A stretch of 64,000 nt of DNA from Fibrobacter sp. UWEL (lineage in GTDB: Bacteria > Fibrobacterota > Fibrobacteria > Fibrobacterales > Fibrobacteraceae), in assembly GCF_900142535.1 (NCBI RefSeq), contig NZ_FRBE01000016.1, positions 1-64,000 on the forward strand, in the 5' to 3' direction. The notes under the pieces are model-generated. The model worked only from the letters and a program-made list of their open reading frames with translations. It had not been told where the DNA came from and made no database searches. A program made the position numbers and the translations under genes. Below, piece after piece: positions 1 through 64,000 of the stretch (positions are counted from its first letter, which is position 1; each line of letters begins with the position of its first letter).

Positions 1-267
1 GTAGAAGCCGCTGTTCCGAGTCTGCGGGATGGCAAATGTGACCTGCCCGGACCGCATATTAAGAGTCTTGGGTTTGAAACCGTTCGCGTAATCCAAACGA
101 TTTTTGGAGCGTTCGTAAGCCCCTGCATTTAGGAAGTTCTCCCGTTCCAATTTCATGGCCTCGTTCATGGCGAGTCTGAAAAGATCCATCAGAAAGTCGG
201 GTCCCTGCTCGATTAGGGCTTTCAAAATTGTCGGGTCGAAACTATATTTGTTTTCGGAGTTTTCCAT
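1..267 (-). CDS. IS256-family transposase, N-terminal 89 residues (cut by window edge)
   Basis: An open frame starts at the ATG at 267 and runs off the left edge. The product would be a DDE transposase that moves its own insertion sequence. The visible part has the N-terminal layout of the IS256/Transposase_mut family: a helical lead, then ERENFLNAGAYERSKNRLDY, then NGFKPKTLNMRSG and a TFAIPQTRNSGFY segment, matching the family pattern R-x-x-Y-x-N-G-x-K-P-K-T-L...P-Q-x-R-x-x-G-F-Y. The catalytic DDE residues would lie outside the window, so integrity cannot be judged. Family assignment is from remembered motif patterns. Confidence 0.8.
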   Translation of the reverse strand, partial: MENSENKYSFDPTILKALIEQGPDFLMDLFRLAMNEAMKLERENFLNAGAYERSKNRLDYANGFKPKTLNMRSGQVTFAIPQTRNSGFY

Positions 268-340
268 AATTGATTCCTTTTTGATTTGTCGCAAAACCAA
301 AAATAGGATGTGGAAACTCCACTTTTTGTTTATAGGGCCC
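1..340 (-). mobile_element. IS256-family insertion sequence, transposase-proximal end
   Basis: The transposase start at 267 is preceded by an AT-rich lead. A likely terminal inverted repeat reads inward on the minus strand from GGGCCC (340-335) through AAAAAGTGGAGTTTCCACA, which has the G-rich tip and short dyad typical of IS256 ends. The other end lies outside the window, so the repeat cannot be confirmed and the true boundary could be anywhere from about 340 to 380. The neighbouring sensor gene stops at the same point, as expected if the element interrupted it. Confidence 0.5.
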
Positions 341-356
341 TAAACGGGCCTTTTTT
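336..356 (+). terminator. Terminator-like hairpin at the IS boundary
   Basis: GGCCC (336-340), loop TAAAC, GGGCC (346-350), then six T. It has the form of an intrinsic terminator for plus-strand transcription. No plus-strand gene ends here, so it may be an accident of the IS junction or protect the element from outside reading. Confidence 0.4.
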
Positions 357-1188
357 CATGAATTATTGATTTTACAGAAAGAAAATTACATCTTCCCATG
401 CAGACCTGACCGCCGATGTTCATCTCAAAAGACTTGGACTTGGAATCATAGAGTTTTTTCAACAACTCTTGCTTTTCGGACCCGCTGAATTCTTCGTCCA
501 GGTAGTTCTTACCCTTCTCTGAGGTATCGGGGTGGGCCACCACAAGGCCGGAATGGTTAAACACCATCATGGAACCAATATTGCCATCCACATTGACATC
601 GTTCACCATCTTCTGGGCGATATCCAGCATGATATCAAAGGACACCACGCTCTTCTTATCAGAAAGCATCTGACTTACGGAAATAATAATCTTGCGTTCC
701 TTGGCATCAAAGTATGGAGGAACCAGGGCCACGTTACCGTTGGCTGCAATGGCGTCCTTATACCAGGGTCGACTTTCGGGAACATAGTCCGAGTCCGGAA
801 CCCAGCCGGAGCCATCCAGGTAGACCCCGTTGAACAAGCCATAGACGCCCGTAAAGCTACTGTCCAGGAATTGGATGTAACGGCGGTTTTCATCAACCAG
901 CAGGCGTTCTAGTTCCTGGGAAGAGGTTCCGTTTTCCATCATGTAGTCCACAATCTGGGACGTAACGATGAGAACATCCATACTCTTCAACAGGAAGTTA
1001 TTCAAGTTGGCAGCACTCTCGGATACGGAGTTTTCGCCAATGGTAACCACATTTTCCTTGGTCACCTTGAAGAAGGAGTTGAAGGTAAGATAAACAATCA
1101 CTATGAGAGCAGTCAATGTCAGTAGCAGGGTCAGGATATACTGCCACAGATACTTGCTCTGCTGATTTGTGGATTCATTTTTCGGCAT
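340..1188 (-). pseudogene. Truncated dCache-type sensor protein
   Basis: Encodes 282 residues: a short cytoplasmic N-terminus, one membrane helix (about residues 14-36), then an extracellular dCache-like ligand-binding region. The motif run VPESRPWYKDAI, ALVPPYFDAK and ISVSQML is typical of Cache sensors. The frame stops just after GGQVCMG, where a second membrane helix and an output domain (methyl-accepting, kinase or cyclase) should follow. The stop codon at 342-340 coincides with the proposed end of the IS256 element, so the gene is probably interrupted and non-functional as a signal transducer. The last 15-20 residues look unlike a Cache end, so a second lesion or a different IS boundary is possible. 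The start ATG at 1188 is the first in the frame. Confidence 0.6.
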
Positions 1189-1254
1189 ACGCCCTAAAGT
1201 AATAAAATTCTAACAATTATGAAAGCACGCTCTTTCGAACGTCCTTCATATTCG

Positions 1255-2562
1255 TTAAAATTCCCACTTTGCACCTATTTTCATTTTCGCCGTGGTGTTA
1301 TACCGAGAATAAACCTTCTCATAAATTTCAGGAAGACTATAGAATCTAAAGACGTCTTCCAGCCCAAGGTAAAGTTCAGTACATCCCAGATTCCAGAGGA
1401 ACGTTCCATTCCACACGCTGGTAAACTTGGAGATCTTTTCATATTGAGCATCCGCACCGTCCAGCACAAAACTGTAGAACAGGTTCAGCTTGGTCTCTAG
1501 GGAAATTCCATTCTTAAACTTGTACTGGGCTCTTGCCCTGATAGAAGGACCAAGCCACTTTGTCCAATAACGGGTGGGCTTTACGTTTATTTCGGACAGG
1601 AGCTTTTCATATTGGGCGACCCAGTTAAGAGAGTCCATGGTAGCGATTTCCCACTGGAAACATTCCTCACCATAAGTTGCTAGACATTGTTCGAAAGGAT
1701 TTCCCTCGCTACTGTAATTGTTCATTTCTGCTTCCACCTGATCCAAGGCGGCATCGAAACGTTCCTTATAGCTAATGTAATCGAAAGTGGAATCCACTTC
1801 CAGCCTAGGGCCAGCCATGATGGAATAGCTGAAGCCATAGGTATTGCTCCGGCGCCAAATACCATAGAGCGCTAGAGACATCGGCCCCATTAAATCATCG
1901 TAGGCCCAAAGGGCTGCACCGAACTGATGTTTCCCCATTTTCGGGAAGTCGAATTCCATCCATGCATAAAAGGAGGGCGACACACTTTCCTGCTGATAAA
2001 TATTCAGGTCCACCCCAACATCCAAGAGCAACGATCCCGTTACCAAGGTATATTCCAGCCCTACAACGCCTTTCCAGTCATTGGTATCCAGGGCGGGCAT
2101 GTCTTCGTTATAGAAGTTGAAATCACCCAGAAGATTCAAGCCGAAGGAGTGAATCAAGTCTCCGGAGGAGTAGTCCAGAAACGCAGAAACGCCCCCCTGT
2201 AGGGAGGAGCCGTAATCAACGTCTTCACCGGACGCAGAGTAGTAAAGTCCCACCGCACTCAAGTCCACCAGAAAACGATAGGACAGGGAACGTTCTTCTT
2301 CGGGATCACCCAGGACTTTTTTTCGGAGAAGTTTATGGCGCTTACTTGCAGGGATTCCCAGGGCGTCATAATAGTCGTTTAGAATTTCCCTGATTTCGTC
2401 GGTGTATTCACCACTAATGGACAGGGCATCTTCAAACGCCTTGATGGCCGAAGGTATATCTCCGGCCTCTTCCGCCTGCATAGCACGGAAATATGCGGCT
2501 TCCTGAGTCTCAGCAAAGAGAGTCGCGGAAAGCAATAGAAGAACTATCGCAATCCGACGCAT
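1255..2562 (-). CDS. Secreted protein: TPR-like N-terminus plus predicted outer-membrane beta-barrel
   Basis: Encodes 435 residues. The signal peptide is MRRIAIVLLLLSATLFA. About residues 20-65 look like one TPR helix pair (AAYFRAMQAEEAGDIPSAIKAFEDAL). The rest is rich in alternating aromatic/glycine strands and ends in WEF, as expected of an outer-membrane beta-barrel. The function is not recognised. The start codon overlaps the stop of the upstream gene in TAATG, so the two are translationally coupled and should share the sigma-54 promoter at 3037-3052. It may export or anchor its partner, or receive a periplasmic signal; this is inference. Confidence 0.6.
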   Translation of the reverse strand: MRRIAIVLLLLSATLFAETQEAAYFRAMQAEEAGDIPSAIKAFEDALSISGEYTDEIREILNDYYDALGIPASKRHKLLRKKVLGDPEEERSLSYRFLVDLSAVGLYYSASGEDVDYGSSLQGGVSAFLDYSSGDLIHSFGLNLLGDFNFYNEDMPALDTNDWKGVVGLEYTLVTGSLLLDVGVDLNIYQQESVSPSFYAWMEFDFPKMGKHQFGAALWAYDDLMGPMSLALYGIWRRSNTYGFSYSIMAGPRLEVDSTFDYISYKERFDAALDQVEAEMNNYSSEGNPFEQCLATYGEECFQWEIATMDSLNWVAQYEKLLSEINVKPTRYWTKWLGPSIRARAQYKFKNGISLETKLNLFYSFVLDGADAQYEKISKFTSVWNGTFLWNLGCTELYLGLEDVFRFYSLPEIYEKVYSRYNTTAKMKIGAKWEF

Positions 2563-3002
2563 TAATGATAGTGATCGCCCCAGCCCGGATTAGGTACAGG
2601 TCCCGGATTCCACTGATGGGGAGGAGGGGGACCAAACTGTCCGTGAGGATCCTGCCATTCATTAACGGTAGTTTCACGATCGCGAGGCTGCATTTTTTCA
2701 GAGAATTCCCCTTGGACGCGAGCCTTTTCGTTACGAGTTTCCGCAACGTTCTGGCGAATGGACTGCTTTTCCGCAGCGGAACTGTTGCGCAGATCGGAAA
2801 GGATCTGGCGACGAGCTTCACGACGTTCAGCACGCATTTTCTGCCATTCTTCGCTATCCTTTGCACTCAAGTTCGGAGTTTCCCTGGAAACTTCGGACTT
2901 TTCAGCAGGGGTCGGGACAGAGGACTCCGGACGCAAAGAAGACTGGTCTGCAAAAGCCATTGCAGCTACCAGCATCACCAATGTGAAAATACTCTTCTTC
3001 AT
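2562..3002 (-). CDS. Small secreted charged protein with Pro-rich tail
   Basis: Encodes 146 residues from the ATG at 3002. A longer frame opens at 3023, but that would start almost at the predicted sigma-54 transcription start (about 3026), so 3002 is preferred. The signal peptide is MKKSIFTLVMLVAAMAFA. The middle (about residues 45-105) is strongly charged and helical (EEWQKMRAERREARRQIL), probably coiled coil. The C-terminus is rich in Pro, Gly, Trp and His (FGPPPPHQWNPGP). The sequence vaguely recalls Spy/CpxP-type periplasmic proteins in its charged helices, but no family is assigned. It is first in a two-gene unit behind the sigma-54 promoter. Confidence 0.65.
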   Translation of the reverse strand: MKKSIFTLVMLVAAMAFADQSSLRPESSVPTPAEKSEVSRETPNLSAKDSEEWQKMRAERREARRQILSDLRNSSAAEKQSIRQNVAETRNEKARVQGEFSEKMQPRDRETTVNEWQDPHGQFGPPPPHQWNPGPVPNPGWGDHYH

Positions 3003-3036
3003 ACAAAACCTAATTAACACCATGTGCTAAATCTTT

Positions 3037-3052
3037 TGCAATATCCGTGCCA
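3037..3052 (-). promoter_or_regulatory. Sigma-54 (RpoN) promoter, -24/-12
   Basis: The minus strand reads TGGCACG GATA TTGCA, an exact match to the sigma-54 consensus TGGCACG-N4-TTGCW. The -24 GG is at 51-50 and the -12 GC at 39-38 (add 3000). Transcription should start near 3026, leaving a leader of about 24 nt before the ATG at 3002. A sigma-54 activator gene ends 131 bases upstream. Confidence 0.85.
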
Positions 3053-3073
3053 AACTATCCTTTTAGGCCGTTT

Positions 3074-3092
3074 ATCGTCTAAATTAGGCGAT
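3074..3092. promoter_or_regulatory. Dyad, candidate activator-binding site
   Basis: ATCG T CTAA A TTAG G CGAT: two 9-base arms with one mismatched pair around base 3083. It lies about 32 bases upstream of the -24 element. That is closer than most enhancer sites, but it is the clearest dyad in the gap. Candidate binding site for the neighbouring enhancer-binding protein. Confidence 0.45.
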
Positions 3093-3132
3093 TACCTCAT
3101 AAATATAACTAAAAGCCGGCCTTTTCCCTTGT

Positions 3133-3175
3133 AAAAAATCGGGAAGATATCTCCCACTTGAGGGAAAAATCCCGA
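3133..3175 (-). terminator. Terminator of the sigma-54 activator gene
   Basis: On the minus strand TCGGGA (3175-3170) pairs with TCCCGA (3144-3139), with an inner CCCT/GGGA-type arm, followed by six T (3138-3133). It ends the kinase/activator transcript before the sigma-54 promoter. Confidence 0.7.
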
Positions 3176-3182
3176 AATTTCA

Positions 3183-4637
3183 CTAACTCTTAAAATCTTC
3201 CTTCTTCATTCCCAGACGTTCCATAATTTCGCGGAGGACCTTACGGTCGATTCCCAAAATAGAGGAAGCTAGCGTCATGTTGGCGTTACTGTCCCTCATG
3301 GCTCTGGAAATCACATCACGATCCACCGCCTCACGAGCTTCCTTCAAGGTGCGTGGAGATTCCTTGGCCTGAGTCTGCATGTCGTCCAGTCCCAAGTCCT
3401 TGGGCTGAATCACGCCATGCACCGCCTGGACCAGAGCCTTCTGGATCTTGTTTTCCAGCTCGCGGACGTTGCCCGGCCAGTAATAGCCCAACAGGGCCTT
3501 TTCCGCATTGCGGCTCATGCGATACTTGCCACGTCCATACTCTGCACCATAACGCTTGATGAATTCTTCTGCCAGGAGCACCACGTCCTGACCGCGTTCA
3601 CGGAGAGGGGGCATGTACAGAGGCATGACCTGAATTCTAAAGTACAAGTCCTCACGGAACTTCTTTTCCTTGACCGCGTCTTCCAGATTTACATGGGTTG
3701 CACTAATGACGCGAACATTCACGGGAATCTCGCGGTTGTCACCTACGCGGGTAATATGCTTTTCCTGAAGGACACGAAGGAGCTTCACCTGCATGTTCAT
3801 GGGAAGTTCACCAATTTCGTCCAGGAATATGGTTCCGCCATCGGCTTCCTCGAAGAAGCCCTTGCGGTTTTCAATAGCGCCTGTAAAAGAACCCTTGGCA
3901 TGACCAAACAGCAGGGACTCCATCAGGTGTTCGGGAATGGCACCGCAGTTCACCGCCACAAAGGGTTTATCGGCGCGGGGGCTATTCTTATGAATATACT
4001 TTGCCACCACTTCCTTGCCGGATCCCGTCTCGCCGCGGATAATCACGGGAAGAGGCAGAGGGGCAAGCTTGTCAGCCAGGGCGGTCAAGTCCGCCATGAC
4101 CTTGCTGGAATAAACGATATTGTCCTTACGAACAACATTTTTCAGCACATCCAGAGATTCCTTGTCGCTCAAGCGATCGAATACGGCAAAAGCCACCTTT
4201 TCGCAAACAGCGACAAAGTTATCGAACAGACTGCTGTCTTCTTCCGTAAAGGGTTCCACTCGAGCGGCACGCTGAAGGTAGAGATAGCCCTCTTCGGATT
4301 CCTTCGTACGGAAGGGGGAAACCATAATGCTGGTCAGCTGATTTTGAACGATAGACTTGGACAAGTCGGCAGAATCATCATCCAGCTGATTCCACACCAC
4401 AGCGCGCTTTTCGGACTTTGCCATACGAACTGCAGAGATGGAGATAGAAACGTTTTCGGGCTGGCTAAAATGCATGGGAGAATCGCCGCCAATATCCAGG
4501 ACGGCAGCATCCGCATGAAGAACATCCTTGGCCACTTCCAGGATTTTCGTGAAAAGGGATTCCGGCTGGTCTTCATCCAGAAGGATCTTGACCACGTCCA
4601 ACATTTTTTCTGTGGCGAGCATGGATTCCGATTTCAT
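3183..4637 (-). CDS. Sigma-54-dependent transcriptional activator (GAF-AAA+-Fis)
   Basis: Encodes 484 residues. About 20-155 resemble a GAF sensory domain. About 175-400 form the AAA+ domain with Walker A GETGSGK (202-208), the sigma-54 contact loop GSFTGA (249-254, usually GAFTGA) and Walker B FLDE (271-274). The C-terminus (about 445-484) is a Fis-type helix-turn-helix (LASSILGIDRKVLREIM). The protein would use ATP to open RpoN promoters. The ATG at 4637 is chosen because AAGGAG lies 5-6 nt before it; a GTG at 4643 overlaps that ribosome site. The upstream kinase stop (4642-4640) overlaps this region, so translation is coupled. There is no response-regulator receiver, so control probably comes through the GAF domain or the kinase. 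Confidence 0.92.
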   Translation of the reverse strand: MKSESMLATEKMLDVVKILLDEDQPESLFTKILEVAKDVLHADAAVLDIGGDSPMHFSQPENVSISISAVRMAKSEKRAVVWNQLDDDSADLSKSIVQNQLTSIMVSPFRTKESEEGYLYLQRAARVEPFTEEDSSLFDNFVAVCEKVAFAVFDRLSDKESLDVLKNVVRKDNIVYSSKVMADLTALADKLAPLPLPVIIRGETGSGKEVVAKYIHKNSPRADKPFVAVNCGAIPEHLMESLLFGHAKGSFTGAIENRKGFFEEADGGTIFLDEIGELPMNMQVKLLRVLQEKHITRVGDNREIPVNVRVISATHVNLEDAVKEKKFREDLYFRIQVMPLYMPPLRERGQDVVLLAEEFIKRYGAEYGRGKYRMSRNAEKALLGYYWPGNVRELENKIQKALVQAVHGVIQPKDLGLDDMQTQAKESPRTLKEAREAVDRDVISRAMRDSNANMTLASSILGIDRKVLREIMERLGMKKEDFKS

Positions 4638-4639
4638 AA

Positions 4640-5818
4640 TCACTCCTTTGACGGTGTTGGCAAATCATTAAGCAGATCGTGAACTGGGGCACTATCCTGA
4701 TGGCCTACATTCGCAGGAACCGTTTCCTCGTAGTCCATATCCAGACTTCTGGAATTTTTCAGAATCATATTGCCAGTTTCGTCTACATCGGGAGTTTCCG
4801 TTCCAGCAGCAAAGACAAGCGCGATTACCAAAACCAAAATCCCTACAACACATAAAATTGCAATTTTTAAGGGATTTCGGCTCTTTTTTTGAGATATTTT
4901 TTTGAAGGGGAACTGAGGTTCCGAGACACTTTCCAGGTCCTTTGAGACATTTTGCCCCACTTTTCCAATCATCGGGACGAGAATACCCAGGTATTTGTTA
5001 ATACCGCCGGAGAGAGCAACCTCTCCCCCGCCAATTTCATCAAGGGCGATTTCCAGAATTTCATCCAGTTCGTCAAAATCGTAGGCCCGATCCTCGGGAG
5101 AATTCTGGAGGGTAGCAGTCCAGATGGGATCCAACGCGGAAATGACTTCCGGGGAGACTTTTCCCGATAGGAATAGTTTTTCGGAAATCTTTGCGGGATC
5201 CAGCGTGGAGTTGTCCGCGGCGAATCCATCGAAGCTGGAGGCTTCCACCAGGTTTTCGCCGGTGATCCAGCGGAACAACAGCATTCCCAAACTGAAGAGG
5301 TCGCTCTTTTCGTCGGGAGCCTTACCCTGGAATCTTTCGGGGGCGGCGTAAGCTAGAGCGCCTGGGCCTGCAATCCCCCAGTCGATCAAAACCGTCTGAA
5401 ACTGGGAACCGTCCTTCTGGTTGGCTGTAAAAATCACGTTGGCGGGATTTAAATCCCCGTGAGATACGCCCGCCTTGCTCGCCTTCTGCAAGGAGGAAAC
5501 TACCTGACGCAAGGCGTACAGAGCGACAGTTACCGGCATGTCCGTTAAGCAATCGGAAGACACTCCTTCCACGAAATCATACAGCTGGTATGGAGTGTTT
5601 TCATAAATACCGACTTCTCGGATCCTGCAGATTCCATCGTCCTTGATTCTCAGGACGTTCTCTACCAGTTCTGTATTGAAAGCCTGGTGATACCACTTCA
5701 AGATAAGTCGTTCACCGTTGTCCAGGCAAAGTAGGTATACGTCGGCTTCGCCTCCCTGATGCAGGCGAATACAGTTCCTGGCAGAACTTAACAGCGAGGC
5801 TCTTTCGGGAGAACTCAT
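4640..5818 (-). CDS. Membrane-anchored Ser/Thr protein kinase
   Basis: Encodes 392 residues. The kinase fold spans about residues 20-260: a glycine-loop-like GGEADVY, the beta-3 lysine K41 (LILKWY), catalytic loop HGDLNPANV (H120, D122, N127), and DWG (146-148) in place of DFG. APERF and KSDLFSLGMLLF follow. The usual Lys of HRDLKPxN is Asn here. A single membrane helix lies at about 318-338 (KIAILCVVGILVLVIALVFA) with a roughly 54-residue tail beyond it. It starts within the ATGA overlap with the upstream TPR lipoprotein and ends overlapping the activator, so the three proteins should be made together. The activator is the obvious candidate substrate; this is inference. Confidence 0.85.
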   Translation of the reverse strand: MSSPERASLLSSARNCIRLHQGGEADVYLLCLDNGERLILKWYHQAFNTELVENVLRIKDDGICRIREVGIYENTPYQLYDFVEGVSSDCLTDMPVTVALYALRQVVSSLQKASKAGVSHGDLNPANVIFTANQKDGSQFQTVLIDWGIAGPGALAYAAPERFQGKAPDEKSDLFSLGMLLFRWITGENLVEASSFDGFAADNSTLDPAKISEKLFLSGKVSPEVISALDPIWTATLQNSPEDRAYDFDELDEILEIALDEIGGGEVALSGGINKYLGILVPMIGKVGQNVSKDLESVSEPQFPFKKISQKKSRNPLKIAILCVVGILVLVIALVFAAGTETPDVDETGNMILKNSRSLDMDYEETVPANVGHQDSAPVHDLLNDLPTPSKE

Positions 5819-6507
5819 AGCTTACCCGACTGGACCAAGACTTTCAGAGAATCTTCTGCCACCTGGGTCCAGTGAGCAAGAACCCGATCTTCGGGCAAGG
5901 CTTCGTGGCCCATGGACCAAATGTCCCAAGCGGATTCCACATCCCCTTCGTTCCAATAGGTGTTTCCCAGGTTCACGTATGCCGAGGAGAATTTCGGTTC
6001 CTTGGCCAGGATATAGACAAAGATTTTCCGAGCATCTTCCGTCTGTCCGCGATGGTCCAGCAGAAGGGCTTTCAAGTTCATGCTAAAGAAATTCAGGCTA
6101 TCCAGCTGGATAGAACGATCCAACAAGGGGACGACATCGGTGCGACCATTCTTTGACAGGGTGGCGCGGGCTAAATAAAACAAGCTGTTGGAATAGTTGC
6201 CATTAAAGGAACCGCTTTCGTCCACTCGGGCGAGAATTTCAAATTCCTGAACGGCACGTTCCCAGAATTCCAAAGTGGGGCTTTTTAACTTTTCATGATT
6301 TTCCGCCACCGCATAATAGGCAAGAGCAAGTCCGTAGCGAGCATCCCTATGGCCAGGATCCTGGTCTAAAGCCTTGGAGTAGTTGGAAATAGCTCGATCG
6401 TAATCCCCGATGCGCAATGCCACATTACCTCTGCTGACGTCTTCGTCAACACAGGCACATAGGCAAAAGGCCATGCAAAGAAACAGAGCATTCCATACAC
6501 TCTTCAT
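5815..6507 (-). CDS. TPR-repeat lipoprotein
   Basis: Encodes 230 residues starting at the ATG at 6507, chosen because MKSVWNALFLCMAFCLCAC gives a clean lipoprotein signal with a cysteine after LCA; an open frame extends further upstream to 6588. TPR units follow: RGNVALRIGDYDRAISNYSK, DARYGLALAYYAVAENHEK, and AYVNLGNTYWNEGDVESAW. It is first in the operon with the kinase (4-base ATGA overlap). Its position suggests a periplasmic protein-binding or sensing part of the same pathway; no partner can be named from sequence. Confidence 0.75.
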   Translation of the reverse strand: MKSVWNALFLCMAFCLCACVDEDVSRGNVALRIGDYDRAISNYSKALDQDPGHRDARYGLALAYYAVAENHEKLKSPTLEFWERAVQEFEILARVDESGSFNGNYSNSLFYLARATLSKNGRTDVVPLLDRSIQLDSLNFFSMNLKALLLDHRGQTEDARKIFVYILAKEPKFSSAYVNLGNTYWNEGDVESAWDIWSMGHEALPEDRVLAHWTQVAEDSLKVLVQSGKL

Positions 6508-6604
6508 GCCCCACAAAATAATTAAAAATTTGACATTTTTGCGATAAATTACGATAACAATATGGACTAACTTGTAGCTCATGCACATTTGAGCAAAACA
6601 TTAC

Positions 6605-6612
6605 TATATTTG
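6605..6612 (+). promoter_or_regulatory. TATATTTG box of the SNF2 gene
   Basis: TATATTTG matches the Bacteroidetes -7 consensus TAnnTTTG. Only six bases separate it from the ATG at 6619, so the transcript would be leaderless or nearly so. Confidence 0.5.
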
Positions 6613-6618
6613 CGCCCG

Positions 6619-9600
6619 ATGAATTTTGGAAACTACGGTACTACCTGGTGGGGGAAAAAATGGCTGGAAAGTCTGCTGTCTGCAGTGGACCCCAAGGTCA
6701 TATCCACCGCCCTGCGTTACGCCCAGAAAGGTCAACTGACCAAGCTCGACGTCATGGACAACAAGATCATGTCCGAAGTGTTGGGACCTGCCGGCGGAAC
6801 CCACTCCAACTACCTGGTTTTCCCCAAGTTTGAAAGCGAAAAATCCGACCTTTTCGTAAGCCTCCTGAAGCAGCAGCCCTCTGACCTGCTGGCCCTTTCC
6901 AATGGAGCCATGAACCCGTCCATCGAACTCCTGCTGGACAAGAGTGGCCTGAGCCTGTTCCATGGCATCGAAAGCGTCAACCAGAATTGCGACTGTAAGG
7001 ATCCCCTCCCCTGCAAGTACGTCGTTACCACCCTGCTGAAGCTTTCAGAAAAGATTGACGAGAATCCGTTCCAGATTTTTAAGATTCACGGTCTGGACAT
7101 CGAGTACCTGAAGGACTATAAGCCGGAACAGATCGAGATTGAAGTTCCCAAGGAAAGCGCCTTGGTAAGGTGCAAGACGCCCGTGGTGAACAGCAACCTG
7201 AATGTTCCCCAGCGGACACCGGAGCTTGATTTCGAACACTGGAACGATTATTCCAGAATTTTACCCGCCATGTTGCAGAACTTCCCTAAGTTTTGCCCCA
7301 CGGGAAACTTCCGCAAGAGTTTTGCCGACGAACTGGAACGCTGCCGTCAGTTCTATCTGGAATTCAAGGACTTTGACGAATTCTCCGACAACTTCAAGGT
7401 CTATAATGCCAATACCTTCCTAGTGGAAGGAGATATCCTGTGGGCCGTCCATAAGCGCAACTGGAACTGGACCATCGTTCAAGGCGATAAGAACGGCAAT
7501 CCACAAAGCGAGCTGCCCATCCGCAGTGCCATGGGCGCCCTCTGTACCTTAAGTGCGGGGAACTTCTCCTGGCACCATCAGAACGTCCGCTACCTGCAGC
7601 GCCTCATGATGGCGGCCTTCTACATGATCCGCACCGGAGCCGTATATCCCCAGGTGTTCTGGCTTGGGCAGGAAACTGCACAAATGCGCTGGCTCCCGGC
7701 GGAGATGCTGCCGGATGTTCTGGCCATCGTTTCTGACTTGGAAAAGCAGGCTCCCAAGAATATTGTGCAGTCCGCTCGTGAAGAAGAATTCCTGGAAGTG
7801 CTGAATCCGGCAGAACACATTCTGTCCCTCTTTATCGGCCAGCTGTTGAACTTCTTCCGTAAGTATCATCCCGCCACAAAGCGTTCTCCCCACGAGAACT
7901 TGCTGGCCTTCTTCTTTGACTGCAAATCCGGACGTTTGGCCAACAATGCACGGACCATTCCTAGCAAGATCCAGCAATGGTTTTCCGTCTACAGCACCTT
8001 GGATTTCAAGACACCCCTGCTGTTCTCCTGCTCCGACTCCGGTGACGAAATTGCCCTGGAAATTTTTGTTCTGGAAAACAATGGACGGACTCCCCTGTCC
8101 AAGCTTTTCCAGGAAAATGACGCCCGTCTCCTTTCCGTCATTAGCATACTGAACGGAATCGGCGAGACGCTTAAGCCCATGAGCGCCTATATCGAGGCCA
8201 AGGCGGAACGTCCCATTCTGATGCACGGAAGCGACCTGCTGGACTTTTTGCAGGACAGCCTGAAGAAGTTGGAAATCTTCGGCATCAAGACGGAACTGCC
8301 CCAGTCCCTGCTGCATATTGAAAAACCCAAGGCCTTGATGCGCCTGCAGGGTTCCATCAGTTTCGGCGCCTTCAATGCGGAAGACCTGCTGGACTTTGAC
8401 TGGGAAGTGGCTCTAGGCGACGACAAGATTTCTGCGGAAGAATTCCTGGAATTGGCGGAACAGGCCGACGGCCTCTTGAAGTACAAGGACACCTTTGTCC
8501 AGGTCGGTCCCGATGTGATTGAGGACCTGAAGAAAAAACTGGAGAATAAGAATCTGCAGGATGAAGACCTCCAGTTATTCAACGAGAAGCCCGAAACCGC
8601 AGGCGAAGGCAATGCAGAAAATCCGGATGGTTCCGAAGGTGAATCTGCGGAGGAAGTGGATCCTAGCATCGCCAAGCAGCAGGTATCCCGCGAGGCCATG
8701 GTTCAGCAGGCAAAGCTCATCCAGGCTTGCCTCACGGGACAGTGCGACAATATTCCCGTGGAGCTGAATGACGACGTGCGAAAGCAGGTGGAAAACTGGC
8801 GTAGCGAATCGGAAGTGGAGCTGCCCCAGGAATTGAACGCCACCCTCCGTCCCTATCAGCATCGCGGCTACTCCTGGATGTATAAGAACCTGCAGATGGG
8901 CTTTGGATGTATCCTTGCCGACGATATGGGCATGGGCAAGACATTGCAGGTCATTACCTTCCTTTTAAAGATGAAGCAGGAAGGAAAGTTTGAAACCAGC
9001 AAGGGTCTGGTGGTCATGCCCGCAGGCTTGCTGTGTAACTGGCAGGTGGAAATCAAGAAATTCGCTCCCCAGCTGGATTTCTTCGCCTATCACGGCGGCT
9101 CCCGCAAGCTGGAAAAGTTTGACGCAGATTTGCTGCTGACCACTTACGCCACCTTCCGTAAGGACTACAAGAAGCTGAAAGATCTGAAGTGGCAGGCCAT
9201 TGTCATTGACGAAGCCCAGAACATCAAGAACGCCGATAGCGATCAAAGCAAGCTGTTGCGTTCCATGGAAGCACCCATCAAGATCGCCATGAGCGGTACT
9301 CCGGTGGAAAACCGCCTCATGGAATTCTGGACCATCATGGACTTCGCCAACCGCGGGCTATTCCCCAGCGCAGCGGAATTCAGAAACAGATTCGAAATTC
9401 CTATCCAGAAGAACAACGACATCCACCAGGCGGAAGTTTTCAAGACCATTACCGCCCCCTTCATGCTGCGCCGCCTCAAGACGGACAAGAACGTCATTAG
9501 CGATTTGCCCGACAAGATCATTCAGGACGAGTACGCCGAACTGACCCGCTCCCAGGCGGCTCTGTACCAGAAGACCCTCCAGAAGTTTATGGAACAGCTG

Positions 9601-10311
9601 GAAGAAGAACAAATGCTCAGTGAAATCGCCAAGGATTCCAAGGCACTGTTCAAGCGCAAGGGAATTATCCTCCAGATGATTCTAGCCCTCAAGCAAATCT
9701 GTAACCATCCCGCTACCTTCCTGAAGGGGCTGCCTACAGATGATGCAGAAAATTCTGCAGCAAAGAACACTGCGGAATCCGGCAAGATGGAAATGCTCAT
9801 AGACCTGCTGGAATCCATCCAGGAAACCGGCGAGAAAACTTTGATCTTTACCCAGTTCGCCGAAATGGGTCACCTGCTGGAAACTTCCATCCAGGAAAAG
9901 CTGAATCTCCGTTGCCATTTCTATCACGGTGGCTGCACCCAGACACAGCGCTCCACCATGATCGAGGACTTCCAGCAGAATCCGGATTGCAAGGTGCTGA
10001 TTCTGTCCCTGAAGGCTGGTGGTACAGGCTTAAATCTGACCGCAGCTTCCCAGGTCATTCATTATGACTTGTGGTGGAATCCCGCCATTGAAGCCCAGGC
10101 TACCGACCGCGCCTTCCGTATTGGCCAGACCAAGAACGTCCAGGTCCATCGCTTTATAACCAAGGGTACCTTCGAGGAAAAAATCAATGCCCTCCTGGAA
10201 TCCAAGAAGGCAATTGCAAATATGACCGTCAGCGCCGGCGAAACCTGGCTTACGGATATGGATGACAAGCAGTTGACAGAGGTCTTCTCTCTGGACAACA
10301 AAATGCTTTAA
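6619..10311 (+). CDS. SWI2/SNF2 DEAD-like helicase with SWIM-type zinc finger
   Basis: Encodes 1230 residues from the ATG at 6619; an in-frame TTG at 6589 lies upstream of the promoter box and is not used here. The N-terminal half carries a SWIM-like motif C124-x-C126...C132-K-Y134, with Tyr in place of the usual final His. Residues 500-740 are acidic and poorly conserved. The C-terminal half is a complete Snf2 ATPase: DDMGMGKT (about 768), DEAQ (864), SGTPVENRL (about 891) and the C-terminal lobe SLKAGGTGLNL with QATDRAFRIGQ (about 1160). These enzymes translocate on double-stranded DNA and remodel protein-DNA or RNA polymerase complexes. It is monocistronic and convergent with ribF. Confidence 0.92.
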   Translation: MNFGNYGTTWWGKKWLESLLSAVDPKVISTALRYAQKGQLTKLDVMDNKIMSEVLGPAGGTHSNYLVFPKFESEKSDLFVSLLKQQPSDLLALSNGAMNPSIELLLDKSGLSLFHGIESVNQNCDCKDPLPCKYVVTTLLKLSEKIDENPFQIFKIHGLDIEYLKDYKPEQIEIEVPKESALVRCKTPVVNSNLNVPQRTPELDFEHWNDYSRILPAMLQNFPKFCPTGNFRKSFADELERCRQFYLEFKDFDEFSDNFKVYNANTFLVEGDILWAVHKRNWNWTIVQGDKNGNPQSELPIRSAMGALCTLSAGNFSWHHQNVRYLQRLMMAAFYMIRTGAVYPQVFWLGQETAQMRWLPAEMLPDVLAIVSDLEKQAPKNIVQSAREEEFLEVLNPAEHILSLFIGQLLNFFRKYHPATKRSPHENLLAFFFDCKSGRLANNARTIPSKIQQWFSVYSTLDFKTPLLFSCSDSGDEIALEIFVLENNGRTPLSKLFQENDARLLSVISILNGIGETLKPMSAYIEAKAERPILMHGSDLLDFLQDSLKKLEIFGIKTELPQSLLHIEKPKALMRLQGSISFGAFNAEDLLDFDWEVALGDDKISAEEFLELAEQADGLLKYKDTFVQVGPDVIEDLKKKLENKNLQDEDLQLFNEKPETAGEGNAENPDGSEGESAEEVDPSIAKQQVSREAMVQQAKLIQACLTGQCDNIPVELNDDVRKQVENWRSESEVELPQELNATLRPYQHRGYSWMYKNLQMGFGCILADDMGMGKTLQVITFLLKMKQEGKFETSKGLVVMPAGLLCNWQVEIKKFAPQLDFFAYHGGSRKLEKFDADLLLTTYATFRKDYKKLKDLKWQAIVIDEAQNIKNADSDQSKLLRSMEAPIKIAMSGTPVENRLMEFWTIMDFANRGLFPSAAEFRNRFEIPIQKNNDIHQAEVFKTITAPFMLRRLKTDKNVISDLPDKIIQDEYAELTRSQAALYQKTLQKFMEQLEEEQMLSEIAKDSKALFKRKGIILQMILALKQICNHPATFLKGLPTDDAENSAAKNTAESGKMEMLIDLLESIQETGEKTLIFTQFAEMGHLLETSIQEKLNLRCHFYHGGCTQTQRSTMIEDFQQNPDCKVLILSLKAGGTGLNLTAASQVIHYDLWWNPAIEAQATDRAFRIGQTKNVQVHRFITKGTFEEKINALLESKKAIANMTVSAGETWLTDMDDKQLTEVFSLDNKML

Positions 10312-10326
10312 CGGGAATACTAGCCT

Positions 10327-11226
10327 TTATTCCGCCCAATGATTTCCGTTATAATTTCGGGCAGTATTGGCATCCATGCCAATCTGGCGAACCAGATCAT
10401 CCAGGCTTCCGAATTTCTGCTCAGGACGTAAATAGCCCATCAGGTCAAGCACCAGGTGCTGGCCGTAAATATCTTCGCTAAAGTCCAGCAAGTAAGCTTC
10501 GATGGCCATATGGTGTGTACCCGGCGTAGAAGGCTGGATACCAATATTCAAGACGCAACGGAAAATGCGACCATCTGCCAGTCGGGCGTTGGCCACGTAC
10601 ACGCCTCCCTTGGGCAGGAACTTGTACTGTTCCACCTGGAGGTTTGCCGTAGGAAAGCCTAAGGTTCTTCCCAGGCGCTTGCCTTCCACCACCGTTCCCG
10701 TCAAGCGGTAAGGGCGGCCCAGATAAGTCTGCGCACGTTCCACGTCCCCATTTTCAAGGGCAGTACGTACCGCAGAAGAGCTCACTCGTTCACCCTTATG
10801 CAACACAATGGAAAGCATCTGGGTGGACAGTTCCGGGAAGGCGGCAGTAATGGTTTCGTAATTGCCTTTACCGCCGGCACCAAAGCAATGATCGTGTCCA
10901 AAAAACATGGAGCACACATCCAACTTTTCGATCAGCTCCGTGCGGATGAATTCATCGAAAGGCTGGTGCATCATTTCCTGGGTAAAGGGAAGGACCACAA
11001 AGTCCAAACCCAAGCTGGTGATGAAATCCCTTTTTTCTTCCGTGGTGGTCAAGAGCAAGGGATTCCCCGGACCGCGAAGGACGTAGTTGGAATGAGGTTC
11101 AAAGCTGATGACCGTGGGACAAAGACCGTTGACTTCCGCCACCGCTTTCAAGGAACGGAACAAGGCCTGATGACCTAAATGACAGCCATCGAAATTGCCC
11201 ATGGTTACAGCACGTTTTACACTCAT
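10327..11226 (-). CDS. ribF: Bifunctional riboflavin kinase / FAD synthetase
   Basis: Encodes 299 residues, close to the usual 305-315. The N-terminal FAD synthetase nucleotidyl-transferase domain has GNFDGCHLGHQ (residues 11-21) and FFGHDHCFG. The C-terminal riboflavin kinase domain has GRPYRLTGTV, GRTLGFPTANL and the LNIG segment. It phosphorylates riboflavin to FMN and adenylates FMN to FAD. It is last in the rimP-nusA-infB-rbfA-truB-ribF unit, starting 3 bases after the truB stop; truB-ribF adjacency is common in bacteria. Confidence 0.95.
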   Translation of the reverse strand: MSVKRAVTMGNFDGCHLGHQALFRSLKAVAEVNGLCPTVISFEPHSNYVLRGPGNPLLLTTTEEKRDFITSLGLDFVVLPFTQEMMHQPFDEFIRTELIEKLDVCSMFFGHDHCFGAGGKGNYETITAAFPELSTQMLSIVLHKGERVSSSAVRTALENGDVERAQTYLGRPYRLTGTVVEGKRLGRTLGFPTANLQVEQYKFLPKGGVYVANARLADGRIFRCVLNIGIQPSTPGTHHMAIEAYLLDFSEDIYGQHLVLDLMGYLRPEQKFGSLDDLVRQIGMDANTARNYNGNHWAE

Positions 11227-11229
11227 TCT

Positions 11230-12162
11230 CTATTCATCCTCAGCCAGGTATATCTTAGGTCTGATTCTGCCCGGTTCATAATGGCAGAAACTCAAAACCT
11301 CACCTTGCAGGTTTGCCACGAAGACATTTCCTTCCGCGTCCACACCTTCAATGGGAGTTTTCCAGGGAAGATAATTTCCCTGACGGATCACGGCCACCTG
11401 GGAATCATCCAGGCGAACTACGGGAAAATCCAGGACCTTGTCTACAGGCAGCAAATGTTCACGGGTCAGGTCATCCCCACGGACAGCCTTGTCCAGGGTC
11501 ACTTCCCCAATACGGTGGCGACGAATTCCGGAAACGCAACCACAAGTTCCAAGAGCGCGGGCGATATCACGGCCCAATGCGCGGATATAAGTCCCCTTGG
11601 AACATTCACAAATCAAGTCGAAAGTCGCAATGGATTTTCCAGAGCAGCCTTCTGTAGCCTCATTAGAAACCACATCGGTCACCTTCAGGGACGCAATATG
11701 AATCTTGCGAGGTTTCAGTTCGATGTCGCGACCACGTTCCATCAAATCACTGGCGCGAACACCGTTAATCTTTACAGCACAATACTTAGGCGGAATCTGA
11801 TCAATGTCGCCAGTGAACTGAGGCAGCACAGCTTCCAGGGCGACACGGTCAATCGTCGCGACGGAGCCAGCAGTTCCAACAGCGCGGCTATCCTGTTCCA
11901 CCACTTCCCCGTCCCATTCCAGGGTATCGGTCTGGTAGCCCAGATGAAGTCTAAAGCTGTAGCACTTGTCCTTCGCTTCCACAAAGGGCAACAGGCGGGT
12001 GCATCGCCCGGTAGCGGCAATGATCAAGCCGGATGCGCGCAAGTCCAACGTACCGGCATGCCCCACACGCTTCGTAGAAAAGACCCTTTTCAGAGGGAAA
12101 AGGGCCTTAAAAGAAGTTTCACCAGCAATCTTGTCTAATAAGACGAAGCCAGAATTGGACAA
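11230..12162 (-). CDS. truB: tRNA pseudouridine-55 synthase
   Basis: Encodes 310 residues. The catalytic motif GHAGTLDLRASG holds the active-site Asp (family consensus GHxGTLDPxAxG; here Leu replaces Pro). YSFRLHLGYQTDTLEWDGEV and KGTYIRALGRDIARALG are typical. It makes pseudouridine 55 in the T-loop of tRNAs. The start is a TTG immediately after the rbfA stop TAA; the Shine-Dalgarno AAGGGGA lies 7 nt before it, inside the end of rbfA, which supports both the unusual start and translational coupling. Confidence 0.94.
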   Translation of the reverse strand: MSNSGFVLLDKIAGETSFKALFPLKRVFSTKRVGHAGTLDLRASGLIIAATGRCTRLLPFVEAKDKCYSFRLHLGYQTDTLEWDGEVVEQDSRAVGTAGSVATIDRVALEAVLPQFTGDIDQIPPKYCAVKINGVRASDLMERGRDIELKPRKIHIASLKVTDVVSNEATEGCSGKSIATFDLICECSKGTYIRALGRDIARALGTCGCVSGIRRHRIGEVTLDKAVRGDDLTREHLLPVDKVLDFPVVRLDDSQVAVIRQGNYLPWKTPIEGVDAEGNVFVANLQGEVLSFCHYEPGRIRPKIYLAEDE

Positions 12163-12516
12163 TTAAAGTTCCCCTTTCTGCTTGAGATCAGCAAGAATGC
12201 TTTCGATATGCATGGCATGTTCCAAGTTTTCGTCCAGCACGAAGTTCATTTCAGGAATCTTGCGGATCTTCAGGGCCTTGCCAAGAACGGTGCGGATAAA
12301 GCCAGCGGAGTTCTTAAGGCCAATGAGAGTGTCGCGCTTTTCCTTGTCGGAACCCATGACGGAAACCATGATCTTCGCATAGCTCAGGTCATCGGTGATT
12401 TCCACGCGGGTAATGCTGGTAAGAGAACTTACACGGGGATCCTTCAGGCCCTTCTGCAGGAGCTTGGAGATTTCCTCGCGGAACTGTTCATCCAGTCTGT
12501 CGGTTCTACGACTCAT
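12163..12516 (-). CDS. rbfA: Ribosome-binding factor A
   Basis: Encodes 117 residues, the normal length. The family pattern is clear: RTDRLDEQFREEISKLLQ, DPRV, TRVEITDDLSYAKIMVSV, LGKALKIRKIPEMNFVLDE. It is a KH-type factor needed for late 30S maturation and cold adaptation. It follows infB after an intrinsic-terminator-like hairpin, with AAGGAAAG as ribosome site before the ATG at 12516, and abuts truB. Confidence 0.95.
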   Translation of the reverse strand: MSRRTDRLDEQFREEISKLLQKGLKDPRVSSLTSITRVEITDDLSYAKIMVSVMGSDKEKRDTLIGLKNSAGFIRTVLGKALKIRKIPEMNFVLDENLEHAMHIESILADLKQKGEL

Positions 12517-12529
12517 TTACTTTCCTTAT

Positions 12530-12555
12530 AAAAGCGCCCTTTCAGAGAAGGGCGC
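12530..12555 (-). terminator. Hairpin between infB and rbfA
   Basis: On the minus strand GCGCCCTT (12555-12548), loop CTCTGA, AAGGGCGC (12541-12534), then TTTT. It is a strong stem with a short T run inside the operon, just before the rbfA ribosome site. It probably acts as a partial terminator or an RNA processing/stability element that lowers expression of rbfA-truB-ribF. Confidence 0.65.
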
Positions 12556-12606
12556 GATATGCGCCGGAGACCTCCCGAAAGAAGTTCACGGCGCGGTTAT
12601 TTATTC

Positions 12607-15600
12607 CTAGGAAGCAGATTCTTCGGACTGCTTCTTTGCCTTTTCTTCGGCTTCTTCGCGGGCAACGTCCTTCAAGGTACGTGCGACAGAAACTTCCTTG
12701 AAGAAGATCAAGCTATCGCCTTCCCTAATATCGTCGTAACCCTTAAGGCCGATACCGCATTCAAAGCCGCGAGCAACGGACTTCACGTCGTCCTTCACGC
12801 GCTTCAGGGACTGAACAACGGTGGTACCCAGTTCTACGCCATTGCGGTATACGCGGACGTGGCTTTCGCGGTCCACAGTACCGTCGGTAACCATACAGCC
12901 GGCGATGAGACCAACCTTGGGAACCTTGAACACCTGACGAATTTCTGCTTCGCCGCAGAGTTCTTCGCGGAGAGTAGGCTTCAGGAGGCCTTCCACAGCG
13001 TTGGTGATATCTTCGATACAGTCATAAATCACGCGGTAGTTGCGGATTTCGATGCCTTCCTTCTGGGCCATTTCACGAACTGCGAGAGACGGCATCAAGT
13101 GGAAGGAAACGATGATAGCCTGAGCGGTAGTAGCCAGCAAGATATCAGATTCAGTAATGGTGCCCACACCCTTACGGATGATGTTCACACGAACTTCCTT
13201 GTTGGTGAGCTTTTCCAGAGAAGCTGCAAGAGCTTCGGCAGAACCACCCACGTCAGCCTTGACGATGAGGTTGAGTTCAGAGAGCTTACCATCCTTCTTT
13301 TCATTGAAGGTGTTTTCAAGGGAGACAGTCTTACGAGCGCGGAGATCGCGTTCACGAGCAGCCATACGGCGCTTGGAAGCAATTTCACGAGCAGCCTTTT
13401 CGTCGTCCACCACGATAAGATCGTCACCAGCCTGGGGGGTACCATCGAAACCGAGGACCTGGCAAGGTGCGGAAGGCGGGACTTCCTTAAGCTGTTCGCC
13501 ACGTTCATTAAACATTGCACGGACACGACCTGCGTAGATACCGCAGACGAACGGGTCACCCACATGGAGAGTACCGTTCTGCACGAGGATCGTAGCCATG
13601 GAACCCTTACCCACGTCAAGCTTGGATTCAACGACGGCGCCACGAGCGTGAGCATCCGGATTAGCCTTCAGTTCCAGAACTTCGGCTTCGAGAGCCAGAG
13701 TTTCCAGGAGTTCTTCCATACCCTGACCGGTACGGGCAGAAACTTCGATACAGCTGGTGTTACCACCCCACTGTTCCACTTCAACGCCGCGTTCGGCCAG
13801 CTGGGCACGAATCTTGTCCGGATTTGCAGTGGGAAGGTCAATCTTGGTAATTGCAACCACCATCGGAACCTTTTCGCGCTTGGCTAGTTCGATGGATTCA
13901 ACAGTCTGGGGCATGACCATGGAGTCAGCAGCCACAACCAGCACGATAACGTCGGTCACCTGAGAACCGCGAGCACGCATTGCGGAGAATGCTTCATGGC
14001 CCGGGGTATCCAGGAAGGTAACCTTACCCTGGCTGGTGGTAACTTCGTATGCACCAATATGCTGAGTAATGCCGCCAGATTCGCCAGCCACAACGTGAGT
14101 CTTACGAATCCAGTCAAGCAGAGAAGTCTTACCGTGGTCAACGTGCCCCATAACGGTAACCACCGGATGACGGGGCTGCAGGTTTTCTTCCTGTTCCTCT
14201 TCAACACCCAGTGCTTCTTCTTCATATTCTTCCATCAGCTGGGCTTCGAAACCGAATTCGTCGGCCAGGAGCTGGATGGTTTCAAAGTCAAGGCGAGCAT
14301 TGATGGTCACCATCATGCCCATTTCCATGCACTTTGCAATAACGCGAGCAGGCATCTGTTCCATCAGGCCGGCAAGTTCGCCGACGGTAATGAAGTCAGA
14401 AGTCTTCAGGATCTTCTTTTCGTCACCAGTTTCGCCTTCGGACTTTTCCTTACGGTAAACCTTCTTCACAGGCTTCTTGGAAAGGTCAGCCATCACGCGA
14501 GAAACGTTCTGACGTACGGCTTCCTGCTGTTGTTCCTTCTGCTGGTCGCGATCCTTACCGTTGTTGTTGCGACGGTTCTTGTCGTTCTGACCATGACGAC
14601 CATTCTGCTGGCCACCCTTGCCGTTGCCCTTGCCGTTCTGACCACCGCCGAAACCACCCTGGCCACCAAAGCCCTGGTTGTTGTTGCTGGCGTTGAATGC
14701 ATCCTGCATGGAGGAACCGGTGAAGCCACCAGTGCGACCGGTAAAGGTACGACCACCATTATTGTTGTTACGGTCACCACCCGGACCACCCTGCCCCGGA
14801 CGGCGGTTACCGCCATTGCGGTTATCCTGACCGTTATTATTGTTCAGACGGCCAAAAGTGCCTGTATAGCCCTGGGCGTTACCATTGCCGCGAGGGCCAC
14901 CGGGACCACGATGAGGGCCACGGTTCTGCTGAGCCATCTGACGAGACTTTTCGATTCGAGCAAGGATTGCTGCATCCGGCTTGAAGACCTGAGCCTTCAT
15001 GGGAGGCTGTTTCAGTTCCATGCCCGGAGTAACCATGGACGGTGCGGTGTCTGCAGGAGCGGCAGGCTTGGCAGCAGCGGGAGCTTCTGCCTTGGGAGCA
15101 GGTGCTGCAGGCTTGGCAGCGGGAGCTTCAGCCTTAGCCACAGCGGGAGCCTCAACCTTGGAAGCAGCAGGTGCTTCGGCCTTAGGAGCTGCAGGAGCTG
15201 CGGGCTTAACAGTTTCAGCCTTAGGTGCTTCCGCCTTGGGAGCAGCAGGCTTAACCTCAGCCTTAGCGACTGCGGGAGCTTCAACCTTGGGTGCTGCGAC
15301 AGGAGTTTCTGCCTTAGGTGCTGCGGGAGCATCCACCTTGGCGGGAGCAGCCGGCTTGACAGCTTCAACCTTAGGTGCTTCAGCCTTAGGAGCTTCAACA
15401 GGAGTTTCAGCCTTCGGAGCGGCAGGAGCAGCGGCAGCCTTTGCGGCGCCCTTCTTGACGGTAACAGTAGCACCCTTGATGAGGGTAGCCTTCAAGGTAC
15501 GGCCACCAGCAGCGGGAGCTGCCTTTGCCTTGCTTGCTGTCGCACTAGGAGCAGGGTCAGAAGGGGCCTTCTTCAGGTTCTTGTTGCGGGCTTCGGCCTT

Positions 15601-15774
15601 AGCACGTTCAGCTTCAGCAGCAGCTTCGATCTTAGCATAGTCCGCGGCATCTACCTTGGACATGTGGGTACGCACGGTCACACCGGCGTCACGAAGCAGC
15701 TTCATCACCAAATCGACTTTTACGCCGTGAGATTCAGCCCAATCTGTAGGTTTAATTTGATTTTCAATTGCCAT
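12607..15774 (-). CDS. infB: Translation initiation factor IF-2
   Basis: Encodes 1055 residues, long for IF-2 (E. coli 890) because of its N-terminus. Residues 1-50 form the small IF2N-type fold. About 85-250 are Ala/Pro/Lys/Glu repeats (APKAEAP-type units) and about 280-410 are Gly/Asn/Gln-rich. The GTPase domain begins near 540 with G1 GHVDHGKT (543-550), DTPGHEAF and TKID, followed by the IF-2 domains 2-4. It brings initiator tRNA to the 30S subunit and promotes subunit joining. The expanded N-terminus explains long spurious frames on the other strand. It lies between nusA and rbfA in the usual order. Confidence 0.97.
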
Positions 15775-15816
15775 GAATTAGCCTATTCCAATATCCTTGT
15801 CTAAAACCGCTTTTGC

Positions 15817-16989
15817 TTAGTGAGCCCTACGAGCGTTGTTAGCGTGACCGAGGTCTGCTGCAGAGGGAGCCATCACCTTAGCCTTGGCTTCGTCATCCTT
15901 TTCGGACCATTCCTTTTCACCGAAGACGTCCAGGTTGCGCTTAACGAGTTCAGCAGCAAGCTTCACGTTCTGGCCATTCTTACCGATGGCAAGAGCCAGG
16001 TTTTCGTCGCTGATGATCACAACAGTACGCAGGGTTTCGGGAACGTGCATGAGCTTCACCACATTTGCCGGAGCGAGAGCACGCTGGATGAACACATCCA
16101 GATCCGGATTCCACTGAACGATATCAATACGTTCGTTGCCCAGTTCGCGGACGATGGTCTGAACACGAGCACCCTTCATACCGACGCATGCGCCAACGGG
16201 GTCGATCTTTTCGTCACGAGAGTAAACGGCAATCTTAGCGCGGAAGCCGGGTTCGCGAGCGACGCCCTTGATTTCCACGGTGTTTTCATAAATTTCGGGA
16301 ACTTCCTGACGGAACAGTTCCTTGAGGAAGTCGCCATTAGCACGAGACAGGATCACCTGAGCGCCATTCTTGGAAGATTCTTCCACGCGGGCAATCACAG
16401 CCTTGATGGAGTTGCCCTGAGCCCAACGTTCACGGCTAATCTGTTCACGGGGCGGAATCATGGCTTCGGTCTTGCCGAGGCGAACGATAATGTTACGTTG
16501 TTCCAAACGAATCACTTCGCCGCTCACCATAGAACCGATACGGCTGCGGTAAGTGTCCATAATCTTCTGACGTTCTGCGTCGCGGATCTGCTGGTTCAGC
16601 AGCTGCTTTGCAGTCTGGATTGCCTGACGGCCGAATGCTGCAATAGGAATTTCCATTTCCAGCTGGTCACCGGGCTGAGCATCTTCGTTGAATTCGCGAG
16701 CTTCATCAACCAGCATGTAACCCTTGTCCAGTTCTTCCACTTCGTCAGCGGTCATGTTCAGATCGTAATCCGGATAATCATCCACGACAGCCACACGCAG
16801 ATAGACGTGGACTTCGTTGGATTCCATATCGAAATCAACTTCGATCTTCTTTTCGATGTGCAGGTACTTGCGAGCAGCGGTAATCAGCGCTTCCTTGAGA
16901 GCGTCGATCACTGCGGAGTCTTCCATATCCTTAGCTTCGACAACGCCCTTCAGCACTTCGAGCAAATTAACTTTCGGTTCGTTTTTCAT
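15817..16989 (-). CDS. nusA: Transcription termination/antitermination factor NusA
   Basis: Encodes 390 residues: an N-terminal RNA polymerase-binding domain, an S1 domain (about 145-210, GSMVSGEVIRLEQRNIIVRL) and two KH domains with DPVGACVGMKGARV and NLALAIGKNGQNVKLAAEL. It lacks the C-terminal acidic repeats of E. coli NusA (495 residues), as in many other phyla. It modulates pausing, termination and antitermination. It follows rimP by 14 bases and precedes infB by 42. Confidence 0.96.
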   Translation of the reverse strand: MKNEPKVNLLEVLKGVVEAKDMEDSAVIDALKEALITAARKYLHIEKKIEVDFDMESNEVHVYLRVAVVDDYPDYDLNMTADEVEELDKGYMLVDEAREFNEDAQPGDQLEMEIPIAAFGRQAIQTAKQLLNQQIRDAERQKIMDTYRSRIGSMVSGEVIRLEQRNIIVRLGKTEAMIPPREQISRERWAQGNSIKAVIARVEESSKNGAQVILSRANGDFLKELFRQEVPEIYENTVEIKGVAREPGFRAKIAVYSRDEKIDPVGACVGMKGARVQTIVRELGNERIDIVQWNPDLDVFIQRALAPANVVKLMHVPETLRTVVIISDENLALAIGKNGQNVKLAAELVKRNLDVFGEKEWSEKDDEAKAKVMAPSAADLGHANNARRAH

Positions 16990-17003
16990 ACCATGACCTT
17001 CTT

Positions 17004-17450
17004 TTAGATTTGTACATCCACTTTCGCTACCAGCACTTCAGCACGAGGAACAACGGTGTCCTCCTTAGCGCCCTTTACGGTAAGCGTCAAATTTTCTTCA
17101 TCTGCACTAACCAGCTTACCAACCACGGGCTTACCGGTGCTGCGGGTCACGCGAATAAAACGACCCACATTGCGAGTAAAATCGGCAACCGACTTCAGGG
17201 GGCGGTCCAACCCCGGGGAAGACACTTCCAGAGTGTAAGCCCCTTCAATAATTTCAGGATCCAGGTCCAAGGCGTCAGACAAATGGCGGCTCACGGCGGA
17301 GCAGTCATCGATAGATACACCTTCGGGCTTGTCGATGTAGAGACGGAGCGTCTTACGCTTTCCAGCGCGGAACATGTCCTGTTCCACCAAGGTGACGCCC
17401 ACAGCTTCGCAAGCCTGAGCAATCAGCGAATCCAACTTTTCGTTAGCCAA
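17004..17450 (-). CDS. rimP: Ribosome maturation factor RimP
   Basis: Encodes 148 residues. The family features LRLYIDKPEGVSIDDCSAVSRHLSDALD and YTLEVSSPGLDRPL are clear. It is a 30S assembly factor and first in the rimP-nusA-infB operon. The start is a TTG at 17450 (TTG GCT AAC GAA), supported by the ribosome site AGAGG five bases upstream; no in-frame ATG is near. A structured leader precedes it. Confidence 0.94.
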   Translation of the reverse strand: MANEKLDSLIAQACEAVGVTLVEQDMFRAGKRKTLRLYIDKPEGVSIDDCSAVSRHLSDALDLDPEIIEGAYTLEVSSPGLDRPLKSVADFTRNVGRFIRVTRSTGKPVVGKLVSADEENLTLTVKGAKEDTVVPRAEVLVAKVDVQI

Positions 17451-17550
17451 ATAGACCTCTTATATAAAAATTGCCGTCCGCTAACGGATGCCGCTAGCCA
17501 GGTTCTTGGCGGAGCGATATCCACGGACAGTCTTAAACCGGGTACAAATA
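17451..17550 (-). promoter_or_regulatory. Promoter box and structured leader of the rimP operon
   Basis: On the minus strand a T9 run and CTATTTG (box at 17550-17545) resemble the promoter boxes seen elsewhere in this window. The leader then folds: CTGTCCG (17530-17524) pairs with CGGACGG (17480-17474, one G-T wobble), GGAT (17522-17519) pairs with ATCC (17489-17486), and GCCA/TGGC (17510-17507 / 17500-17497) forms an inner hairpin. Five T follow the long stem at once (17470-17466) and the ribosome site AGAGG comes next. This looks like a transcription attenuator or a translational switch. The ligand, if any, is unknown; NusA autoregulation is one possibility. Confidence 0.55.
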
Positions 17551-17616
17551 GAGAAAAAAAAAGGAGCGCGGGCAACACACTCCAGTATTTTTGAGACCAT
17601 TTAGAGGGTAAAAATC

Positions 17617-19752
17617 CTATTTGTTCACGGGATTCACCCTGTTGTGGACGAGAATCCAGTCATTCAAAGCGGTCAAGGTGTCAGCCAAAGCCTTCATGGA
17701 CCAAGCCTTCTGAAGGATTTCTTTATGGGACATGGCGAACTGTTCACGAACATAGCTATCATCCTTCTGAGTCAAGTCCTCCAATTCCTCAAAATCAAAT
17801 CCAGAAAAAAGCATGGGGGAAGATTCACCGGAAGCGTCCCCGATGACCCTGAAGAAAAAATCATTCATGGCCACCTTTCCCGAGTGAGCGCCAATAGCAA
17901 AACAACCATGCCATGGATCTAAATCACCAGGCTCAAACATTTCCGGGGGATTGTCAAAACCTATTCTGAACAAGTTATGACCAAGGAACGAATTAGGCCC
18001 ATTGACCCGAGCAAGAGAAAGGATGGTGGGAGCCACATCAGATTGGCTAGCCGAAGCCCAGAAAGAAAATGGTTCAATACCCGGACCATTTATCACAAGG
18101 GGAATCCTGGTCACATTGGAATAGGCATCGCTACCGATGGCGGAAACCCCATGTTCCCCCTGAGGGAAACCATGATCTCCAAGAACAATCACGTAAGTAT
18201 TCTTGAACCAGGGCTCACTAGATACTTTGTTCAAAAAACGTCCCAGCTGGGCGTCTGCCCAATGCATGGTCCAGCGCATACGTTCCGCCTGAGGCAAAGC
18301 TTTTGCAGAATCAGGCATTCCCGGAACAAGGTTGAAAGGATAATGATTGCTACGGGTAATCATGGAAGCAATGAAAGGTTTATTCTCGCTAGCAGCAACG
18401 GGAGCAAGACTATCCTTGATGAAGGCTGCAGTAGCATCAAAGAACGTGGAATCGTCTTCGTACTGACGGTCATAATGAGTACGGTCGTACCACTTCTGGA
18501 ACCACACGGAAAGATTATCCCAGGCAGGGTCCGCAGCCGCAAAGAACTGAGCCTTGTAACCCGCATCTCGCAAAATGGACGCGAAGCTGGGAACGTCCAC
18601 ATAAGTCAATTCCGATGCCGTAGATTTAAAACGATGGGGCGGGAAACCGAAGTGAGTAGAAAGAACGCCTCCTACCGTAGGTATTCCGCTGGCGAAAAAA
18701 TTAGTCCAGGCAGAACCTGCTCGAGCAAGGGAATCTAGCACAGGTGTTGCGCTGGGGCGACCCTTACGCCCCATGAAGTCATCCAATCGAGCTTTGCTGT
18801 CCATGTAGCCAACGTCCAGACCCCGCTGGGATTCCATAAAGATCACCAGGAAGTTAGGACGTATCGTATCTCCACTGGCAGAATCCACAATGGCAGGAAT
18901 ATAAATTCGGTAAGGATCTTCAGCCGAAGATTTCCGCACGCGGTACAACGGATATTTTTCGTCGGGATATTCATACTGATCGGCATTATCCCCTTCCACT
19001 TCCGCCCAGACTCTGCGGGCGGTTGCCGTAGCCGCCTTCAAATACGTGGGGTCCATCTCCCCCTCGCCCACGATAATATTCTTGATATCGCGAGTAAAAA
19101 TGCTTACCACAGGTTCCAGCTTACGCATGCGGTTTCCGCCCGTCCAGATGACCTTCAGGAATAATTCGGAGGCGCCAAAAAATACAAGACAGCCAATCAG
19201 GACGGCCTTCAAAAGGGAGCCTCTATAATTGCATTTCTTAAAGCGGCTCAGAATAAACTTCCCCAAGAATATAGCCGCAGGCACCATGGTCAAAAGTACG
19301 AACCACTGCAGGTAAGGTACGGACTGGTCCGCCGCCACGTAGTCAAACAGCATGGTGATGGAGGATGCATCCTTGTAAGTGTCCAACAGGGATATGGAAA
19401 AGTGGGTTCCCAGGAATCTGCAGAATTCATGGTCCAGCAAGGTAAAGGGAAGTAGGATTCCCTGAAGGGTCGTAAATACAGGACTTAAGAACCTGCGGGC
19501 CTTTGAATCCGGCGAAAGCAAAAAAGCCAGGAGAACAAAGGGCAGGGCCATTTCCACAAGCCAGATAAAGTCAATGCAGATGGCATGGAAAATGTACCAG
19601 TCCGGCTTGGACACAAAGGGAATGCCGTAAGGATTATTCCTGAAAAGCAGCAACACTCGGAGGATGGCATGAACTCCCCAGAAGGCAAATACCGTAGAGA
19701 GGATCCTAAAAACATCCTTAAACCGCTTTTGTGACGCAAACAAGTTTTCCAT
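17617..19752 (-). CDS. LtaS-like membrane sulfatase / phosphoglycerol transferase
   Basis: Encodes 711 residues. The first 215 or so contain about five membrane helices. The rest is an alkaline-phosphatase/sulfatase-type catalytic domain facing the periplasm: NFLVIFMES, GSAWTNFFASGIPTVGGVLS (candidate nucleophile Thr/Ser), VIVLGDHG and the later GEHG metal site. The layout matches LtaS/MdoB/EptA-like enzymes that move phosphoglycerol or similar groups onto envelope glycans or lipids. The substrate cannot be read from sequence. It is divergent from the small membrane gene at 19784; the two starts are 31 bases apart and must share a promoter region. Confidence 0.75.
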   Translation of the reverse strand: MENLFASQKRFKDVFRILSTVFAFWGVHAILRVLLLFRNNPYGIPFVSKPDWYIFHAICIDFIWLVEMALPFVLLAFLLSPDSKARRFLSPVFTTLQGILLPFTLLDHEFCRFLGTHFSISLLDTYKDASSITMLFDYVAADQSVPYLQWFVLLTMVPAAIFLGKFILSRFKKCNYRGSLLKAVLIGCLVFFGASELFLKVIWTGGNRMRKLEPVVSIFTRDIKNIIVGEGEMDPTYLKAATATARRVWAEVEGDNADQYEYPDEKYPLYRVRKSSAEDPYRIYIPAIVDSASGDTIRPNFLVIFMESQRGLDVGYMDSKARLDDFMGRKGRPSATPVLDSLARAGSAWTNFFASGIPTVGGVLSTHFGFPPHRFKSTASELTYVDVPSFASILRDAGYKAQFFAAADPAWDNLSVWFQKWYDRTHYDRQYEDDSTFFDATAAFIKDSLAPVAASENKPFIASMITRSNHYPFNLVPGMPDSAKALPQAERMRWTMHWADAQLGRFLNKVSSEPWFKNTYVIVLGDHGFPQGEHGVSAIGSDAYSNVTRIPLVINGPGIEPFSFWASASQSDVAPTILSLARVNGPNSFLGHNLFRIGFDNPPEMFEPGDLDPWHGCFAIGAHSGKVAMNDFFFRVIGDASGESSPMLFSGFDFEELEDLTQKDDSYVREQFAMSHKEILQKAWSMKALADTLTALNDWILVHNRVNPVNK

Positions 19753-19783
19753 GGAGCGAAAAATAGTTATCTTATGGGTCGAT

Positions 19784-19993
19784 ATGACATACGTACTTCT
19801 AATTCTCGCAACTTTAATCGGTCTCGCTGCCTGCGCCTACTTCTGCCGCAAGAATGTTCTTGCCATCCGCGAAAAGAACAAGAACGAGCCCAAGGCCTAT
19901 AAGAGAGGATTAAACTACGTCCTGACGGGAATCTGGTATGGATACCTGGCCGTCTTTTTCGTCGGCCTTACCGTCAACAACATCTGGGGCTAA
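19784..19993 (+). CDS. Small two-helix membrane protein, unknown
   Basis: Encodes 69 residues from the ATG at 19784 (MTYVLLILATLIG). An upstream in-frame ATG at 19751 overlaps the divergent gene's start codon and would add an atypical N-terminus. Two hydrophobic helices (about 3-20 and 46-66) flank a basic loop (RKNVLAIREKNKNEPKAYKRG). A TATCTTAT box lies 8 bases before the start. No family is recognised. Confidence 0.55.
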   Translation: MTYVLLILATLIGLAACAYFCRKNVLAIREKNKNEPKAYKRGLNYVLTGIWYGYLAVFFVGLTVNNIWG

Positions 19994-20010
19994 ACAGTCC
20001 CCTTTTCTTT

Positions 20011-20733
20011 TTAGAGGGAACGTCCCTGAGCCTTGAGCCAGCGTTCATAGAGGAACATGGCAATCAAGTTCTTTCCATCGACAAACTGGTGTCCCGCTTC
20101 TTCGTAAGGAAGAACTTCCGTACGAATCCATTCGATTTCTTCGGTGTACTGCTGGTCCTTACCATCCATGGCCTTCAGCTGTTCGGGAGTCACCTCACGT
20201 TCAATGGCGTAAAGACGGATGCGTTCATCCAGCAAGCCACAGCTTGCGGCAAAGCCCGGAGTGGAACCGTTATACCAGAAGTCCATCAAGTCGATCAGTT
20301 CAGAATCTTCAGCCTTGATCTGGGCTTCTTCTTCCAGTTCAGAAAGAGCCACCTTGCGGTAGTCTCCGGTCCAGTCCAGAATACCTGCGGGAATTTCCAG
20401 AGAAGACTGTTCCGTAATGGCAAAGCGGGGCTGGCGCACCAGCAGTAAGTAAGGCTTGCCTTCACAGCGCAACACCACCAGAATACCTACGGCGTTACCG
20501 CGAACAAGAACAATCCCGTGAACAGGACGACCATCGGGAAGATTTGCAGTAGCCTGCAGCTTGATAAACAAGGGCTGGCGGCCCTTCATCAAAAAATCTG
20601 CTGAAGCGAAATGAACCTTGGAGACCTTAAACTTCTTTTCGGCGGCGGCAAGCCATTCCGTATAAATTCGAGAGTTCAGAAGGATTTCACGATCTGCTTC
20701 AGCAATTTCCGCAGCGTAGGTATATTCAATCAT
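20011..20733 (-). CDS. NUDIX-domain hydrolase
   Basis: Encodes 240 residues from the ATG at 20733, which has AAAGGAG five bases upstream; this ribosome site overlaps the end of the preceding gene. The Nudix region is GILDWTGDYRKVALSELEEEAQI (about 125-147), compared with the consensus G-x5-E-x7-REUxEExGU. The catalytic glutamates of the ELEEE run are kept, but Arg is replaced by Ser and the later Gly by Gln. The context ETVLPYEEAGHQF may bind substrate. ADP-ribose or sugar-nucleotide pyrophosphatase activity is possible but not provable. It is last in a four-gene envelope operon. Confidence 0.7.
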   Translation of the reverse strand: MIEYTYAAEIAEADREILLNSRIYTEWLAAAEKKFKVSKVHFASADFLMKGRQPLFIKLQATANLPDGRPVHGIVLVRGNAVGILVVLRCEGKPYLLLVRQPRFAITEQSSLEIPAGILDWTGDYRKVALSELEEEAQIKAEDSELIDLMDFWYNGSTPGFAASCGLLDERIRLYAIEREVTPEQLKAMDGKDQQYTEEIEWIRTEVLPYEEAGHQFVDGKNLIAMFLYERWLKAQGRSL

Positions 20734-20735
20734 GA

Positions 20736-21860
20736 CTACTCCTTTACAATCAAGGATTCCGGCGCCACTTCCGCATTTTCCCAATGAGCAAAAATGGTAT
20801 CCACGGGAACGGTAGAATCTGTATCCACCACCAATTTGTTGGTGGACAAATCATAAATAATCCAATCCTCTGTTGAAGAGGGTCCGCAATGACTTTCATT
20901 TTCTGCAGGAACTAAAAGTTCACGTTCCACACGAAGCTTGGAACCAATGGAATAGCTTCTGACGGAGAATTCGTTATAAGTACCACACTTCACCACCTTT
21001 TCCATGTAGTAAGTGCTGTAATGCCAAATGGTATCCGGACGTTCCTGCAATTTACCTAGAGCGGTGGAATCATTCTCCCACTTGGAATTGATGCAGTAAA
21101 CAGAATCGGAATCGGCGCAGGCATAATGGACAGGAACTAAGGTGGTATCGTTAACGTTCCAGCTGGTGGGATACAGCGTATCGGGAACCACAGACTTGCA
21201 CATATCCACTCGATGGGTGCAGGAGGATTCCATGGTCTTCCAGTAGAACACTCGAGGCGTGAGAGAATCCAGCATGCGAAGAACCGTAGGCTTCTCTACG
21301 GAACCGCTTTTATCGCTTGTCCGAACAGGATAAAGATGGGCATCCGCAAAAATGGAGTCCAGATAGATTTCAAACGTATCCCTCTGGAACTTTCCTCGAC
21401 GCACCAAAATGGAATCCAGGATGGAATCCTGATCGTTCTTGATCTTGATTTGAGAAACCTCATCCTTCAGACGATTTTCCAGATTGAGTTTCAACAGCGT
21501 GTCCGGCCTGTAATAGGGAGCAGCGCAGTCTTCCCCATCGGACTGAATATCAATTACAGGAGCAATCCACAGAACGGAGTCTTCCTGGGTGTAGTTCAGT
21601 TCAATATCGCGGAGAGCGCAATTGGAAAAGGACCAGATTTTCCCCATATTGAGATAGAGGGTATCCCCAGCAAGATGGATGGTCGATCCAGAATCTAGAC
21701 TGGCAGAAAGAAAAAATCCTTTCCCTTCAAACTTGGCGTTTTCATCGGAAACAGAAAGTGGACCATCGGAACTTTTCTCGCAACCAAGGAACAGAGTTGC
21801 CAGCATAAAGCAGGCAACCGCCGCGAAAGCCATTCTAAATCCAATCACTTTCTGAAACAT
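20736..21860 (-). CDS. Lipoprotein of unknown function
   Basis: Encodes 374 residues from the ATG at 21860, chosen for its lipoprotein signal MFQKVIGFRMAFAAVACFML...LFLGC and because it starts one base after the upstream stop; the frame itself opens earlier inside that gene. The mature part is rich in Asp, Ser and Thr with several paired cysteines (SNCALRD, SCTHRVDMCKS, HYACADSDSVYC, VKCGTYNE), suggesting disulfides in a beta-rich secreted domain. No known domain is recognised. Confidence 0.6.
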   Translation of the reverse strand: MFQKVIGFRMAFAAVACFMLATLFLGCEKSSDGPLSVSDENAKFEGKGFFLSASLDSGSTIHLAGDTLYLNMGKIWSFSNCALRDIELNYTQEDSVLWIAPVIDIQSDGEDCAAPYYRPDTLLKLNLENRLKDEVSQIKIKNDQDSILDSILVRRGKFQRDTFEIYLDSIFADAHLYPVRTSDKSGSVEKPTVLRMLDSLTPRVFYWKTMESSCTHRVDMCKSVVPDTLYPTSWNVNDTTLVPVHYACADSDSVYCINSKWENDSTALGKLQERPDTIWHYSTYYMEKVVKCGTYNEFSVRSYSIGSKLRVERELLVPAENESHCGPSSTEDWIIYDLSTNKLVVDTDSTVPVDTIFAHWENAEVAPESLIVKE

Positions 21861-21861
21861 C

Positions 21862-22809
21862 TTACGGCTTCCTTTCCACGGTCTTTGAGAGTGCGCCTTC
21901 AAAGGCTGCAATCTCCTTGTCGGTAAAAGGATATGCTTCCGCATAAAAATCCTTCCAGCGGACAAAGTGACCATTCTCCCGAACGGAGAGATAGAATACA
22001 GAGCTGTCCATAGGGGCTAGTCTGCCGATGGGCATGTCCACCTTAACCACATCCCCAACCTTCAGGGAATCATTTCCAAGTCCCATCCCGGAAGTCTTGC
22101 TGGAGATATTATTTCCGTGATCCAATTCCACGAAGTATCCCAGGGAATCCTTCCCCAGGTCAAGAACGCGACCCGGCAGGACAGCATAAATGGGAGCCTC
22201 CCCTGCACCGCGGAAAACATCCATAGCGATCAGGGATTCCTGGCCTTCAAAGTCAAAGCCCTCGGTAATAGCCAAGGCGGACCATTCCAAAGGCATATGC
22301 GGACAAACCCCAGGGAAACGGCAACCATCACTGGGAGAGTTCCCCTTGCGGATCCAGACATAGCTGGAATCCTGTTTCATCACATGATAGAAGTATTCCC
22401 TTTGGGCATCCTGGAAAAGAACAACGAGAGGATTGGAAAAATCCTTGACCTTGGCTACCCAGAAAATTTCGGGAGACTGGACCTTCCTGATGGAGGAAAG
22501 ATAACGAAGGAAGGGGTCCGGAAGAATCAGGGAATCAGGATCCTGCAACAACCAGTGACACTGGCCCAGGCTGTCGTTAACCGCGGTGGGAGTTCCGCCA
22601 GTAGCTACACAGCGACTATCCCAGGTTTCTACGACCACTTCAGGTTCGTTTCCCGGCAGTGGAAGCGCATTGGCAATTTTAGTAGGAAGACCAGACCAAT
22701 ATACGGCAAAAGCGGCTATGGCAACAATCAGCAGCCTAAGCAAAGGGAACTTATGTTGAGGATTAATGGGCTTACGCTTGCCCTTATATTCCTTAAATTC
22801 AACAGCCAT
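21862..22809 (-). CDS. Membrane-anchored degenerate LytM/M23-like protein
   Basis: Encodes 315 residues: a basic cytoplasmic start, one membrane helix (about 23-43), then a periplasmic part. Its C-terminal half (about 200-300) follows the M23/LytM fold: PIYAVLPGRVLDLG, FVELDHGN, LKVGDVVKVDMPIG, FYLSVRENGHFVRWKDF. The zinc-binding HxxxD and HxH residues of active M23 peptidases are not evident, so it is probably a non-catalytic scaffold or activator like EnvC/NlpD rather than a hydrolase. It is second in the STAS-LytM-lipoprotein-NUDIX unit, with 3 bases to the upstream stop. Confidence 0.65.
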   Translation of the reverse strand: MAVEFKEYKGKRKPINPQHKFPLLRLLIVAIAAFAVYWSGLPTKIANALPLPGNEPEVVVETWDSRCVATGGTPTAVNDSLGQCHWLLQDPDSLILPDPFLRYLSSIRKVQSPEIFWVAKVKDFSNPLVVLFQDAQREYFYHVMKQDSSYVWIRKGNSPSDGCRFPGVCPHMPLEWSALAITEGFDFEGQESLIAMDVFRGAGEAPIYAVLPGRVLDLGKDSLGYFVELDHGNNISSKTSGMGLGNDSLKVGDVVKVDMPIGRLAPMDSSVFYLSVRENGHFVRWKDFYAEAYPFTDKEIAAFEGALSKTVERKP

Positions 22810-22812
22810 CGA

Positions 22813-23517
22813 TTACTTGATGTAGAAGAAGGCCAGCGTTGCACCTACAGCAATCAACAGGAGAAGAACAACCACAATGACCGTTTTTGCCGAAGAAGGT
22901 TCTTCGTCGAACGGGACGTCCAGGCCCTTCTTCTGCTGCTTATCCTCTTCCTTGGGGATTGCGTTAAAGCTCTTGGTAAATCTGCGGTGACTACCGGTGG
23001 GGCGAGATGTGGGCGGAACGATTCTGGTTTCTTCCAGGGAACCTGCGGCATTCTGAGAAGAGACGCTTTGGGTCGGTTCGTTCTGAATGGAAACGTTCTG
23101 AGAGGCAACCGCGGCTACAGGAGCAGCATCTTCCTCTGCTACAGCAGGCTGTTCGGAAGGATTCTGGACCTGGAGAGAGTAAGACATCATGTCTTCTTCG
23201 GAGGCGAGAATCTGGAAGCGCTTATCCAAGCCCGCTTTCTTGAGGCCATCGATAATAATCTTGTTGCTGGTAAGAAGAGCGAACTGACCGCCACGGCTTT
23301 CCATTTCTTCCTGGAACTGGATGAAGGCGTTATAGGCGTCGCTGTAGACGAAATCCAGGCCAGAAAGATCTACGGCGAGGAACTTTTCGTCAGATTTTTC
23401 GCTGAGAAGTTCTAGAACATCCTTTTTGAATTGTTCAGCATCAAAGGCCCCAATCGGATTCAACGGGGCACACAACAAGTCAAAAATTCCAACTTCTCTA
23501 TAATTCTTAACAGCCAT
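22813..23517 (-). CDS. STAS-domain protein with C-terminal membrane anchor
   Basis: Encodes 234 residues. About 1-105 form a STAS/anti-sigma-factor-antagonist-like domain (KFLAVDLSGLDFVYSDAYNAFIQFQEEMESRGGQFALLTSNKIIIDGLKKAGLDKRF, shortened here by context), in which the loop after DLSGL carries Ser and Asp residues that are candidates for phosphorylation. A Gln/Ser/Pro-rich linker follows (about 110-200), then one membrane helix (about 210-231). A STAS domain tethered to the membrane by its C-terminus is unusual. It is first gene of the unit, with TATATTTG four bases before the ATG. Confidence 0.7.
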   Translation of the reverse strand: MAVKNYREVGIFDLLCAPLNPIGAFDAEQFKKDVLELLSEKSDEKFLAVDLSGLDFVYSDAYNAFIQFQEEMESRGGQFALLTSNKIIIDGLKKAGLDKRFQILASEEDMMSYSLQVQNPSEQPAVAEEDAAPVAAVASQNVSIQNEPTQSVSSQNAAGSLEETRIVPPTSRPTGSHRRFTKSFNAIPKEEDKQQKKGLDVPFDEEPSSAKTVIVVVLLLLIAVGATLAFFYIK

Positions 23518-23521
23518 ACGT

Positions 23522-23529
23522 CAAATATA
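23522..23529 (-). promoter_or_regulatory. TATATTTG box of the STAS-LytM operon
   Basis: TATATTTG on the minus strand, four bases before the ATG at 23517. Same motif and close spacing as at 6605, so a leaderless transcript is likely. Confidence 0.5.
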
Positions 23530-23557
23530 ACTTAAAAAAGGGTCAAACGAAACGGAC

Positions 23558-24799
23558 TTACTCCAAAACCTCGTCATCAGACTCGATGATTACCGGCTTA
23601 TTTACCGATTCTTCCGGTTCTTCTAGAACAACCCCCTGACTTGCATCCGATTCAGAAGCCATTTCCTGAACTGACTCCGTTTCCTGGATTTCCACCCCAG
23701 ATTCCTCCATAGAATCATTTTCTTCCGGTTCTTCCGTCAGGCGAGTGCGCTTGGGAACGTAAGCCTCGGGAGTACCAGCCTTGGGCTTGTTGGAGAACAA
23801 GTAGGGACTGATACTTACGCTAACGCGATGTACGGGAGAAAGGGTGGGATGAGACTCGAATGCATAATCAATCTTCAGGAACTTAGCAATGGTAAGACCT
23901 GCACCTGCAGTCACGCTCTGGAAGGTAGTAAAGCTGCTCAAGCCCGCACGAAGGGAGAGCCCGAAGTCAAAATTGAATTCAATACCGCCCTTACCGCCGG
24001 AAAGCCAGTCCAGAGGATCTTCCCAAAGTCTGGCACCCACGTCTTCATCCGTCTCGAAAGTCATTGCTCTGGATTCTTCGTGGAACAATCCCGCACCTTG
24101 CCAATAAAACGCTAGCTTACCGTACAGGTAGGGTACCGGAACAGAATAAGTGGCAGCCAGGTAAACTTCGGGAGAAGTGTATTCAAACTCGCCAGATTCC
24201 CAGGTGGTGGCAGAAGAGGTCCACCCCTTCAGAAGTCCGGACACATAAAGGCGTTCAATGACCTTGTAACGGAGGCCAGCGTCACCACGGAAGCCCCAGC
24301 CACTCTGGTCCATATCACGATAAATACCGTGGAAGGAAACGCCCAAATCGATACGGTCCGTCAGGCGGCGGCCCCAGGAAACGGAGAATACATAATCCGC
24401 AATGGACAGCGTGTTATAGATATCGCCTTCGGGAAGAGGCTCCCCTTCCTTGATGTAGGGAATGTCATTTGCGCCATAGCGGCCGAAGGACACGCCCAGG
24501 CCCTGACCTTCACCCAGAGGCATAACCCCGGAAGCGAAATCATAGCGAGTATCTTCGTAGTATTCCGTATGGGACAGGCTAGCCCAGCCATAATTCACGT
24601 TGGCCAGCTGGTAGGGATTGGACAAAAGCCCCAGGTAATCCCCGTCAATTGCCATAGTGGCAGAGCCAAGAGCCGCAGAACGTGCACCCGGTTCAATATT
24701 GAAAGTTTCGTTGGCACCAGACACTCTGTCCAAGGCAAAAGCATGGGCAACAACAAGCAGTACGCTAGAAAAAATAACGCTGGAAAGTCTAGATGTCAT
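23558..24799 (-). CDS. PorV/PorQ-family outer-membrane beta-barrel protein
   Basis: Encodes 413 residues. A signal peptide ends near HAFA. The mature start ETFNIEPGARSAALGSATMAIDGDYLGLLSNP is the family hallmark (GARSAALGGA...NPA). Repeated amphipathic strands follow up to about residue 330 (ISPYLFSNKP), then a Glu/Ser-rich tail of about 80 residues. PorV and PorQ relatives take part in type IX secretion, shuttling cargo with C-terminal sorting domains to the surface; cargo candidates lie in this window. A specific role is inferred only. Confidence 0.7.
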   Translation of the reverse strand: MTSRLSSVIFSSVLLVVAHAFALDRVSGANETFNIEPGARSAALGSATMAIDGDYLGLLSNPYQLANVNYGWASLSHTEYYEDTRYDFASGVMPLGEGQGLGVSFGRYGANDIPYIKEGEPLPEGDIYNTLSIADYVFSVSWGRRLTDRIDLGVSFHGIYRDMDQSGWGFRGDAGLRYKVIERLYVSGLLKGWTSSATTWESGEFEYTSPEVYLAATYSVPVPYLYGKLAFYWQGAGLFHEESRAMTFETDEDVGARLWEDPLDWLSGGKGGIEFNFDFGLSLRAGLSSFTTFQSVTAGAGLTIAKFLKIDYAFESHPTLSPVHRVSVSISPYLFSNKPKAGTPEAYVPKRTRLTEEPEENDSMEESGVEIQETESVQEMASESDASQGVVLEEPEESVNKPVIIESDDEVLE

Positions 24800-24857
24800 A
24801 TCTTGGCAAACAAGATAGATTATTTTTGTTTTTAAAACCTGGGGATGGCCCTGTAAA

Positions 24858-25754
24858 ATGATTCTTTCAGAATATATCCAGCAATTTCTTACGTATTTGA
24901 CGTCCCAACGTCGTTTTTCCGTACGTACGGAAGATACTTACAGAAAGTCCCTGACGAAGTTCATGGAACATCTGGGAGATGAAAACGCCCCGCTGGAAAG
25001 CTTTACGGAAGCAAACGTAAAAGGCTTCGTGTGGGACTTGAAAATCAAGCAGCAGCTTGCTCCCACCAGCATTTGCGAACACCTGGCCGCCTTAAAAAGT
25101 TTCGGCAAGTACCTGGTACGAAGCCTGGTCCTGAAGAGTAATCCCGCGGGAAACGTTCCCATGCCCAAGCGCCCCAAAAGGTTGGTATCCTTCTTGAGCC
25201 AGAAGGACTTAGGCGAAGAGAAGTTCCCCGAAATCGAGAACCCCACGTTGCCGCAAGCCCGCGCTCGCCTTCTGCTGGAGCTGATTTATGGTTCCGGCCT
25301 GCGAATTTCCGAATGCCAGAGCTTGCACTGGAACCAGATTCAGGCCAGCCAGCACCTAGTGCGAGTGATTGGTAAAGGCAACAAGGAACGAATCGTCCCC
25401 GTTACAGACGCACTCCTGAACCGCATTGAAGAATTCAGGCAGTTGCAGACAAAAGCGGGACACCCCATGACAGCTACAGGACTTGTGTTCTTGAGCGGGG
25501 ACGGAAAGCCCTTCGGCCTCCGGACTTTACGGGACGACATCCACAATCTCCTGCGGGAAATCGGCTGGGAAGGAAAGGCAAGCCCCCACGTACTCCGCCA
25601 TAGTTTCGCCACCCACCTGCTGGAAAACGGCGCAGAAATCATGAGCGTCAAGGAAATGCTGGGCCACGAAAATATTTCCACCACCCAAGTCTACACCCAC
25701 GTCAGCGCAGAACGCCTGCGGGAAGCCTTCAAGAAGACGCACCCAAGAGCTTAG
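24858..25754 (+). CDS. Tyrosine recombinase, XerC/XerD type
   Basis: Encodes 298 residues, the usual Xer length. The N-terminal SAM-like core-binding domain is [19 protein letters not shown]. The catalytic residues are present in order: Arg in GSGLRISE, Lys in [18 protein letters not shown] (His, Arg), LGHENIS (His) and the Tyr nucleophile in STTQVYTHV. It most likely resolves chromosome dimers; XerC and XerD cannot be told apart here. It is divergent from the PorV-like gene, and a 7-bp repeat array begins directly after its stop. Confidence 0.92.
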
Positions 25755-25796
25755 TATGAGTTATGAGTTATGAGTTACGAGTTTTGAATTATGAGG
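25755..25796 (+). repeat. Heptamer tandem array, TATGAGT type
   Basis: Six contiguous 7-bp units: TATGAGT three times, then TACGAGT, TTTGAAT, TATGAGG. The array starts at the base after the xer stop codon and ends 39 bases before polA. The TACGAGT variant is the reverse complement of the unit found inside coaBC. Confidence 0.9.
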
Positions 25797-25835
25797 ATGA
25801 TGGACGAAGGGTGAACATATTTCTACATTCGCATT

Positions 25836-28748
25836 ATGGCTGAAAAAACCTTACTTTTGCTTGACTCCTACGCATTAGCGTTCCGCATGTTCTATGCCTA
25901 CTCCCAGAACCCGCTGAAAAACAGCGCGGGCGAAGACGTGTCCATGATGCACGGCTACTGGGGCGCCGTCCTGAGGATTCTCGCCAAGCATCAGCCTACT
26001 CATTTTGCAATCGCCCGAGACGTGGCCCACACCAAGACTTTCCGCCACGAATTGTATCCGGATTACAAGGCCAATCGCGGCCCCATGCCCGAAGAAATGG
26101 CAGCCCAGATGCCTCTCCTTGGCGAATCCCTTGCCGCCAGCGGAATCCCGCTCTTGTCGGAACCGGGATACGAAGCAGACGACGTCATGGCAAGTACTGC
26201 CGTAGCCGCCGCAGAAGCAGGCTTCGACCGCATTCTGATTATCAGTAAAGACAAGGACATGAGCCAGATCGTGAACGACAAGATTCACCTGTTCCATCTG
26301 GAAAAAGGCGCCGACGGCATTGACTTCGGCCCGGATCAGGTTCTTGAAAAGTACGGCTTGCCGCCGGAAAAAATCCGTGACTATTTGGCCCTGATGGGAG
26401 ACGCCAGCGATAACGTTCCTGGCGTACCGAAGGTTGGTCCCAAGACCGCCATTACGCTGTTGGAAGAATACGGCGACATGGACAACATCTACGCCAACAT
26501 CGATAACATCAAGAAGAAAGGCCTTCACGACAATCTGGCCAACAATAAGGAACAGGCATTCCTCAGCCGCGAACTGGTCACCCTCCAGACCAAGCGTGCC
26601 TTCAACGGCAGCCTGGACGCCCTGGAATACACAGGCATTCATGTAGACACCTTGGCCGACATGTTCAAGGAACACGAGATCAACAGCCTGCTGAGACTAT
26701 TGGAAAAGATACCCAGCAAGACCGGTTTCGTTAAGGGTTCTGAAAATGAATCTGGCACAGAGAGCGCAGGCGAATCCGGTTCGGAAAGCGTCCAAGGCGC
26801 AGGCGTGACCCGTGCAGATTTTGACATGCCCAAGGACGTCTTGCCCACCTACATTTGCGTGGATTCCGCTGAAGTCTTTGAACAGATGAAAGCAGAGTTT
26901 GCAGCGGCTCCCCTCATTGGAGTGGACACGGAAACCGACGGATTGGATCCTATGCAGTGCGGCCTTGTGGGACTGTGCATTGCCGCCGTTGACGCAAGCG
27001 AGAGCGTCGTCGACGCTGAAAGCAAGCGCACCGACTATACGGTTAGCAAGGGTTATTACATTCCCCTGAACCATCGGGATGAAATCGGATTCCCGCAGCC
27101 CGTAGCAAAGGGCGGAAACTTCGATATCAACCTGGTGAAGGAATGGTTCGTTGATTTTTTCAGCAAGGTCCCCGAGCCTGCCGAGGGTCCGACGCGCGCC
27201 TTCGTTTTCCATAACGCAAAGTTCGACTTGCACGTTCTGGCTCGAGCATTCGGTCTGACACAGCAGCAGATTGATAACGCCAACATCATCGACACCCTCA
27301 TTGCCGCATGGATGTTAAGCCCCGGCGAAAACGGCCTCGGTTTGGACAATCAAGTGATGCAAAAGCTGCAGCACGAAATGATTCCCATCGAGAATCTTAT
27401 TGGCCGCGGCAAGAGCCAGATTACTTTCGACCGCACACCGATTGCAGCCGCCACCGAGTATGGTGCAGAAGATGCAGTTTATACCTTACGCCTGTGGGCA
27501 CCCCTACAGAAGCAGTTACAGAAATACGACTACGAGAAGTATTTCTACCAGCAGGAAATGCCTTTGCTGAAGGTGCTATACCAGATGGAATCCGTAGGCA
27601 TCGCGGTCAACGTTCCCAGCTTGAAAACTCTGGAATTTGAACTGCAGCGTCGCATTGAAAATCTTGAAAAAGACATTTGTGACATGGCGGGAACGGAATT
27701 CAACATCGGAAGCCCCAAGCAATTGGCCGAGGTCATGTTCGACACCCTAGGTTTGCGTGAAGTGAAAAAACGTAGTACCGACGCAACCGTCCTGGAAGAA
27801 CTGTTCTATGAGACTGCAAGTCCCTTCGTAGCCTCCGTCATTGAATATCGCGAATTGAAGAAGATGCAGAGTACCTACGTGAGCGTTTTGCCCACTCTGG
27901 TCAATCCCGAGACCAAGCGTATTCATACCAGCTTTATCCAGTGGGGTACAGCAACAGGCCGCCTCTCCAGCCGTGATCCCAACCTGCAGAACATTCCCGT
28001 TCGTAGCGACTTGGGCAAGAAAATTCGCGCAGCCTTCGTCCCGCAGAATCCGGACAACGTGATTCTCGCCGTAGACTACTCTCAGATTGAATTGAGAATG
28101 CTGGCTCACTTGAGTGGTGACGAAGCCCTCATCGATTCTTACCGCAACAACATTGATATTCATGCCCGTACCGCGGCGGCTATTTACGGTGTACCGCTGG
28201 AAAACGTCACCAGCGATATGCGTCGCGACGCCAAGGTAGTGAACTTCGGCGTTCTTTACGGTATGACCGCCTTCCGCCTCTCTCGCGACTTGAAAATTCC
28301 CATGGGTCAGGCCAAGGATTTTATTACGGGCTACTTCGATATGTTCCAGGGCGTTCAGATGTTCATCGAAAGCACCAAGGCCAACGCCCATCGCGACGGT
28401 TACGTGGAGACCCTCTCAGGACGCCGCCGCTACATCGCAGGTATCGACAGCTCCGACCGCATGGAATCCCAGATGGCAGAACGTATGGCAGTAAACACTC
28501 CCGTGCAGGGCAGTGCCGCGGACCTCATCAAGATTGCCATGATCCGCATCCAGAAGAGAATCAACGACGAAGCCCTGCCTCTGAAGATGATGCTCCAGGT
28601 TCACGACGAACTGGTCTTCGAATGTCCCCGCGACCGCGTTGAAGAACTCTCCGCCATGGTAAAGTCCGAAATGGAAAACGCCATGAAGTTGCAAGTTCCT
28701 TTAGTAGCCAGCGTCGGCTTCGGCGAAAACTGGCTGATTGCCCATTAA
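25836..28748 (+). CDS. polA: DNA polymerase I
   Basis: Encodes 970 residues with all three domains: 5'-3' flap nuclease (about 1-300, SGYEADDVMAS-like GYEADDVM and DNVPGVPKVGPKTA), 3'-5' exonuclease (about 335-530) with intact D-x-E in VDTETDGLD (about 362), HNAKFDLH and the later YGAEDAVYTL, and the polymerase domain with TGRLSSRDPNLQNIP, DYSQIELRMLAH (about 746) and MLQVHDELVFE. It is about 40 residues longer than the E. coli enzyme, partly from an acidic linker near 305-330 and a short palindrome-derived insert near 445-452. It starts 4 bases after a TACATTCG box. Confidence 0.97.
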   Translation: MAEKTLLLLDSYALAFRMFYAYSQNPLKNSAGEDVSMMHGYWGAVLRILAKHQPTHFAIARDVAHTKTFRHELYPDYKANRGPMPEEMAAQMPLLGESLAASGIPLLSEPGYEADDVMASTAVAAAEAGFDRILIISKDKDMSQIVNDKIHLFHLEKGADGIDFGPDQVLEKYGLPPEKIRDYLALMGDASDNVPGVPKVGPKTAITLLEEYGDMDNIYANIDNIKKKGLHDNLANNKEQAFLSRELVTLQTKRAFNGSLDALEYTGIHVDTLADMFKEHEINSLLRLLEKIPSKTGFVKGSENESGTESAGESGSESVQGAGVTRADFDMPKDVLPTYICVDSAEVFEQMKAEFAAAPLIGVDTETDGLDPMQCGLVGLCIAAVDASESVVDAESKRTDYTVSKGYYIPLNHRDEIGFPQPVAKGGNFDINLVKEWFVDFFSKVPEPAEGPTRAFVFHNAKFDLHVLARAFGLTQQQIDNANIIDTLIAAWMLSPGENGLGLDNQVMQKLQHEMIPIENLIGRGKSQITFDRTPIAAATEYGAEDAVYTLRLWAPLQKQLQKYDYEKYFYQQEMPLLKVLYQMESVGIAVNVPSLKTLEFELQRRIENLEKDICDMAGTEFNIGSPKQLAEVMFDTLGLREVKKRSTDATVLEELFYETASPFVASVIEYRELKKMQSTYVSVLPTLVNPETKRIHTSFIQWGTATGRLSSRDPNLQNIPVRSDLGKKIRAAFVPQNPDNVILAVDYSQIELRMLAHLSGDEALIDSYRNNIDIHARTAAAIYGVPLENVTSDMRRDAKVVNFGVLYGMTAFRLSRDLKIPMGQAKDFITGYFDMFQGVQMFIESTKANAHRDGYVETLSGRRRYIAGIDSSDRMESQMAERMAVNTPVQGSAADLIKIAMIRIQKRINDEALPLKMMLQVHDELVFECPRDRVEELSAMVKSEMENAMKLQVPLVASVGFGENWLIAH
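27167..27193. repeat. Palindromic repeat copy, in frame in polA
   Basis: GGTCCCCGAGCCTGCCGAGG followed by GTCCGAC. It is translated as VPEPAEGPT in the exonuclease domain, between DFFSK and RAFVFHN. It resembles the GAGCCTGTCGAAG core found four times in the pectate lyase gene. Confidence 0.55.
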
Positions 28749-28785
28749 ACCATCCAAATGATTTTTTAAACACAAGAGGAAACCT

Positions 28786-28899
28786 ATGGCAGATCAAAAT
28801 CCTAAGAAAATGTCTCCCAAAGTGGCAATTGCATTGATTATCGGCATAATCATCGTTTGCAACGCCATTGTGATTATCGGTAGCCAGCTGAGCCACTAA
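28786..28899 (+). CDS. 37-residue single-helix membrane protein
   Basis: A short frame with a good ribosome site (AGAGGAAA, then CCT, then ATG). The product has a polar basic start (MADQNPKKMSPK), one hydrophobic helix (VAIALIIGIIIVCNAIVIIG) and a short tail SQLSH. It begins 37 bases after the polA stop and is followed by a strong terminator at 28951, so it is probably the last gene of the polA transcript. No family is recognised; conservation in relatives would decide whether it is real. Confidence 0.6.
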   Translation: MADQNPKKMSPKVAIALIIGIIIVCNAIVIIGSQLSH

Positions 28900-28950
28900 C
28901 AAGTCCCGTTTCAGCACAAATCATTGTAATTTCTTCAAATCTTTTTTCAA

Positions 28951-28989
28951 GAGCAGACGTTTCATAAGAACGTTTGCTCCATTTTTTAT
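28951..28989 (+). terminator. Intrinsic terminator after polA and the small membrane gene
   Basis: GAGCA-G-ACGTT (28951-28961) pairs with AACGT-T-TGCTC (28969-28979), followed by CATTTTTT. It separates the replication genes from the cellulase cluster. Confidence 0.8.
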
Positions 28990-29001
28990 ATAGATTACAC
29001 A

Positions 29002-29013
29002 TCGGTGATTTGG
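29002..29013 (+). promoter_or_regulatory. Leader element shared by GH5 genes 1 and 2
   Basis: TCGGTGATTTGG occurs here and again at 30740-30751, each just downstream of a TATA-type promoter box (TATAGATT here). It lies 52 bases before the ATG at 29066. Either part of the promoter/transcription start or a leader RNA element. Confidence 0.45.
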
Positions 29014-29065
29014 TCCTTCGTATTGGTGGTACGAGGGGTGTTTAGGAAAAATTTAGAGGACCATT

Positions 29066-30622
29066 ATGAAAAAACTGCTTTTGGGCGCAGCTTTCGCATG
29101 CGCATTCGGCTTGTTAAACGCAGCCACACTCCCCAAGGCAACTGAAATTTACCCCAACATGGGTCTGGGCTGGAACCTGGGCAACACCATGGAAGTTCCC
29201 AAGGATCCTACCGCCTGGGGTAACGTTGTTCCGTCTGCAGACGTCATCAAGGCGGTGAAGCTGGCGGGTTTCAATACCATCCGCATTCCCTGCGCCTGGA
29301 ATTCCCACGCAAGCAACGGCACCATTGACGCAACCTGGCTCGCAACCGTAAAGGGAGTGGTGGACGCCGCCATTTCTTACGGTATGTATGTCTTGCTAAA
29401 CAGCCATTGGGACGAAGGCTGGCTGGAAGACCACGTATTCGATGGCCAGGGCTACGACAAGACGGGCCTCGTCAGCAATTCCGCCACACAGTTGGCCGCT
29501 AAACAGAGCAGCTACTGGAAGCAGATTGCAGACTACTTCAAGGACTACGACGAACACCTGATTTTCGCCAGCGCCAACGAGCCCGGCGTCAACGATCCCT
29601 GGCAAGCAAACGGACAGTGGGCTTTTACCAATGAAAGAATGCAGGTTCTCAAGTCCTATCACGAAGCCTGCATCAAGGCGGTCCGTAACAGCGGCGGAAA
29701 CAACGCCACCCGCACCATCATCGTACAGATGCCCCGCACCGAAATTGAAAACAGCGACATGCTGGCTAACAGCTACCCCACGGACCCGGCAGGCTCTGGA
29801 TACACCATGGCCGAGGCTCACTTTTACCCCTACCAGTTCGCCTTTATGGAAAAAGACGAAAGCTGGGGCAAGGTTTACTATTACTGGGAAAGCGAAACCA
29901 CTGGCGATGCAAACCGCACCTGCAGCGGCAACGCCACTGGTTCCAAGAACTTTATCGAATCCCAGTTCAGCAAGCTGGAAAACACCTTCGTGAAGAAGGG
30001 CATTCCCGTGGTCATCGGTGAAATGGGCATCAACAAGCGCTACAGCCGCGTAGGTCAATCCGACTTCAATCTGGATAAGCACCTGAGGGCAGTTGCCGCC
30101 TGGTACGGCTATACCGTGGGTTCCGCGAAAAAGCACGGCCTGGTACCCTGCGTGTGGGACACGGGCTACGAACGTAAAACCGGTGGCGACGGCGATGGGG
30201 ACATGACCATTATCCGTCGCCAGGCAAAGTACGGTAGCGACCTGGGTGCCATCGTGGACACCGCCACCATGAACGCCATGAAGCGCAGTTTTGGTGTAGG
30301 CGAAGTAGTGTTACCCCCCATCGTGCAGACCACCGTTTCCAGCAGCTCCGTGCAGCCGGCAGCCTCTAGCTCCAGCAACCAACAGGTTCCACCGATGGTC
30401 CTCGACGCCACAACGCAATCCCCCAGGGCCTCCCTCACCCGTCAGGGCAACCTGCTGGTGGCACAGGGTAACCGCGCTGAAATCCGCCTCTTCGACATGA
30501 ACGGCAACCTGATTCGCGCAGTTCGCTCCACCTCCAATGCAACCCTCAGCCTCACCGGCCTGAGCAACGGAATGTATATCGCCAAGAGCGGTTCCACCAC
30601 TCTAAAGGTCAAAATCAAGTAA
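29066..30622 (+). CDS. Secreted GH5 cellulase 1 with C-terminal sorting-type domain
   Basis: Encodes 518 residues: a signal peptide (MKKLLLGAAFACAFGLLNA), a GH5 catalytic domain (about 22-415), a Ser/Pro linker (about 420-445) and a C-terminal domain of about 65 residues (IRLFDMNGNLIRAVRS, NGMYIAKSG, ending KVKIK) like type IX sorting domains. The acid/base is E172 (ANEPG) and the nucleophile E319 (VVIGEMG). The opening MGLGWNLGNTMEVP and overall layout resemble GH5 subfamily 4 endoglucanases. The loop after the third strand is of the NSHWDEGWLEDHVFDG type, as in gene 4. It should cleave beta-1,4-glucan at the cell surface. Ribosome site AGAGG before the ATG. Confidence 0.92.
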   Translation: MKKLLLGAAFACAFGLLNAATLPKATEIYPNMGLGWNLGNTMEVPKDPTAWGNVVPSADVIKAVKLAGFNTIRIPCAWNSHASNGTIDATWLATVKGVVDAAISYGMYVLLNSHWDEGWLEDHVFDGQGYDKTGLVSNSATQLAAKQSSYWKQIADYFKDYDEHLIFASANEPGVNDPWQANGQWAFTNERMQVLKSYHEACIKAVRNSGGNNATRTIIVQMPRTEIENSDMLANSYPTDPAGSGYTMAEAHFYPYQFAFMEKDESWGKVYYYWESETTGDANRTCSGNATGSKNFIESQFSKLENTFVKKGIPVVIGEMGINKRYSRVGQSDFNLDKHLRAVAAWYGYTVGSAKKHGLVPCVWDTGYERKTGGDGDGDMTIIRRQAKYGSDLGAIVDTATMNAMKRSFGVGEVVLPPIVQTTVSSSSVQPAASSSSNQQVPPMVLDATTQSPRASLTRQGNLLVAQGNRAEIRLFDMNGNLIRAVRSTSNATLSLTGLSNGMYIAKSGSTTLKVKIK

Positions 30623-30664
30623 ATTCGCCATTTTTTAAAAGAAACCGCAAATTTACATCTGTTG

Positions 30665-30703
30665 AAAGTTCCGCACCACTTATCCGTGGGGCGGACTTTT
30701 TTT
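30665..30703 (+). terminator. Terminator after GH5 gene 1
   Basis: AAGTTCCGCACCAC pairs imperfectly with GTGGGGCGGACTT around loop TTATCC and is followed by a run of seven T. The next gene's promoter starts about 25 bases later, so gene 2 has its own promoter. Confidence 0.7.
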
Positions 30704-30739
30704 GTGAACGTTCCACATTCCACGCCTTTATATTTATGT

Positions 30740-30751
30740 TCGGTGATTTGG
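30740..30751 (+). promoter_or_regulatory. Second copy of the shared GH5 leader element
   Basis: TCGGTGATTTGG, identical to 29002-29013, preceded by TATATTTATG and 18 bases before the ATG at 30770. Confidence 0.45.
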
Positions 30752-30769
30752 AAAAACATAAGGGATGAT

Positions 30770-32455
30770 ATGAAAAAATTGATGTTTGGCGCCGCACTGG
30801 CTTGCGCATTCGGCCTCGCTCAGGCAGAACTCCCCTCCGCAGCAAGTATTCAAAAGAATATGGGCATGGGTTACAATATCGGAAACTCCATGGAAGTGCC
30901 CAACGATCCCACCGGATGGGGCAATCCCTATCCCACCCAGGCCCTGCTGGATTCCATCAAGGCAGCTGGTTTCAACACCGTCCGTATCCCCTGCGCCTGG
31001 GATTCCCATACACAGAACGGCAAGATTACCGAAACTTGGCTGGACTCCGTGAAGACGGTGGTGGATTACGCCATGCGTAATGGCCTCTACACCATCCTGA
31101 ACATCCATCACGAAGGTCAAGGCGGTTGGTTCCAGACCCATATGTCCACCTACAAGGACAACACTCTTGACACCAAGATGAAGAACTATTGGACCCAGAT
31201 TGCAGACAAGTTCAAGAATTACGACGAACATCTGATTTTTGCAGGCGCCAACGAACCGGGCGAAGGCCAGGAAGGTCTTACCTGGACAAGCCAGCACGCC
31301 CAGGTTTTGATGGGCTACTATCAGACATTTATTGATGCCGTCCGCGCTACAGGCGGAAATAACGGCACCCGCACCTTGATTATTCAGGGTCTCCAGACCG
31401 ATATCGACAAGTCCGACAGCCTCGCACCCGTCAGCATTTTCCCCAAGGACAAGGTATCCGGCCGCCTCATGTTCGAGGTACATTTTTACGGTCCCTATCA
31501 GTATGTGCTCATGACTAGTAAACAGACCTGGGGAGACAAGGAAATCTTGCCCCAATATTACTACGGAGACTACCAGAAGGCTAGCGAGCCCAAGCGCAAC
31601 TGCGGTTACAACGCTTGGGCAAACGCCGTCGATTCTGAACAGGCAGGGATCGGCTTTCCTAACAAGCAATTCGCAAAAATGAAAGCCCATTATGTGGACA
31701 AGGGCTACCCCGTCATTATCGGCGAATTCGGCTCCCTGTACCGTTCTCCGGAATTGAGTGGTTCCGACCTGGAACTCCATAAGAAAGGACGAATCCAGTG
31801 GCATAAGGATGTGGTTACCGCCGCCAAGAACAATGGTGTCACCCCCATTCTCTGGGACATGGGCAACGAGGCTGCCGAATACGACAACATGGCCTACATC
31901 CGCCGCCAGACAAACAAGTTCGGCGGCCAGATGGGCAACGTAATCGAACCGGAAATCATCAACGCCATGCGCGGCGTTTACGGTATGGGAACCTACAATA
32001 ATACCGGCGTTACCCATACGGAAGCCTTTATTCCCGGCAGCGGCGTGCCGGTTATTGGCGGTTCAGCAACACCGGATATTTCCAGCAGTTCCGTCACCAT
32101 ATCCTCTAGCTCCGTGCAGCCAGTCGTTTCAAGTTCTAGCATCGCTGTTTCCAGCAGTTCTGTGCAGCCGGTTGTTTCTAGCAGTTCTGTTGCACCCGTG
32201 GTTACCAGTTCCAGCAGCGAGGCTATCCTGGGAATCCTTGCCCCGCAGGTGGCAAACGCAACCCTTACCCGCCAGGGCAATATGCTGGTAGCACAGGACA
32301 ATCGCGCTTCCATCCGTCTCTTCGACATGAACGGCAATCTGATTCGTGAAGTTCGCGCCCTCTCCAACAAGGCAATCTTGAGCCTTGCAGGTCTCCGCAA
32401 GGGATCCTACATCGCCAAGAGCGGAAATCAGGTCCTGAAGGTTTCCGTGAAGTAA
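30770..32455 (+). CDS. Secreted GH5 cellulase 2 with C-terminal sorting-type domain
   Basis: Encodes 561 residues from the ATG at 30770 (AAGGGA ribosome site); the frame is open upstream to 30662, but the signal peptide MKKLMFGAALACAFGLAQA fixes the start. The GH5 domain (about 22-415) has E162 (ANEPG) as acid/base and E319 (IIGEFG) as nucleophile. Its loop NIHHEGQGGWFQTHM differs from gene 1 but matches gene 3. Three serine-rich linkers (about 435-490, SSSSVQPVVSSSS type) lead to a C-terminal domain nearly identical to that of gene 1 (IRLFDMNGNLIREVRA, SYIAKSG). Surface beta-glucanase of the same cluster. Confidence 0.92.
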   Translation: MKKLMFGAALACAFGLAQAELPSAASIQKNMGMGYNIGNSMEVPNDPTGWGNPYPTQALLDSIKAAGFNTVRIPCAWDSHTQNGKITETWLDSVKTVVDYAMRNGLYTILNIHHEGQGGWFQTHMSTYKDNTLDTKMKNYWTQIADKFKNYDEHLIFAGANEPGEGQEGLTWTSQHAQVLMGYYQTFIDAVRATGGNNGTRTLIIQGLQTDIDKSDSLAPVSIFPKDKVSGRLMFEVHFYGPYQYVLMTSKQTWGDKEILPQYYYGDYQKASEPKRNCGYNAWANAVDSEQAGIGFPNKQFAKMKAHYVDKGYPVIIGEFGSLYRSPELSGSDLELHKKGRIQWHKDVVTAAKNNGVTPILWDMGNEAAEYDNMAYIRRQTNKFGGQMGNVIEPEIINAMRGVYGMGTYNNTGVTHTEAFIPGSGVPVIGGSATPDISSSSVTISSSSVQPVVSSSSIAVSSSSVQPVVSSSSVAPVVTSSSSEAILGILAPQVANATLTRQGNMLVAQDNRASIRLFDMNGNLIREVRALSNKAILSLAGLRKGSYIAKSGNQVLKVSVK

Positions 32456-32499
32456 ATTTTCAACGCGCTAAAAAAAAGATACTCTCATCCAGACAAACC

Positions 32500-32537
32500 A
32501 GAAATCCGGGCGGCAACGTCCGGATTTCTTCTTTTTC
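32500..32537 (+). terminator. Terminator after GH5 gene 2
   Basis: AGAAATCCGG (32500-32509) pairs perfectly with CCGGATTTCT (32520-32529), then TCTTTTTC. The rest of the gap up to gene 3 is AT-rich promoter and leader sequence. Confidence 0.8.
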
Positions 32538-32612
32538 GTCAAAAAACACAAGTTTTATTATCTCAGCGGGGTATCAAAAGCCTCCTCTTTCGATGTAAAT
32601 TTTCATTAACAT

Positions 32613-32645
32613 CCGTTGAACATATTGCACCGCTATTTTACAACA
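32613..32645 (+). promoter_or_regulatory. Upstream element shared by GH5 genes 3 and 4
   Basis: CCGTTGA, 8 bases, CACC, then TTTTACAAC. The same order CCGTTGA-N8-CACC...TTACAAC is found at 34910-34940 before gene 4. A possible regulator site or promoter -35 region. A separate dyad ACGGGAA/TTCCCGT lies at 32722-32737, just before the ribosome site. Confidence 0.4.
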
Positions 32646-32749
32646 TCACGTTTAATTTGATCCTAAACAAGGCTTTCCTATTTAACTTTATTAACGGTTG
32701 TTTGGTTCCTTTGGGTTGGAAACGGGAATTTTCCCGTCAAAGGAGCAAT

Positions 32750-34822
32750 ATGAATTATTCTAGACTTTTGGGCCTTACTGCAGGTCTCAGCCTCATGGCT
32801 GGCGTTTCCGCCTTTGCCGCTTTCCCCAAATCCGCCGATCTCGTCACAAAGATGGGTTTTGGTTTTAACATCGGCAACTCCATGGAAGTGCCTAATGACC
32901 CCACCGGTTGGGGCAACCCCTTCCCCACCAAGGATTTGATGGATTCCATCAAGGCAGCAGGTTTCTCCACCGTTCGTATTCCCTGCGCATGGGATTCCCA
33001 CGCACCGGGCGGCGTCATTACCGAAACCTGGCTGGACTCCGTAAAGACCGTTGTGGATTACGCCATCGCTAACCAGCTTTATGTCGTTTTGAACATCCAT
33101 CACGAAGGTGAAGGCGGCTGGTTCCAGACTCACATCGACGAAACCGTGGACAACACCGTCGATACCAAGATGAAGAATTACTGGACCCAGATTGCAACGA
33201 AGTTCGCTGCTTACGACGAACACCTGATTTTCGCAGGCGCCAACGAACCGGGTTCCAACCTGGGCGACAAGTGGACCGCAAACCATGTGTCCACCTTGAT
33301 GCACTACTACCAGACTTTCATCAACGCAGTTCGTGCCGTTCCCGGTAACGAAACCCGCACCTTGATCATTCAGGGTTTGAACACAGACATCGACAAGTCC
33401 GTAAAGAGCGCTCCGGTGACCGTATTCCCCACCGACACCCAGACCGGCTACCTGATGTTCGAAGTGCATTACTATGATCCGTACCAGTACACCCTCATGT
33501 ACGAAGAACAGGATTGGGGCGCACCGAACAACGAAAAGATTATTCCCCAGTACTTCTATGGTGCAGACTTCCTGAGCACCACCGAACCCAAGCGCAACGC
33601 TGGTTATAACGCCTGGGCAGGTTCTGTGGACGCTGCCTACTACACCGAAAAGCATGTGAATACCCAGTTCGCCAAGATGAAGAGCAACTATGCCGACAAG
33701 GGCTATCCTGTTCTCATCGGTGAATTCGGCGCCAACATCCGTACTCCGGATCTGGACGGTGCTGATCTGGAAAAGCACCTGAAGGGTCGTGTCCAGTGGC
33801 ACAAGGACGTTGCCGCTGCCGCCAAGAAGTACGGTGTGGTCCCTGTTCTTTGGGACATGGGTAACGAAAGCACCGATGGTTACGACAACATGGCCTATAT
33901 CCGCCGTCAGTCCGCTCCTGTGGGCAAGATTGTGGACGCAGACGCCATCAACGCCATCCGCGAAGCATTCAATATGACCGCTGTGATCGGCGGCGGCACC
34001 ACTCCTGTAATTCAGGCTGGTGACAAGGCTCTCCACGTCACTTACAAGACTGTTCAATCCGACTCTTCCGAAGCAGGTACGGTACGTATTGACCTGGGCG
34101 GTAAGGACTGGTCTCAGTATGTTGCAATCTCCTTCGACATGCGTGTAGCCGGCGAATCTGCAGGTCCTTGCCTGGATCAGACCCGCGACGGTTGTGCTGA
34201 ATACGGCTGGGCAAGCGTTTCCCTGTTCAACATGTCCGGCGAATGGGACTGGAAGGAAGTGAGCCTGGGTAACGTTGAAGACCTTGGCCTCCTGGACAAC
34301 TACAAGATTGCTTTCGGTGCTACCGGCATGGCCATTACCGATCCTACCGACATGAAGGCCATCGGCATTAACCTTTACGGCACTCAGTTCACCGGCGACA
34401 TGTATCTGGACAACATGCTCCTGTGGAAGGCCGACGGTACTGCAGACACCCTGAACAACTTCAACAAGAAGGGCGCAAGCTACGGTGGTATTGCAAAGGG
34501 ATCTCTCATCCAGGCAAACGCAACCGGCGACTGGGGCGTCACCACTACTCCGAGCACCGCCATCAAGCCCACTGCAACCGCATCTCGCAAGATGCAGGTT
34601 TCCATCCAGCAGGGTCTGGTGAACACCACCTTCCACTCTCCCAGAGCTTCTCAGGCTAGCGTCATGCTGCTGAACACCCTGGGTCAGGAAGTGGCCGCAA
34701 AGCACTTTACCGCTATGCCGGGCTCCAACAGCGTGCAGCTCTCCACCAACTACCGCGGTGCAGCAGTGCTGATCGTGAAGCAGGGTAAGGTCGCCTACTC
34801 CAAGCGAGTCATCCTGAAGTAA
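32750..34822 (+). CDS. Secreted GH5 cellulase 3 with CBM-like domain
   Basis: Encodes 690 residues from the ATG at 32750 (AAAGGAG ribosome site, signal peptide MNYSRLLGLTAGLSLMAGVSAFA). The GH5 domain (about 25-415) has E166 (ANEPG) and E325 (LIGEFG); the loop NIHHEGEGGWFQTHI matches gene 2. A beta-sandwich of about 170 residues follows (HVTYKTVQSDSSEAGTVRID, ending in MYLDNMLLWKADG), like carbohydrate-binding modules of families 11/30; the family is uncertain. The C-terminus (about 600-690) is a distinct domain ending NYRGAAVLIVKQG...RVILK, shared with gene 4 only. There is no poly-Ser linker. Confidence 0.9.
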   Translation: MNYSRLLGLTAGLSLMAGVSAFAAFPKSADLVTKMGFGFNIGNSMEVPNDPTGWGNPFPTKDLMDSIKAAGFSTVRIPCAWDSHAPGGVITETWLDSVKTVVDYAIANQLYVVLNIHHEGEGGWFQTHIDETVDNTVDTKMKNYWTQIATKFAAYDEHLIFAGANEPGSNLGDKWTANHVSTLMHYYQTFINAVRAVPGNETRTLIIQGLNTDIDKSVKSAPVTVFPTDTQTGYLMFEVHYYDPYQYTLMYEEQDWGAPNNEKIIPQYFYGADFLSTTEPKRNAGYNAWAGSVDAAYYTEKHVNTQFAKMKSNYADKGYPVLIGEFGANIRTPDLDGADLEKHLKGRVQWHKDVAAAAKKYGVVPVLWDMGNESTDGYDNMAYIRRQSAPVGKIVDADAINAIREAFNMTAVIGGGTTPVIQAGDKALHVTYKTVQSDSSEAGTVRIDLGGKDWSQYVAISFDMRVAGESAGPCLDQTRDGCAEYGWASVSLFNMSGEWDWKEVSLGNVEDLGLLDNYKIAFGATGMAITDPTDMKAIGINLYGTQFTGDMYLDNMLLWKADGTADTLNNFNKKGASYGGIAKGSLIQANATGDWGVTTTPSTAIKPTATASRKMQVSIQQGLVNTTFHSPRASQASVMLLNTLGQEVAAKHFTAMPGSNSVQLSTNYRGAAVLIVKQGKVAYSKRVILK

Positions 34823-34850
34823 AATTCTTCAAGATTAACCGTTTTGTTGA

Positions 34851-34888
34851 GAAATCCGTCCCATTTTGGGATGGATTTCTTCGTTTTT
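34851..34888 (+). terminator. Terminator after GH5 gene 3
   Basis: GAAATCC-G-TCCCA pairs with TGGGA-T-GGATTTC around a TTT loop, followed by TTCGTTTTT. Confidence 0.75.
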
Positions 34889-34909
34889 AAGCAAAAAACG
34901 CCACCACAC

Positions 34910-34940
34910 CCGTTGAGATTTTTACACCACATATTACAAC
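34910..34940 (+). promoter_or_regulatory. Second copy of the element shared by GH5 genes 3 and 4
   Basis: CCGTTGA-N8-CACC-N5-TTACAAC, about 106 bases before the ATG at 35016. Counterpart of 32613-32645. Confidence 0.4.
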
Positions 34941-35015
34941 GTGGAATACGTTTTTCGAAACATATCTCCATCCGGAGTATAAATTCATTAGTGCAATAAT
35001 CTTAACGAGGTGTTT

Positions 35016-37070
35016 ATGGTTTTGAAAAATTTCTTCGGTCTTGCCTGTGGTTTTGGCCTCATGGCTGCCACTAGCGCATTCGCACTTCCCAAGTCCGCAG
35101 ATCTCGTAGCAGACATGGGCATGGGTTACAACATCGGTAATACCATGGAAGCCCCCGGTAATCCCACCATCTGGGGTAACGATTTCCCCACAGCCGAATA
35201 CGTCAAGGCTATCAAGGCTGCAGGCTTTAACTCCGTCCGCATTCCCTGCGCCTGGGATTCTCACGCATCCAATGGCGTGATCAATGCCGGCTGGCTGGAT
35301 TCCGTCAAGACCGTCGTGGACATGGTCGTTGGCGAAGGCATGTACGCCGTGCTGAACTCCCACTGGGATGGCGGCTGGCTGGAAGACCACGTCTTTGATG
35401 GCGCAGGCTACGACAAGAATGGCGCAACCACCAACAGTGCAGCCACCGTGGCAGCAACGCAAGAAGCCTACTGGGGCCAGATTGCGGCCAAGTTCGCCGA
35501 ATACGATGAACATCTGATTTTTGCATCTGCCAACGAACCGGGCGTTAACGACCCGTGGATGGATGGCGGTACCGACAACGGCCAGTGGGGTTTTGATGCC
35601 GCCCGTATGAAGGTTCTGCGTCAGTACCACGAAGCCTGCCTGAAGGCAGTCCGTAACGCCGGCGGCAACAACGCCACCCGTACCGTGGTGGTGCAGATGC
35701 CCCGTACCGAAATTGACAAGTATGAACTTTTGGCAAGTGATTATCCTACCGACCCCGCTGGCGAAGGCTACACCATGGCCGAAGCCCACTACTATCCGTA
35801 TCAGTTCTCCCTCATGACTGAAGACGCTACCTGGGGTAAGTGCTTCTACTATTTCGACGGAATGGGTTCTACCACCGACACACCTCATAACATGGGTTCC
35901 AGCGCAACCACCTTGGGCACCAAGCTCTATACCGAAGCTCAGTTCACAAAGCTTGAAACCGCCTTCGGTAGCAAGGGTATTCCCGTAATCATCGGCGAAT
36001 TCGGTGCAGTCAAGCGCCTCGAAGAAATCACCGGCGATAACCTGGGCCTCCACCTGAAGGGTCGTGCAGCCTGGTACGGTTCCGTGGCAAAGTCCGCCAA
36101 GGCTCACAACATCGTGACCTTCGCATGGGATACTGGCGATGAAGGCAATGGCAACATGACCATCATCCGTCGCCAGACCAAGAAATACGGCGGAAAGGTC
36201 GGTGACATCGTCGACATCGAAACTCTGAATGCCCTGCGTGCCGAATATAGCTTGGCAGCTCTTGAAGGACATTCCGTTATCGATTCCCTGGTCGCAGCAA
36301 GCAAGGACGATTCCAACAAGATGTTGTCCATTACCTACACCACTACCGGTCGCACCGACTCCAGCGAAGTGGGCACCATGCGTATTGACCTGGGCGGCAA
36401 GAATTGGAGCAAGTATATAGGCATTCAGTTTGATGCAGAAATCGACATTGCCAACGGCGGCCCCCTGGACGGCGAAACCTATGGTTGGGAAAGCGCATCC
36501 GTTTTCGCAATGACAGGTTCCTCCTGGACATGGCATGACTACAACCTGGATATCGAAGCAGGCAAGGCAACCTATAAGGTGATGTTCGAAGACATGTCCA
36601 ACGATTTCAACGCATCTTCCGTGAACGCCATCGGCCTGAACATCTACGGCACCCTGGTTACTGGAACCGTCAAGATGGACAACCTGATGCTTATCAAGAA
36701 GGACGGCACCCTTGAAGTCCTCAACGACTTCAACAAGAAGACCCCCACTCTGGAAGGCATTGCAGAAGGCAAGCTGGTTGCATCCACCTTTGCAGCCCCC
36801 ATCACCGCCATCAAGCCTGCAGCCATCGCAGCAAGCAAGATGTTCGTGAACGTCCAGCAGGGCTTCGTGAACGCCACCTTCCCCGCACAGGCAAACGTTC
36901 AGGGCAAGGCCATGATCATGAACACCATGGGTCAGGTCATTGCTAGCGAAAGCTTCGTGACCCGCTCCGGCAACAACACCGTTCAGCTGAAGGCCAACTA
37001 CCGCGGCGCCGCCATGCTCATCATCAAGCAGGGCAGCCAGGTATACAGCCAGAAGGTGATTCTGAAGTAA
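35016..37070 (+). CDS. Secreted GH5 cellulase 4 with CBM-like domain
   Basis: Encodes 684 residues from the ATG at 35016; a GTG two codons earlier lies within the ribosome site GAGGTG. Signal peptide MVLKNFFGLACGFGLMAATS. The GH5 domain has E174 (ANEPG) and E328 (IIGEFG). Its loop NSHWDGGWLEDHVFDG and the stretch through VQMPRTEID match gene 1 very closely. The following CBM-like sandwich (about 430-570) and the C-terminal domain (NYRGAAMLIIKQG...KVILK) match gene 3. So gene 4 combines the gene 1 type of catalytic core with the gene 3 type of ends. Surface beta-glucanase. Confidence 0.9.
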   Translation: MVLKNFFGLACGFGLMAATSAFALPKSADLVADMGMGYNIGNTMEAPGNPTIWGNDFPTAEYVKAIKAAGFNSVRIPCAWDSHASNGVINAGWLDSVKTVVDMVVGEGMYAVLNSHWDGGWLEDHVFDGAGYDKNGATTNSAATVAATQEAYWGQIAAKFAEYDEHLIFASANEPGVNDPWMDGGTDNGQWGFDAARMKVLRQYHEACLKAVRNAGGNNATRTVVVQMPRTEIDKYELLASDYPTDPAGEGYTMAEAHYYPYQFSLMTEDATWGKCFYYFDGMGSTTDTPHNMGSSATTLGTKLYTEAQFTKLETAFGSKGIPVIIGEFGAVKRLEEITGDNLGLHLKGRAAWYGSVAKSAKAHNIVTFAWDTGDEGNGNMTIIRRQTKKYGGKVGDIVDIETLNALRAEYSLAALEGHSVIDSLVAASKDDSNKMLSITYTTTGRTDSSEVGTMRIDLGGKNWSKYIGIQFDAEIDIANGGPLDGETYGWESASVFAMTGSSWTWHDYNLDIEAGKATYKVMFEDMSNDFNASSVNAIGLNIYGTLVTGTVKMDNLMLIKKDGTLEVLNDFNKKTPTLEGIAEGKLVASTFAAPITAIKPAAIAASKMFVNVQQGFVNATFPAQANVQGKAMIMNTMGQVIASESFVTRSGNNTVQLKANYRGAAMLIIKQGSQVYSQKVILK

Positions 37071-37147
37071 AGACCGCAGGCCCTAAGGATTTGTAAATCC
37101 CCAAAGTCCTAAGTCCAATTGACCGCGCGAAAATTTGGGATGTGTTT

Positions 37148-37175
37148 AAGCCCGGCCCCTTGTGGGTCGGGCTTT
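37148..37175 (+). terminator. Terminator after GH5 gene 4
   Basis: AAGCCCG (37148-37154) pairs with CGGGCTT (37168-37174), with an inner CCC/GGG arm; a short T run follows. Confidence 0.7.
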
Positions 37176-37232
37176 CTGTATGTTCTAAAGAACCCCAGCA
37201 GGAACAGCCCGCTTGGATAAAAAAAGATCTAC

Positions 37233-37269
37233 AAAAAAGAGCTGTACCTTGTTCAGATACAACTCTTTT
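37233..37269 (-). terminator. Terminator of maeB
   Basis: AAAAGAG-x-TGTA (37235-37246) pairs with TACA-x-CTCTTTT (37258-37269). On the minus strand it ends in TTTTTT, placing it 43 bases after the maeB stop. Confidence 0.75.
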
Positions 37270-37311
37270 CCTAAATACCCGCAGTAAAATCTTGCGGGGA
37301 TTTATAATCCA

Positions 37312-39612
37312 TTACTTCACGGGACGAGCCTTGTCGATACGTTCCTGAACGATTGCGTCGATGACGGCAGCAACGGTCAGGTTGAAGATATCGTGGACAG
37401 AAGCGTCGGCATCGGTGAAGTGAACCGGCTTCTTCAAGCCCATCTGTACAGGACCGATGGATTCGCCAACACCCATTTCCAGAAGCATCTTGCATGCAGT
37501 GTTTGCAGAAGAGAGGCAGGGGAAGATGAGGGTGTTAACGTCCTGACCCTTGATGGTGTTGAAGGGATACTTCTTGTCGCGAAGATCCTTGTTCAGGGCA
37601 ACGTTAGCCTGCATTTCGCCGTCGATAGCGTAGTCCGGATACTGTTCGTGAAGGATGTTAACTGCTTCCTGAACGGTGTTTGCAGTACCGCGGGCAGCAT
37701 TGTTGTCAGAACCGAAGTTAGCGTAGCTAAGCATAGCCATCACCGGTTCGTGTGCAAAGAACTTCACGGCGTCGTGAGTGAGCTTGACAATATCAACGAG
37801 GGTTTCTGCATCGGGATCGCGGTTCACCAGGGTATCAGCCAGGAAGAAGGTGCCCTTCTTGGTAGAAAGGATATGCATAGCACCGAAGTGCTTGTATTCC
37901 GGACGGATACCGATAATGTCCTTAGCCAGTTCGATGGAGGTAGTGATTCTGGAGTTTGCACCAGAGACGAATGCGTCTGCATCACCGGTCTTCACCATCA
38001 TCATACCGAAGTGGTTGCGTTCGAACATTTCGTCGCGAGCCTTTTCGAAGGTCACACCGTTACGGCCGTTTTCTTCGGCATAGATGCCAGCATACTTGAA
38101 GCGGCGATCAGCTTCGGCAGTAGAACGGGGATTAACCACATCGAGACCGGAGATATCCAGCTTTTCCTTGTCAGCAACTTCCTTGATGCGTTCCGGATTA
38201 CCCAGAAGGATCGGGAATGCAATGCCTTCTTCCTTAGCCTGGATAGCAGCCTTGATCATGTTGACGCTAGCACCTTCAGCGAATACAACGCGCTTGGGGT
38301 TGGAGCGAGCCATGTTTTCGAAACCGCGGATCAGCTTGTTGTCGTAGCCCATCATGTCGCGGAGGCTATCAGCATAAGCGTCCCAGTCGGTAATGGGCTT
38401 GCGAGCCACGCCACTTTCAATAGCAGCCTTAGCAACTGCAATAGACACGTCGGTCAGCAGGCGCGGATCCAGCGGCTTGGGGATGATGTACTTGGGACCG
38501 AAGCTGAAGCGTTCGGAGTTGTAAGCAATGTTCACTACATCAGGCACCGGCTTGCGAGCGAGAGCTGCAATAGCACGTACAGCGGCGTGCTTCATGTGTT
38601 CGTTAATAGCAGTAGCGCGAACGTCCAGAGCACCGCGGAAGATGTAGGGGAAGCCGATAACGTTGTTCACCTGGTTGGGATAGTCGCTACGGCCGGTTGC
38701 GAAGATAACGTCTTCACGAGCGGAGGTTGCTACATCATAGGAAACTTCCGGTGTGGGGTTTGCAAGAGCAAACACGATAGGCTTTGCAGCCATGGACTGG
38801 ATCATTTCCTTGGTGAGGATGTTGGGCTTGGAAAGGCCAAGGAACATGTCTGCACCCTTGATGGCTTCTTCCAGAGTCTTCACGTCTTCACGTTCGGTAG
38901 CGAAGAATTCCTTTTCCGGAGTGAGCTTGCCGCGACCCTTGTAGATCACGCCCTTGGAGTCCAGCATCACCACGTTTTCCTTCTTGACGCCCAGGGACAG
39001 GTACAGCTTGGTGCAAGCCACAGCAGCAGCACCGGCACCGTTCACCACCAGCTTGATCTTGTCGATGTCCTTGCCGGCAATTTCCAGAGCGTTCACGAGA
39101 GCAGCACTGGAGATAATTGCAGTACCATGCTGGTCATCGTGCATCACGGGAATATCCAATTCCTTCTTCAGGGTTTCTTCGATTTCGAAGCATTCCGGAG
39201 CCTTGATGTCTTCCAGGTTGATGCCGCCGAAAGTAGGAGCGATACCCTTAACGATTTCGATGAACTTCTTGGGATCCTTTTCGTTCACTTCGATATCGAA
39301 AACGTCCACACCTGCGTAGATCTTGAACAGAAGGCCCTTACCTTCCATCACAGGCTTACCAGCCATGGCGCCAATGTCACCCAGGCCCAGAACTGCAGTA
39401 CCGTTAGAAATCACTGCAACCAGGTTGCCCTTGCCGGTATAGTCGTAAGCAGTTTCCGGATTCTTTTCAATTTCCAAGCAGGGAACTGCTACACCCGGGG
39501 TGTATGCCAGGCCGAGATCGGTCTGAGTGCTGTGCGGCTTGGTAGGAACAACTTCGATCTTACCCGGTTTGCCGTTAGCGTGGTATGCAAGTGCCTTTTC
39601 TTCGAAGGTCAT
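37312..39612 (-). CDS. maeB: NADP-dependent malic enzyme, MaeB type
   Basis: Encodes 766 residues in the two-part MaeB layout. The malic enzyme half (about 1-430) has [42 protein letters not shown] and the nucleotide-binding [15 protein letters not shown]. The C-terminal half (about 430-766) is a phosphotransacetylase-like domain ([31 protein letters not shown]), which in this family is regulatory, not catalytic. It converts malate to pyruvate and CO2. It is monocistronic; a TATCTTGC box lies about 100 bases upstream and AAGGAG precedes the ATG. Confidence 0.95.
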
Positions 39613-39843
39613 CTTATTTCTCCTTGTGTGTTTCCGTCGCGGTACAATTCAGCAAATCCGCCAGGGAAACGTGTTTTTCGGCGCGCAAGATAGCAATTTC
39701 TACAGGACTTGTAAAGATTTTAAAACTGTTACATTTCGCCAAAATCACGTAAAATAAGCAATAAATCAAGTTTTCCCATAACCCGCCATTATTTTTTCCA
39801 ATATGTGAAAATCTCTCCCTTTTTTTCTAATTTTCAAGTCACT

Positions 39844-40203
39844 ATGAGTGAAAACTGTCTTTTCTGCAAAATTATCAAGGGTGAAATTCCCTCCAAGAAG
39901 ATCTACGAAGACGACGATGTATTCGCCTTCTACGATATCGCCCCTCAGGCTCCGGTCCACTTCCTGGTCGTTCCCAAGAAGCACATTTCCAGCATCATGG
40001 AAATGCAGGCCGAAGATTGCGAACTGGTCGGTAAGCTTTTGTTCCAGGCACAGCGTATTGCTAAGGAACTGGGCCTGGAAGAATCAGGCGCACGATTTGT
40101 TTTTAACTGCAAGGAAGACGCAGGTCAGACCGTATTCCACATCCACCTCCATGTGGTAGGCGGACAGAAGCTGGGTTGGCCCCCGTTCCCCGTCCAGCAG
40201 TAA
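39844..40203 (+). CDS. HIT-family nucleotide-binding hydrolase
   Basis: Encodes 119 residues from the ATG at 39844 (MSENCLFCKII), the normal length of HinT-like proteins. The zinc-type CLFC start, DIAPQAPVHFLVVPKKHI and the catalytic triad motif HIHLHVVGG are all present. Members hydrolyse purine nucleoside phosphoramidates and related nucleotides. The frame opens earlier at 39805, but that N-terminus is not family-like. A TAATTTTC box lies 8 bases before the ATG. recO follows by 15 bases. Confidence 0.92.
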   Translation: MSENCLFCKIIKGEIPSKKIYEDDDVFAFYDIAPQAPVHFLVVPKKHISSIMEMQAEDCELVGKLLFQAQRIAKELGLEESGARFVFNCKEDAGQTVFHIHLHVVGGQKLGWPPFPVQQ

Positions 40204-40218
40204 AGATTATCCCGCAAG

Positions 40219-41022
40219 ATGATCAAGACTCGCGCCATCGTTCTTCATCGGTTTTCTTATAGCGATTCAAGCTTAATCGTTAAGGCCCTCACCGAAGAGA
40301 GCGGTATCGTGAGTTTTATCCTGAAAGGGGCCAAGCGCAAGGATTCCCCCTTCAAGGGAGCCCTGGACCCTCTGGCCCTTTCGGAAGTGGTTTTCCGCGA
40401 AAGCCCGCAAAAGGCAAATTCTGCCGACGGTGGGCTTATTTTCGTGAAGGAAGCGTCCCTCCTGAACTGGCGTGAGGATTTACGTAACGATCTCATGAGT
40501 CAGGCGGTCGCCCAAGTCATGGCGGAAATCGTCCTGAAATACGCACCCCAAGGCGTTCCCCTCCAGGATGAATTCGTCCTGCTCAACTCCGCGCTGGATG
40601 AACTGAACCAGAAAACGCCCCGCCAGGACATTTTCGCCCGGTGGCTTCTGGATACAAGCGACCTGTGGGGCTACCATCTGGACCTTACGTCCTGCAGCAG
40701 GTGCGAAAAGCCCCTCCAGCAGGCTGCCGCAGACTTCCATCCGGAAACAGGCGGTCTCATCTGTAAGGATTGCCTCGGGATCGACACGCCCCGAGCAAAG
40801 TCCCAAACCCTCCAGGGCCTATGGGCGTTACGCGCCCCCTCTCCCCAGGTTTTCGCGACGAGCCATCCCGACGAAAATCAAAACATCACAGGCGAACAGC
40901 GCCCCTTTGTGGAAAACGCCCTCCTCGCCTACCTTCGAAACCATATCGGCTTCCTCAAGGAACTTCATTCTATTCAATGGTTACAGGAGATTAGAAAACT
41001 ATGCTCACCGCAAATGACATAA
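40219..41022 (+). CDS. recO: DNA repair protein RecO
   Basis: Encodes 267 residues. The N-terminal OB fold starts with IKTRAIVLHRFSYSDSSLIVKALTEESG, and the C-terminal part has a CxxC...CxxC zinc site (CSRCEKPL and LICKDC, about 155-190). RecO loads RecA with RecF/RecR and anneals single strands. Its last 22 bases overlap the start of panB, so the two are probably cotranscribed, an odd pairing by function. Confidence 0.9.
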   Translation: MIKTRAIVLHRFSYSDSSLIVKALTEESGIVSFILKGAKRKDSPFKGALDPLALSEVVFRESPQKANSADGGLIFVKEASLLNWREDLRNDLMSQAVAQVMAEIVLKYAPQGVPLQDEFVLLNSALDELNQKTPRQDIFARWLLDTSDLWGYHLDLTSCSRCEKPLQQAAADFHPETGGLICKDCLGIDTPRAKSQTLQGLWALRAPSPQVFATSHPDENQNITGEQRPFVENALLAYLRNHIGFLKELHSIQWLQEIRKLCSPQMT

Positions 41023-41747
41023 TGCAAAAAAAAGTCAGAGGCGAAAAAGTATCCATGATTACCGCTTACGATTTCGCCTTCGCCCAAATGGCAGAAGCAG
41101 CCGGCATCGACCAGATTCTGGTAGGTGACAGTCTTGCCAATACCATGCTAGGCTACAAGAGCACCCGCGAAGTGGGAATGACAGAAATGCTGATCTTTGT
41201 TTCTGCCGTATGTCGCGGCGCCCCCAACACCCATGTGGTCGCAGACATGCCCTACCTCAGTGACGAAAATCCCCAGCTGGCCTATGACAACGCCCGCCGT
41301 TTCATGGACGCAGGCGCCTCCTCCGTCAAGCTGGAAGGCATCAAGGAAGGTGTATTCGAAAAGCTCATCGCCAACAACATCCCCGTTTGCGGCCACTTCG
41401 GACTCCTCCCCCAGACTGCGGAAAACTTCAAGCAGAAAGGCCGCACCGAAGAGGAGGCCAAGCTGGTCATGGATTCTGCGAAGTACGCCGATGAAGTAGG
41501 CTGTTTCGAATTCGTCCTGGAGCACATCCCCGAAGAACTGGGAACCCACATTACCAACCAGGTAAAGGCAGTAACCATCGGCATTGGCGGCGGAAAGTTC
41601 ACCGACGGCCAGGTGCTGGTGATGCACGACGCCCTGGGACTTCACAACCGTAAGATTCCTCCCTTCGCCACGAAGTTTGCAGATATCTACAGCGCCGGCG
41701 TGGAAGGAATGAAGAAGTACATCGCAAGCGTCAACGAAAAAATCTAG
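41001..41747 (+). CDS. panB: 3-methyl-2-oxobutanoate hydroxymethyltransferase
   Basis: Encodes 248 residues, slightly shorter than the usual 260-280. Clear PanB signatures: SMITAYDFAFAQMAEAAGIDQILVGDS (start segment), ADMPYLS, ASSVKLEG, GHFGLLPQT and VTIGIGGGKFTDGQVLVMHD; the usual GSGxxxDGQ is here GGGKFTDGQ. It makes ketopantoate, the first step towards pantothenate and CoA; coaBC for a later step of CoA synthesis is at 52261. The start overlaps recO. An intrinsic terminator follows. Confidence 0.94.
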   Translation: MLTANDIMQKKVRGEKVSMITAYDFAFAQMAEAAGIDQILVGDSLANTMLGYKSTREVGMTEMLIFVSAVCRGAPNTHVVADMPYLSDENPQLAYDNARRFMDAGASSVKLEGIKEGVFEKLIANNIPVCGHFGLLPQTAENFKQKGRTEEEAKLVMDSAKYADEVGCFEFVLEHIPEELGTHITNQVKAVTIGIGGGKFTDGQVLVMHDALGLHNRKIPPFATKFADIYSAGVEGMKKYIASVNEKI

Positions 41748-41779
41748 CGCTTGAAAACTCGCTGCGACATAAAATCCAG

Positions 41780-41806
41780 AAGGTTCCATCACGGAACCTT
41801 TTTTTT
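41780..41806 (+). terminator. Terminator after panB
   Basis: AAGGTTCC, loop ATCAC, GGAACCTT, then six more T. A strong perfect stem. Confidence 0.85.
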
Positions 41807-42021
41807 GTTTTCTTTGACCAGTCAAGACAAAATAAGCAAGAGTTTGAGACAAAGAATTTGGGAGTGATACAAACAAACTATCACCAGCATGTAATGAAAA
41901 TCACTTATAACAAAATTTTTCATAAAAATTTTCATTTTACGAAAAAAAGTTGTTGATTATTTGTTGAATTAAAGTTATTTTATAGACAATAAATTCACAA
42001 CAACCATAAGGAAGAAGAAAA

Positions 42022-42348
42022 ATGGCTACTGCAAAGAAGACTGTTGCTAAGAAGGCTGCCCCCGCTAAGGCTAAGGCTGCTGCAAAACCCGCTGCTAAGA
42101 AGGCTCCTGCTAAGGCTGCCGCTAAGCCGGCTGCTAAGAAGGCTGCCCCCAAGGCTGCTGCTAAGCCCGCTGCTAAGAAGGCTGCTCCCGCTAAGGCTGC
42201 TGCTAAGCCCGTAGCAAAGAAGGCTGCTCCTAAGGCCGCTGCTAAGCCGGTTGCTAAGAAGGCTGCTCCTAAGGCTGCCGCTAAGCCGGTTGCTAAGAAG
42301 GCTGCTCCTAAGGCTGCCGCTAAGAAGGCACCTGCAAAGAAGAAGTAA
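42022..42348 (+). CDS. Histone H1-like Lys/Ala/Pro-rich protein
   Basis: Encodes 108 residues made almost only of Lys, Ala, Pro and a few Val/Thr, in repeats such as AAKPAAKKAAPKA; there is no globular domain. This is the composition of bacterial H1-like DNA-binding proteins (HC1 tails, AlgR3-like) and of ribosome-associated basic tails. It probably binds nucleic acid by charge. Ribosome site AAGGAAGAAG. About 270 bases of AT-rich sequence precede it, with A/T dyads near 41913-41933 and TTGTTGATTATTTGTTG, suggesting a strong promoter. The repetitive DNA invites length change by recombination. Confidence 0.75.
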   Translation: MATAKKTVAKKAAPAKAKAAAKPAAKKAPAKAAAKPAAKKAAPKAAAKPAAKKAAPAKAAAKPVAKKAAPKAAAKPVAKKAAPKAAAKPVAKKAAPKAAAKKAPAKKK

Positions 42349-42380
42349 TCCTTCTAGCACAAGATTCTCTCTTGTAAAAG

Positions 42381-42412
42381 GTCCCCCGCATTGCGGAGGA
42401 CTTTTTGTTTTT
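42381..42412 (+). terminator. Terminator after the histone-like gene
   Basis: GTCC-C-CCGC, loop ATT, GCGG-A-GGAC, then TTTTTGTTTTT. The T run merges with the TACCTTTA box of the next gene (42414-42421). Confidence 0.8.
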
Positions 42413-42425
42413 CTACCTTTACGTC

Positions 42426-42791
42426 ATGATTTCTGAAAAAGACCTTGCTGAACTTGAAAGCGTCCCCTACGAGGAACGCATTACCCGCGTCGAAAAACTT
42501 CTGGAAGGAAAGTCCGAGCCCCGCGCCTTCGAACTTGGCCTCCTGCTGGCCCTCAAGATGGGTCAGGAACTGCGTCAGGGCAAGGAACTGGGCAGCGAAT
42601 CTGGCGACCTGGTGGCAAGCTGGGTAGGCAAGCATCCCGATTCTATCGTGGAAGAAGCAATTGCACTCGCCAAGGAATTTCTGACCAATCCCGCAAAGCT
42701 TGCGGAAAAGATCAAGGCCGGCTTCCAGAAGAAAGCCGAAGAAACCAAGGCCGCCGAATCCTCCCAGGACAAGTCCGAAGATGAACAATAA
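42426..42791 (+). CDS. Hypothetical helical protein
   Basis: Encodes 121 residues from the ATG at 42426, which lies 4 bases after a TACCTTTA box; an earlier in-frame ATG at 42405 would fall within the terminator. The protein looks all-helical and soluble (EERITRVEKLLEG, FELGLLLALKMGQEL, EEAIALAKEFL) with an acidic, Lys-rich tail. No family is recognised. Its last 11 bases overlap the next gene, so the two are coupled. Confidence 0.6.
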   Translation: MISEKDLAELESVPYEERITRVEKLLEGKSEPRAFELGLLLALKMGQELRQGKELGSESGDLVASWVGKHPDSIVEEAIALAKEFLTNPAKLAEKIKAGFQKKAEETKAAESSQDKSEDEQ

Positions 42792-43836
42792 GCTCATCGC
42801 CACGGTCGATATCGGAAGCCATAGCTGCATCATGCTGATTGCAGCTTTCGAAGACGCACCCGCCGCCCCCCAGGTCGCTGAGCCAACCGATGGTTCGACA
42901 AGCTCTCCAACCGAAGAAACTCAAGCCCCCGAACAAAGCCAAGGGGCCGAAGAGACCGAAGTGTCCAAAGTGCCCCGCAAGATTTTGGTCCCCAAACTGC
43001 AGAAGGTTGAAGTCTGCCGTCTGGGCGAAGACATTTACGAGACCGGCTCCATCAGCGAAAAGCGCATCGAGGAACTGACCCGCATCATGACCAAGTTCCG
43101 TATGGACCTTCACGCTCTGGGCGCCGACCTGAAGGCCGCTGCCGCAACGGAAGCCATGCGCAAGGCCGAGAATTCCGAACAGGTTCTGGACGCTGTAGAA
43201 AAAGCCCTATGGGTACGTCCCCAGATTATCTCTGGCGAACAGGAAGGCAAGCTGACCTTCCGTTCCGTCCGCGAATGGCACGGCAAGGACATTGTCACCC
43301 TGGACATTGGCGGTGGCTCTACGGAACTTTCCAACGGGGAAACTACCTTCTCCATTCCCGTGGGCGCTCTCAAGATGTTCAAGGAAATGGGCCCCATTCC
43401 TGGCCCCGAATACAAGAAGTTTGTGAAGGAAGCCTTCAAGGACGTATCCTTCAAGGGTATGACCAAGAAACAGGTCCACCTGATAGGCGGTACAGGAACC
43501 GCCCTAGCCATGGTCTACCTCAACAAGCAGGTCTTTGACTACAAGGCTATCGAAGGTCTGGAACTGACCATCCGCGATCTGGATGCCGTCACCACCCGCA
43601 TTACCAACCTTTCCAAGGAACTGCGTGCCATGCTGCCCGGCCTGGAAAACGGCCGTCACGACGTGATTATCTGCGGTCTGTTCTGGCTCAAGTCCCTTCT
43701 GGAAAAACTCCGCGTAGAAAGTTTCAAAATAAGTACTGCCGGTTTACGTTTCGGTTTGCTATATCCGCCGGAAGCTGAACCCGAAGAAAAGCCCAAGGCC
43801 AAGCGCACCCCACCCTGGCTCAAGAAAAATGATTAG
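42781..43836 (+). CDS. Ppx/GppA-family phosphatase with inserted linker
   Basis: Encodes 351 residues. The actin-like ATPase fold is clear: TVDIGSHSCIMLIA (phosphate loop 1), CRLGEDIYETGSISEKRIEEL, TEAMRKAEN, IISGEQEGKLTF, VTLDIGGGSTEL (loop 2) and LIGGTGTALAMV. Enzymes of this family hydrolyse polyphosphate or pppGpp. Between the first two strands (about residues 20-60) sits a Pro/Glu/Ser/Thr-rich insert, part of which is encoded by a palindromic repeat (42882-42912). At 351 residues it is the short form, lacking the C-terminal HD-like domain. Confidence 0.85.
   Translation: MNNKLIATVDIGSHSCIMLIAAFEDAPAAPQVAEPTDGSTSSPTEETQAPEQSQGAEETEVSKVPRKILVPKLQKVEVCRLGEDIYETGSISEKRIEELTRIMTKFRMDLHALGADLKAAAATEAMRKAENSEQVLDAVEKALWVRPQIISGEQEGKLTFRSVREWHGKDIVTLDIGGGSTELSNGETTFSIPVGALKMFKEMGPIPGPEYKKFVKEAFKDVSFKGMTKKQVHLIGGTGTALAMVYLNKQVFDYKAIEGLELTIRDLDAVTTRITNLSKELRAMLPGLENGRHDVIICGLFWLKSLLEKLRVESFKISTAGLRFGLLYPPEAEPEEKPKAKRTPPWLKKND
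42882..42912. repeat. Palindromic repeat, in frame in the ppx-like gene
   Basis: GGTCGCTGAGCC, then AACC gat GGTT, then CGACAAGCTC: outer GAGC/GCTC and inner AACC/GGTT pair as a hairpin. Contains TTCGACAAGCTC, related to the CTTCGACAGGCTC core seen inverted in the pectate lyase. It is translated as AEPTDGSTSSPTEE. Confidence 0.55.
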
Positions 43837-43892
43837 TGAAAATTAGGCGACGATGCCGCTCATTAAACAAAAGACGAAGGAAAAGAACATTC

Positions 43893-43941
43893 TAGAGAAT
43901 AGAAACTAGAAATTAGAGACTAGGGTACAGGGTATAGATGT
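43893..43941 (+). repeat. Heptamer tandem array, TAGNNNN type
   Basis: Seven units exactly 7 bp apart: TAGAGAA, TAGAAAC, TAGAAAT, TAGAGAC, TAGGGTA, CAGGGTA, TAGATGT. Located 57 bases after the ppx-like gene. Confidence 0.85.
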
Positions 43942-43986
43942 CAAAAAGATGAAACATCCCGAACAGCCTACACTTGCCTCCCGCAG

Positions 43987-44021
43987 CCCTAACCCCTAGA
44001 CCCTAGCCCCTAACCCCTAAT
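43987..44021 (+). repeat. Heptamer tandem array, CCCTAAC type
   Basis: Five 7-bp units: CCCTAAC, CCCTAGA, CCCTAGC, CCCTAAC, CCCTAAT. The array ends 3 bases before the ATG at 44025, filling the place where the ribosome site would be. Confidence 0.88.
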
Positions 44022-44024
44022 ATT

Positions 44025-44744
44025 ATGAGAATCAATAAATTCATCTCCCTCTGTGGAATCGCAAGCCGTCGTGCAGCAGAAGCACTCATCGAAGACGGCA
44101 AGGTCATGGTCAACGGCGAAGTCATTCGAGACTTGGGCCATCAGGTGGACGAAGACAAGGACCAGGTGGTTGTAGATGGCAAGAAAGCCCGCCTTCCCAA
44201 GAAGACCACCACCATCATGTTCCACAAGCCTGCTGGCTGCGTCTGCACCAAGGACGACCCTCAGGGCCGTCAGACCGTCTATGACTTTTTGCCTCCCGGA
44301 TACCATAGCTTGAAATATGTGGGCCGTCTGGACTTGCAGAGCCGCGGTCTGTTGCTGTTCACTGACGACGGGGAACTACTCCACCGCCTCACCCACCCCA
44401 GCTTTGAAATTCCTCGTAGCTATTACGTCTGGACAGACCGCCCCTTGAGCGAACACGCCTGCCAGCGCCTGGTAGACGGCGTAGACATCCGCGATGAAGA
44501 TTCCGACCAGGAAGAAATCGCATTCGCTACCGACATCTATCTGGAAAACGGCTTTGCAGAACTAGTCCTGATCGAAGGAAAGAACCGCGAAATCCGCCGT
44601 ATGATGCGAGCCGTCGGTTATGAAATTCGCGACCTGAAGCGAGTCAGCTATTGCCGCATGACCTTGGGCGATTTGCCCGCAGGTGAATTCCGCGAACTGA
44701 CCGCCGACGAAATGAACAAGCTCCGTCAGGCCGTCCACATCTAA
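44025..44744 (+). CDS. RsuA/RluB-family rRNA pseudouridine synthase
   Basis: Encodes 239 residues: an N-terminal S4 RNA-binding domain (RINKFISLCGIASRRAAEALIEDGKV), then the catalytic domain with VGRLDLQSRGLLLFTDDG (active-site Asp in GRLD) and GKNREIRRMM. It modifies a single uridine in rRNA; whether in 16S (RsuA) or 23S (RluB/F) cannot be told. No Shine-Dalgarno is visible because a 7-bp repeat array runs up to the start codon. The metallophosphatase gene follows after 8 bases. Confidence 0.9.
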   Translation: MRINKFISLCGIASRRAAEALIEDGKVMVNGEVIRDLGHQVDEDKDQVVVDGKKARLPKKTTTIMFHKPAGCVCTKDDPQGRQTVYDFLPPGYHSLKYVGRLDLQSRGLLLFTDDGELLHRLTHPSFEIPRSYYVWTDRPLSEHACQRLVDGVDIRDEDSDQEEIAFATDIYLENGFAELVLIEGKNREIRRMMRAVGYEIRDLKRVSYCRMTLGDLPAGEFRELTADEMNKLRQAVHI

Positions 44745-44752
44745 GGTCCATC

Positions 44753-45583
44753 ATGAAGCGCACTCTCTACATCGGAGACGTTCACGGCTGCGCCGATGAA
44801 CTGGAACGAATTGTTGAAGCCTTCGGTTTCGTCCGAGGTACAGACACTCTGTACCAGACGGGAGACATCATCAATAAAGGCCCCGACATGCTTCGCGCCC
44901 TAAAGTTCATTCAGGACAACGGCATCCTGACCGTCCGAGGCAATCATGAGGAACACTTGATCCGCATGATGAATACTGACGCCAGTGAGTGGACGGAAAA
45001 GCAGAGAGCCAGGTTCTCCCGCCTCCCCCTTGAGGATTGGAACTACATTCTTAACGAAGTCAAGACCTGGCCCCTCTGGCGAGATACGCCCCACGCCCTG
45101 CTGGTTCACGCAGGCCTTGAACCAGGCAAGACCCGCATGGAAGACATGGACCCCAAGGTCATTCTATCCATTCGCTACTGGGATGATAAGCCCTGGTTTG
45201 AACAGGTACAGTGGGAAAAGACCGTGGTATTTGGACATTGGGCTAAAATGGGTTTCGTAGATAAGCGCCCTGGCTTTATCGGGCTGGACTCCGGTTGCGT
45301 CTACGGCAAGAGGCTTACCGCCTGGTGCCCGGAAGAAGACAAGTTCTATACCGTTCCAGCCGCAAGAGAATACACCCCCGTCAAGGACAAGGCAAAGACC
45401 GCAATCGACGCCCCCTGTATGGTTCCCGGCGACAAGCTCCCCGAAGGAGAACGTCCTAAGGACTTCGCCGACATCAAGGCAAGAATCGCAAGCGGTGACA
45501 TTGCCCTGGCAGACGACTCTCCCGAAGCAGAAAAGATTCGCAAGGCAAGCCCCAGCATTACCGCCGAGTGGAGCGGGTATTAG
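44753..45583 (+). CDS. Calcineurin-like metallophosphatase (ApaH/PrpE type)
   Basis: Encodes 276 residues. All phosphoesterase motifs are present: GDVHG (about 8-12), GDIINKGPD, RGNHEEH, LVHAGLEPG, and the late FGHWA. The sequence fits the ApaH/PrpE/protein-phosphatase branch, which acts on Ap4A, NAD-capped RNA or phosphoproteins; the substrate is not determinable. About 70 C-terminal residues (after SGCVYGKRLTAW) are charged and not family-typical. It probably shares a transcript with the upstream synthase (8-base gap). Confidence 0.85.
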   Translation: MKRTLYIGDVHGCADELERIVEAFGFVRGTDTLYQTGDIINKGPDMLRALKFIQDNGILTVRGNHEEHLIRMMNTDASEWTEKQRARFSRLPLEDWNYILNEVKTWPLWRDTPHALLVHAGLEPGKTRMEDMDPKVILSIRYWDDKPWFEQVQWEKTVVFGHWAKMGFVDKRPGFIGLDSGCVYGKRLTAWCPEEDKFYTVPAAREYTPVKDKAKTAIDAPCMVPGDKLPEGERPKDFADIKARIASGDIALADDSPEAEKIRKASPSITAEWSGY

Positions 45584-45591
45584 AGTTGCAA

Positions 45592-45655
45592 AGGGGCTCC
45601 CGCCCCTCTGGACTCCCCGAAAAAACGACTGCGCTGCTCAGGCCCTTTGGGCCTG
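45592..45655. terminator. Two hairpins between convergent genes
   Basis: AGGGGC-TCCC-GCCCCT (45592-45607) and CAGGCCC-TTT-GGGCCTG (45639-45655). Perfect stems but no T run, so possibly Rho-dependent or bidirectional end signals for the metallophosphatase gene and the convergent lipoprotein. Confidence 0.45.
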
Positions 45656-45676
45656 TTGGCATCCCCCTCAATGATT

Positions 45677-46804
45677 TCAGTCTTTACTCCAGCTTGCTGT
45701 ACAGGTTGCGGGCGCAGAGAGGGTAATTTCAAGAGGTCCCTTGCATCCTTCCACATCAATTAGCCCAAGAACAACGTAGTTGCTAATCAGCGTATCGCCT
45801 GTTCCAAGAGATATGGTTAATAATTCTTGTGCCGTACACTCGATTTGGCACATAGACAAGTCCCCAGAACCACCCATCATAACAACAGAAAGACCCGCAG
45901 GCAAATCAACATGATCCAAAGGTTCCGCAATCGCATAATCCGGAGATGAAGAATCATAAGACATCACTTCGTCACATTCAACCACGTCAACAGATTTATC
46001 ATCATTTGCAACAGTTACGCCAGGCTTAACCGTCATGCCCTTTTCAGAAAAGGTATAACTAGCGGATTCACCATCACCAGAAATCCCAGTCCATGAGTAA
46101 GAAGCTATTGCCTCCTCCGAGGAGCAACCCGTTACACTCCAGGTAGCGACACCGCCTTTAGCAACATCAACCGTCGCTGCGGATGAAGTACACTTACAGC
46201 CGGTAATTGGAGAGCCATTTACCTGAAGCGGGGCACACTGTTTTTTCCAAAGTTTTCCGTTCAGAAAGAATTCCACGGAGGCGTTTTCAACACCAGACAT
46301 TACATAAGTAACCGCAGAAGTATTCAGCTTTCCCACAGCAGATTCCTTAGAAGGAATCGCTTCAACCCCAAAATTCCAGAAGAATTTCGATTTAAGAATA
46401 TCCTTAGACCCGATTCCAGCTGTATTCGCAGTATTGAAAGAGAACTTCCAAGAAGTCGAGTCACCTCTGGATATAGGATTCTCCACCGGAGCGCAAGTAC
46501 CTAAATCAGCCATATCTTCAGCATCGTTTGAATCCGAGCTTGATGACATGGGAGCAGAAGTTTCACTACTGCTTGAAGACTGCGGTCTCAATAGGGTGGA
46601 ATCAATTTTGACTCCACTCGAAAGCATGGGAACGCCTAAGGAATCAGAGTTTGACTATTCCTCTTTACTAGAACTGCTTGTATGATTATCAGTGCTGGAG
46701 CTTGAAGCAGCAGACTCATCACGGTCGTCCTCAACAGAACTAGCGGAATCACTACAGGACACCACCAAGGACACAAGCAGCAAGGAAATTACAAATAATC
46801 TCAT
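45677..46804 (-). pseudogene. Surface lipoprotein with in-frame amber codon
   Basis: The frame from the ATG at 46804 encodes a lipoprotein signal (MRLFVISLLLVSLVVSC) and a Ser-rich linker, then meets TAG at 46657-46655 (codon 50) and continues in the same frame for 326 further codons. The downstream part is a paralogue of the intact neighbour at 46894-48174, sharing GTCAPVENPIS-GDSTSWKF, CKCTSSAATVD, VTGCSSE and VANDDKSVDVVECDEV. An internal restart at 46627 would give a protein with no signal. So it is either a fresh nonsense mutation, a translated amber, or a sequence error. Confidence 0.7.
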
Positions 46805-46837
46805 ATTGCCAATAATAATAAAAGATTCAATAATGAC

Positions 46838-46874
46838 AAAAAAAAAGACCGACTCAAACGAGCCGGTCTTTTTA
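46838..46874 (-). terminator. Terminator between the two lipoprotein genes
   Basis: AAGACCG-A-CTC, loop AAAC, GAG-C-CGGTCTT; on the minus strand it is followed by at least eight T. It ends the 48174-46894 gene, so the downstream lipoprotein needs its own promoter (TATTATTG just before the ATG at 46804). Confidence 0.85.
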
Positions 46875-46893
46875 CACGTCCGTCAGACCTGAA

Positions 46894-48174
46894 TTATTTG
46901 GTACCAAGACCGCAGGTTGCAACATCTGCACCAGTCAAAGCTATGCAGACATTCTGATAAGAAACTGCGCCGGCATCCAGAGAACCCAGAGGGATAGCAA
47001 TGTTATTCACTCCATATTCGCCACTGCCCTTAGCAGATTCGGAGCCGTAGGTGATGACGAGATTTACATTGGAGCCCTTAGCATCGCAGGAAACGGTCAA
47101 TGTTGGATGATAATAAGCGTTTGACCAGGTGCCGGAAATGGTAATGCAGCCTTCATTAGCAACATCAATCTTGTCCTGAGGAACCTGATCACCAGCAACT
47201 TCTAGCAAATAATCCGGAGAAGATGCGTCCGTAGACTTCACTTCGTCACAGACTACGGCCTGAACAGTGTTGTCGTCGTTGGCAACATTCACAGTAGGAG
47301 CAAGAGTCTGGTTCTTTTCTGTAAATGTATGAGTTGCAGAAGCGCCTTCGCCTGTTACACCAACCCAGGTATAACCCGTAATGTTTGCACCAGCGGAAGT
47401 ACAGCCGGTCACGGTCCAGGCAGCAGGTTCAGTGATGTCCACAGAGGCAGCGGCAGCAGAGCACTTACAACCGGTAATGGCAGCACCATTCACCTGAAGA
47501 TCGGAACACTGAACGCTATAAGCAGCAGCACCCTTGGTAATGGAGACGGAAGCCTTAGCTACACCGGAATTTGCATAAGAAATTGCAGAGGTCGCACTAA
47601 GACCAGTAATGGTTTCGGAAGCCTTGGAACCGCTTGTGCCAAAGTTCCATTCAAAGTCGTAAACGGTAATACCCTTAGCGGTCAAGCCGATGGAATTCTT
47701 ACCATTGAAGGTAAACTTCCAACTGGTAGATTCACCCTTAGTGATCGGATTAGTCACAGGAGCGCAGGTACCGATGTCGCCAGTACCACCTTCAACAACT
47801 TTCTGAGAACTGGAAGATACAGCACCCTGGGAATCAGAGGACGCAAATTGCACCTTGCTACTGGAAGATCTGAAGGTAGGAACCGTTGCAGAAGAAGAGG
47901 ATACTGTAGGCAGCTGATTCTGATTTGCAGCGGAACTTGTTGCTACGGGAACCGTAGTAGAGGTACCGTCCCCACCAACCAAGTGCTTACAATTTGCGTC
48001 TTTCTTACAGTCTTCAATTGCATTCTTATAAATGGTAGAGTCATTTTCTTCAATAACGGAATGTCGAACGCCTTCATCCCATCCGTCCAAAGTAAGAATT
48101 TCACCTTCACCACAGGCGAGGAACGTACCGGCCAGAGCTAATGAAGATAAACCAACAATAAACTTCTTATTCAT
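46894..48174 (-). CDS. Surface lipoprotein with Ig-like repeats
   Basis: Encodes 426 residues. Lipoprotein signal MNKKFIVGLSSLALAGTFLAC. A Ser/Thr/Gln-rich linker (about 70-135) precedes a beta-rich region starting GTCAPVTNPITKGESTSWKFTF, with repeated units that each end in a Cys-containing strand (VQCSDL, CKCSAA, VTGCTS), probably Ig-like or PKD-like domains stabilised by disulfides. Function unknown; the long Ser linker suggests surface display. A TAGATTTG box and a GAGG ribosome site lie upstream. It is the intact paralogue of the pseudogene at 45677. Confidence 0.75.
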   Translation of the reverse strand: MNKKFIVGLSSLALAGTFLACGEGEILTLDGWDEGVRHSVIEENDSTIYKNAIEDCKKDANCKHLVGGDGTSTTVPVATSSAANQNQLPTVSSSSATVPTFRSSSSKVQFASSDSQGAVSSSSQKVVEGGTGDIGTCAPVTNPITKGESTSWKFTFNGKNSIGLTAKGITVYDFEWNFGTSGSKASETITGLSATSAISYANSGVAKASVSITKGAAAYSVQCSDLQVNGAAITGCKCSAAAASVDITEPAAWTVTGCTSAGANITGYTWVGVTGEGASATHTFTEKNQTLAPTVNVANDDNTVQAVVCDEVKSTDASSPDYLLEVAGDQVPQDKIDVANEGCITISGTWSNAYYHPTLTVSCDAKGSNVNLVITYGSESAKGSGEYGVNNIAIPLGSLDAGAVSYQNVCIALTGADVATCGLGTK

Positions 48175-48279
48175 ATTAACCTCTTTGGGGCAAATCTAAA
48201 TAATTCTTTTCTAAAACGAACACTCTTTAAACTTTTTCGTGAACCAAAACACGCAAAATTCGCATTTGCAAACTTTTGT

Positions 48280-49062
48280 TTACTCGTCTACTGAGATTTT
48301 ACGCTGTCCTGTAATAAACTGATGCACGTAAGGATTACTTGTATTCTTGATTTCATCCACCGTACCCACCTCAATAATGCGTCCATTATAGAGCATGGCA
48401 ATACGGTCTGCAACCTTAAAGGCGCTCACCATGTCGTGAGTCACCACCACAGACGTCACTCCCAGCTTGCTCTGCATATCCAGGATTAAGTCGTTAATCA
48501 CGTCACTGGTAATGGGATCCAGACCAGTGGTCGGTTCATCGTACAGCAAAATTTCGGGATTTAAGGCGATGGCACGAGCAAGAGCCACACGCTTACGCAT
48601 ACCACCAGACAGTTCGGACGGCATCTTGGTACGGAACTCCGGCACCAGGTTGATCATCTGGAGCTTTTCCGTCACCACATCCTGGATTTGCTTTTCGGAC
48701 AATTCCGGGTGATGTTCACGGAGAGCGAATGCAATATTTTCGCCGGTGTTCATGGAGTCAAACAGAGCGCCCATCTGAAACAACATACCCATCTTGCGAC
48801 GGATGGTATGAGTGTCAAAGAACTTCGGGGTACTGATGGTCACACCGTCCACAGCCACTTCGCCACCATCGGGCTGAAGAAGACCGATCATATGCTTCAG
48901 GATAACGGACTTACCGCCACCAGACTTACCGATAATCACCATGGTCTCACCGCGGCGAATATCCAAGTTCACATCGCAAAGAACATCCTGGGGACCGAAG
49001 GATTTCTTCAGGCCCTTCAGACGGATGGCAATATCGTTTGGGTCAATCTTTACGTTTGGCAT
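48280..49062 (-). CDS. mlaF: ABC transporter ATPase, MlaF type
   Basis: Encodes 260 residues. Walker A GKSGGGKS, signature LSGGMRKRVALARAIA, Walker B ILLYDEPTTGLDPI and the H-loop VVVTHDM are intact. The sequence type (GLLQPDGGEVAVDG, LFQMGALFDSMNTGENIAF) is that of MlaF/Mkl ATPases, which power phospholipid movement across the envelope. It follows mlaE by 7 bases. No mlaD substrate-binding gene is adjacent. Confidence 0.92.
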   Translation of the reverse strand: MPNVKIDPNDIAIRLKGLKKSFGPQDVLCDVNLDIRRGETMVIIGKSGGGKSVILKHMIGLLQPDGGEVAVDGVTISTPKFFDTHTIRRKMGMLFQMGALFDSMNTGENIAFALREHHPELSEKQIQDVVTEKLQMINLVPEFRTKMPSELSGGMRKRVALARAIALNPEILLYDEPTTGLDPITSDVINDLILDMQSKLGVTSVVVTHDMVSAFKVADRIAMLYNGRIIEVGTVDEIKNTSNPYVHQFITGQRKISVDE

Positions 49063-49069
49063 AAGTCAC

Positions 49070-49852
49070 CTAGAAGAATAGAACAGCGTCTACGATAAAG
49101 TCAGAAATCAAAATCATCAAACAGCAGGACACCACCACGCTCATGGTAGCAAGCCCCACACCCTTGGCACCAGGTTTTGCATTTACCCCATGGTAATATC
49201 CCAACAGGAAAATCAACGTACCGAACACGAAGGATTTCAAAACACCAGACCACAGATCCATCGGATCAAAAAGGTACTGCATACCGGTAGTATAAGTATA
49301 GGTGGTAATATCAAGTCCAAGGACGCAAACGATCCAACCACCGATAATGGCAAGAGCGTTTGAAATAATGGTCAAGCAGGGAATCATGGTCACGAATGCA
49401 ACGAAACGGGGCAAGGCCAAGTAACGATAAGGCTCCAGGCCCAGCACGGTGTAAGCAGCCAGTTCTTCCTTTTCCTTCATGGAGCCAAGTTCAGCCGCAA
49501 TGGCGCTGCCCACTCGACCCGAAAGCACGATGGCCGTAAGCAAGGGGCCAAGCTCGATGAGCACCATCTTACAGGCGGCGGTTCCCACAAATTTATCTGC
49601 AACCAGGTTGTGGAATTCGAACTCGGCGCAAACCGTTGCCACCATGCCCGTGAAGATGGAGGTAACAAACAGAAGCGGCAAGGAGGATACACCCACAGAA
49701 ATCATCTGCTTCACAATGAGGTTGGGATTCTTATGGATATAGCGGAGCTGCTTCAAGGTGTTCAGCAAAATGCAGATGACCTCGCCCACACCGGAAATAC
49801 CGGTGAAGATAATTTCACCAATCCAGGAAATAGGGCGTAATAAAGCAGACAT
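49070..49852 (-). CDS. mlaE: MlaE-type ABC permease
   Basis: Encodes 260 residues with about five to six membrane helices. Family features: VKQMISVGVSSLPLLFVTSIFTGMV (opening helix), ELGPLLTAIVLSGRVGSAIAAELGSMKEKEEL with the conserved Glu-rich coupling loop, and PRFVAFVTMIPCLTI. It forms the membrane core of a phospholipid transporter with the adjacent MlaF. It starts 17 bases after the dnaB stop, so it is probably cotranscribed with dnaB. Confidence 0.92.
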   Translation of the reverse strand: MSALLRPISWIGEIIFTGISGVGEVICILLNTLKQLRYIHKNPNLIVKQMISVGVSSLPLLFVTSIFTGMVATVCAEFEFHNLVADKFVGTAACKMVLIELGPLLTAIVLSGRVGSAIAAELGSMKEKEELAAYTVLGLEPYRYLALPRFVAFVTMIPCLTIISNALAIIGGWIVCVLGLDITTYTYTTGMQYLFDPMDLWSGVLKSFVFGTLIFLLGYYHGVNAKPGAKGVGLATMSVVVSCCLMILISDFIVDAVLFF

Positions 49853-49869
49853 CTTATAAACCTCTAAAA

Positions 49870-51285
49870 TTAACCAAAGTCAGCGCCACCGGGACCATCA
49901 TCGGCAAAGCTGTAATCGCCACCTTCGCCACCGTCACCGTATCCTTCCTCGGGAGTAAAGTCGTAGAACGTGGTGTATTCCGGAATGAAGGTCATGGGAA
50001 TGTCCTTCACGGAACCGTTACGGTGCTTGGCCACAATCAGTTCTGCAGAATGTTTGTCTTCTTCCCTATGGGTCTGGACAAACTTACGTTCCACGAACCA
50101 CACCATGTCAGCATCCTGTTCGATAGAACCGGATTCACGAAGGTCAGAAAGCTGGGGACGTTCACGACCCTTTTCTTCCACCTTTCGAGAAAGCTGAGCC
50201 AGAGCGATCACAGGGATCTGCATTTCCTTGGCAAGAATCTTAAGACCACGAGAAATGGCACCGATAGCCACAGCTCGATTTTCTTCCTTACCGGTCTTCA
50301 TCAGCTGGAGGTAGTCAATAATCAAAAGGTCCAGCTTTCCCTTACGTTTGAGCTGACGAGCCTTACTCATCAGTTCCATAATACCCAGGTCCGCATTGTC
50401 GTCCACGTACAAGGGGGCCTGGTTGATAGGGGTGACCGCGGCAATCAGTCGGCGCTTTTCTTCGGCGTTAAGGAAGCCGTTACGGAGCTTACTCTGGTCG
50501 ATCTGAGCCTGGGAGCAAAGAAGACGTTGTGCCAGCTGCACGCCGTCCATTTCCAAGCTAAAGAAAGCCACGTTCTGATTAAAGTTGATGGCTGCATTTG
50601 CAGCAATAGTCAAGGCGAAAGACGTCTTACCCACACCAGGACGAGCAGCAAGAATAATCAAGTCCGATTTCTGGAGACCGTTGGTCAGTTCATCCAGTTC
50701 CGTAATACCGGTGCGGATACCCGTAATGCCATCCTTTCGATCGTTCAGACGGGCAAGGAGCGGAGACACGAACTGGTCAATGGGCTTCAGGGAGTCTCGG
50801 ACCTGATCGTCCGCAATGGCAAACATGACCTTTTCTGCATCCTGAAGAACTTCGTCGGGTGCAGCAGCCGGGTCCATGGCACTCTTGATGATGCCCGAGG
50901 ACATCTTGATCAGCTTACGGAGTGTGGTCTTCTTTCGCAGAAGCTCGATATGCCAGGTGACATTGGCGGAAGATGCCACTGTTTCCATCAAGGTAAACAA
51001 GTACTCACGACCGCCAACCAGGGACAGCTTGCCCATGGTTTCCAACTCGGAAGCCAAGGTAACCAGGTCAATGGGTGTCACCGCCTTATTCAAGTTACAG
51101 AGAGCGGTCCAAATAATCTGATGGGCTTCCAGATAGAAGAAAGTCTCATCCTTAATAATCATGATGGCTTCGCCCATCACTTCGGGATCACGGAGAATAC
51201 CGCCCAAGAGGCAGCGTTCCGCGTCCAGATCCATCGGGACCTGACGACCTTCGAACTGGTTTTGCTGGTTATCAAAATCTGACAT
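49870..51285 (-). CDS. dnaB: Replicative DNA helicase
   Basis: Encodes 471 residues, normal for DnaB. The N-terminal primase-interacting domain opens with PMDLDAERCLLGGILRDPEVM. The RecA-like domain has ITELDELTNGLQKSDLIILAARPGVGKTSFAL (Walker A), LLIIDYLQLM (Walker B) and the arginine-finger region with DLRESGSIEQDADMVWFVER. The C-terminal Gly/Asp tail is acidic. It unwinds DNA at the fork. A TATATTTC box lies upstream of the start. Confidence 0.96.
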   Translation of the reverse strand: MSDFDNQQNQFEGRQVPMDLDAERCLLGGILRDPEVMGEAIMIIKDETFFYLEAHQIIWTALCNLNKAVTPIDLVTLASELETMGKLSLVGGREYLFTLMETVASSANVTWHIELLRKKTTLRKLIKMSSGIIKSAMDPAAAPDEVLQDAEKVMFAIADDQVRDSLKPIDQFVSPLLARLNDRKDGITGIRTGITELDELTNGLQKSDLIILAARPGVGKTSFALTIAANAAINFNQNVAFFSLEMDGVQLAQRLLCSQAQIDQSKLRNGFLNAEEKRRLIAAVTPINQAPLYVDDNADLGIMELMSKARQLKRKGKLDLLIIDYLQLMKTGKEENRAVAIGAISRGLKILAKEMQIPVIALAQLSRKVEEKGRERPQLSDLRESGSIEQDADMVWFVERKFVQTHREEDKHSAELIVAKHRNGSVKDIPMTFIPEYTTFYDFTPEEGYGDGGEGGDYSFADDGPGGADFG

Positions 51286-51379
51286 AATATATTCCCTCGA
51301 AATATAAATTATTGAAACGGGGCCTTATGAAGATCCCATCGTATAATCGCCTGATTCAAGGGCTTTGTAAAAATAAGGG

Positions 51380-52252
51380 TTATTTAGCGGTAAAGTAAGC
51401 GCTACGAGGAATGTGAACCTTCCAAGTAAGCCACTTTAACTGTTTGTCGTTCACCATCTGGTAGAAGTCCACCAGGGCGCAAGTCTTGGTTCCGGAGAAA
51501 TCCTGATCGGAGCCAGCCAGGTCGTCAAAGCTCTTGGCGCGACCAAAGAGCTGGTGGAACAAGGGCTGGCCGCAGCTGACCATCATTTCCGGCTGGATGA
51601 AAGAAAGTTCCTTAACCAGCATCTTCTTGAGGGCGGTTTCCAGCAAGGGAGACAAGGCACGTTCAGTAGACTTGAAGAAATAAGTCACACCCATGGATTC
51701 CGGCCCGATGTTCAAGTTGGCGAACAGACGGATGAGCATTTCCCCTACAGGAGACTGGAAAAATACTGCGGGATCCATACCTGGCTTTACGCCGGGAAGC
51801 AGAAACAGAACCTTGGGACGTTCCGGCCCCATATAGCGAACCAGGTTCGGTTCCTTGCTATAGAGAGCTTCAGCCTTAATTTGTGTGTAGAACTCGTCCA
51901 GAGAATTGGCGGATTCAAAAGCGGATGCAGAACGTTTTGCCACACGGGGAGCCGGGGCATTGGCAGCAGGAGCGCCACCAAACATGGAGCCCTGATTTCC
52001 ACTGAAGGATGCGGGCTGAGGCGGCTGGGGAGCAGGCGCAGCAGAATTCTGATGCAAGGGTGCAGGACGCTGAGGTATGGGAGCCGGACGGCTTGCCGGA
52101 GTAGGCGGAATAAAAGGACGTCCAGCAGGCGCCACCTGTTTTTTCTCCAGAGCCCAAGGTTCATCCAGATAAAATTCATCCAGGCCGGCACCTAAGTCAA
52201 CCTGACCCTGGAGGTAATTACGAAGTTCACTAAAGTCAAATTCGTCTGCCAT
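51380..52252 (-). CDS. Hypothetical protein with uracil-DNA glycosylase-like C-terminus
   Basis: Encodes 290 residues. The N-terminal 45 residues are acidic; about 45-110 form a Pro/Ala/Gln-rich linker. The C-terminal part (about 145-290) follows the order of family-4/5 uracil-DNA glycosylases: KVLFLLPGVKPG, SPVGEMLIRLFANLNI, VTYFFKST and IQPEMMVSCGQPLFHQLFG. The catalytic GEAPGxxE motif is replaced by LPGVKPGMD, and the iron-sulfur cysteines are not seen. It may be a non-catalytic relative, or the likeness may be superficial. It is followed after 8 bases by coaBC upstream in the same direction. Confidence 0.5.
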   Translation of the reverse strand: MADEFDFSELRNYLQGQVDLGAGLDEFYLDEPWALEKKQVAPAGRPFIPPTPASRPAPIPQRPAPLHQNSAAPAPQPPQPASFSGNQGSMFGGAPAANAPAPRVAKRSASAFESANSLDEFYTQIKAEALYSKEPNLVRYMGPERPKVLFLLPGVKPGMDPAVFFQSPVGEMLIRLFANLNIGPESMGVTYFFKSTERALSPLLETALKKMLVKELSFIQPEMMVSCGQPLFHQLFGRAKSFDDLAGSDQDFSGTKTCALVDFYQMVNDKQLKWLTWKVHIPRSAYFTAK

Positions 52253-52260
52253 AAAAACCT

Positions 52261-53559
52261 CTAGATGGACTCTCTTTGAGCATCAATCTTTTCGGAACAA
52301 AAACGGAGAATAGTCTCGGCCAGAGATACCTTGCTCCCCATTTCCATAGGGGGAATGGGCTTGCCATGTTCTACCAGGGCAAAGCGAACACTATCATGAC
52401 CAAAACCGCTATCGGCGGCAACAGGCGCATTGAGCAACAGAGCGTCTGCGCCGGACTTTTCAAATTTTTCCCGAGCATGCTCCTCGAAATGATCCGTTTC
52501 CAGAGCAAATCCAATGAGGGTCTGTCCCTCCTTGGCGCGACCTTCACGGCGGGCAGCCGCACAGCCTCTCAGGATATTGGGATTGGGAACCAGCTCGATG
52601 GTCAACTGGCTACGGCTATCCTTAATCTTCTCGTTAGCGGGATTTGCCGGACGGTAATCCGCAACAGCCGCACAGTGGATGACCACATCAGCATCTGCCA
52701 GACGTTCCATGACCGCATCGTGCATATCACAAGCGCTACGAACCTTGGTCACTTGAACTCCACCCGGGAACTGAGCTTCCATCGGTCCAGCCACCACTTC
52801 CACGTCATAACCATTTGCTAAAAAAACTGCAGATAAGGCAACCGCCGTCTTTCCGCTACTGCGATTGGAAATATAGCGGACAGGATCAATAGCCTCTTCC
52901 GTACGCCCCGCAGTAATCAGAACTTTGCGACCGTTCTTTTCAATTACATCGTCAGCGATTTCACCAACCTGATAGCCACTCGTAACTCGTAACTCGTCAT
53001 TCGTATCTCGTAACTCGTAACTCGTATCTTCAAGATATTCCACAATCTGCGCAGGTTCCAAAAGCCTTCCCTGCCCCACTTCGCCACAGGCCAAGAACCC
53101 AGCAGGGCTTTCCATGACGTGAGTTTTTTCGAAGCCTCGAAGCATCTCAAGATTACGCTTCACCGCGGGGGAATTGTACATAGCAACGTTCATGGCCGGA
53201 GCAATGAAGCGTTCACAGTTGCAGCTCATAAAACACAGGCTTACAGGATCATCGGCAATACCGAAGGCAAACTTCCCTATCACATTGGCAGTCGCAGGAA
53301 CCACCAGATAAATATCGGCCCAGCGGGGAAAATCAATATGCTGGAAAGGACGAGCTTCTGCAGCACCATTCTTCAGGTACACCGGACACTTGGAAAGGGA
53401 AGCAAAAGTCAGAGGCGCCACAAACTGGGTGGCCGCTTCCGTCATGCAAACACGAACTTCAGCCCCCCTCTTTTGCAGCAACCGCAAAAGTTCGCAGGAC
53501 TTGTAGGCGGCAATTCCGCCCGATACGCCAAGAAGGATGTGCTTTCCGGAAAGATTCAT
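52261..53559 (-). CDS. coaBC: Phosphopantothenoylcysteine decarboxylase / phosphopantothenate-cysteine ligase
   Basis: Encodes 432 residues. The CoaC half (about 1-180) has GVSGGIAAYKSCELLRLL, PATANVIGKFAFGIADD and the signature PAMNVAMYNSPAVKRNL plus ACGEVGQGRL. The CoaB half (about 205-430) has VLITAGRTEEAIDPVRYISNRSSGK and HCAAVADYRP. It carries out two consecutive steps of coenzyme A synthesis. The junction between the halves (about residues 178-195) is encoded by a 7-bp repeat array and reads as seven-residue repeats (TSYELRD, TNDELRV). Confidence 0.95.
   Translation of the reverse strand: MNLSGKHILLGVSGGIAAYKSCELLRLLQKRGAEVRVCMTEAATQFVAPLTFASLSKCPVYLKNGAAEARPFQHIDFPRWADIYLVVPATANVIGKFAFGIADDPVSLCFMSCNCERFIAPAMNVAMYNSPAVKRNLEMLRGFEKTHVMESPAGFLACGEVGQGRLLEPAQIVEYLEDTSYELRDTNDELRVTSGYQVGEIADDVIEKNGRKVLITAGRTEEAIDPVRYISNRSSGKTAVALSAVFLANGYDVEVVAGPMEAQFPGGVQVTKVRSACDMHDAVMERLADADVVIHCAAVADYRPANPANEKIKDSRSQLTIELVPNPNILRGCAAARREGRAKEGQTLIGFALETDHFEEHAREKFEKSGADALLLNAPVAADSGFGHDSVRFALVEHGKPIPPMEMGSKVSLAETILRFCSEKIDAQRESI
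52978..53026 (-). repeat. Heptamer tandem array, TACGAGT type, inside coaBC
   Basis: Seven contiguous 7-bp units, plus-strand ACTCGTA, ACTCGTA, ACTCGTC, ATTCGTA, TCTCGTA, ACTCGTA, ACTCGTA. On the coding strand these are TACGAGT-type units, as in the array after the xer gene. It is translated without a stop. Confidence 0.92.
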
Positions 53560-53566
53560 ACGAGGC

Positions 53567-54646
53567 TCAAGATAGAAATTTGCTCTCTACGATTTTTACA
53601 GCCTTGCCCGAAACAAAGTTCAATAGGAAGGCCACCACCAGAATGACAGCGAAGGACACCGCCAGAAGTCCAAGGCACAGCCAGGGAGTAAACCCTGTTA
53701 CAGGTCCCAGCACTTTCACAAAGGCAATCTGCAGCCAGTTGATGCAAATATGCTGCACCAAGAATACGCAATAAGTTACGGGAGCTAACTTCTGGATCGC
53801 CGTCCCAACAAAAGACGATTCCCTTACTACGCCGCCAAAATTCAGTACCGCAAGGAAGGCAGCAATGCCGGCAACAGAGCCGAGCAAGTCGTTCTTATAA
53901 AATCCATTGGGAATCACAAGCAGGCACAGCGCGACGAACACAGCAAGCGCACCCCACTTAACCGCAGCGCAGCGAAGCTTGGGCAACAAATCCATCAGCA
54001 AAAAACCGAGAACGAACTTTAGCAACAAGGTTGCAGGGAAAGCACTAATGATCCACTCCCCGCTATTAGGCCACACAAACTGCAATCCATAGCCTATTCC
54101 AAGAATCACTAGCAGCACCACCCTGCATTTCCCATAGGCCCAGGAAAGGAAAGGGAACAGCAAGTACAGTAGCACGATGGCACCTACAAACCATTCCCCG
54201 CAGAAATAATAACTCTTGTATCCAAACAAGTTCAGGTAGCCATCAAAGCCCGTTACCGTCAGGAGTAACTTTAGCGGATTGCCCGCAAAGAAAGGATTGC
54301 CATCGCTCATCCAGTGGCGTACCATGGTCAGGAGCACATAAAGATTCAAGATCCAGAAAGCAGGATAAATAGCCTTGGCCCGCTTAAGGTAAAAGCAGGG
54401 CAAACTTCCCACATTGCCATTTCCGTACTTGCGGTAAAGCAACGCACCGGAAAGCACCAGGAACATGGTCACCGCCACATTGCCAAAGTCAAAGTTGGGT
54501 GTAATGCAGAAGAAGTTCACAATGGGAACGTTCAAGAAACCCGTTCCATACTCGCAGCCAAAGTGGTAAGTGACCACCCAGAACATGGCAAGAACTCGAA
54601 CGATGTCGAATTCACGAATACGAGATATCATTGCAGTCTGTCCCAT
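53567..54646 (-). CDS. Membrane acyltransferase, family 3
   Basis: Encodes 359 residues from the ATG at 54646, 5 bases after a TAACTTTG box; the frame opens at a TTG at 54691 that lies in the upstream terminator. About ten membrane helices. The start RIREFDIVRVLAMFWVVTYHFG carries the conserved His and Arg of OafA/YrhL-type enzymes, which add acyl groups to sugars of exported glycans. Acceptor unknown. It is followed by coaBC after 7 bases. Confidence 0.85.
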   Translation of the reverse strand: MGQTAMISRIREFDIVRVLAMFWVVTYHFGCEYGTGFLNVPIVNFFCITPNFDFGNVAVTMFLVLSGALLYRKYGNGNVGSLPCFYLKRAKAIYPAFWILNLYVLLTMVRHWMSDGNPFFAGNPLKLLLTVTGFDGYLNLFGYKSYYFCGEWFVGAIVLLYLLFPFLSWAYGKCRVVLLVILGIGYGLQFVWPNSGEWIISAFPATLLLKFVLGFLLMDLLPKLRCAAVKWGALAVFVALCLLVIPNGFYKNDLLGSVAGIAAFLAVLNFGGVVRESSFVGTAIQKLAPVTYCVFLVQHICINWLQIAFVKVLGPVTGFTPWLCLGLLAVSFAVILVVAFLLNFVSGKAVKIVESKFLS

Positions 54647-54665
54647 GGAATCAAAGTTAGAAAAT

Positions 54666-54699
54666 GAAAAAAAAGAAACCCCGCGGCACAAGCCACGGG
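54666..54699 (-). terminator. Terminator upstream of the acyltransferase gene
   Basis: On the minus strand CCCG-T-GGC, loop TTGT, GCC-G-CGGG, then TTTC and at least eight T. It ends transcripts from rpsA. Two further hairpins lie between here and rpsA: GCACTAC-TTC-GTAGTGC (near 54733-54749) and ACCCAAG-CAAG-CTTGGGT (near 54769-54786). Confidence 0.75.
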
Positions 54700-54808
54700 A
54701 TTCCTCAGAACTTAAAGAAGTTTACTAATTGCACTACTTCGTAGTGCTTTACTCTTCGGCTCAGTCATACCCAAGCAAGCTTGGGTGCGACACTCGCCTT
54801 ACGAGCAA

Positions 54809-56557
54809 TTAAGCTTCCTTCTTAGCGGACTTCTTAGCCTTGGGAGCTGCGTCACCGATGGTGGTGCCGTTTTCGCCGGGCTTATGAGAGTCCATCCAAG
54901 CCTTCAGTTCTGCGGATTCGCGATTCTTGAAGTAATCGACCACAGAGAGGAAGATCTTGCGGTTGTTCTGATCGATTTCGGTAACAACGGCCGGAACCTC
55001 GTCGCCAACCTTGAATGCATCGGCAGGAACCTTGATGTATTCAGCGGTGAGCTTGGAAACGGGCACGAAGCCTTCGATACCTTCAGCCAGTTCAACAACT
55101 ACGCCACGGTCAAGCATACGAACGATCTTGCCCTTGACTTCGGAGTTTGCCGGGTAGGTGGAATCGATGGAATCCCACGGATCTTCGGTGAGGTGCTTCA
55201 TGGACAGAGAAATGCGACGCTTTTCCTTATCGACAGCGAGAACGACGCATTCAACCTTGTCACCCTTCTTGACCATTTCGTTCGGATGGGTGATCTTCTT
55301 GGTCCAAGACATGTCGGAAACGTGGATGAGGCCATCAACACCTTCCTTGATTTCGACGAATGCGCCGAAGGAAGCGATGTTGCGGATTTCACCAACCACG
55401 CGTGCGCCCGGGGGAAGTTCGGTTTCGATAGAATCCCACGGATCAGATTCCAGCTGCTTCATGCCGAGAGAGATGCGTTCTGCTTCTTCTTCAACCTTGA
55501 GAACGACAGCTTCAACTTCCTGACCAACGGTGAGGATCTTGGACGGGTGCTTAACGTGCTGAGTCCAGGACATTTCGGAAACGTGGATGAGGCCTTCAAC
55601 GCCGGAATCCAGTTCGATGAATGCACCGTAATCGGTGATGGAAACAACCTTACCCTTAACGATTGCGCCTTCGGGGTAACGTTCAGCGATGTCCTTCCAG
55701 GGATGCGGCTTAAGCTGCTTCATGCCCAGAGAGATACGTTCCTTCTTGTCGTTGAAGTCGAGAACCATAACTTCGACTTCCTGACCCAGCTGGACCATTT
55801 CGGTGGGGTGGTTGATGCGCTTGTAGCTCATGTCGGTGATGTGGAGGAGGCCATCTACGCCGCCCAGGTCAATGAATGCACCGAAGTCGGTGATGTTCTT
55901 GACGATACCCTTGCGAACCTGATTCTTTTCGAGGGTTTCGAGAACGTCGCCACGCTGCTTGTTGCGTTCTTCTTCGAGAACAACACGGCGAGAAACGACG
56001 ATGTTGCGACGAGCCTTGTTGACCTTGATAACCTTGAGGTCGAAATCCTGGCCGATGAGAGCGTTGATGTCGGGGATCTGACGGAGGTCGATCTGAGAAC
56101 CCGGCAGGAAGGCGTCGATACCAAACAGGTCGACAACTACGCCGCCCTTGATGCGCTTGGTGAGGGTGCCCTTGACAACTTCGTTGTTTTCGAATGCAGC
56201 ATGGATGCGATCCCATACGCGAACAAAGTCAGCCTTCTGCTTGGAGAGGATGAGACGGCCGTCTTCATCTTCGAGCTTTTCAACAAAAACTTCGATTTCG
56301 GAGCCAAGTTCCAGGGAGTCGGTGTCCTTGAATTCTGCGCGATCGATCACGCCTTCGGACTTGTAGTTCACGTCAACGAGAACTTCCTGTTCGTTCACCT
56401 GAGAGATCTTACCGGTGACGAGCTTGCCCTGTTCGAGGCAACCCATGCCAGCATAGACGTCTGCGTTAGCCTTGCGGAAGTCTGCGCCGCATTCTGCTTC
56501 AGCAGCGAGGATTTCTTCGAGGTCAGCCTGGGTACCGAATTTGATTGTATTTGCCAT
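54809..56557 (-). CDS. rpsA: 30S ribosomal protein S1
   Basis: Encodes 582 residues with six S1 RNA-binding repeats: two diverged N-terminal ones (KLVTGKISQVNEQEVLVDV, VKGTLTKRIKGGVVVDL), then four close copies with DFGAF/DYGAF/SFGAF signatures and GLIHVSEMSW-type ends, the last more diverged (GIEGFVPVSKL). S1 brings mRNA to the 30S subunit. The length and repeat number match the standard six-domain form. It lies 36 bases downstream of cmk, an arrangement seen in many bacteria. Confidence 0.96.
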   Translation of the reverse strand: MANTIKFGTQADLEEILAAEAECGADFRKANADVYAGMGCLEQGKLVTGKISQVNEQEVLVDVNYKSEGVIDRAEFKDTDSLELGSEIEVFVEKLEDEDGRLILSKQKADFVRVWDRIHAAFENNEVVKGTLTKRIKGGVVVDLFGIDAFLPGSQIDLRQIPDINALIGQDFDLKVIKVNKARRNIVVSRRVVLEEERNKQRGDVLETLEKNQVRKGIVKNITDFGAFIDLGGVDGLLHITDMSYKRINHPTEMVQLGQEVEVMVLDFNDKKERISLGMKQLKPHPWKDIAERYPEGAIVKGKVVSITDYGAFIELDSGVEGLIHVSEMSWTQHVKHPSKILTVGQEVEAVVLKVEEEAERISLGMKQLESDPWDSIETELPPGARVVGEIRNIASFGAFVEIKEGVDGLIHVSDMSWTKKITHPNEMVKKGDKVECVVLAVDKEKRRISLSMKHLTEDPWDSIDSTYPANSEVKGKIVRMLDRGVVVELAEGIEGFVPVSKLTAEYIKVPADAFKVGDEVPAVVTEIDQNNRKIFLSVVDYFKNRESAELKAWMDSHKPGENGTTIGDAAPKAKKSAKKEA

Positions 56558-56593
56558 ATTAGTTTGTTTTGGTTGCGGTTTAAAAAATTCAGG

Positions 56594-57262
56594 CTACGCC
56601 ACTACACCTACGTAGTCGAGAATTTTTTGAACCTGTTGTTCAATTGAGGTTTGTGTAGTGTCAATTTCAATAGCGTCATCGGCCTTCTTGAGGGGGGCCG
56701 TTGCTCGAGAGGAGTCCAGACGGTCACGTTCGACCAGGTTCTGCAGTACGTCCTCCAGAGTAACCTTTTCACCGCGTTCCAGCAGTTCCTTATAGCGGCG
56801 TTCCGCACGGACCTTCACATCGGTGACCAGGAAAAACTTGTACTTGGCGTTGGGGAAAACCACGGTACCGATATCGCGACCATCCAGAATGCAGCTGGAA
56901 ACGGCACCGATCTGGCGCTGCTTGTCGGTCATGGCACGACGGACAGACGGCAAGGCGCAGTAGATGCTCACATTGCTGGAGACACGCATACCGCGAATGT
57001 CAGACTCGTAGGAAACACCGTCGATGAGGATGTGGTTTTCAGAATCAAAGCTAAGATTGAGATTCTTGAGCAATTCGTCCATGGCAGGACCTTCTTCTGC
57101 AGGAATGCCCTTTTCGAGAGCTGCGAAGGTAACCGCACGGTACATGGAACCAGTGTCCAGGTAGGTGATGCCCAACTTCTTGGCAATAATCTTTGCCGTT
57201 GTGCTCTTACCGGTACCGCTACCGCCGTCCAGGGCGATTACAAAATTTTCAGAATTACTCAT
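56594..57262 (-). CDS. cmk: Cytidylate kinase
   Basis: Encodes 222 residues from the ATG at 57262. The P-loop is GGSGTGKSTTAK, then YLDTGSMYRAVT, CILDGRDIGTVVFPNA and DRLDSSRATAPLKKADDAIEID are all typical. It phosphorylates CMP and dCMP. An in-frame start at 57292 exists, but CTATATTTG ends only 9 bases before the ATG at 57262, so the longer form would begin upstream of the transcript. Confidence 0.95.
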   Translation of the reverse strand: MSNSENFVIALDGGSGTGKSTTAKIIAKKLGITYLDTGSMYRAVTFAALEKGIPAEEGPAMDELLKNLNLSFDSENHILIDGVSYESDIRGMRVSSNVSIYCALPSVRRAMTDKQRQIGAVSSCILDGRDIGTVVFPNAKYKFFLVTDVKVRAERRYKELLERGEKVTLEDVLQNLVERDRLDSSRATAPLKKADDAIEIDTTQTSIEQQVQKILDYVGVVA

Positions 57263-57301
57263 AAGTGCGGGCAAATATAGAAACTCCCGCAAAAACAGTC
57301 A

Positions 57302-57754
57302 CTACATTTCGTAGGAATAAATGGTCGCAAAGCCACTTTCCAGGTCCCAGATGATCATTTCGGAACCATCTTTATATAGAGTCAGCTCGCTATCATCCTC
57401 GTAAAAGTGAAAATAGCCACCAAAACGATCCCGACCTTCCGCAAATGCACCTTCCTCGAAAACGAATTCCGTTCCATCCAGATTGAGAGTCGCATTCCCA
57501 AACCCGTCAACCCGAATACGAACAACGTAAGCAGGACTTAATGTCGTAATCCTGGCGCAGTCGTACATGCCATCATCGTCAAAACGGCATTCCTCTTCAT
57601 AATAGTAACGGAAGGTTCTGCTGAAATGGGCATCACTAAGAACAGGGTCCTCCCCCAGATCCCCGCAGCCGTTCAAAAGAATACAGAACGCAACGAAAAA
57701 CGGCACTCGTAAAAGTGCCGCCTTAAAAGTCGATGTCGAGAAGAATCTAGTCAC
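57302..57754 (-). CDS. Small lipoprotein, unknown function
   Basis: Encodes 150 residues with a lipoprotein signal ending in ILLNGC. The mature part is acidic and beta-rich (FRYYYEEECRFDDDGMYDC, VVRIRVDGFGNATLNLDG, YFHFYEDDSELTLYKDG). Nothing is recognised. It lies 24 bases after the next lipoprotein gene upstream and could share its transcript. Confidence 0.55.
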   Translation of the reverse strand: MTRFFSTSTFKAALLRVPFFVAFCILLNGCGDLGEDPVLSDAHFSRTFRYYYEEECRFDDDGMYDCARITTLSPAYVVRIRVDGFGNATLNLDGTEFVFEEGAFAEGRDRFGGYFHFYEDDSELTLYKDGSEMIIWDLESGFATIYSYEM

Positions 57755-57778
57755 GAACTATTTCGCTTATTCTTCGCC

Positions 57779-58405
57779 TTATTCTTCGTCTTCGCCACCT
57801 ACAGCGCCGCCGTCAAAAGCTTCCTGGGCTTCGCGGACAGCTTCGTCAGTTTCGGAAAGTTCTTCCGGAGCCTGAAGGTCACGAGTAGAGCCGTACTTAC
57901 GCTTTTCTTCGTCGGTCAGCTTGTTGGAGAACACGATTTCTTCCTGTTCCTGGTTAGCAGCAGCTTCTTCTTCCTGAAGAATCTTCTGGCCCTGTTCGAT
58001 ACGACGCTTGATGCGTTCGTCTTCCATCTGCTTCAGGTTGGTACCAACCTTAGCCTGGTCGGCGGACATCTTGTTACGTTCGTTAGCTTCGTCCATGGCA
58101 GCCTTAATGCCAACCAGTCGGCCCTTGCCATCCACTTCCAGACCCTGCTTACGAAGGACGGAAAGAGGCAGGCGGCGAGCTGCCAACATATATTCTTCCT
58201 TGAATTCGTAACCATCGGAAGTGCCGATTTCGTCAGCTTCGTCCGGGGTGACGTATTCGAGAGCTTCCTGCCAACGTGCGCCCTGCACACAGGAAGTAAA
58301 GGCAACGAGAGCGTTGTCCAGTGCTTCAGGATCGTCAGACTTGGTTCCACCACATCCAATCAGGACCAAGGACAACAGAGAAAGATACACCATCAGTTTT
58401 TTCAT
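57779..58405 (-). CDS. Lipoprotein with charged coiled-coil C-terminus
   Basis: Encodes 208 residues from the ATG at 58405, which has GGAGG eight bases upstream; the frame opens earlier at 58459. Signal MKKLMVYLSLLSLVLIGC. About residues 25-110 could be a small DUF4878-like fold (ALVAFTSCVQGARWQEALEYV), while 115-208 is a long charged helix ending in an acidic tail (GGAVGGEDEE). Function unknown. A TATATTTT box lies about 30 bases before the start. Confidence 0.6.
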   Translation of the reverse strand: MKKLMVYLSLLSLVLIGCGGTKSDDPEALDNALVAFTSCVQGARWQEALEYVTPDEADEIGTSDGYEFKEEYMLAARRLPLSVLRKQGLEVDGKGRLVGIKAAMDEANERNKMSADQAKVGTNLKQMEDERIKRRIEQGQKILQEEEAAANQEQEEIVFSNKLTDEEKRKYGSTRDLQAPEELSETDEAVREAQEAFDGGAVGGEDEE

Positions 58406-58525
58406 AGGATTAACCTCCGAAAAATGAATCCCGCGTAAAATATAACCATATTTTAGCAAATTTCCATATTCTTGTACAATTTTTTACCTAACTTGTTATC
58501 ATTCAAAACTTTTTACGACCTTAAC

Positions 58526-59695
58526 ATGACTGAAAACGCAGATATTTACCGAATCAAGAAAGACAACCGCGAAATTATTCTCGTGGGAACAGCCCACATC
58601 TCGCAGGCATCCAAGGAACTGGTTCGGCAGACCATCGAAACGGAAACACCAGACACCGTTTGCGTTGAACTTGACGAAGGCCGACTGGCCTCCATCAAGG
58701 ACCCGGACCGCTGGAAAAAGACCGATTTACGCCAAATTATCAAAAATAAGCAGCTGGGAACCCTGATTGCCAACCTGGTACTAGGGTCCTACCAGAAGCG
58801 TATGGGCGACCAGACCGGCGTTAAGCCCGGAGCCGAACTGAAGGAAGCCGTAGACGTTGCGGAAGCCGCCGGTCATGAACTGGTTCTGGCAGACCGCGAT
58901 ATCAAGATTACCCTGAAGCGCACCTGGGCATGCACTCCCTGGTACCGCAAGCTGTCCCTGTTGGGCGGTCTCTTCGGAAGCATTTTCGACAAGACCGAGG
59001 TCAGTGAAGAAGAATTGGCCAAGATTAAGGAACAGGACGCCCTGAATTCCATGATGCAGGAGTTCGGCAAGACCTTCCCCGAAGTAAAGCAGGTCCTCAT
59101 TGACGAAAGAGACCAGTTTCTGGCAAGCAAGATCAAGAACGCTCCTGGGGACAAGGTCGTAGCTGTTGTTGGCGCAGGTCATATGCGCGGTATCGCAAGC
59201 ATTATCGAAGAAGAAAAGGAACTGCCCTCCGAGGAATCCATTAGCATTATCCCCAAGGGCGCTCCCATCTGGAAGATCATTGGCTGGGCCATCCCCATCG
59301 CCATTATCGCAAGTATTATCGCAGTGGGCGTACACGCAGGTGCCGAAAAGGCAGGAGCCCTTTCCCTCCAGTGGGCAATGCTTACCGGTGGTGGTGCCAT
59401 GCTGGGAACCATTATCGCAGGTGGTCATCCCCTGACCATTCTAGTGGCGCTGGTCGCCGCTCCCTTCACAGGCCTCACCCCCTTGATTGGCGTGGGATTC
59501 TTTACCGCCCTCACCCAGGTTTACATGCGTCCGCCCCGAGTCTCCGAAATGGAAACCTTGTCCGACGACATCTGGCAGGTCAAGCGCTGGTGGAAGAATC
59601 GCGTCACCCGCGTGATTCTCTGCTTCCTGTGTCCGGGCATTCCCGCCATCATCGGAAAGATTCTGGCCATTTTCAACATCTACCAGGCCCTTTAA
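58526..59695 (+). CDS. TraB/PrgY-family membrane protein
   Basis: Encodes 389 residues from the ATG at 58526 (MTENADIYRI). The N-terminal TraB/TIKI-like domain has GTAHIS, VCVELDEGRL and VVAVVGAGHMRGI. The C-terminal third has about four membrane helices (IGWAIPIAIIASIIAVG onward). TIKI relatives are metal-dependent peptidases; bacterial TraB homologues reduce pheromone-like signals. The substrate here is unknown. The downstream gene starts 12 bases later and is probably cotranscribed. Confidence 0.85.
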   Translation: MTENADIYRIKKDNREIILVGTAHISQASKELVRQTIETETPDTVCVELDEGRLASIKDPDRWKKTDLRQIIKNKQLGTLIANLVLGSYQKRMGDQTGVKPGAELKEAVDVAEAAGHELVLADRDIKITLKRTWACTPWYRKLSLLGGLFGSIFDKTEVSEEELAKIKEQDALNSMMQEFGKTFPEVKQVLIDERDQFLASKIKNAPGDKVVAVVGAGHMRGIASIIEEEKELPSEESISIIPKGAPIWKIIGWAIPIAIIASIIAVGVHAGAEKAGALSLQWAMLTGGGAMLGTIIAGGHPLTILVALVAAPFTGLTPLIGVGFFTALTQVYMRPPRVSEMETLSDDIWQVKRWWKNRVTRVILCFLCPGIPAIIGKILAIFNIYQAL

Positions 59696-59707
59696 GCAGG
59701 AGTCCTC

Positions 59708-60208
59708 ATGAAGCTGAACATCAAGGATTTCAAGATCTATCCCGACCAGGAAACCTGCCTGGAGCTGAACTGCTTCGAAGTCAACCAGACCACCAACCTT
59801 ACCTGCAATAGCGACTACATCACCTGCAGGATGGACTCCTTTGGATCCAAGGTTCTGCAGATTGTCCCCCTGAAGTCCATTACAGGAATCCTCCTTCAGT
59901 TCCAGCGCGACACCAAGTTCCTGGCGGCATTCTGTTGTTTCCTGGCAACCGCCGTGGCACTCCTGGTGGTCGGCATTTGCGTGGGATCCAGCAGCGCAGG
60001 TCTTTTCATTATGGCAAGCGTGAGCCTGTTCCTAAGCCTCATCTGCCTTTTGATTTTTTTCCTGAGCAAGACCATCCTTCTTGGAATCCAGAATGGATCC
60101 AGCGACTTTGCCATCAAGATTTTCTGTAAACCTACGGCGGAAGTCGGGCGAGCCAAGTTTGAGGAAGCGGTGGAACTCATCCAGAATAAGATGCTAGTGA
60201 GTAAATAA
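59708..60208 (+). CDS. Two-helix membrane protein with PH-like ends
   Basis: Encodes 166 residues. A beta-rich start (LNCFEVNQTTNLTCNSDYITC) leads to KSITGILLQFQRD, two membrane helices (about 75-97 and 100-125), and then a strand-helix end (FAIKIFCKPTAEVGRAKFEEAVELIQ). The split arrangement resembles bacterial PH-like domains flanking membrane segments. No function assigned. AGGAG ribosome site. Confidence 0.55.
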   Translation: MKLNIKDFKIYPDQETCLELNCFEVNQTTNLTCNSDYITCRMDSFGSKVLQIVPLKSITGILLQFQRDTKFLAAFCCFLATAVALLVVGICVGSSSAGLFIMASVSLFLSLICLLIFFLSKTILLGIQNGSSDFAIKIFCKPTAEVGRAKFEEAVELIQNKMLVSK

Positions 60209-60243
60209 ACCTTAAAAGAAACGATTCTATTTCTTTACAAAAA

Positions 60244-60387
60244 CTTTTGAGAACAATTAAAACTACTCCTTTTGGGGTAGTTTTTCTTTATTTTTACAAT
60301 TTTTATTAAAAAATCATACACTTGCCTATTGACGGGGCCTCATTTAAAGCATATATTTTGAGAAAGTTTTTGAGAACATCAAAACTA
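60244..60387 (+). repeat. Direct repeats upstream of the pectate lyase gene
   Basis: TTTTGAGAACA plus AAAACTA with a 2-3 base spacer occurs at 60245-60265 and 60368-60387, 123 bases apart. The first copy runs into a terminator, the second into the leader of the pectate lyase. Either a regulator site or a duplication of terminator-proximal DNA. Confidence 0.45.
60261..60285 (+). terminator. Terminator before the pectate lyase gene
   Basis: ACTACTCC, loop TTTT, GGGGTAGT (one G-T pair), then TTTTT. Confidence 0.75.
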
Positions 60388-60401
60388 AATGGGATGGATG
60401 T

Positions 60402-62279
60402 ATGAATCAACTGACTAAAATTTTCGCAGGAATCGCCTTTGGCGCAATCCTCGCAACCTCCGCTTCCGCCGCCTCTTACGGCCCCGCCCTTCCTCTCTCT
60501 GGCTGGGCCACTCAGAATGGTGGAACCACCGGCGGCGCCAACTACGGCTCCGTCACCGTTAGCAACGTGAGCGACTTGAAGTCTTACGCCAAGGCAGGCA
60601 ACAAGACCATCTATATCAAGCCGGGCACCTACGCTGGCACCATCGAAGTGGGCAGCAACGTGACCCTCTACGGTTATCCGGGCGTGGTCATCACCCAGCC
60701 CTCCAAGGGCAGCGGCATCAAGATTTCCGGTTCCAAGAACGTGATCATTCGTAACATCTCCGTGCAGGGCGTTGGCGCCGTTGACGAAGACGACGAAGAC
60801 TGCCTGCAGATCAATCACGAATCCAAGAACGTGTGGATTGACCATGTCCACGTTTACGATGGTCACGACGGTAACATGGATATCGTGAACCAGTCCGACT
60901 ATATTACCGTTTCCTGGAGCAAGTTCACCTACACCTCCAAGTCTAAAAACCATCAGTTCTCCAACTTGTTCGGCAATAGCGATTCCAAGACAGCAGATGC
61001 AAACGCACTGAAGATTACCGCACACCATAACTGGTGGGGCGACGGCGTCAAGGAACGTATGCCCCGCGTCCGTTTCGGTCAGGTTCATGTGGTAAACAAC
61101 CTGTTCACCAGTTCCGCAGCAAGCTACTGCGTCCGCGCCGGCATGAAGGCCAACATCCGCGTGGAAAACAACGTCTTTATCGGAGTCAAGAATCCTCTGG
61201 ATTATAACAACCAGTCCAAGGAAGACGCCAAGGTTTCCATGATCGGAAACTACTACGAAAAAACTTCCGGCAACACCACCGGTCAGGGCACTGCATTTAC
61301 TCCGTCTTACAAGATGGGCGTTACCGACGTAAGCACCCAGGCAAAGGCATATGCACTCCGCGACTCCATCCAGAATTACGCAGGTCCCACCCTGCCGGCT
61401 CCAGGCTCTAGCGAAGTCACCCCGATTTCCAGCTCTTCCAGCGCCAAGAGCTCTAGCTCCGTCGCAGCCTCCAGTTCTTCCGCAAAGTCCAGCAGTTCCG
61501 TGGCACCGGTTTCTGGTGAAGCCAGCTTGACCAAGCACGGCGCAGGTTCTTCCACCCAGACTGTTGCAGCAGGCAGCGCCATTGACGAACTTTACTTCAC
61601 CATCGTAGGCGCCACCGGCGCAACCGTCACTGGACTTCCCGAAGGTGTCAGCGGCACCTTGAAGGGCTCTGACTTCTACATTTCCGGTACAGTCTCTGCG
61701 AAGGCAGCCTCCGGCAATTACAACTGGACTGTTACAACCACCGGCGGAAGCACAACCGCAACCAAGAGCGGAACCTTCACCGTCACTGGCGGCAGCGCAC
61801 CTGCAGTATCTTCTAGCAGTGCGGTTTCCTCCAGCAGCGTCCAGGTCACTGAGCCTGTCGAAGTGTCCAGCAGCTCCGCAATCGCCCCCGCATCTAGCAG
61901 CAGCGTTCCCGCAGCAGTCTCTAGTTCTTCCCAGGTCATCGAGCCTGTTGAAGCATCCAGCAGCTCCATCGAAGCAACTGAACCTGTCGAAGTATCCAGT
62001 TCTTCCCAAGTCACTGAACCCGCCGAAGAATCCAGCTCCTCTAGCGATGCAGACCTAGCCATCCATCAGGTGGCAACGCAGCACTTCAGCGTATCTGTCG
62101 CAGGTCGTTCTCTGGTCGTTTACGGCGCCGCAGGCAAAACCCTTAACGTAATGGACATGCAGGGTCGCCTTATGATGGGCAAGCTTGTCCAGACCAACAA
62201 CTTCGATGTGAATCTCCCCCACGCAGGTACTTACCTGGTCCGTGTAGGCAACTCTGCCAAGAGAATCACAATCAAGTAA
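60402..62279 (+). CDS. Secreted PL1 pectate lyase with Ser-rich linkers and sorting-type C-terminus
   Basis: Encodes 625 residues: a signal peptide (about 1-24, ending SASA), then a PL1 parallel beta-helix (about 25-325) with NVIIRNISVQGVG, DEDCLQINHESKNVWIDHV (Ca-binding Asp residues), HHNWWGDGVKERMPRVRFG (catalytic Arg region) and VENNVFIGVKNPLD. Two poly-Ser linkers flank a small Ig-like domain (about 372-465). The second linker holds four TEPVEV-type repeats. The C-terminal 70 residues (LNVMDMQGRLMMGKLV, GTYLVRVGN) look like a type IX sorting domain. It cleaves pectate by beta-elimination. Pectin removal would expose cellulose to the GH5 enzymes. Confidence 0.92.
   Translation: MNQLTKIFAGIAFGAILATSASAASYGPALPLSGWATQNGGTTGGANYGSVTVSNVSDLKSYAKAGNKTIYIKPGTYAGTIEVGSNVTLYGYPGVVITQPSKGSGIKISGSKNVIIRNISVQGVGAVDEDDEDCLQINHESKNVWIDHVHVYDGHDGNMDIVNQSDYITVSWSKFTYTSKSKNHQFSNLFGNSDSKTADANALKITAHHNWWGDGVKERMPRVRFGQVHVVNNLFTSSAASYCVRAGMKANIRVENNVFIGVKNPLDYNNQSKEDAKVSMIGNYYEKTSGNTTGQGTAFTPSYKMGVTDVSTQAKAYALRDSIQNYAGPTLPAPGSSEVTPISSSSSAKSSSSVAASSSSAKSSSSVAPVSGEASLTKHGAGSSTQTVAAGSAIDELYFTIVGATGATVTGLPEGVSGTLKGSDFYISGTVSAKAASGNYNWTVTTTGGSTTATKSGTFTVTGGSAPAVSSSSAVSSSSVQVTEPVEVSSSSAIAPASSSSVPAAVSSSSQVIEPVEASSSSIEATEPVEVSSSSQVTEPAEESSSSSDADLAIHQVATQHFSVSVAGRSLVVYGAAGKTLNVMDMQGRLMMGKLVQTNNFDVNLPHAGTYLVRVGNSAKRITIK
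61844..62033. repeat. Four palindromic-repeat copies in the pectate lyase linker
   Basis: Copies at 61844-61868, 61934-61958, 61970-61997 and 62008-62033, with consensus GGTCACTGAGCCTGTCGAAG followed by TGTCC; CACT/AGTG ends pair in the first copy. They are translated as V-T-E-P-V-E-V between poly-Ser blocks. Confidence 0.6.
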
Positions 62280-62313
62280 AGAAACTCCTCCAACCAACAA
62301 AACCCAAACCATG

Positions 62314-62353
62314 ACTCCGTCGGTTCCTCACGGAACAGACGGAGTTCTTTTTT
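62314..62353 (+). terminator. Terminator after the pectate lyase gene
   Basis: ACTCCGTC-GGTTCC, loop TCAC, GGAAC-A-GACGGAGT, then CTTTTTT. Its T run directly adjoins the TATATTTA box of rluE (62353-62360). Confidence 0.85.
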
Positions 62354-62366
62354 ATATTTACGACCA

Positions 62367-62918
62367 ATGTCTACCGTCATTCTGTTCAACAAGCCTTTTG
62401 GCGTTTTAAGCCAGTTTACGCCGGAGTCGGGCCACCCCGCTCTAGATACTTTCGGCTTTCCCGCCGGCGTGTATGCCGCAGGCCGCTTGGACCATGACAG
62501 CGAAGGCGCCTTGTTGCTTACGGACAACGGCAAGCTCATCAAGAAACTGCTGGACCCCAAGTTTGAACACCCCCGCACCTACCTAGCGCAGGTCGATGGT
62601 CAGATTACAGAAGAAGCCGTACGCCGCCTCTCCGCCGGAGTAGACATCAAGGGATATCACACAAAGCCTTGCAAGGCACGCATCGTGGAAGCTCCAGACT
62701 GGATCTGGGACCGCAATCCGCCGGTCCGTTTCCGCGCAAACATTCCCACCAGCTGGGTGGAACTGACCCTTATTGAGGGAAAAAACCGCCAGGTCCGCCA
62801 CATGACCGCCGCCGTGGGCTTCCCCACCCTACGCCTGGTCCGAGTAAAAATCGGCAACATTCCCCTTGGTAATTTGCTGCCTGGAGAATGGAAAATCATC
62901 ACAGACAGGGTGATTTAG
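62367..62918 (+). CDS. rluE: 23S rRNA pseudouridine synthase, RluE type
   Basis: Encodes 183 residues, the short form without S4 domain. ILFNKPFGVLSQFTPE, AAGRLDHDSEGALLLTDNG (active-site Asp) and LTLIEGKNRQVRHMTAAVGFPTLRLVRVKIG are characteristic of the RluE branch, which modifies a uridine near the peptidyl transferase centre. There is no Shine-Dalgarno; TATATTTA ends 6 bases before the ATG, so the mRNA is probably leaderless. Confidence 0.88.
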   Translation: MSTVILFNKPFGVLSQFTPESGHPALDTFGFPAGVYAAGRLDHDSEGALLLTDNGKLIKKLLDPKFEHPRTYLAQVDGQITEEAVRRLSAGVDIKGYHTKPCKARIVEAPDWIWDRNPPVRFRANIPTSWVELTLIEGKNRQVRHMTAAVGFPTLRLVRVKIGNIPLGNLLPGEWKIITDRVI

Positions 62919-62995
62919 CGTTTTTATTCCATAATAAAGTGGTTTTTCATTACAATTTTTCCCATATGGAGAATAAATAGCATACATTTATTCCC

Positions 62996-64000
62996 ATGAG
63001 TGAAAACGCAGAGAAATTTGAAAAACAGAACACAGACCGTCAATTATACGAGATGGCCCTAAATGCAACGGCCGCCTCCTATATCGCCATGTTCGTTCTG
63101 GATATGGAAGACAACACCTTTACTCATGTAAAGTCTTCCGAAAATATCAATGCCATGATTGGGAAATTGGGTATTACCGATTTTAGAAAGGCTCTTCCCA
63201 TCATTTTCAATTATCTCACCGACCCGAGTTCCCAAAAAGAAGTCGCCCTTTTTACAGACGCATCGACCATCAACGAACGCCTCAAAGACGTCAACAACAT
63301 ATCCATCGACTACCTGAGCCGTTTCATGGGCTGGTGCCGAGCCACCATGATCGTGATGAACCGTCATGAAGACGGAACGATCCAAAAGCTTCTTCTGAAT
63401 GTGGAAAACATTGAAGACGCCCGACGGGAATACGAACTCCAGACAGGAATTATCAACGTCCTCGCCGAAAACTTCACCAACATTTTAACCGTAAACGTCA
63501 ATACTCACGCCGCCCGTGTTTACAGAACATCAGGCAAAGCAATTGCGGTGGACGAATCTCTAAAAACCGTCGGAACCTACGACGACGCTTTCAAAACATT
63601 TGTCATCAACAACGTTCACGAAGACGATCGCGAGCCAGCCCTAGTTGGCTGTGATTTTGACAATGTGGTCGCACACCTCCGCAAGGAAGAAACATTCGTC
63701 TATCATTTCAGAATGATGCTGAACAATGTCCCGCACTACTATTTCATGAAAGCAGTGCGATTGGGAGACGCAGAAAAATTTGAAACATTTGTCGTCGGCT
63801 TTGCCTGCGAAGATAAAGAAAAGGAACAGGAAAGGCAAGCCCTAGAACAACAAAAGCTTCTGGAAAAAGCTCTTGTTGATGCAGAACAGGCCAACAAGTC
63901 TAAAAGCACTTTCCTTTTCAACATGAGTCACGATATCCGAACTCCCATGAATGCAATTCTCGGGTTCGCCAATCTGATGGGGAAAGCGAAGGACGATCCC
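62996..64000 (+). CDS. Sensor histidine kinase, cut by the right edge
   Basis: An open frame of 335 codons from the ATG at 62996 continues past the window. About residues 20-130 and 145-270 look like two PAS-like sensory regions without membrane helices, so the visible part is cytoplasmic. A coiled coil rich in Glu, Gln and Lys (about 275-300) leads to the HisKA motif [20 protein letters not shown] with phospho-acceptor H312. This form of H-box is typical of hybrid kinases; the ATPase and any receiver domain lie outside. A TACATTTA box ends 5 bases before the ATG. Confidence 0.85.

Follow-up and report, generated by a model that had tools for sequence, protein, structure and literature searches.

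A tandem GH5 cluster of Fibrobacter with mosaic genes, and syntenic replacement of catalytic cores and tails in its relatives

Modular cellulases evolve by domain shuffling, in which catalytic and accessory modules recombine. In type I restriction systems the target-recognition domains of HsdS are exchanged allelically, a variable core being swapped within a conserved frame. For Fibrobacter succinogenes, two papers describe the basic terminal domain, or FPm-1, as a TIGR04183-like C-terminal module that is common to differing catalytic domains and for which transport and surface attachment were proposed as roles (PMC6851124, PMC3079729). Basic terminal domains of Fibrobacter were proposed as type IX sorting signals as well (PMC6851124).

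Here, we describe four tandem GH5 genes (g1-g4) located between polA and a malic enzyme-like gene in a Fibrobacter genome. The window, i.e., the whole stretch of DNA that was analysed, comprises 64,000 nucleotides and was compared with a set of 80 Fibrobacter genomes (coded G002, G009, etc.), many of which are metagenome assemblies and several of which are MAGs of related strains from horse faeces or rumen. The genes in the window are mosaics, cores and tails are replaced syntenically in close relatives, and the modules of one orthologous gene give conflicting trees. The locus is composed of the following features:

25836..28748, + strand: polA, left flank, conserved genus-wide
28899..30648, + strand: variable slot between polA and g2, occupied by g1 here and by gene X in each of six relatives; vacant in G024
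29066..30622, + strand: g1, hybrid GH5 of 518 aa: signal peptide as in g2, a core of type B with the HWD motif, a Ser linker and a sorting domain of the short type
29119..30290, + strand: g1 block of B-type descent (mature N-terminus and core), its edges being the putative switch points
30413..30619, + strand: predicted C-terminal sorting domain of g1 (TIGR04183, 29.2 bits, cut-off 23)
30770..32455, + strand: g2, of usual architecture: a core of type A with the HHE motif, followed by Ser linker and short sorting domain
32245..32452, + strand: predicted C-terminal sorting domain of g2
32750..34822, + strand: g3, hybrid joining a core of type A to the long scaffold, which comprises a CBM-like domain and a sorting domain of the long type
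34022..34519, + strand: CBM-like beta-sandwich domain of g3 (AlphaFold2 model, mean pLDDT 67)
34589..34819, + strand: predicted sorting domain of g3, a seven-stranded Ig-like sandwich with a weak TIGR04183 match under the cut-off
35016..37070, + strand: g4, of usual architecture: a core of type B with the HWD motif, followed by a CBM-like domain and a sorting domain of the long type
36837..37067, + strand: predicted sorting domain of g4
37312..39612, - strand: malic enzyme-like gene (name inferred from sequence), right flank, conserved genus-wide

The start of g2 is an ATG, the listed open reading frame beginning further upstream at a TTG, and the listed frame of g4 opens at 35010.

All four products belong to GH5 by the Pfam model Cellulase (PF00150; 152-203 bits at a cut-off of 23.5), and the catalytic glutamate motifs NEP and GEF/GEM are both present in each of them. 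The closest solved structure for the cores of g1 and g3 is the xyloglucanase CjGH5D of Cellvibrio japonicus (PDB 5oyc), a GH5_4 enzyme, and the exo-xyloglucanase 4w8a is likewise among the top matches; by these nearest structures the cores are candidates for GH5 subfamily 4. The CBM-like domain of g4 gives a weak match, below the cut-off, to the mannanase galactose-binding domain Mann_GBD_bact, and that of g3 has no Pfam match. A Foldseek search with the g3 tail returned multi-domain beta proteins with low TM-scores as whole-model matches and was uninformative for the CBM-like part. The tails of g1-g4 are probably type IX secretion sorting domains: g1 lies over the TIGR04183 cut-off and g2 (18.9 bits), g3 (13.0 bits) and g4 (17.7 bits) lie under it; residues 214-287 of the tail model of g3, the one gene that was modelled, form the Ig-like beta-sandwich with moderate confidence and have Ig-like matches; and the genome encodes type IX machinery of its own (SprA/Sov translocon, 1115 bits).

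The initial annotation had described the four genes as mosaics, the cores pairing g1 with g4 and g2 with g3 and the ends pairing g1 with g2 and g3 with g4, and a four-way protein alignment confirmed this. Within the cores (columns 47-417), 39 of the 44 quartet-informative columns group g1 with g4 and g2 with g3, four group g1 with g2 and g3 with g4, and one groups g1 with g3 and g2 with g4; the core motifs that had been quoted are present in the translations. In the tails all informative columns from 493 onwards (>=493) join g1 with g2, which share Ser linker and sorting domain, and g3 with g4, which share the CBM-like domain and a different sorting domain. These tail pairs are specific and do not reflect general Fibrobacter tails, as matches within the window's own genome show: the sorting domain of g2 is 72% identical to that of g1 and at most 41% to the best other protein, and the g3 tail, 48% identical to that of g4, has a sole further match at E 0.035. 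The N-terminal columns, which are weak alone, follow the tails in three of three cases. When signal peptides from about 100 GH5 genes of relatives are ranked by similarity, that of g1 finds its best match in g2 (rank 1/100), so that this half of the suggested signal-peptide pairing is solid, whereas the pairing of g3 with g4 is moderately supported, g4 ranking 6th-7th and g2 90th-94th among the 100 and long-scaffold genes being preferred.

The N-side switch lies between alignment columns 34 and 47. In g1 it would coincide with the border between signal peptide and mature protein, because the residues just past this border match G020 and G035 exactly: LPKATEIYPNMGLGWNL and LPKATEIYPNMGLGWNLGNTMEVP, both directly past the signal peptide of g1, are those of G020 and G035. 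The C-side switch would fall at about residue 408, where the nucleotide alignment to these two genomes ends, and the breakpoints guessed beforehand (residues 20-30 and 410-420) are close to both positions.

Across the genus, the interval between polA and the malic enzyme gene typically contains a short-tail gene with an A core (HHE), followed by a long-tail gene with a B core (HWD) and a CBM-like domain; in some genomes it contains the latter alone. Judged by these architectures, g2 and g4 represent the ancestral-type pair, and g1 and g3 are hybrids. The core of g2 is 85-87% identical at the protein level to orthologues in Fibrobacter from horse faeces, and the final 265 nt of g4 are 84-85% identical to some relatives as against about 70-73% in the gene body. 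The HWD motif does not mark the B clade, being found also in the distinct core clades of X and Y, and was rejected for that use. An rpoB species tree, which unites the window with G053 and G024 with G066, was dropped for dating, rpoB of G024 and G066 being nearly identical and polA just 82% identical; its rows for G026 and G059 were probably taken from the wrong frame.

The mosaic is best explained, and in our judgement with good confidence, by the exchange of core or tail modules as blocks at domain borders by recombination. The closest competing account confines this exchange to tandem neighbours in one chromosome, by gene conversion or unequal crossing-over, and we consider it unlikely, although the nearest match of the g1 signal peptide is the neighbouring g2. 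For the g1 core, the nearest relatives are genes with long tails in other species rather than the neighbouring g4, an origin from g4 not being rejected by the AU test (p 0.12-0.18 with the g1 core grouped with g4): it is 67-68% identical to G020 and G035 and 58% to g4, and in the core tree it groups with the long-tailed G020, G035, G076 and G066 (SH-aLRT 99), g3 grouping with G009 and G066 (96). At the nucleotide level, the block 29119-30290/30291 aligns by blastn to G020 (70.5%) and to G035 (71.0%, up to 30291) and ends there. Six relatives have a gene different from g1, gene X, in the g1 slot, whereas G024 has no gene there, positions 28601-28898 of the window running straight into 30649. 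Since no close relative without the swap at this slot exists among the genomes compared, the g1 event itself is not seen directly.

Events of this kind are seen in relatives. A second locus, compared in eight genomes, has common flanks (mostly 85-97% identical), signal peptide and sorting domain, but three core types: an A core in G016, G022 and G069, where it is joined to a different long-tail type, a g1-like B core in G076, and another B-like type in G060, G028, G002 and G049. The cores are mostly 40-75% identical between genomes. Among G076, G016 and G060 the initial ~60 nt of the gene are 95-98% and the final ~120 nt 85-97% identical; for the pair G076/G016 the figures are 97-98% for the initial ~60 nt, mostly 40-75% for core and CBM-like part, and 97% for the final 120 nt. 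Each second-locus stretch compared holds one GH5 of this kind, so the replacement there needs DNA from elsewhere, which argues against an exchange restricted to tandem neighbours. G025 and G055 are 95-100% identical (~98% background) through most of g2 and gene Y, but in the g4 orthologue identity drops to 71-77% over most of the core, with 54% in one gapped stretch; the drop begins just past the signal peptide and ends near the end of the core, after which identity is 97%. The core class of G025 also occurs in other species (G053, G009), which again speaks against a strictly local donor.

Exchange between neighbours is favoured by two 3' ends. In G009 the 3' end of gene X is 88% identical to the genome's own g2 and 66-79% to g2 of other genomes, and gene Y of G011 has a g4-type 3' end. 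Both are clear single 3'-end conversions, from g2 in G009 and from a g4-type gene in G011; G021, in which a gene with B core and CBM-like domain terminates in a short-type sorting domain, is counted as a further one. A general homogenisation of 3' ends within genomes was not found for X and g2 (p 8/720 with the last 35 codons, 81/720 with the last 75 codons) or for g4 and Y (183/720), and concerted evolution of the tandem paralogues as a general process is not supported beyond the single events in G009 and G011.

Old vertical inheritance, i.e., an ancestral cluster with all four combinations followed by differential loss and without recent exchange, is improbable and, for the process as a whole, already contradicted. 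Its best case is g3, which has full-length relatives in G009 (88%) and G066 (70%), forms with g4 a block collinear with G009 across 3.7 kb, and is older than g1, as its presence in both genomes shows; an old, inherited architecture, which the initial annotation had set against its own proposal, thus applies in part to g3. A full-length g1 is found in 1 of the 80 genomes of the genus, its own, which speaks against this account. In favour of exchange, the g3 tail is placed inside the tails of B-core genes (98, tail tree). A single clade for the 15 B cores with g3-type tails, as vertical descent would allow, was not rejected by the AU test, and we therefore do not claim tail switching among those B-core species. 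Over the core tree, which carries 63 L labels and in which the label of gene X of G039 is doubtful, the tail label requires at least four changes. Against vertical inheritance stand close pairs that differ in the core alone, and the modules of one orthologous gene. Separate trees for the modules, as had been proposed beforehand, conflict significantly in the g4 orthologues (AU p<=0.002). In eight genomes, core, CBM-like and sorting modules of this gene fall into two classes each, the window's own g4 core and CBM-like part having diverged too far to be assigned. All four pairings of core class with CBM class are found, and so are all four of core class with sorting-domain class. The core tree rejects the sorting-domain groups (p 0.0012) and the CBM groups (p 3e-44), and the core groups are rejected by the sorting domain (p 7.5e-5) and the CBM-like domain (p 0.0017), p values that are somewhat optimistic because the groups were named once the identity matrices had been viewed. 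For the sorting domain and the CBM-like domain, the AU test rejects the groups of neither on the tree of the other.

That the mosaics are assembly or binning chimeras might be suspected from the horse-faeces and rumen MAGs of related strains in the comparison, but it is very improbable: the parts of g1 are only ~71-74% identical to any sequence compared, whereas near-identical parents would be expected of a chimera, two further genomes also carry g3, the second-locus pattern is repeated in eight, and reading frames are unbroken. A shufflon-like recombinase or a diversity-generating element as the agent of programmed switching has next to no probability. A tyrosine recombinase gene just upstream of polA (24858-25754) would speak for it, but this gene looks like a housekeeping Xer type and has the same position in G053, the exchanged cores differ by ~25-50% with indels, unlike inversion, and, with no inverted repeats >=24 nt in 28700-37400, a shufflon or invertible cassette around the exchanged segment was rejected.

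Under module exchange at domain borders, the four genes would encode exported GH5 enzymes composed of exchangeable modules, namely signal peptide, core, linker or CBM-like domain, and type IX sorting domain. Homologous recombination at module borders would have combined the short scaffold with a B core in g1 and the long scaffold with an A core in g3, with incoming DNA derived presumably in part from other Fibrobacter species of the same gut and in part from paralogues. Conserved end stretches and interchangeable sorting domains would make such hybrids likely to form and to be functional, and hybrids like g1 and g3 may be expected to be exported since sorting domains are interchangeable among cargoes in Porphyromonas (PMC11285876). 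The initial annotation had envisaged whole cores swapped between tandem copies with secretion and anchoring kept constant: core exchange with retained secretion ends holds at other Fibrobacter loci, a tandem source is not supported as proposed, the g1 core being nearer to genes of other species than to g4, and constant anchoring needs qualification, as there are two types of sorting domain and these are swapped as well. More tentatively, Fibrobacter species might draw on a common pool of GH5 cores, inserted as cassettes into fixed frames of promoter, signal peptide and sorting domain; if so, repertoires would diversify by interspecies allelic core replacement and not by gene gain and loss. That core exchange alters the substrate range is a guess, and the variation of substrate loops that the initial annotation suggested would likewise be speculative.

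Where close relatives naturally swap catalytic cores at fixed genomic addresses, the switch points, at the signal-peptide border and ahead of the sorting domain, offer nature-tested junctions for engineering exported cellulases and a route to test how gut cellulose degraders adjust their enzyme repertoires. The swapping also calls for caution, as whole-protein GH5 trees and orthology in Fibrobacter blend different histories. CjGH5D is the nearest solved relative of the g1 and g3 cores; it differs in representing one core type, with the HWD motif, and is not known to occur in tandem mosaics. The basic terminal domain resembles the tails described here as a TIGR04183-like C-terminal module common to differing catalytic domains, proposed to serve transport and surface attachment, but the available parts of its descriptions deal with sharing between enzymes and not with cores exchanged at a fixed locus or modules that assort independently from one species to another (PMC6851124, PMC3079729). 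The openly accessible literature searched, on gene conversion, intragenic cellulase recombination and domain shuffling in connection with type IX secretion, contains no report of core exchange in Fibrobacter. With HsdS the locus shares the conserved frame and the swapped core, but a repeat-mediated or programmed mechanism was not found here. Relative to the shuffling of modular cellulases, the exchanges occur between close relatives, at the same address, and their junctions fall at the signal peptide and the sorting domain; domain shuffling as a kind of event is known, but it is unusual to see it so clearly at fixed addresses in closely related genomes.

Unrelated adjacent genes apparently have sorting domains in common: the domain of a BNR-repeat protein in G016 is ~84% identical to that of the GH5 enzyme encoded at the second GH5 locus of G076.

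L108 5433-8240, minus strand: BNR-repeat protein gene of G016, adjoining the second-locus GH5 gene

Two further GH5 genes of the relatives, gene X (between polA and g2) and gene Y (a distant GH5), also carry such domains.

L065 3903-6068, and orthologues: gene X
L066 12253-14169; L067 12126-14042; L071 6282-8207: gene Y, degenerate sorting domain
L070 8153-10192: gene Y of G011, intact g4-like sorting domain

Gene X represents a further module combination, in which a GH5 core of a separate clade, which contains an HWD motif, is joined to a CBM-like domain and a short-type sorting domain. While the C-terminal sorting domain of gene Y is degenerate in several genomes, possibly frameshifted, it is intact in G011.

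For G024 and G066 (L072 and L105; rpoB loci L136 and L137), rpoB is nearly identical while polA is only 82% identical, and this mismatch suggests that genes of these Fibrobacter undergo strong recombination or transfer.

Window 24858-25754: Xer-like tyrosine recombinase gene, immediately upstream of polA
Window 30662-30769: upstream extension of the automatic g2 ORF call (36 codons, opening at TTG)

The recombinase gene occupies the same position in G053. Translation of g2 likely starts at the ATG at 30770, which goes with a signal peptide, rather than at the upstream TTG.
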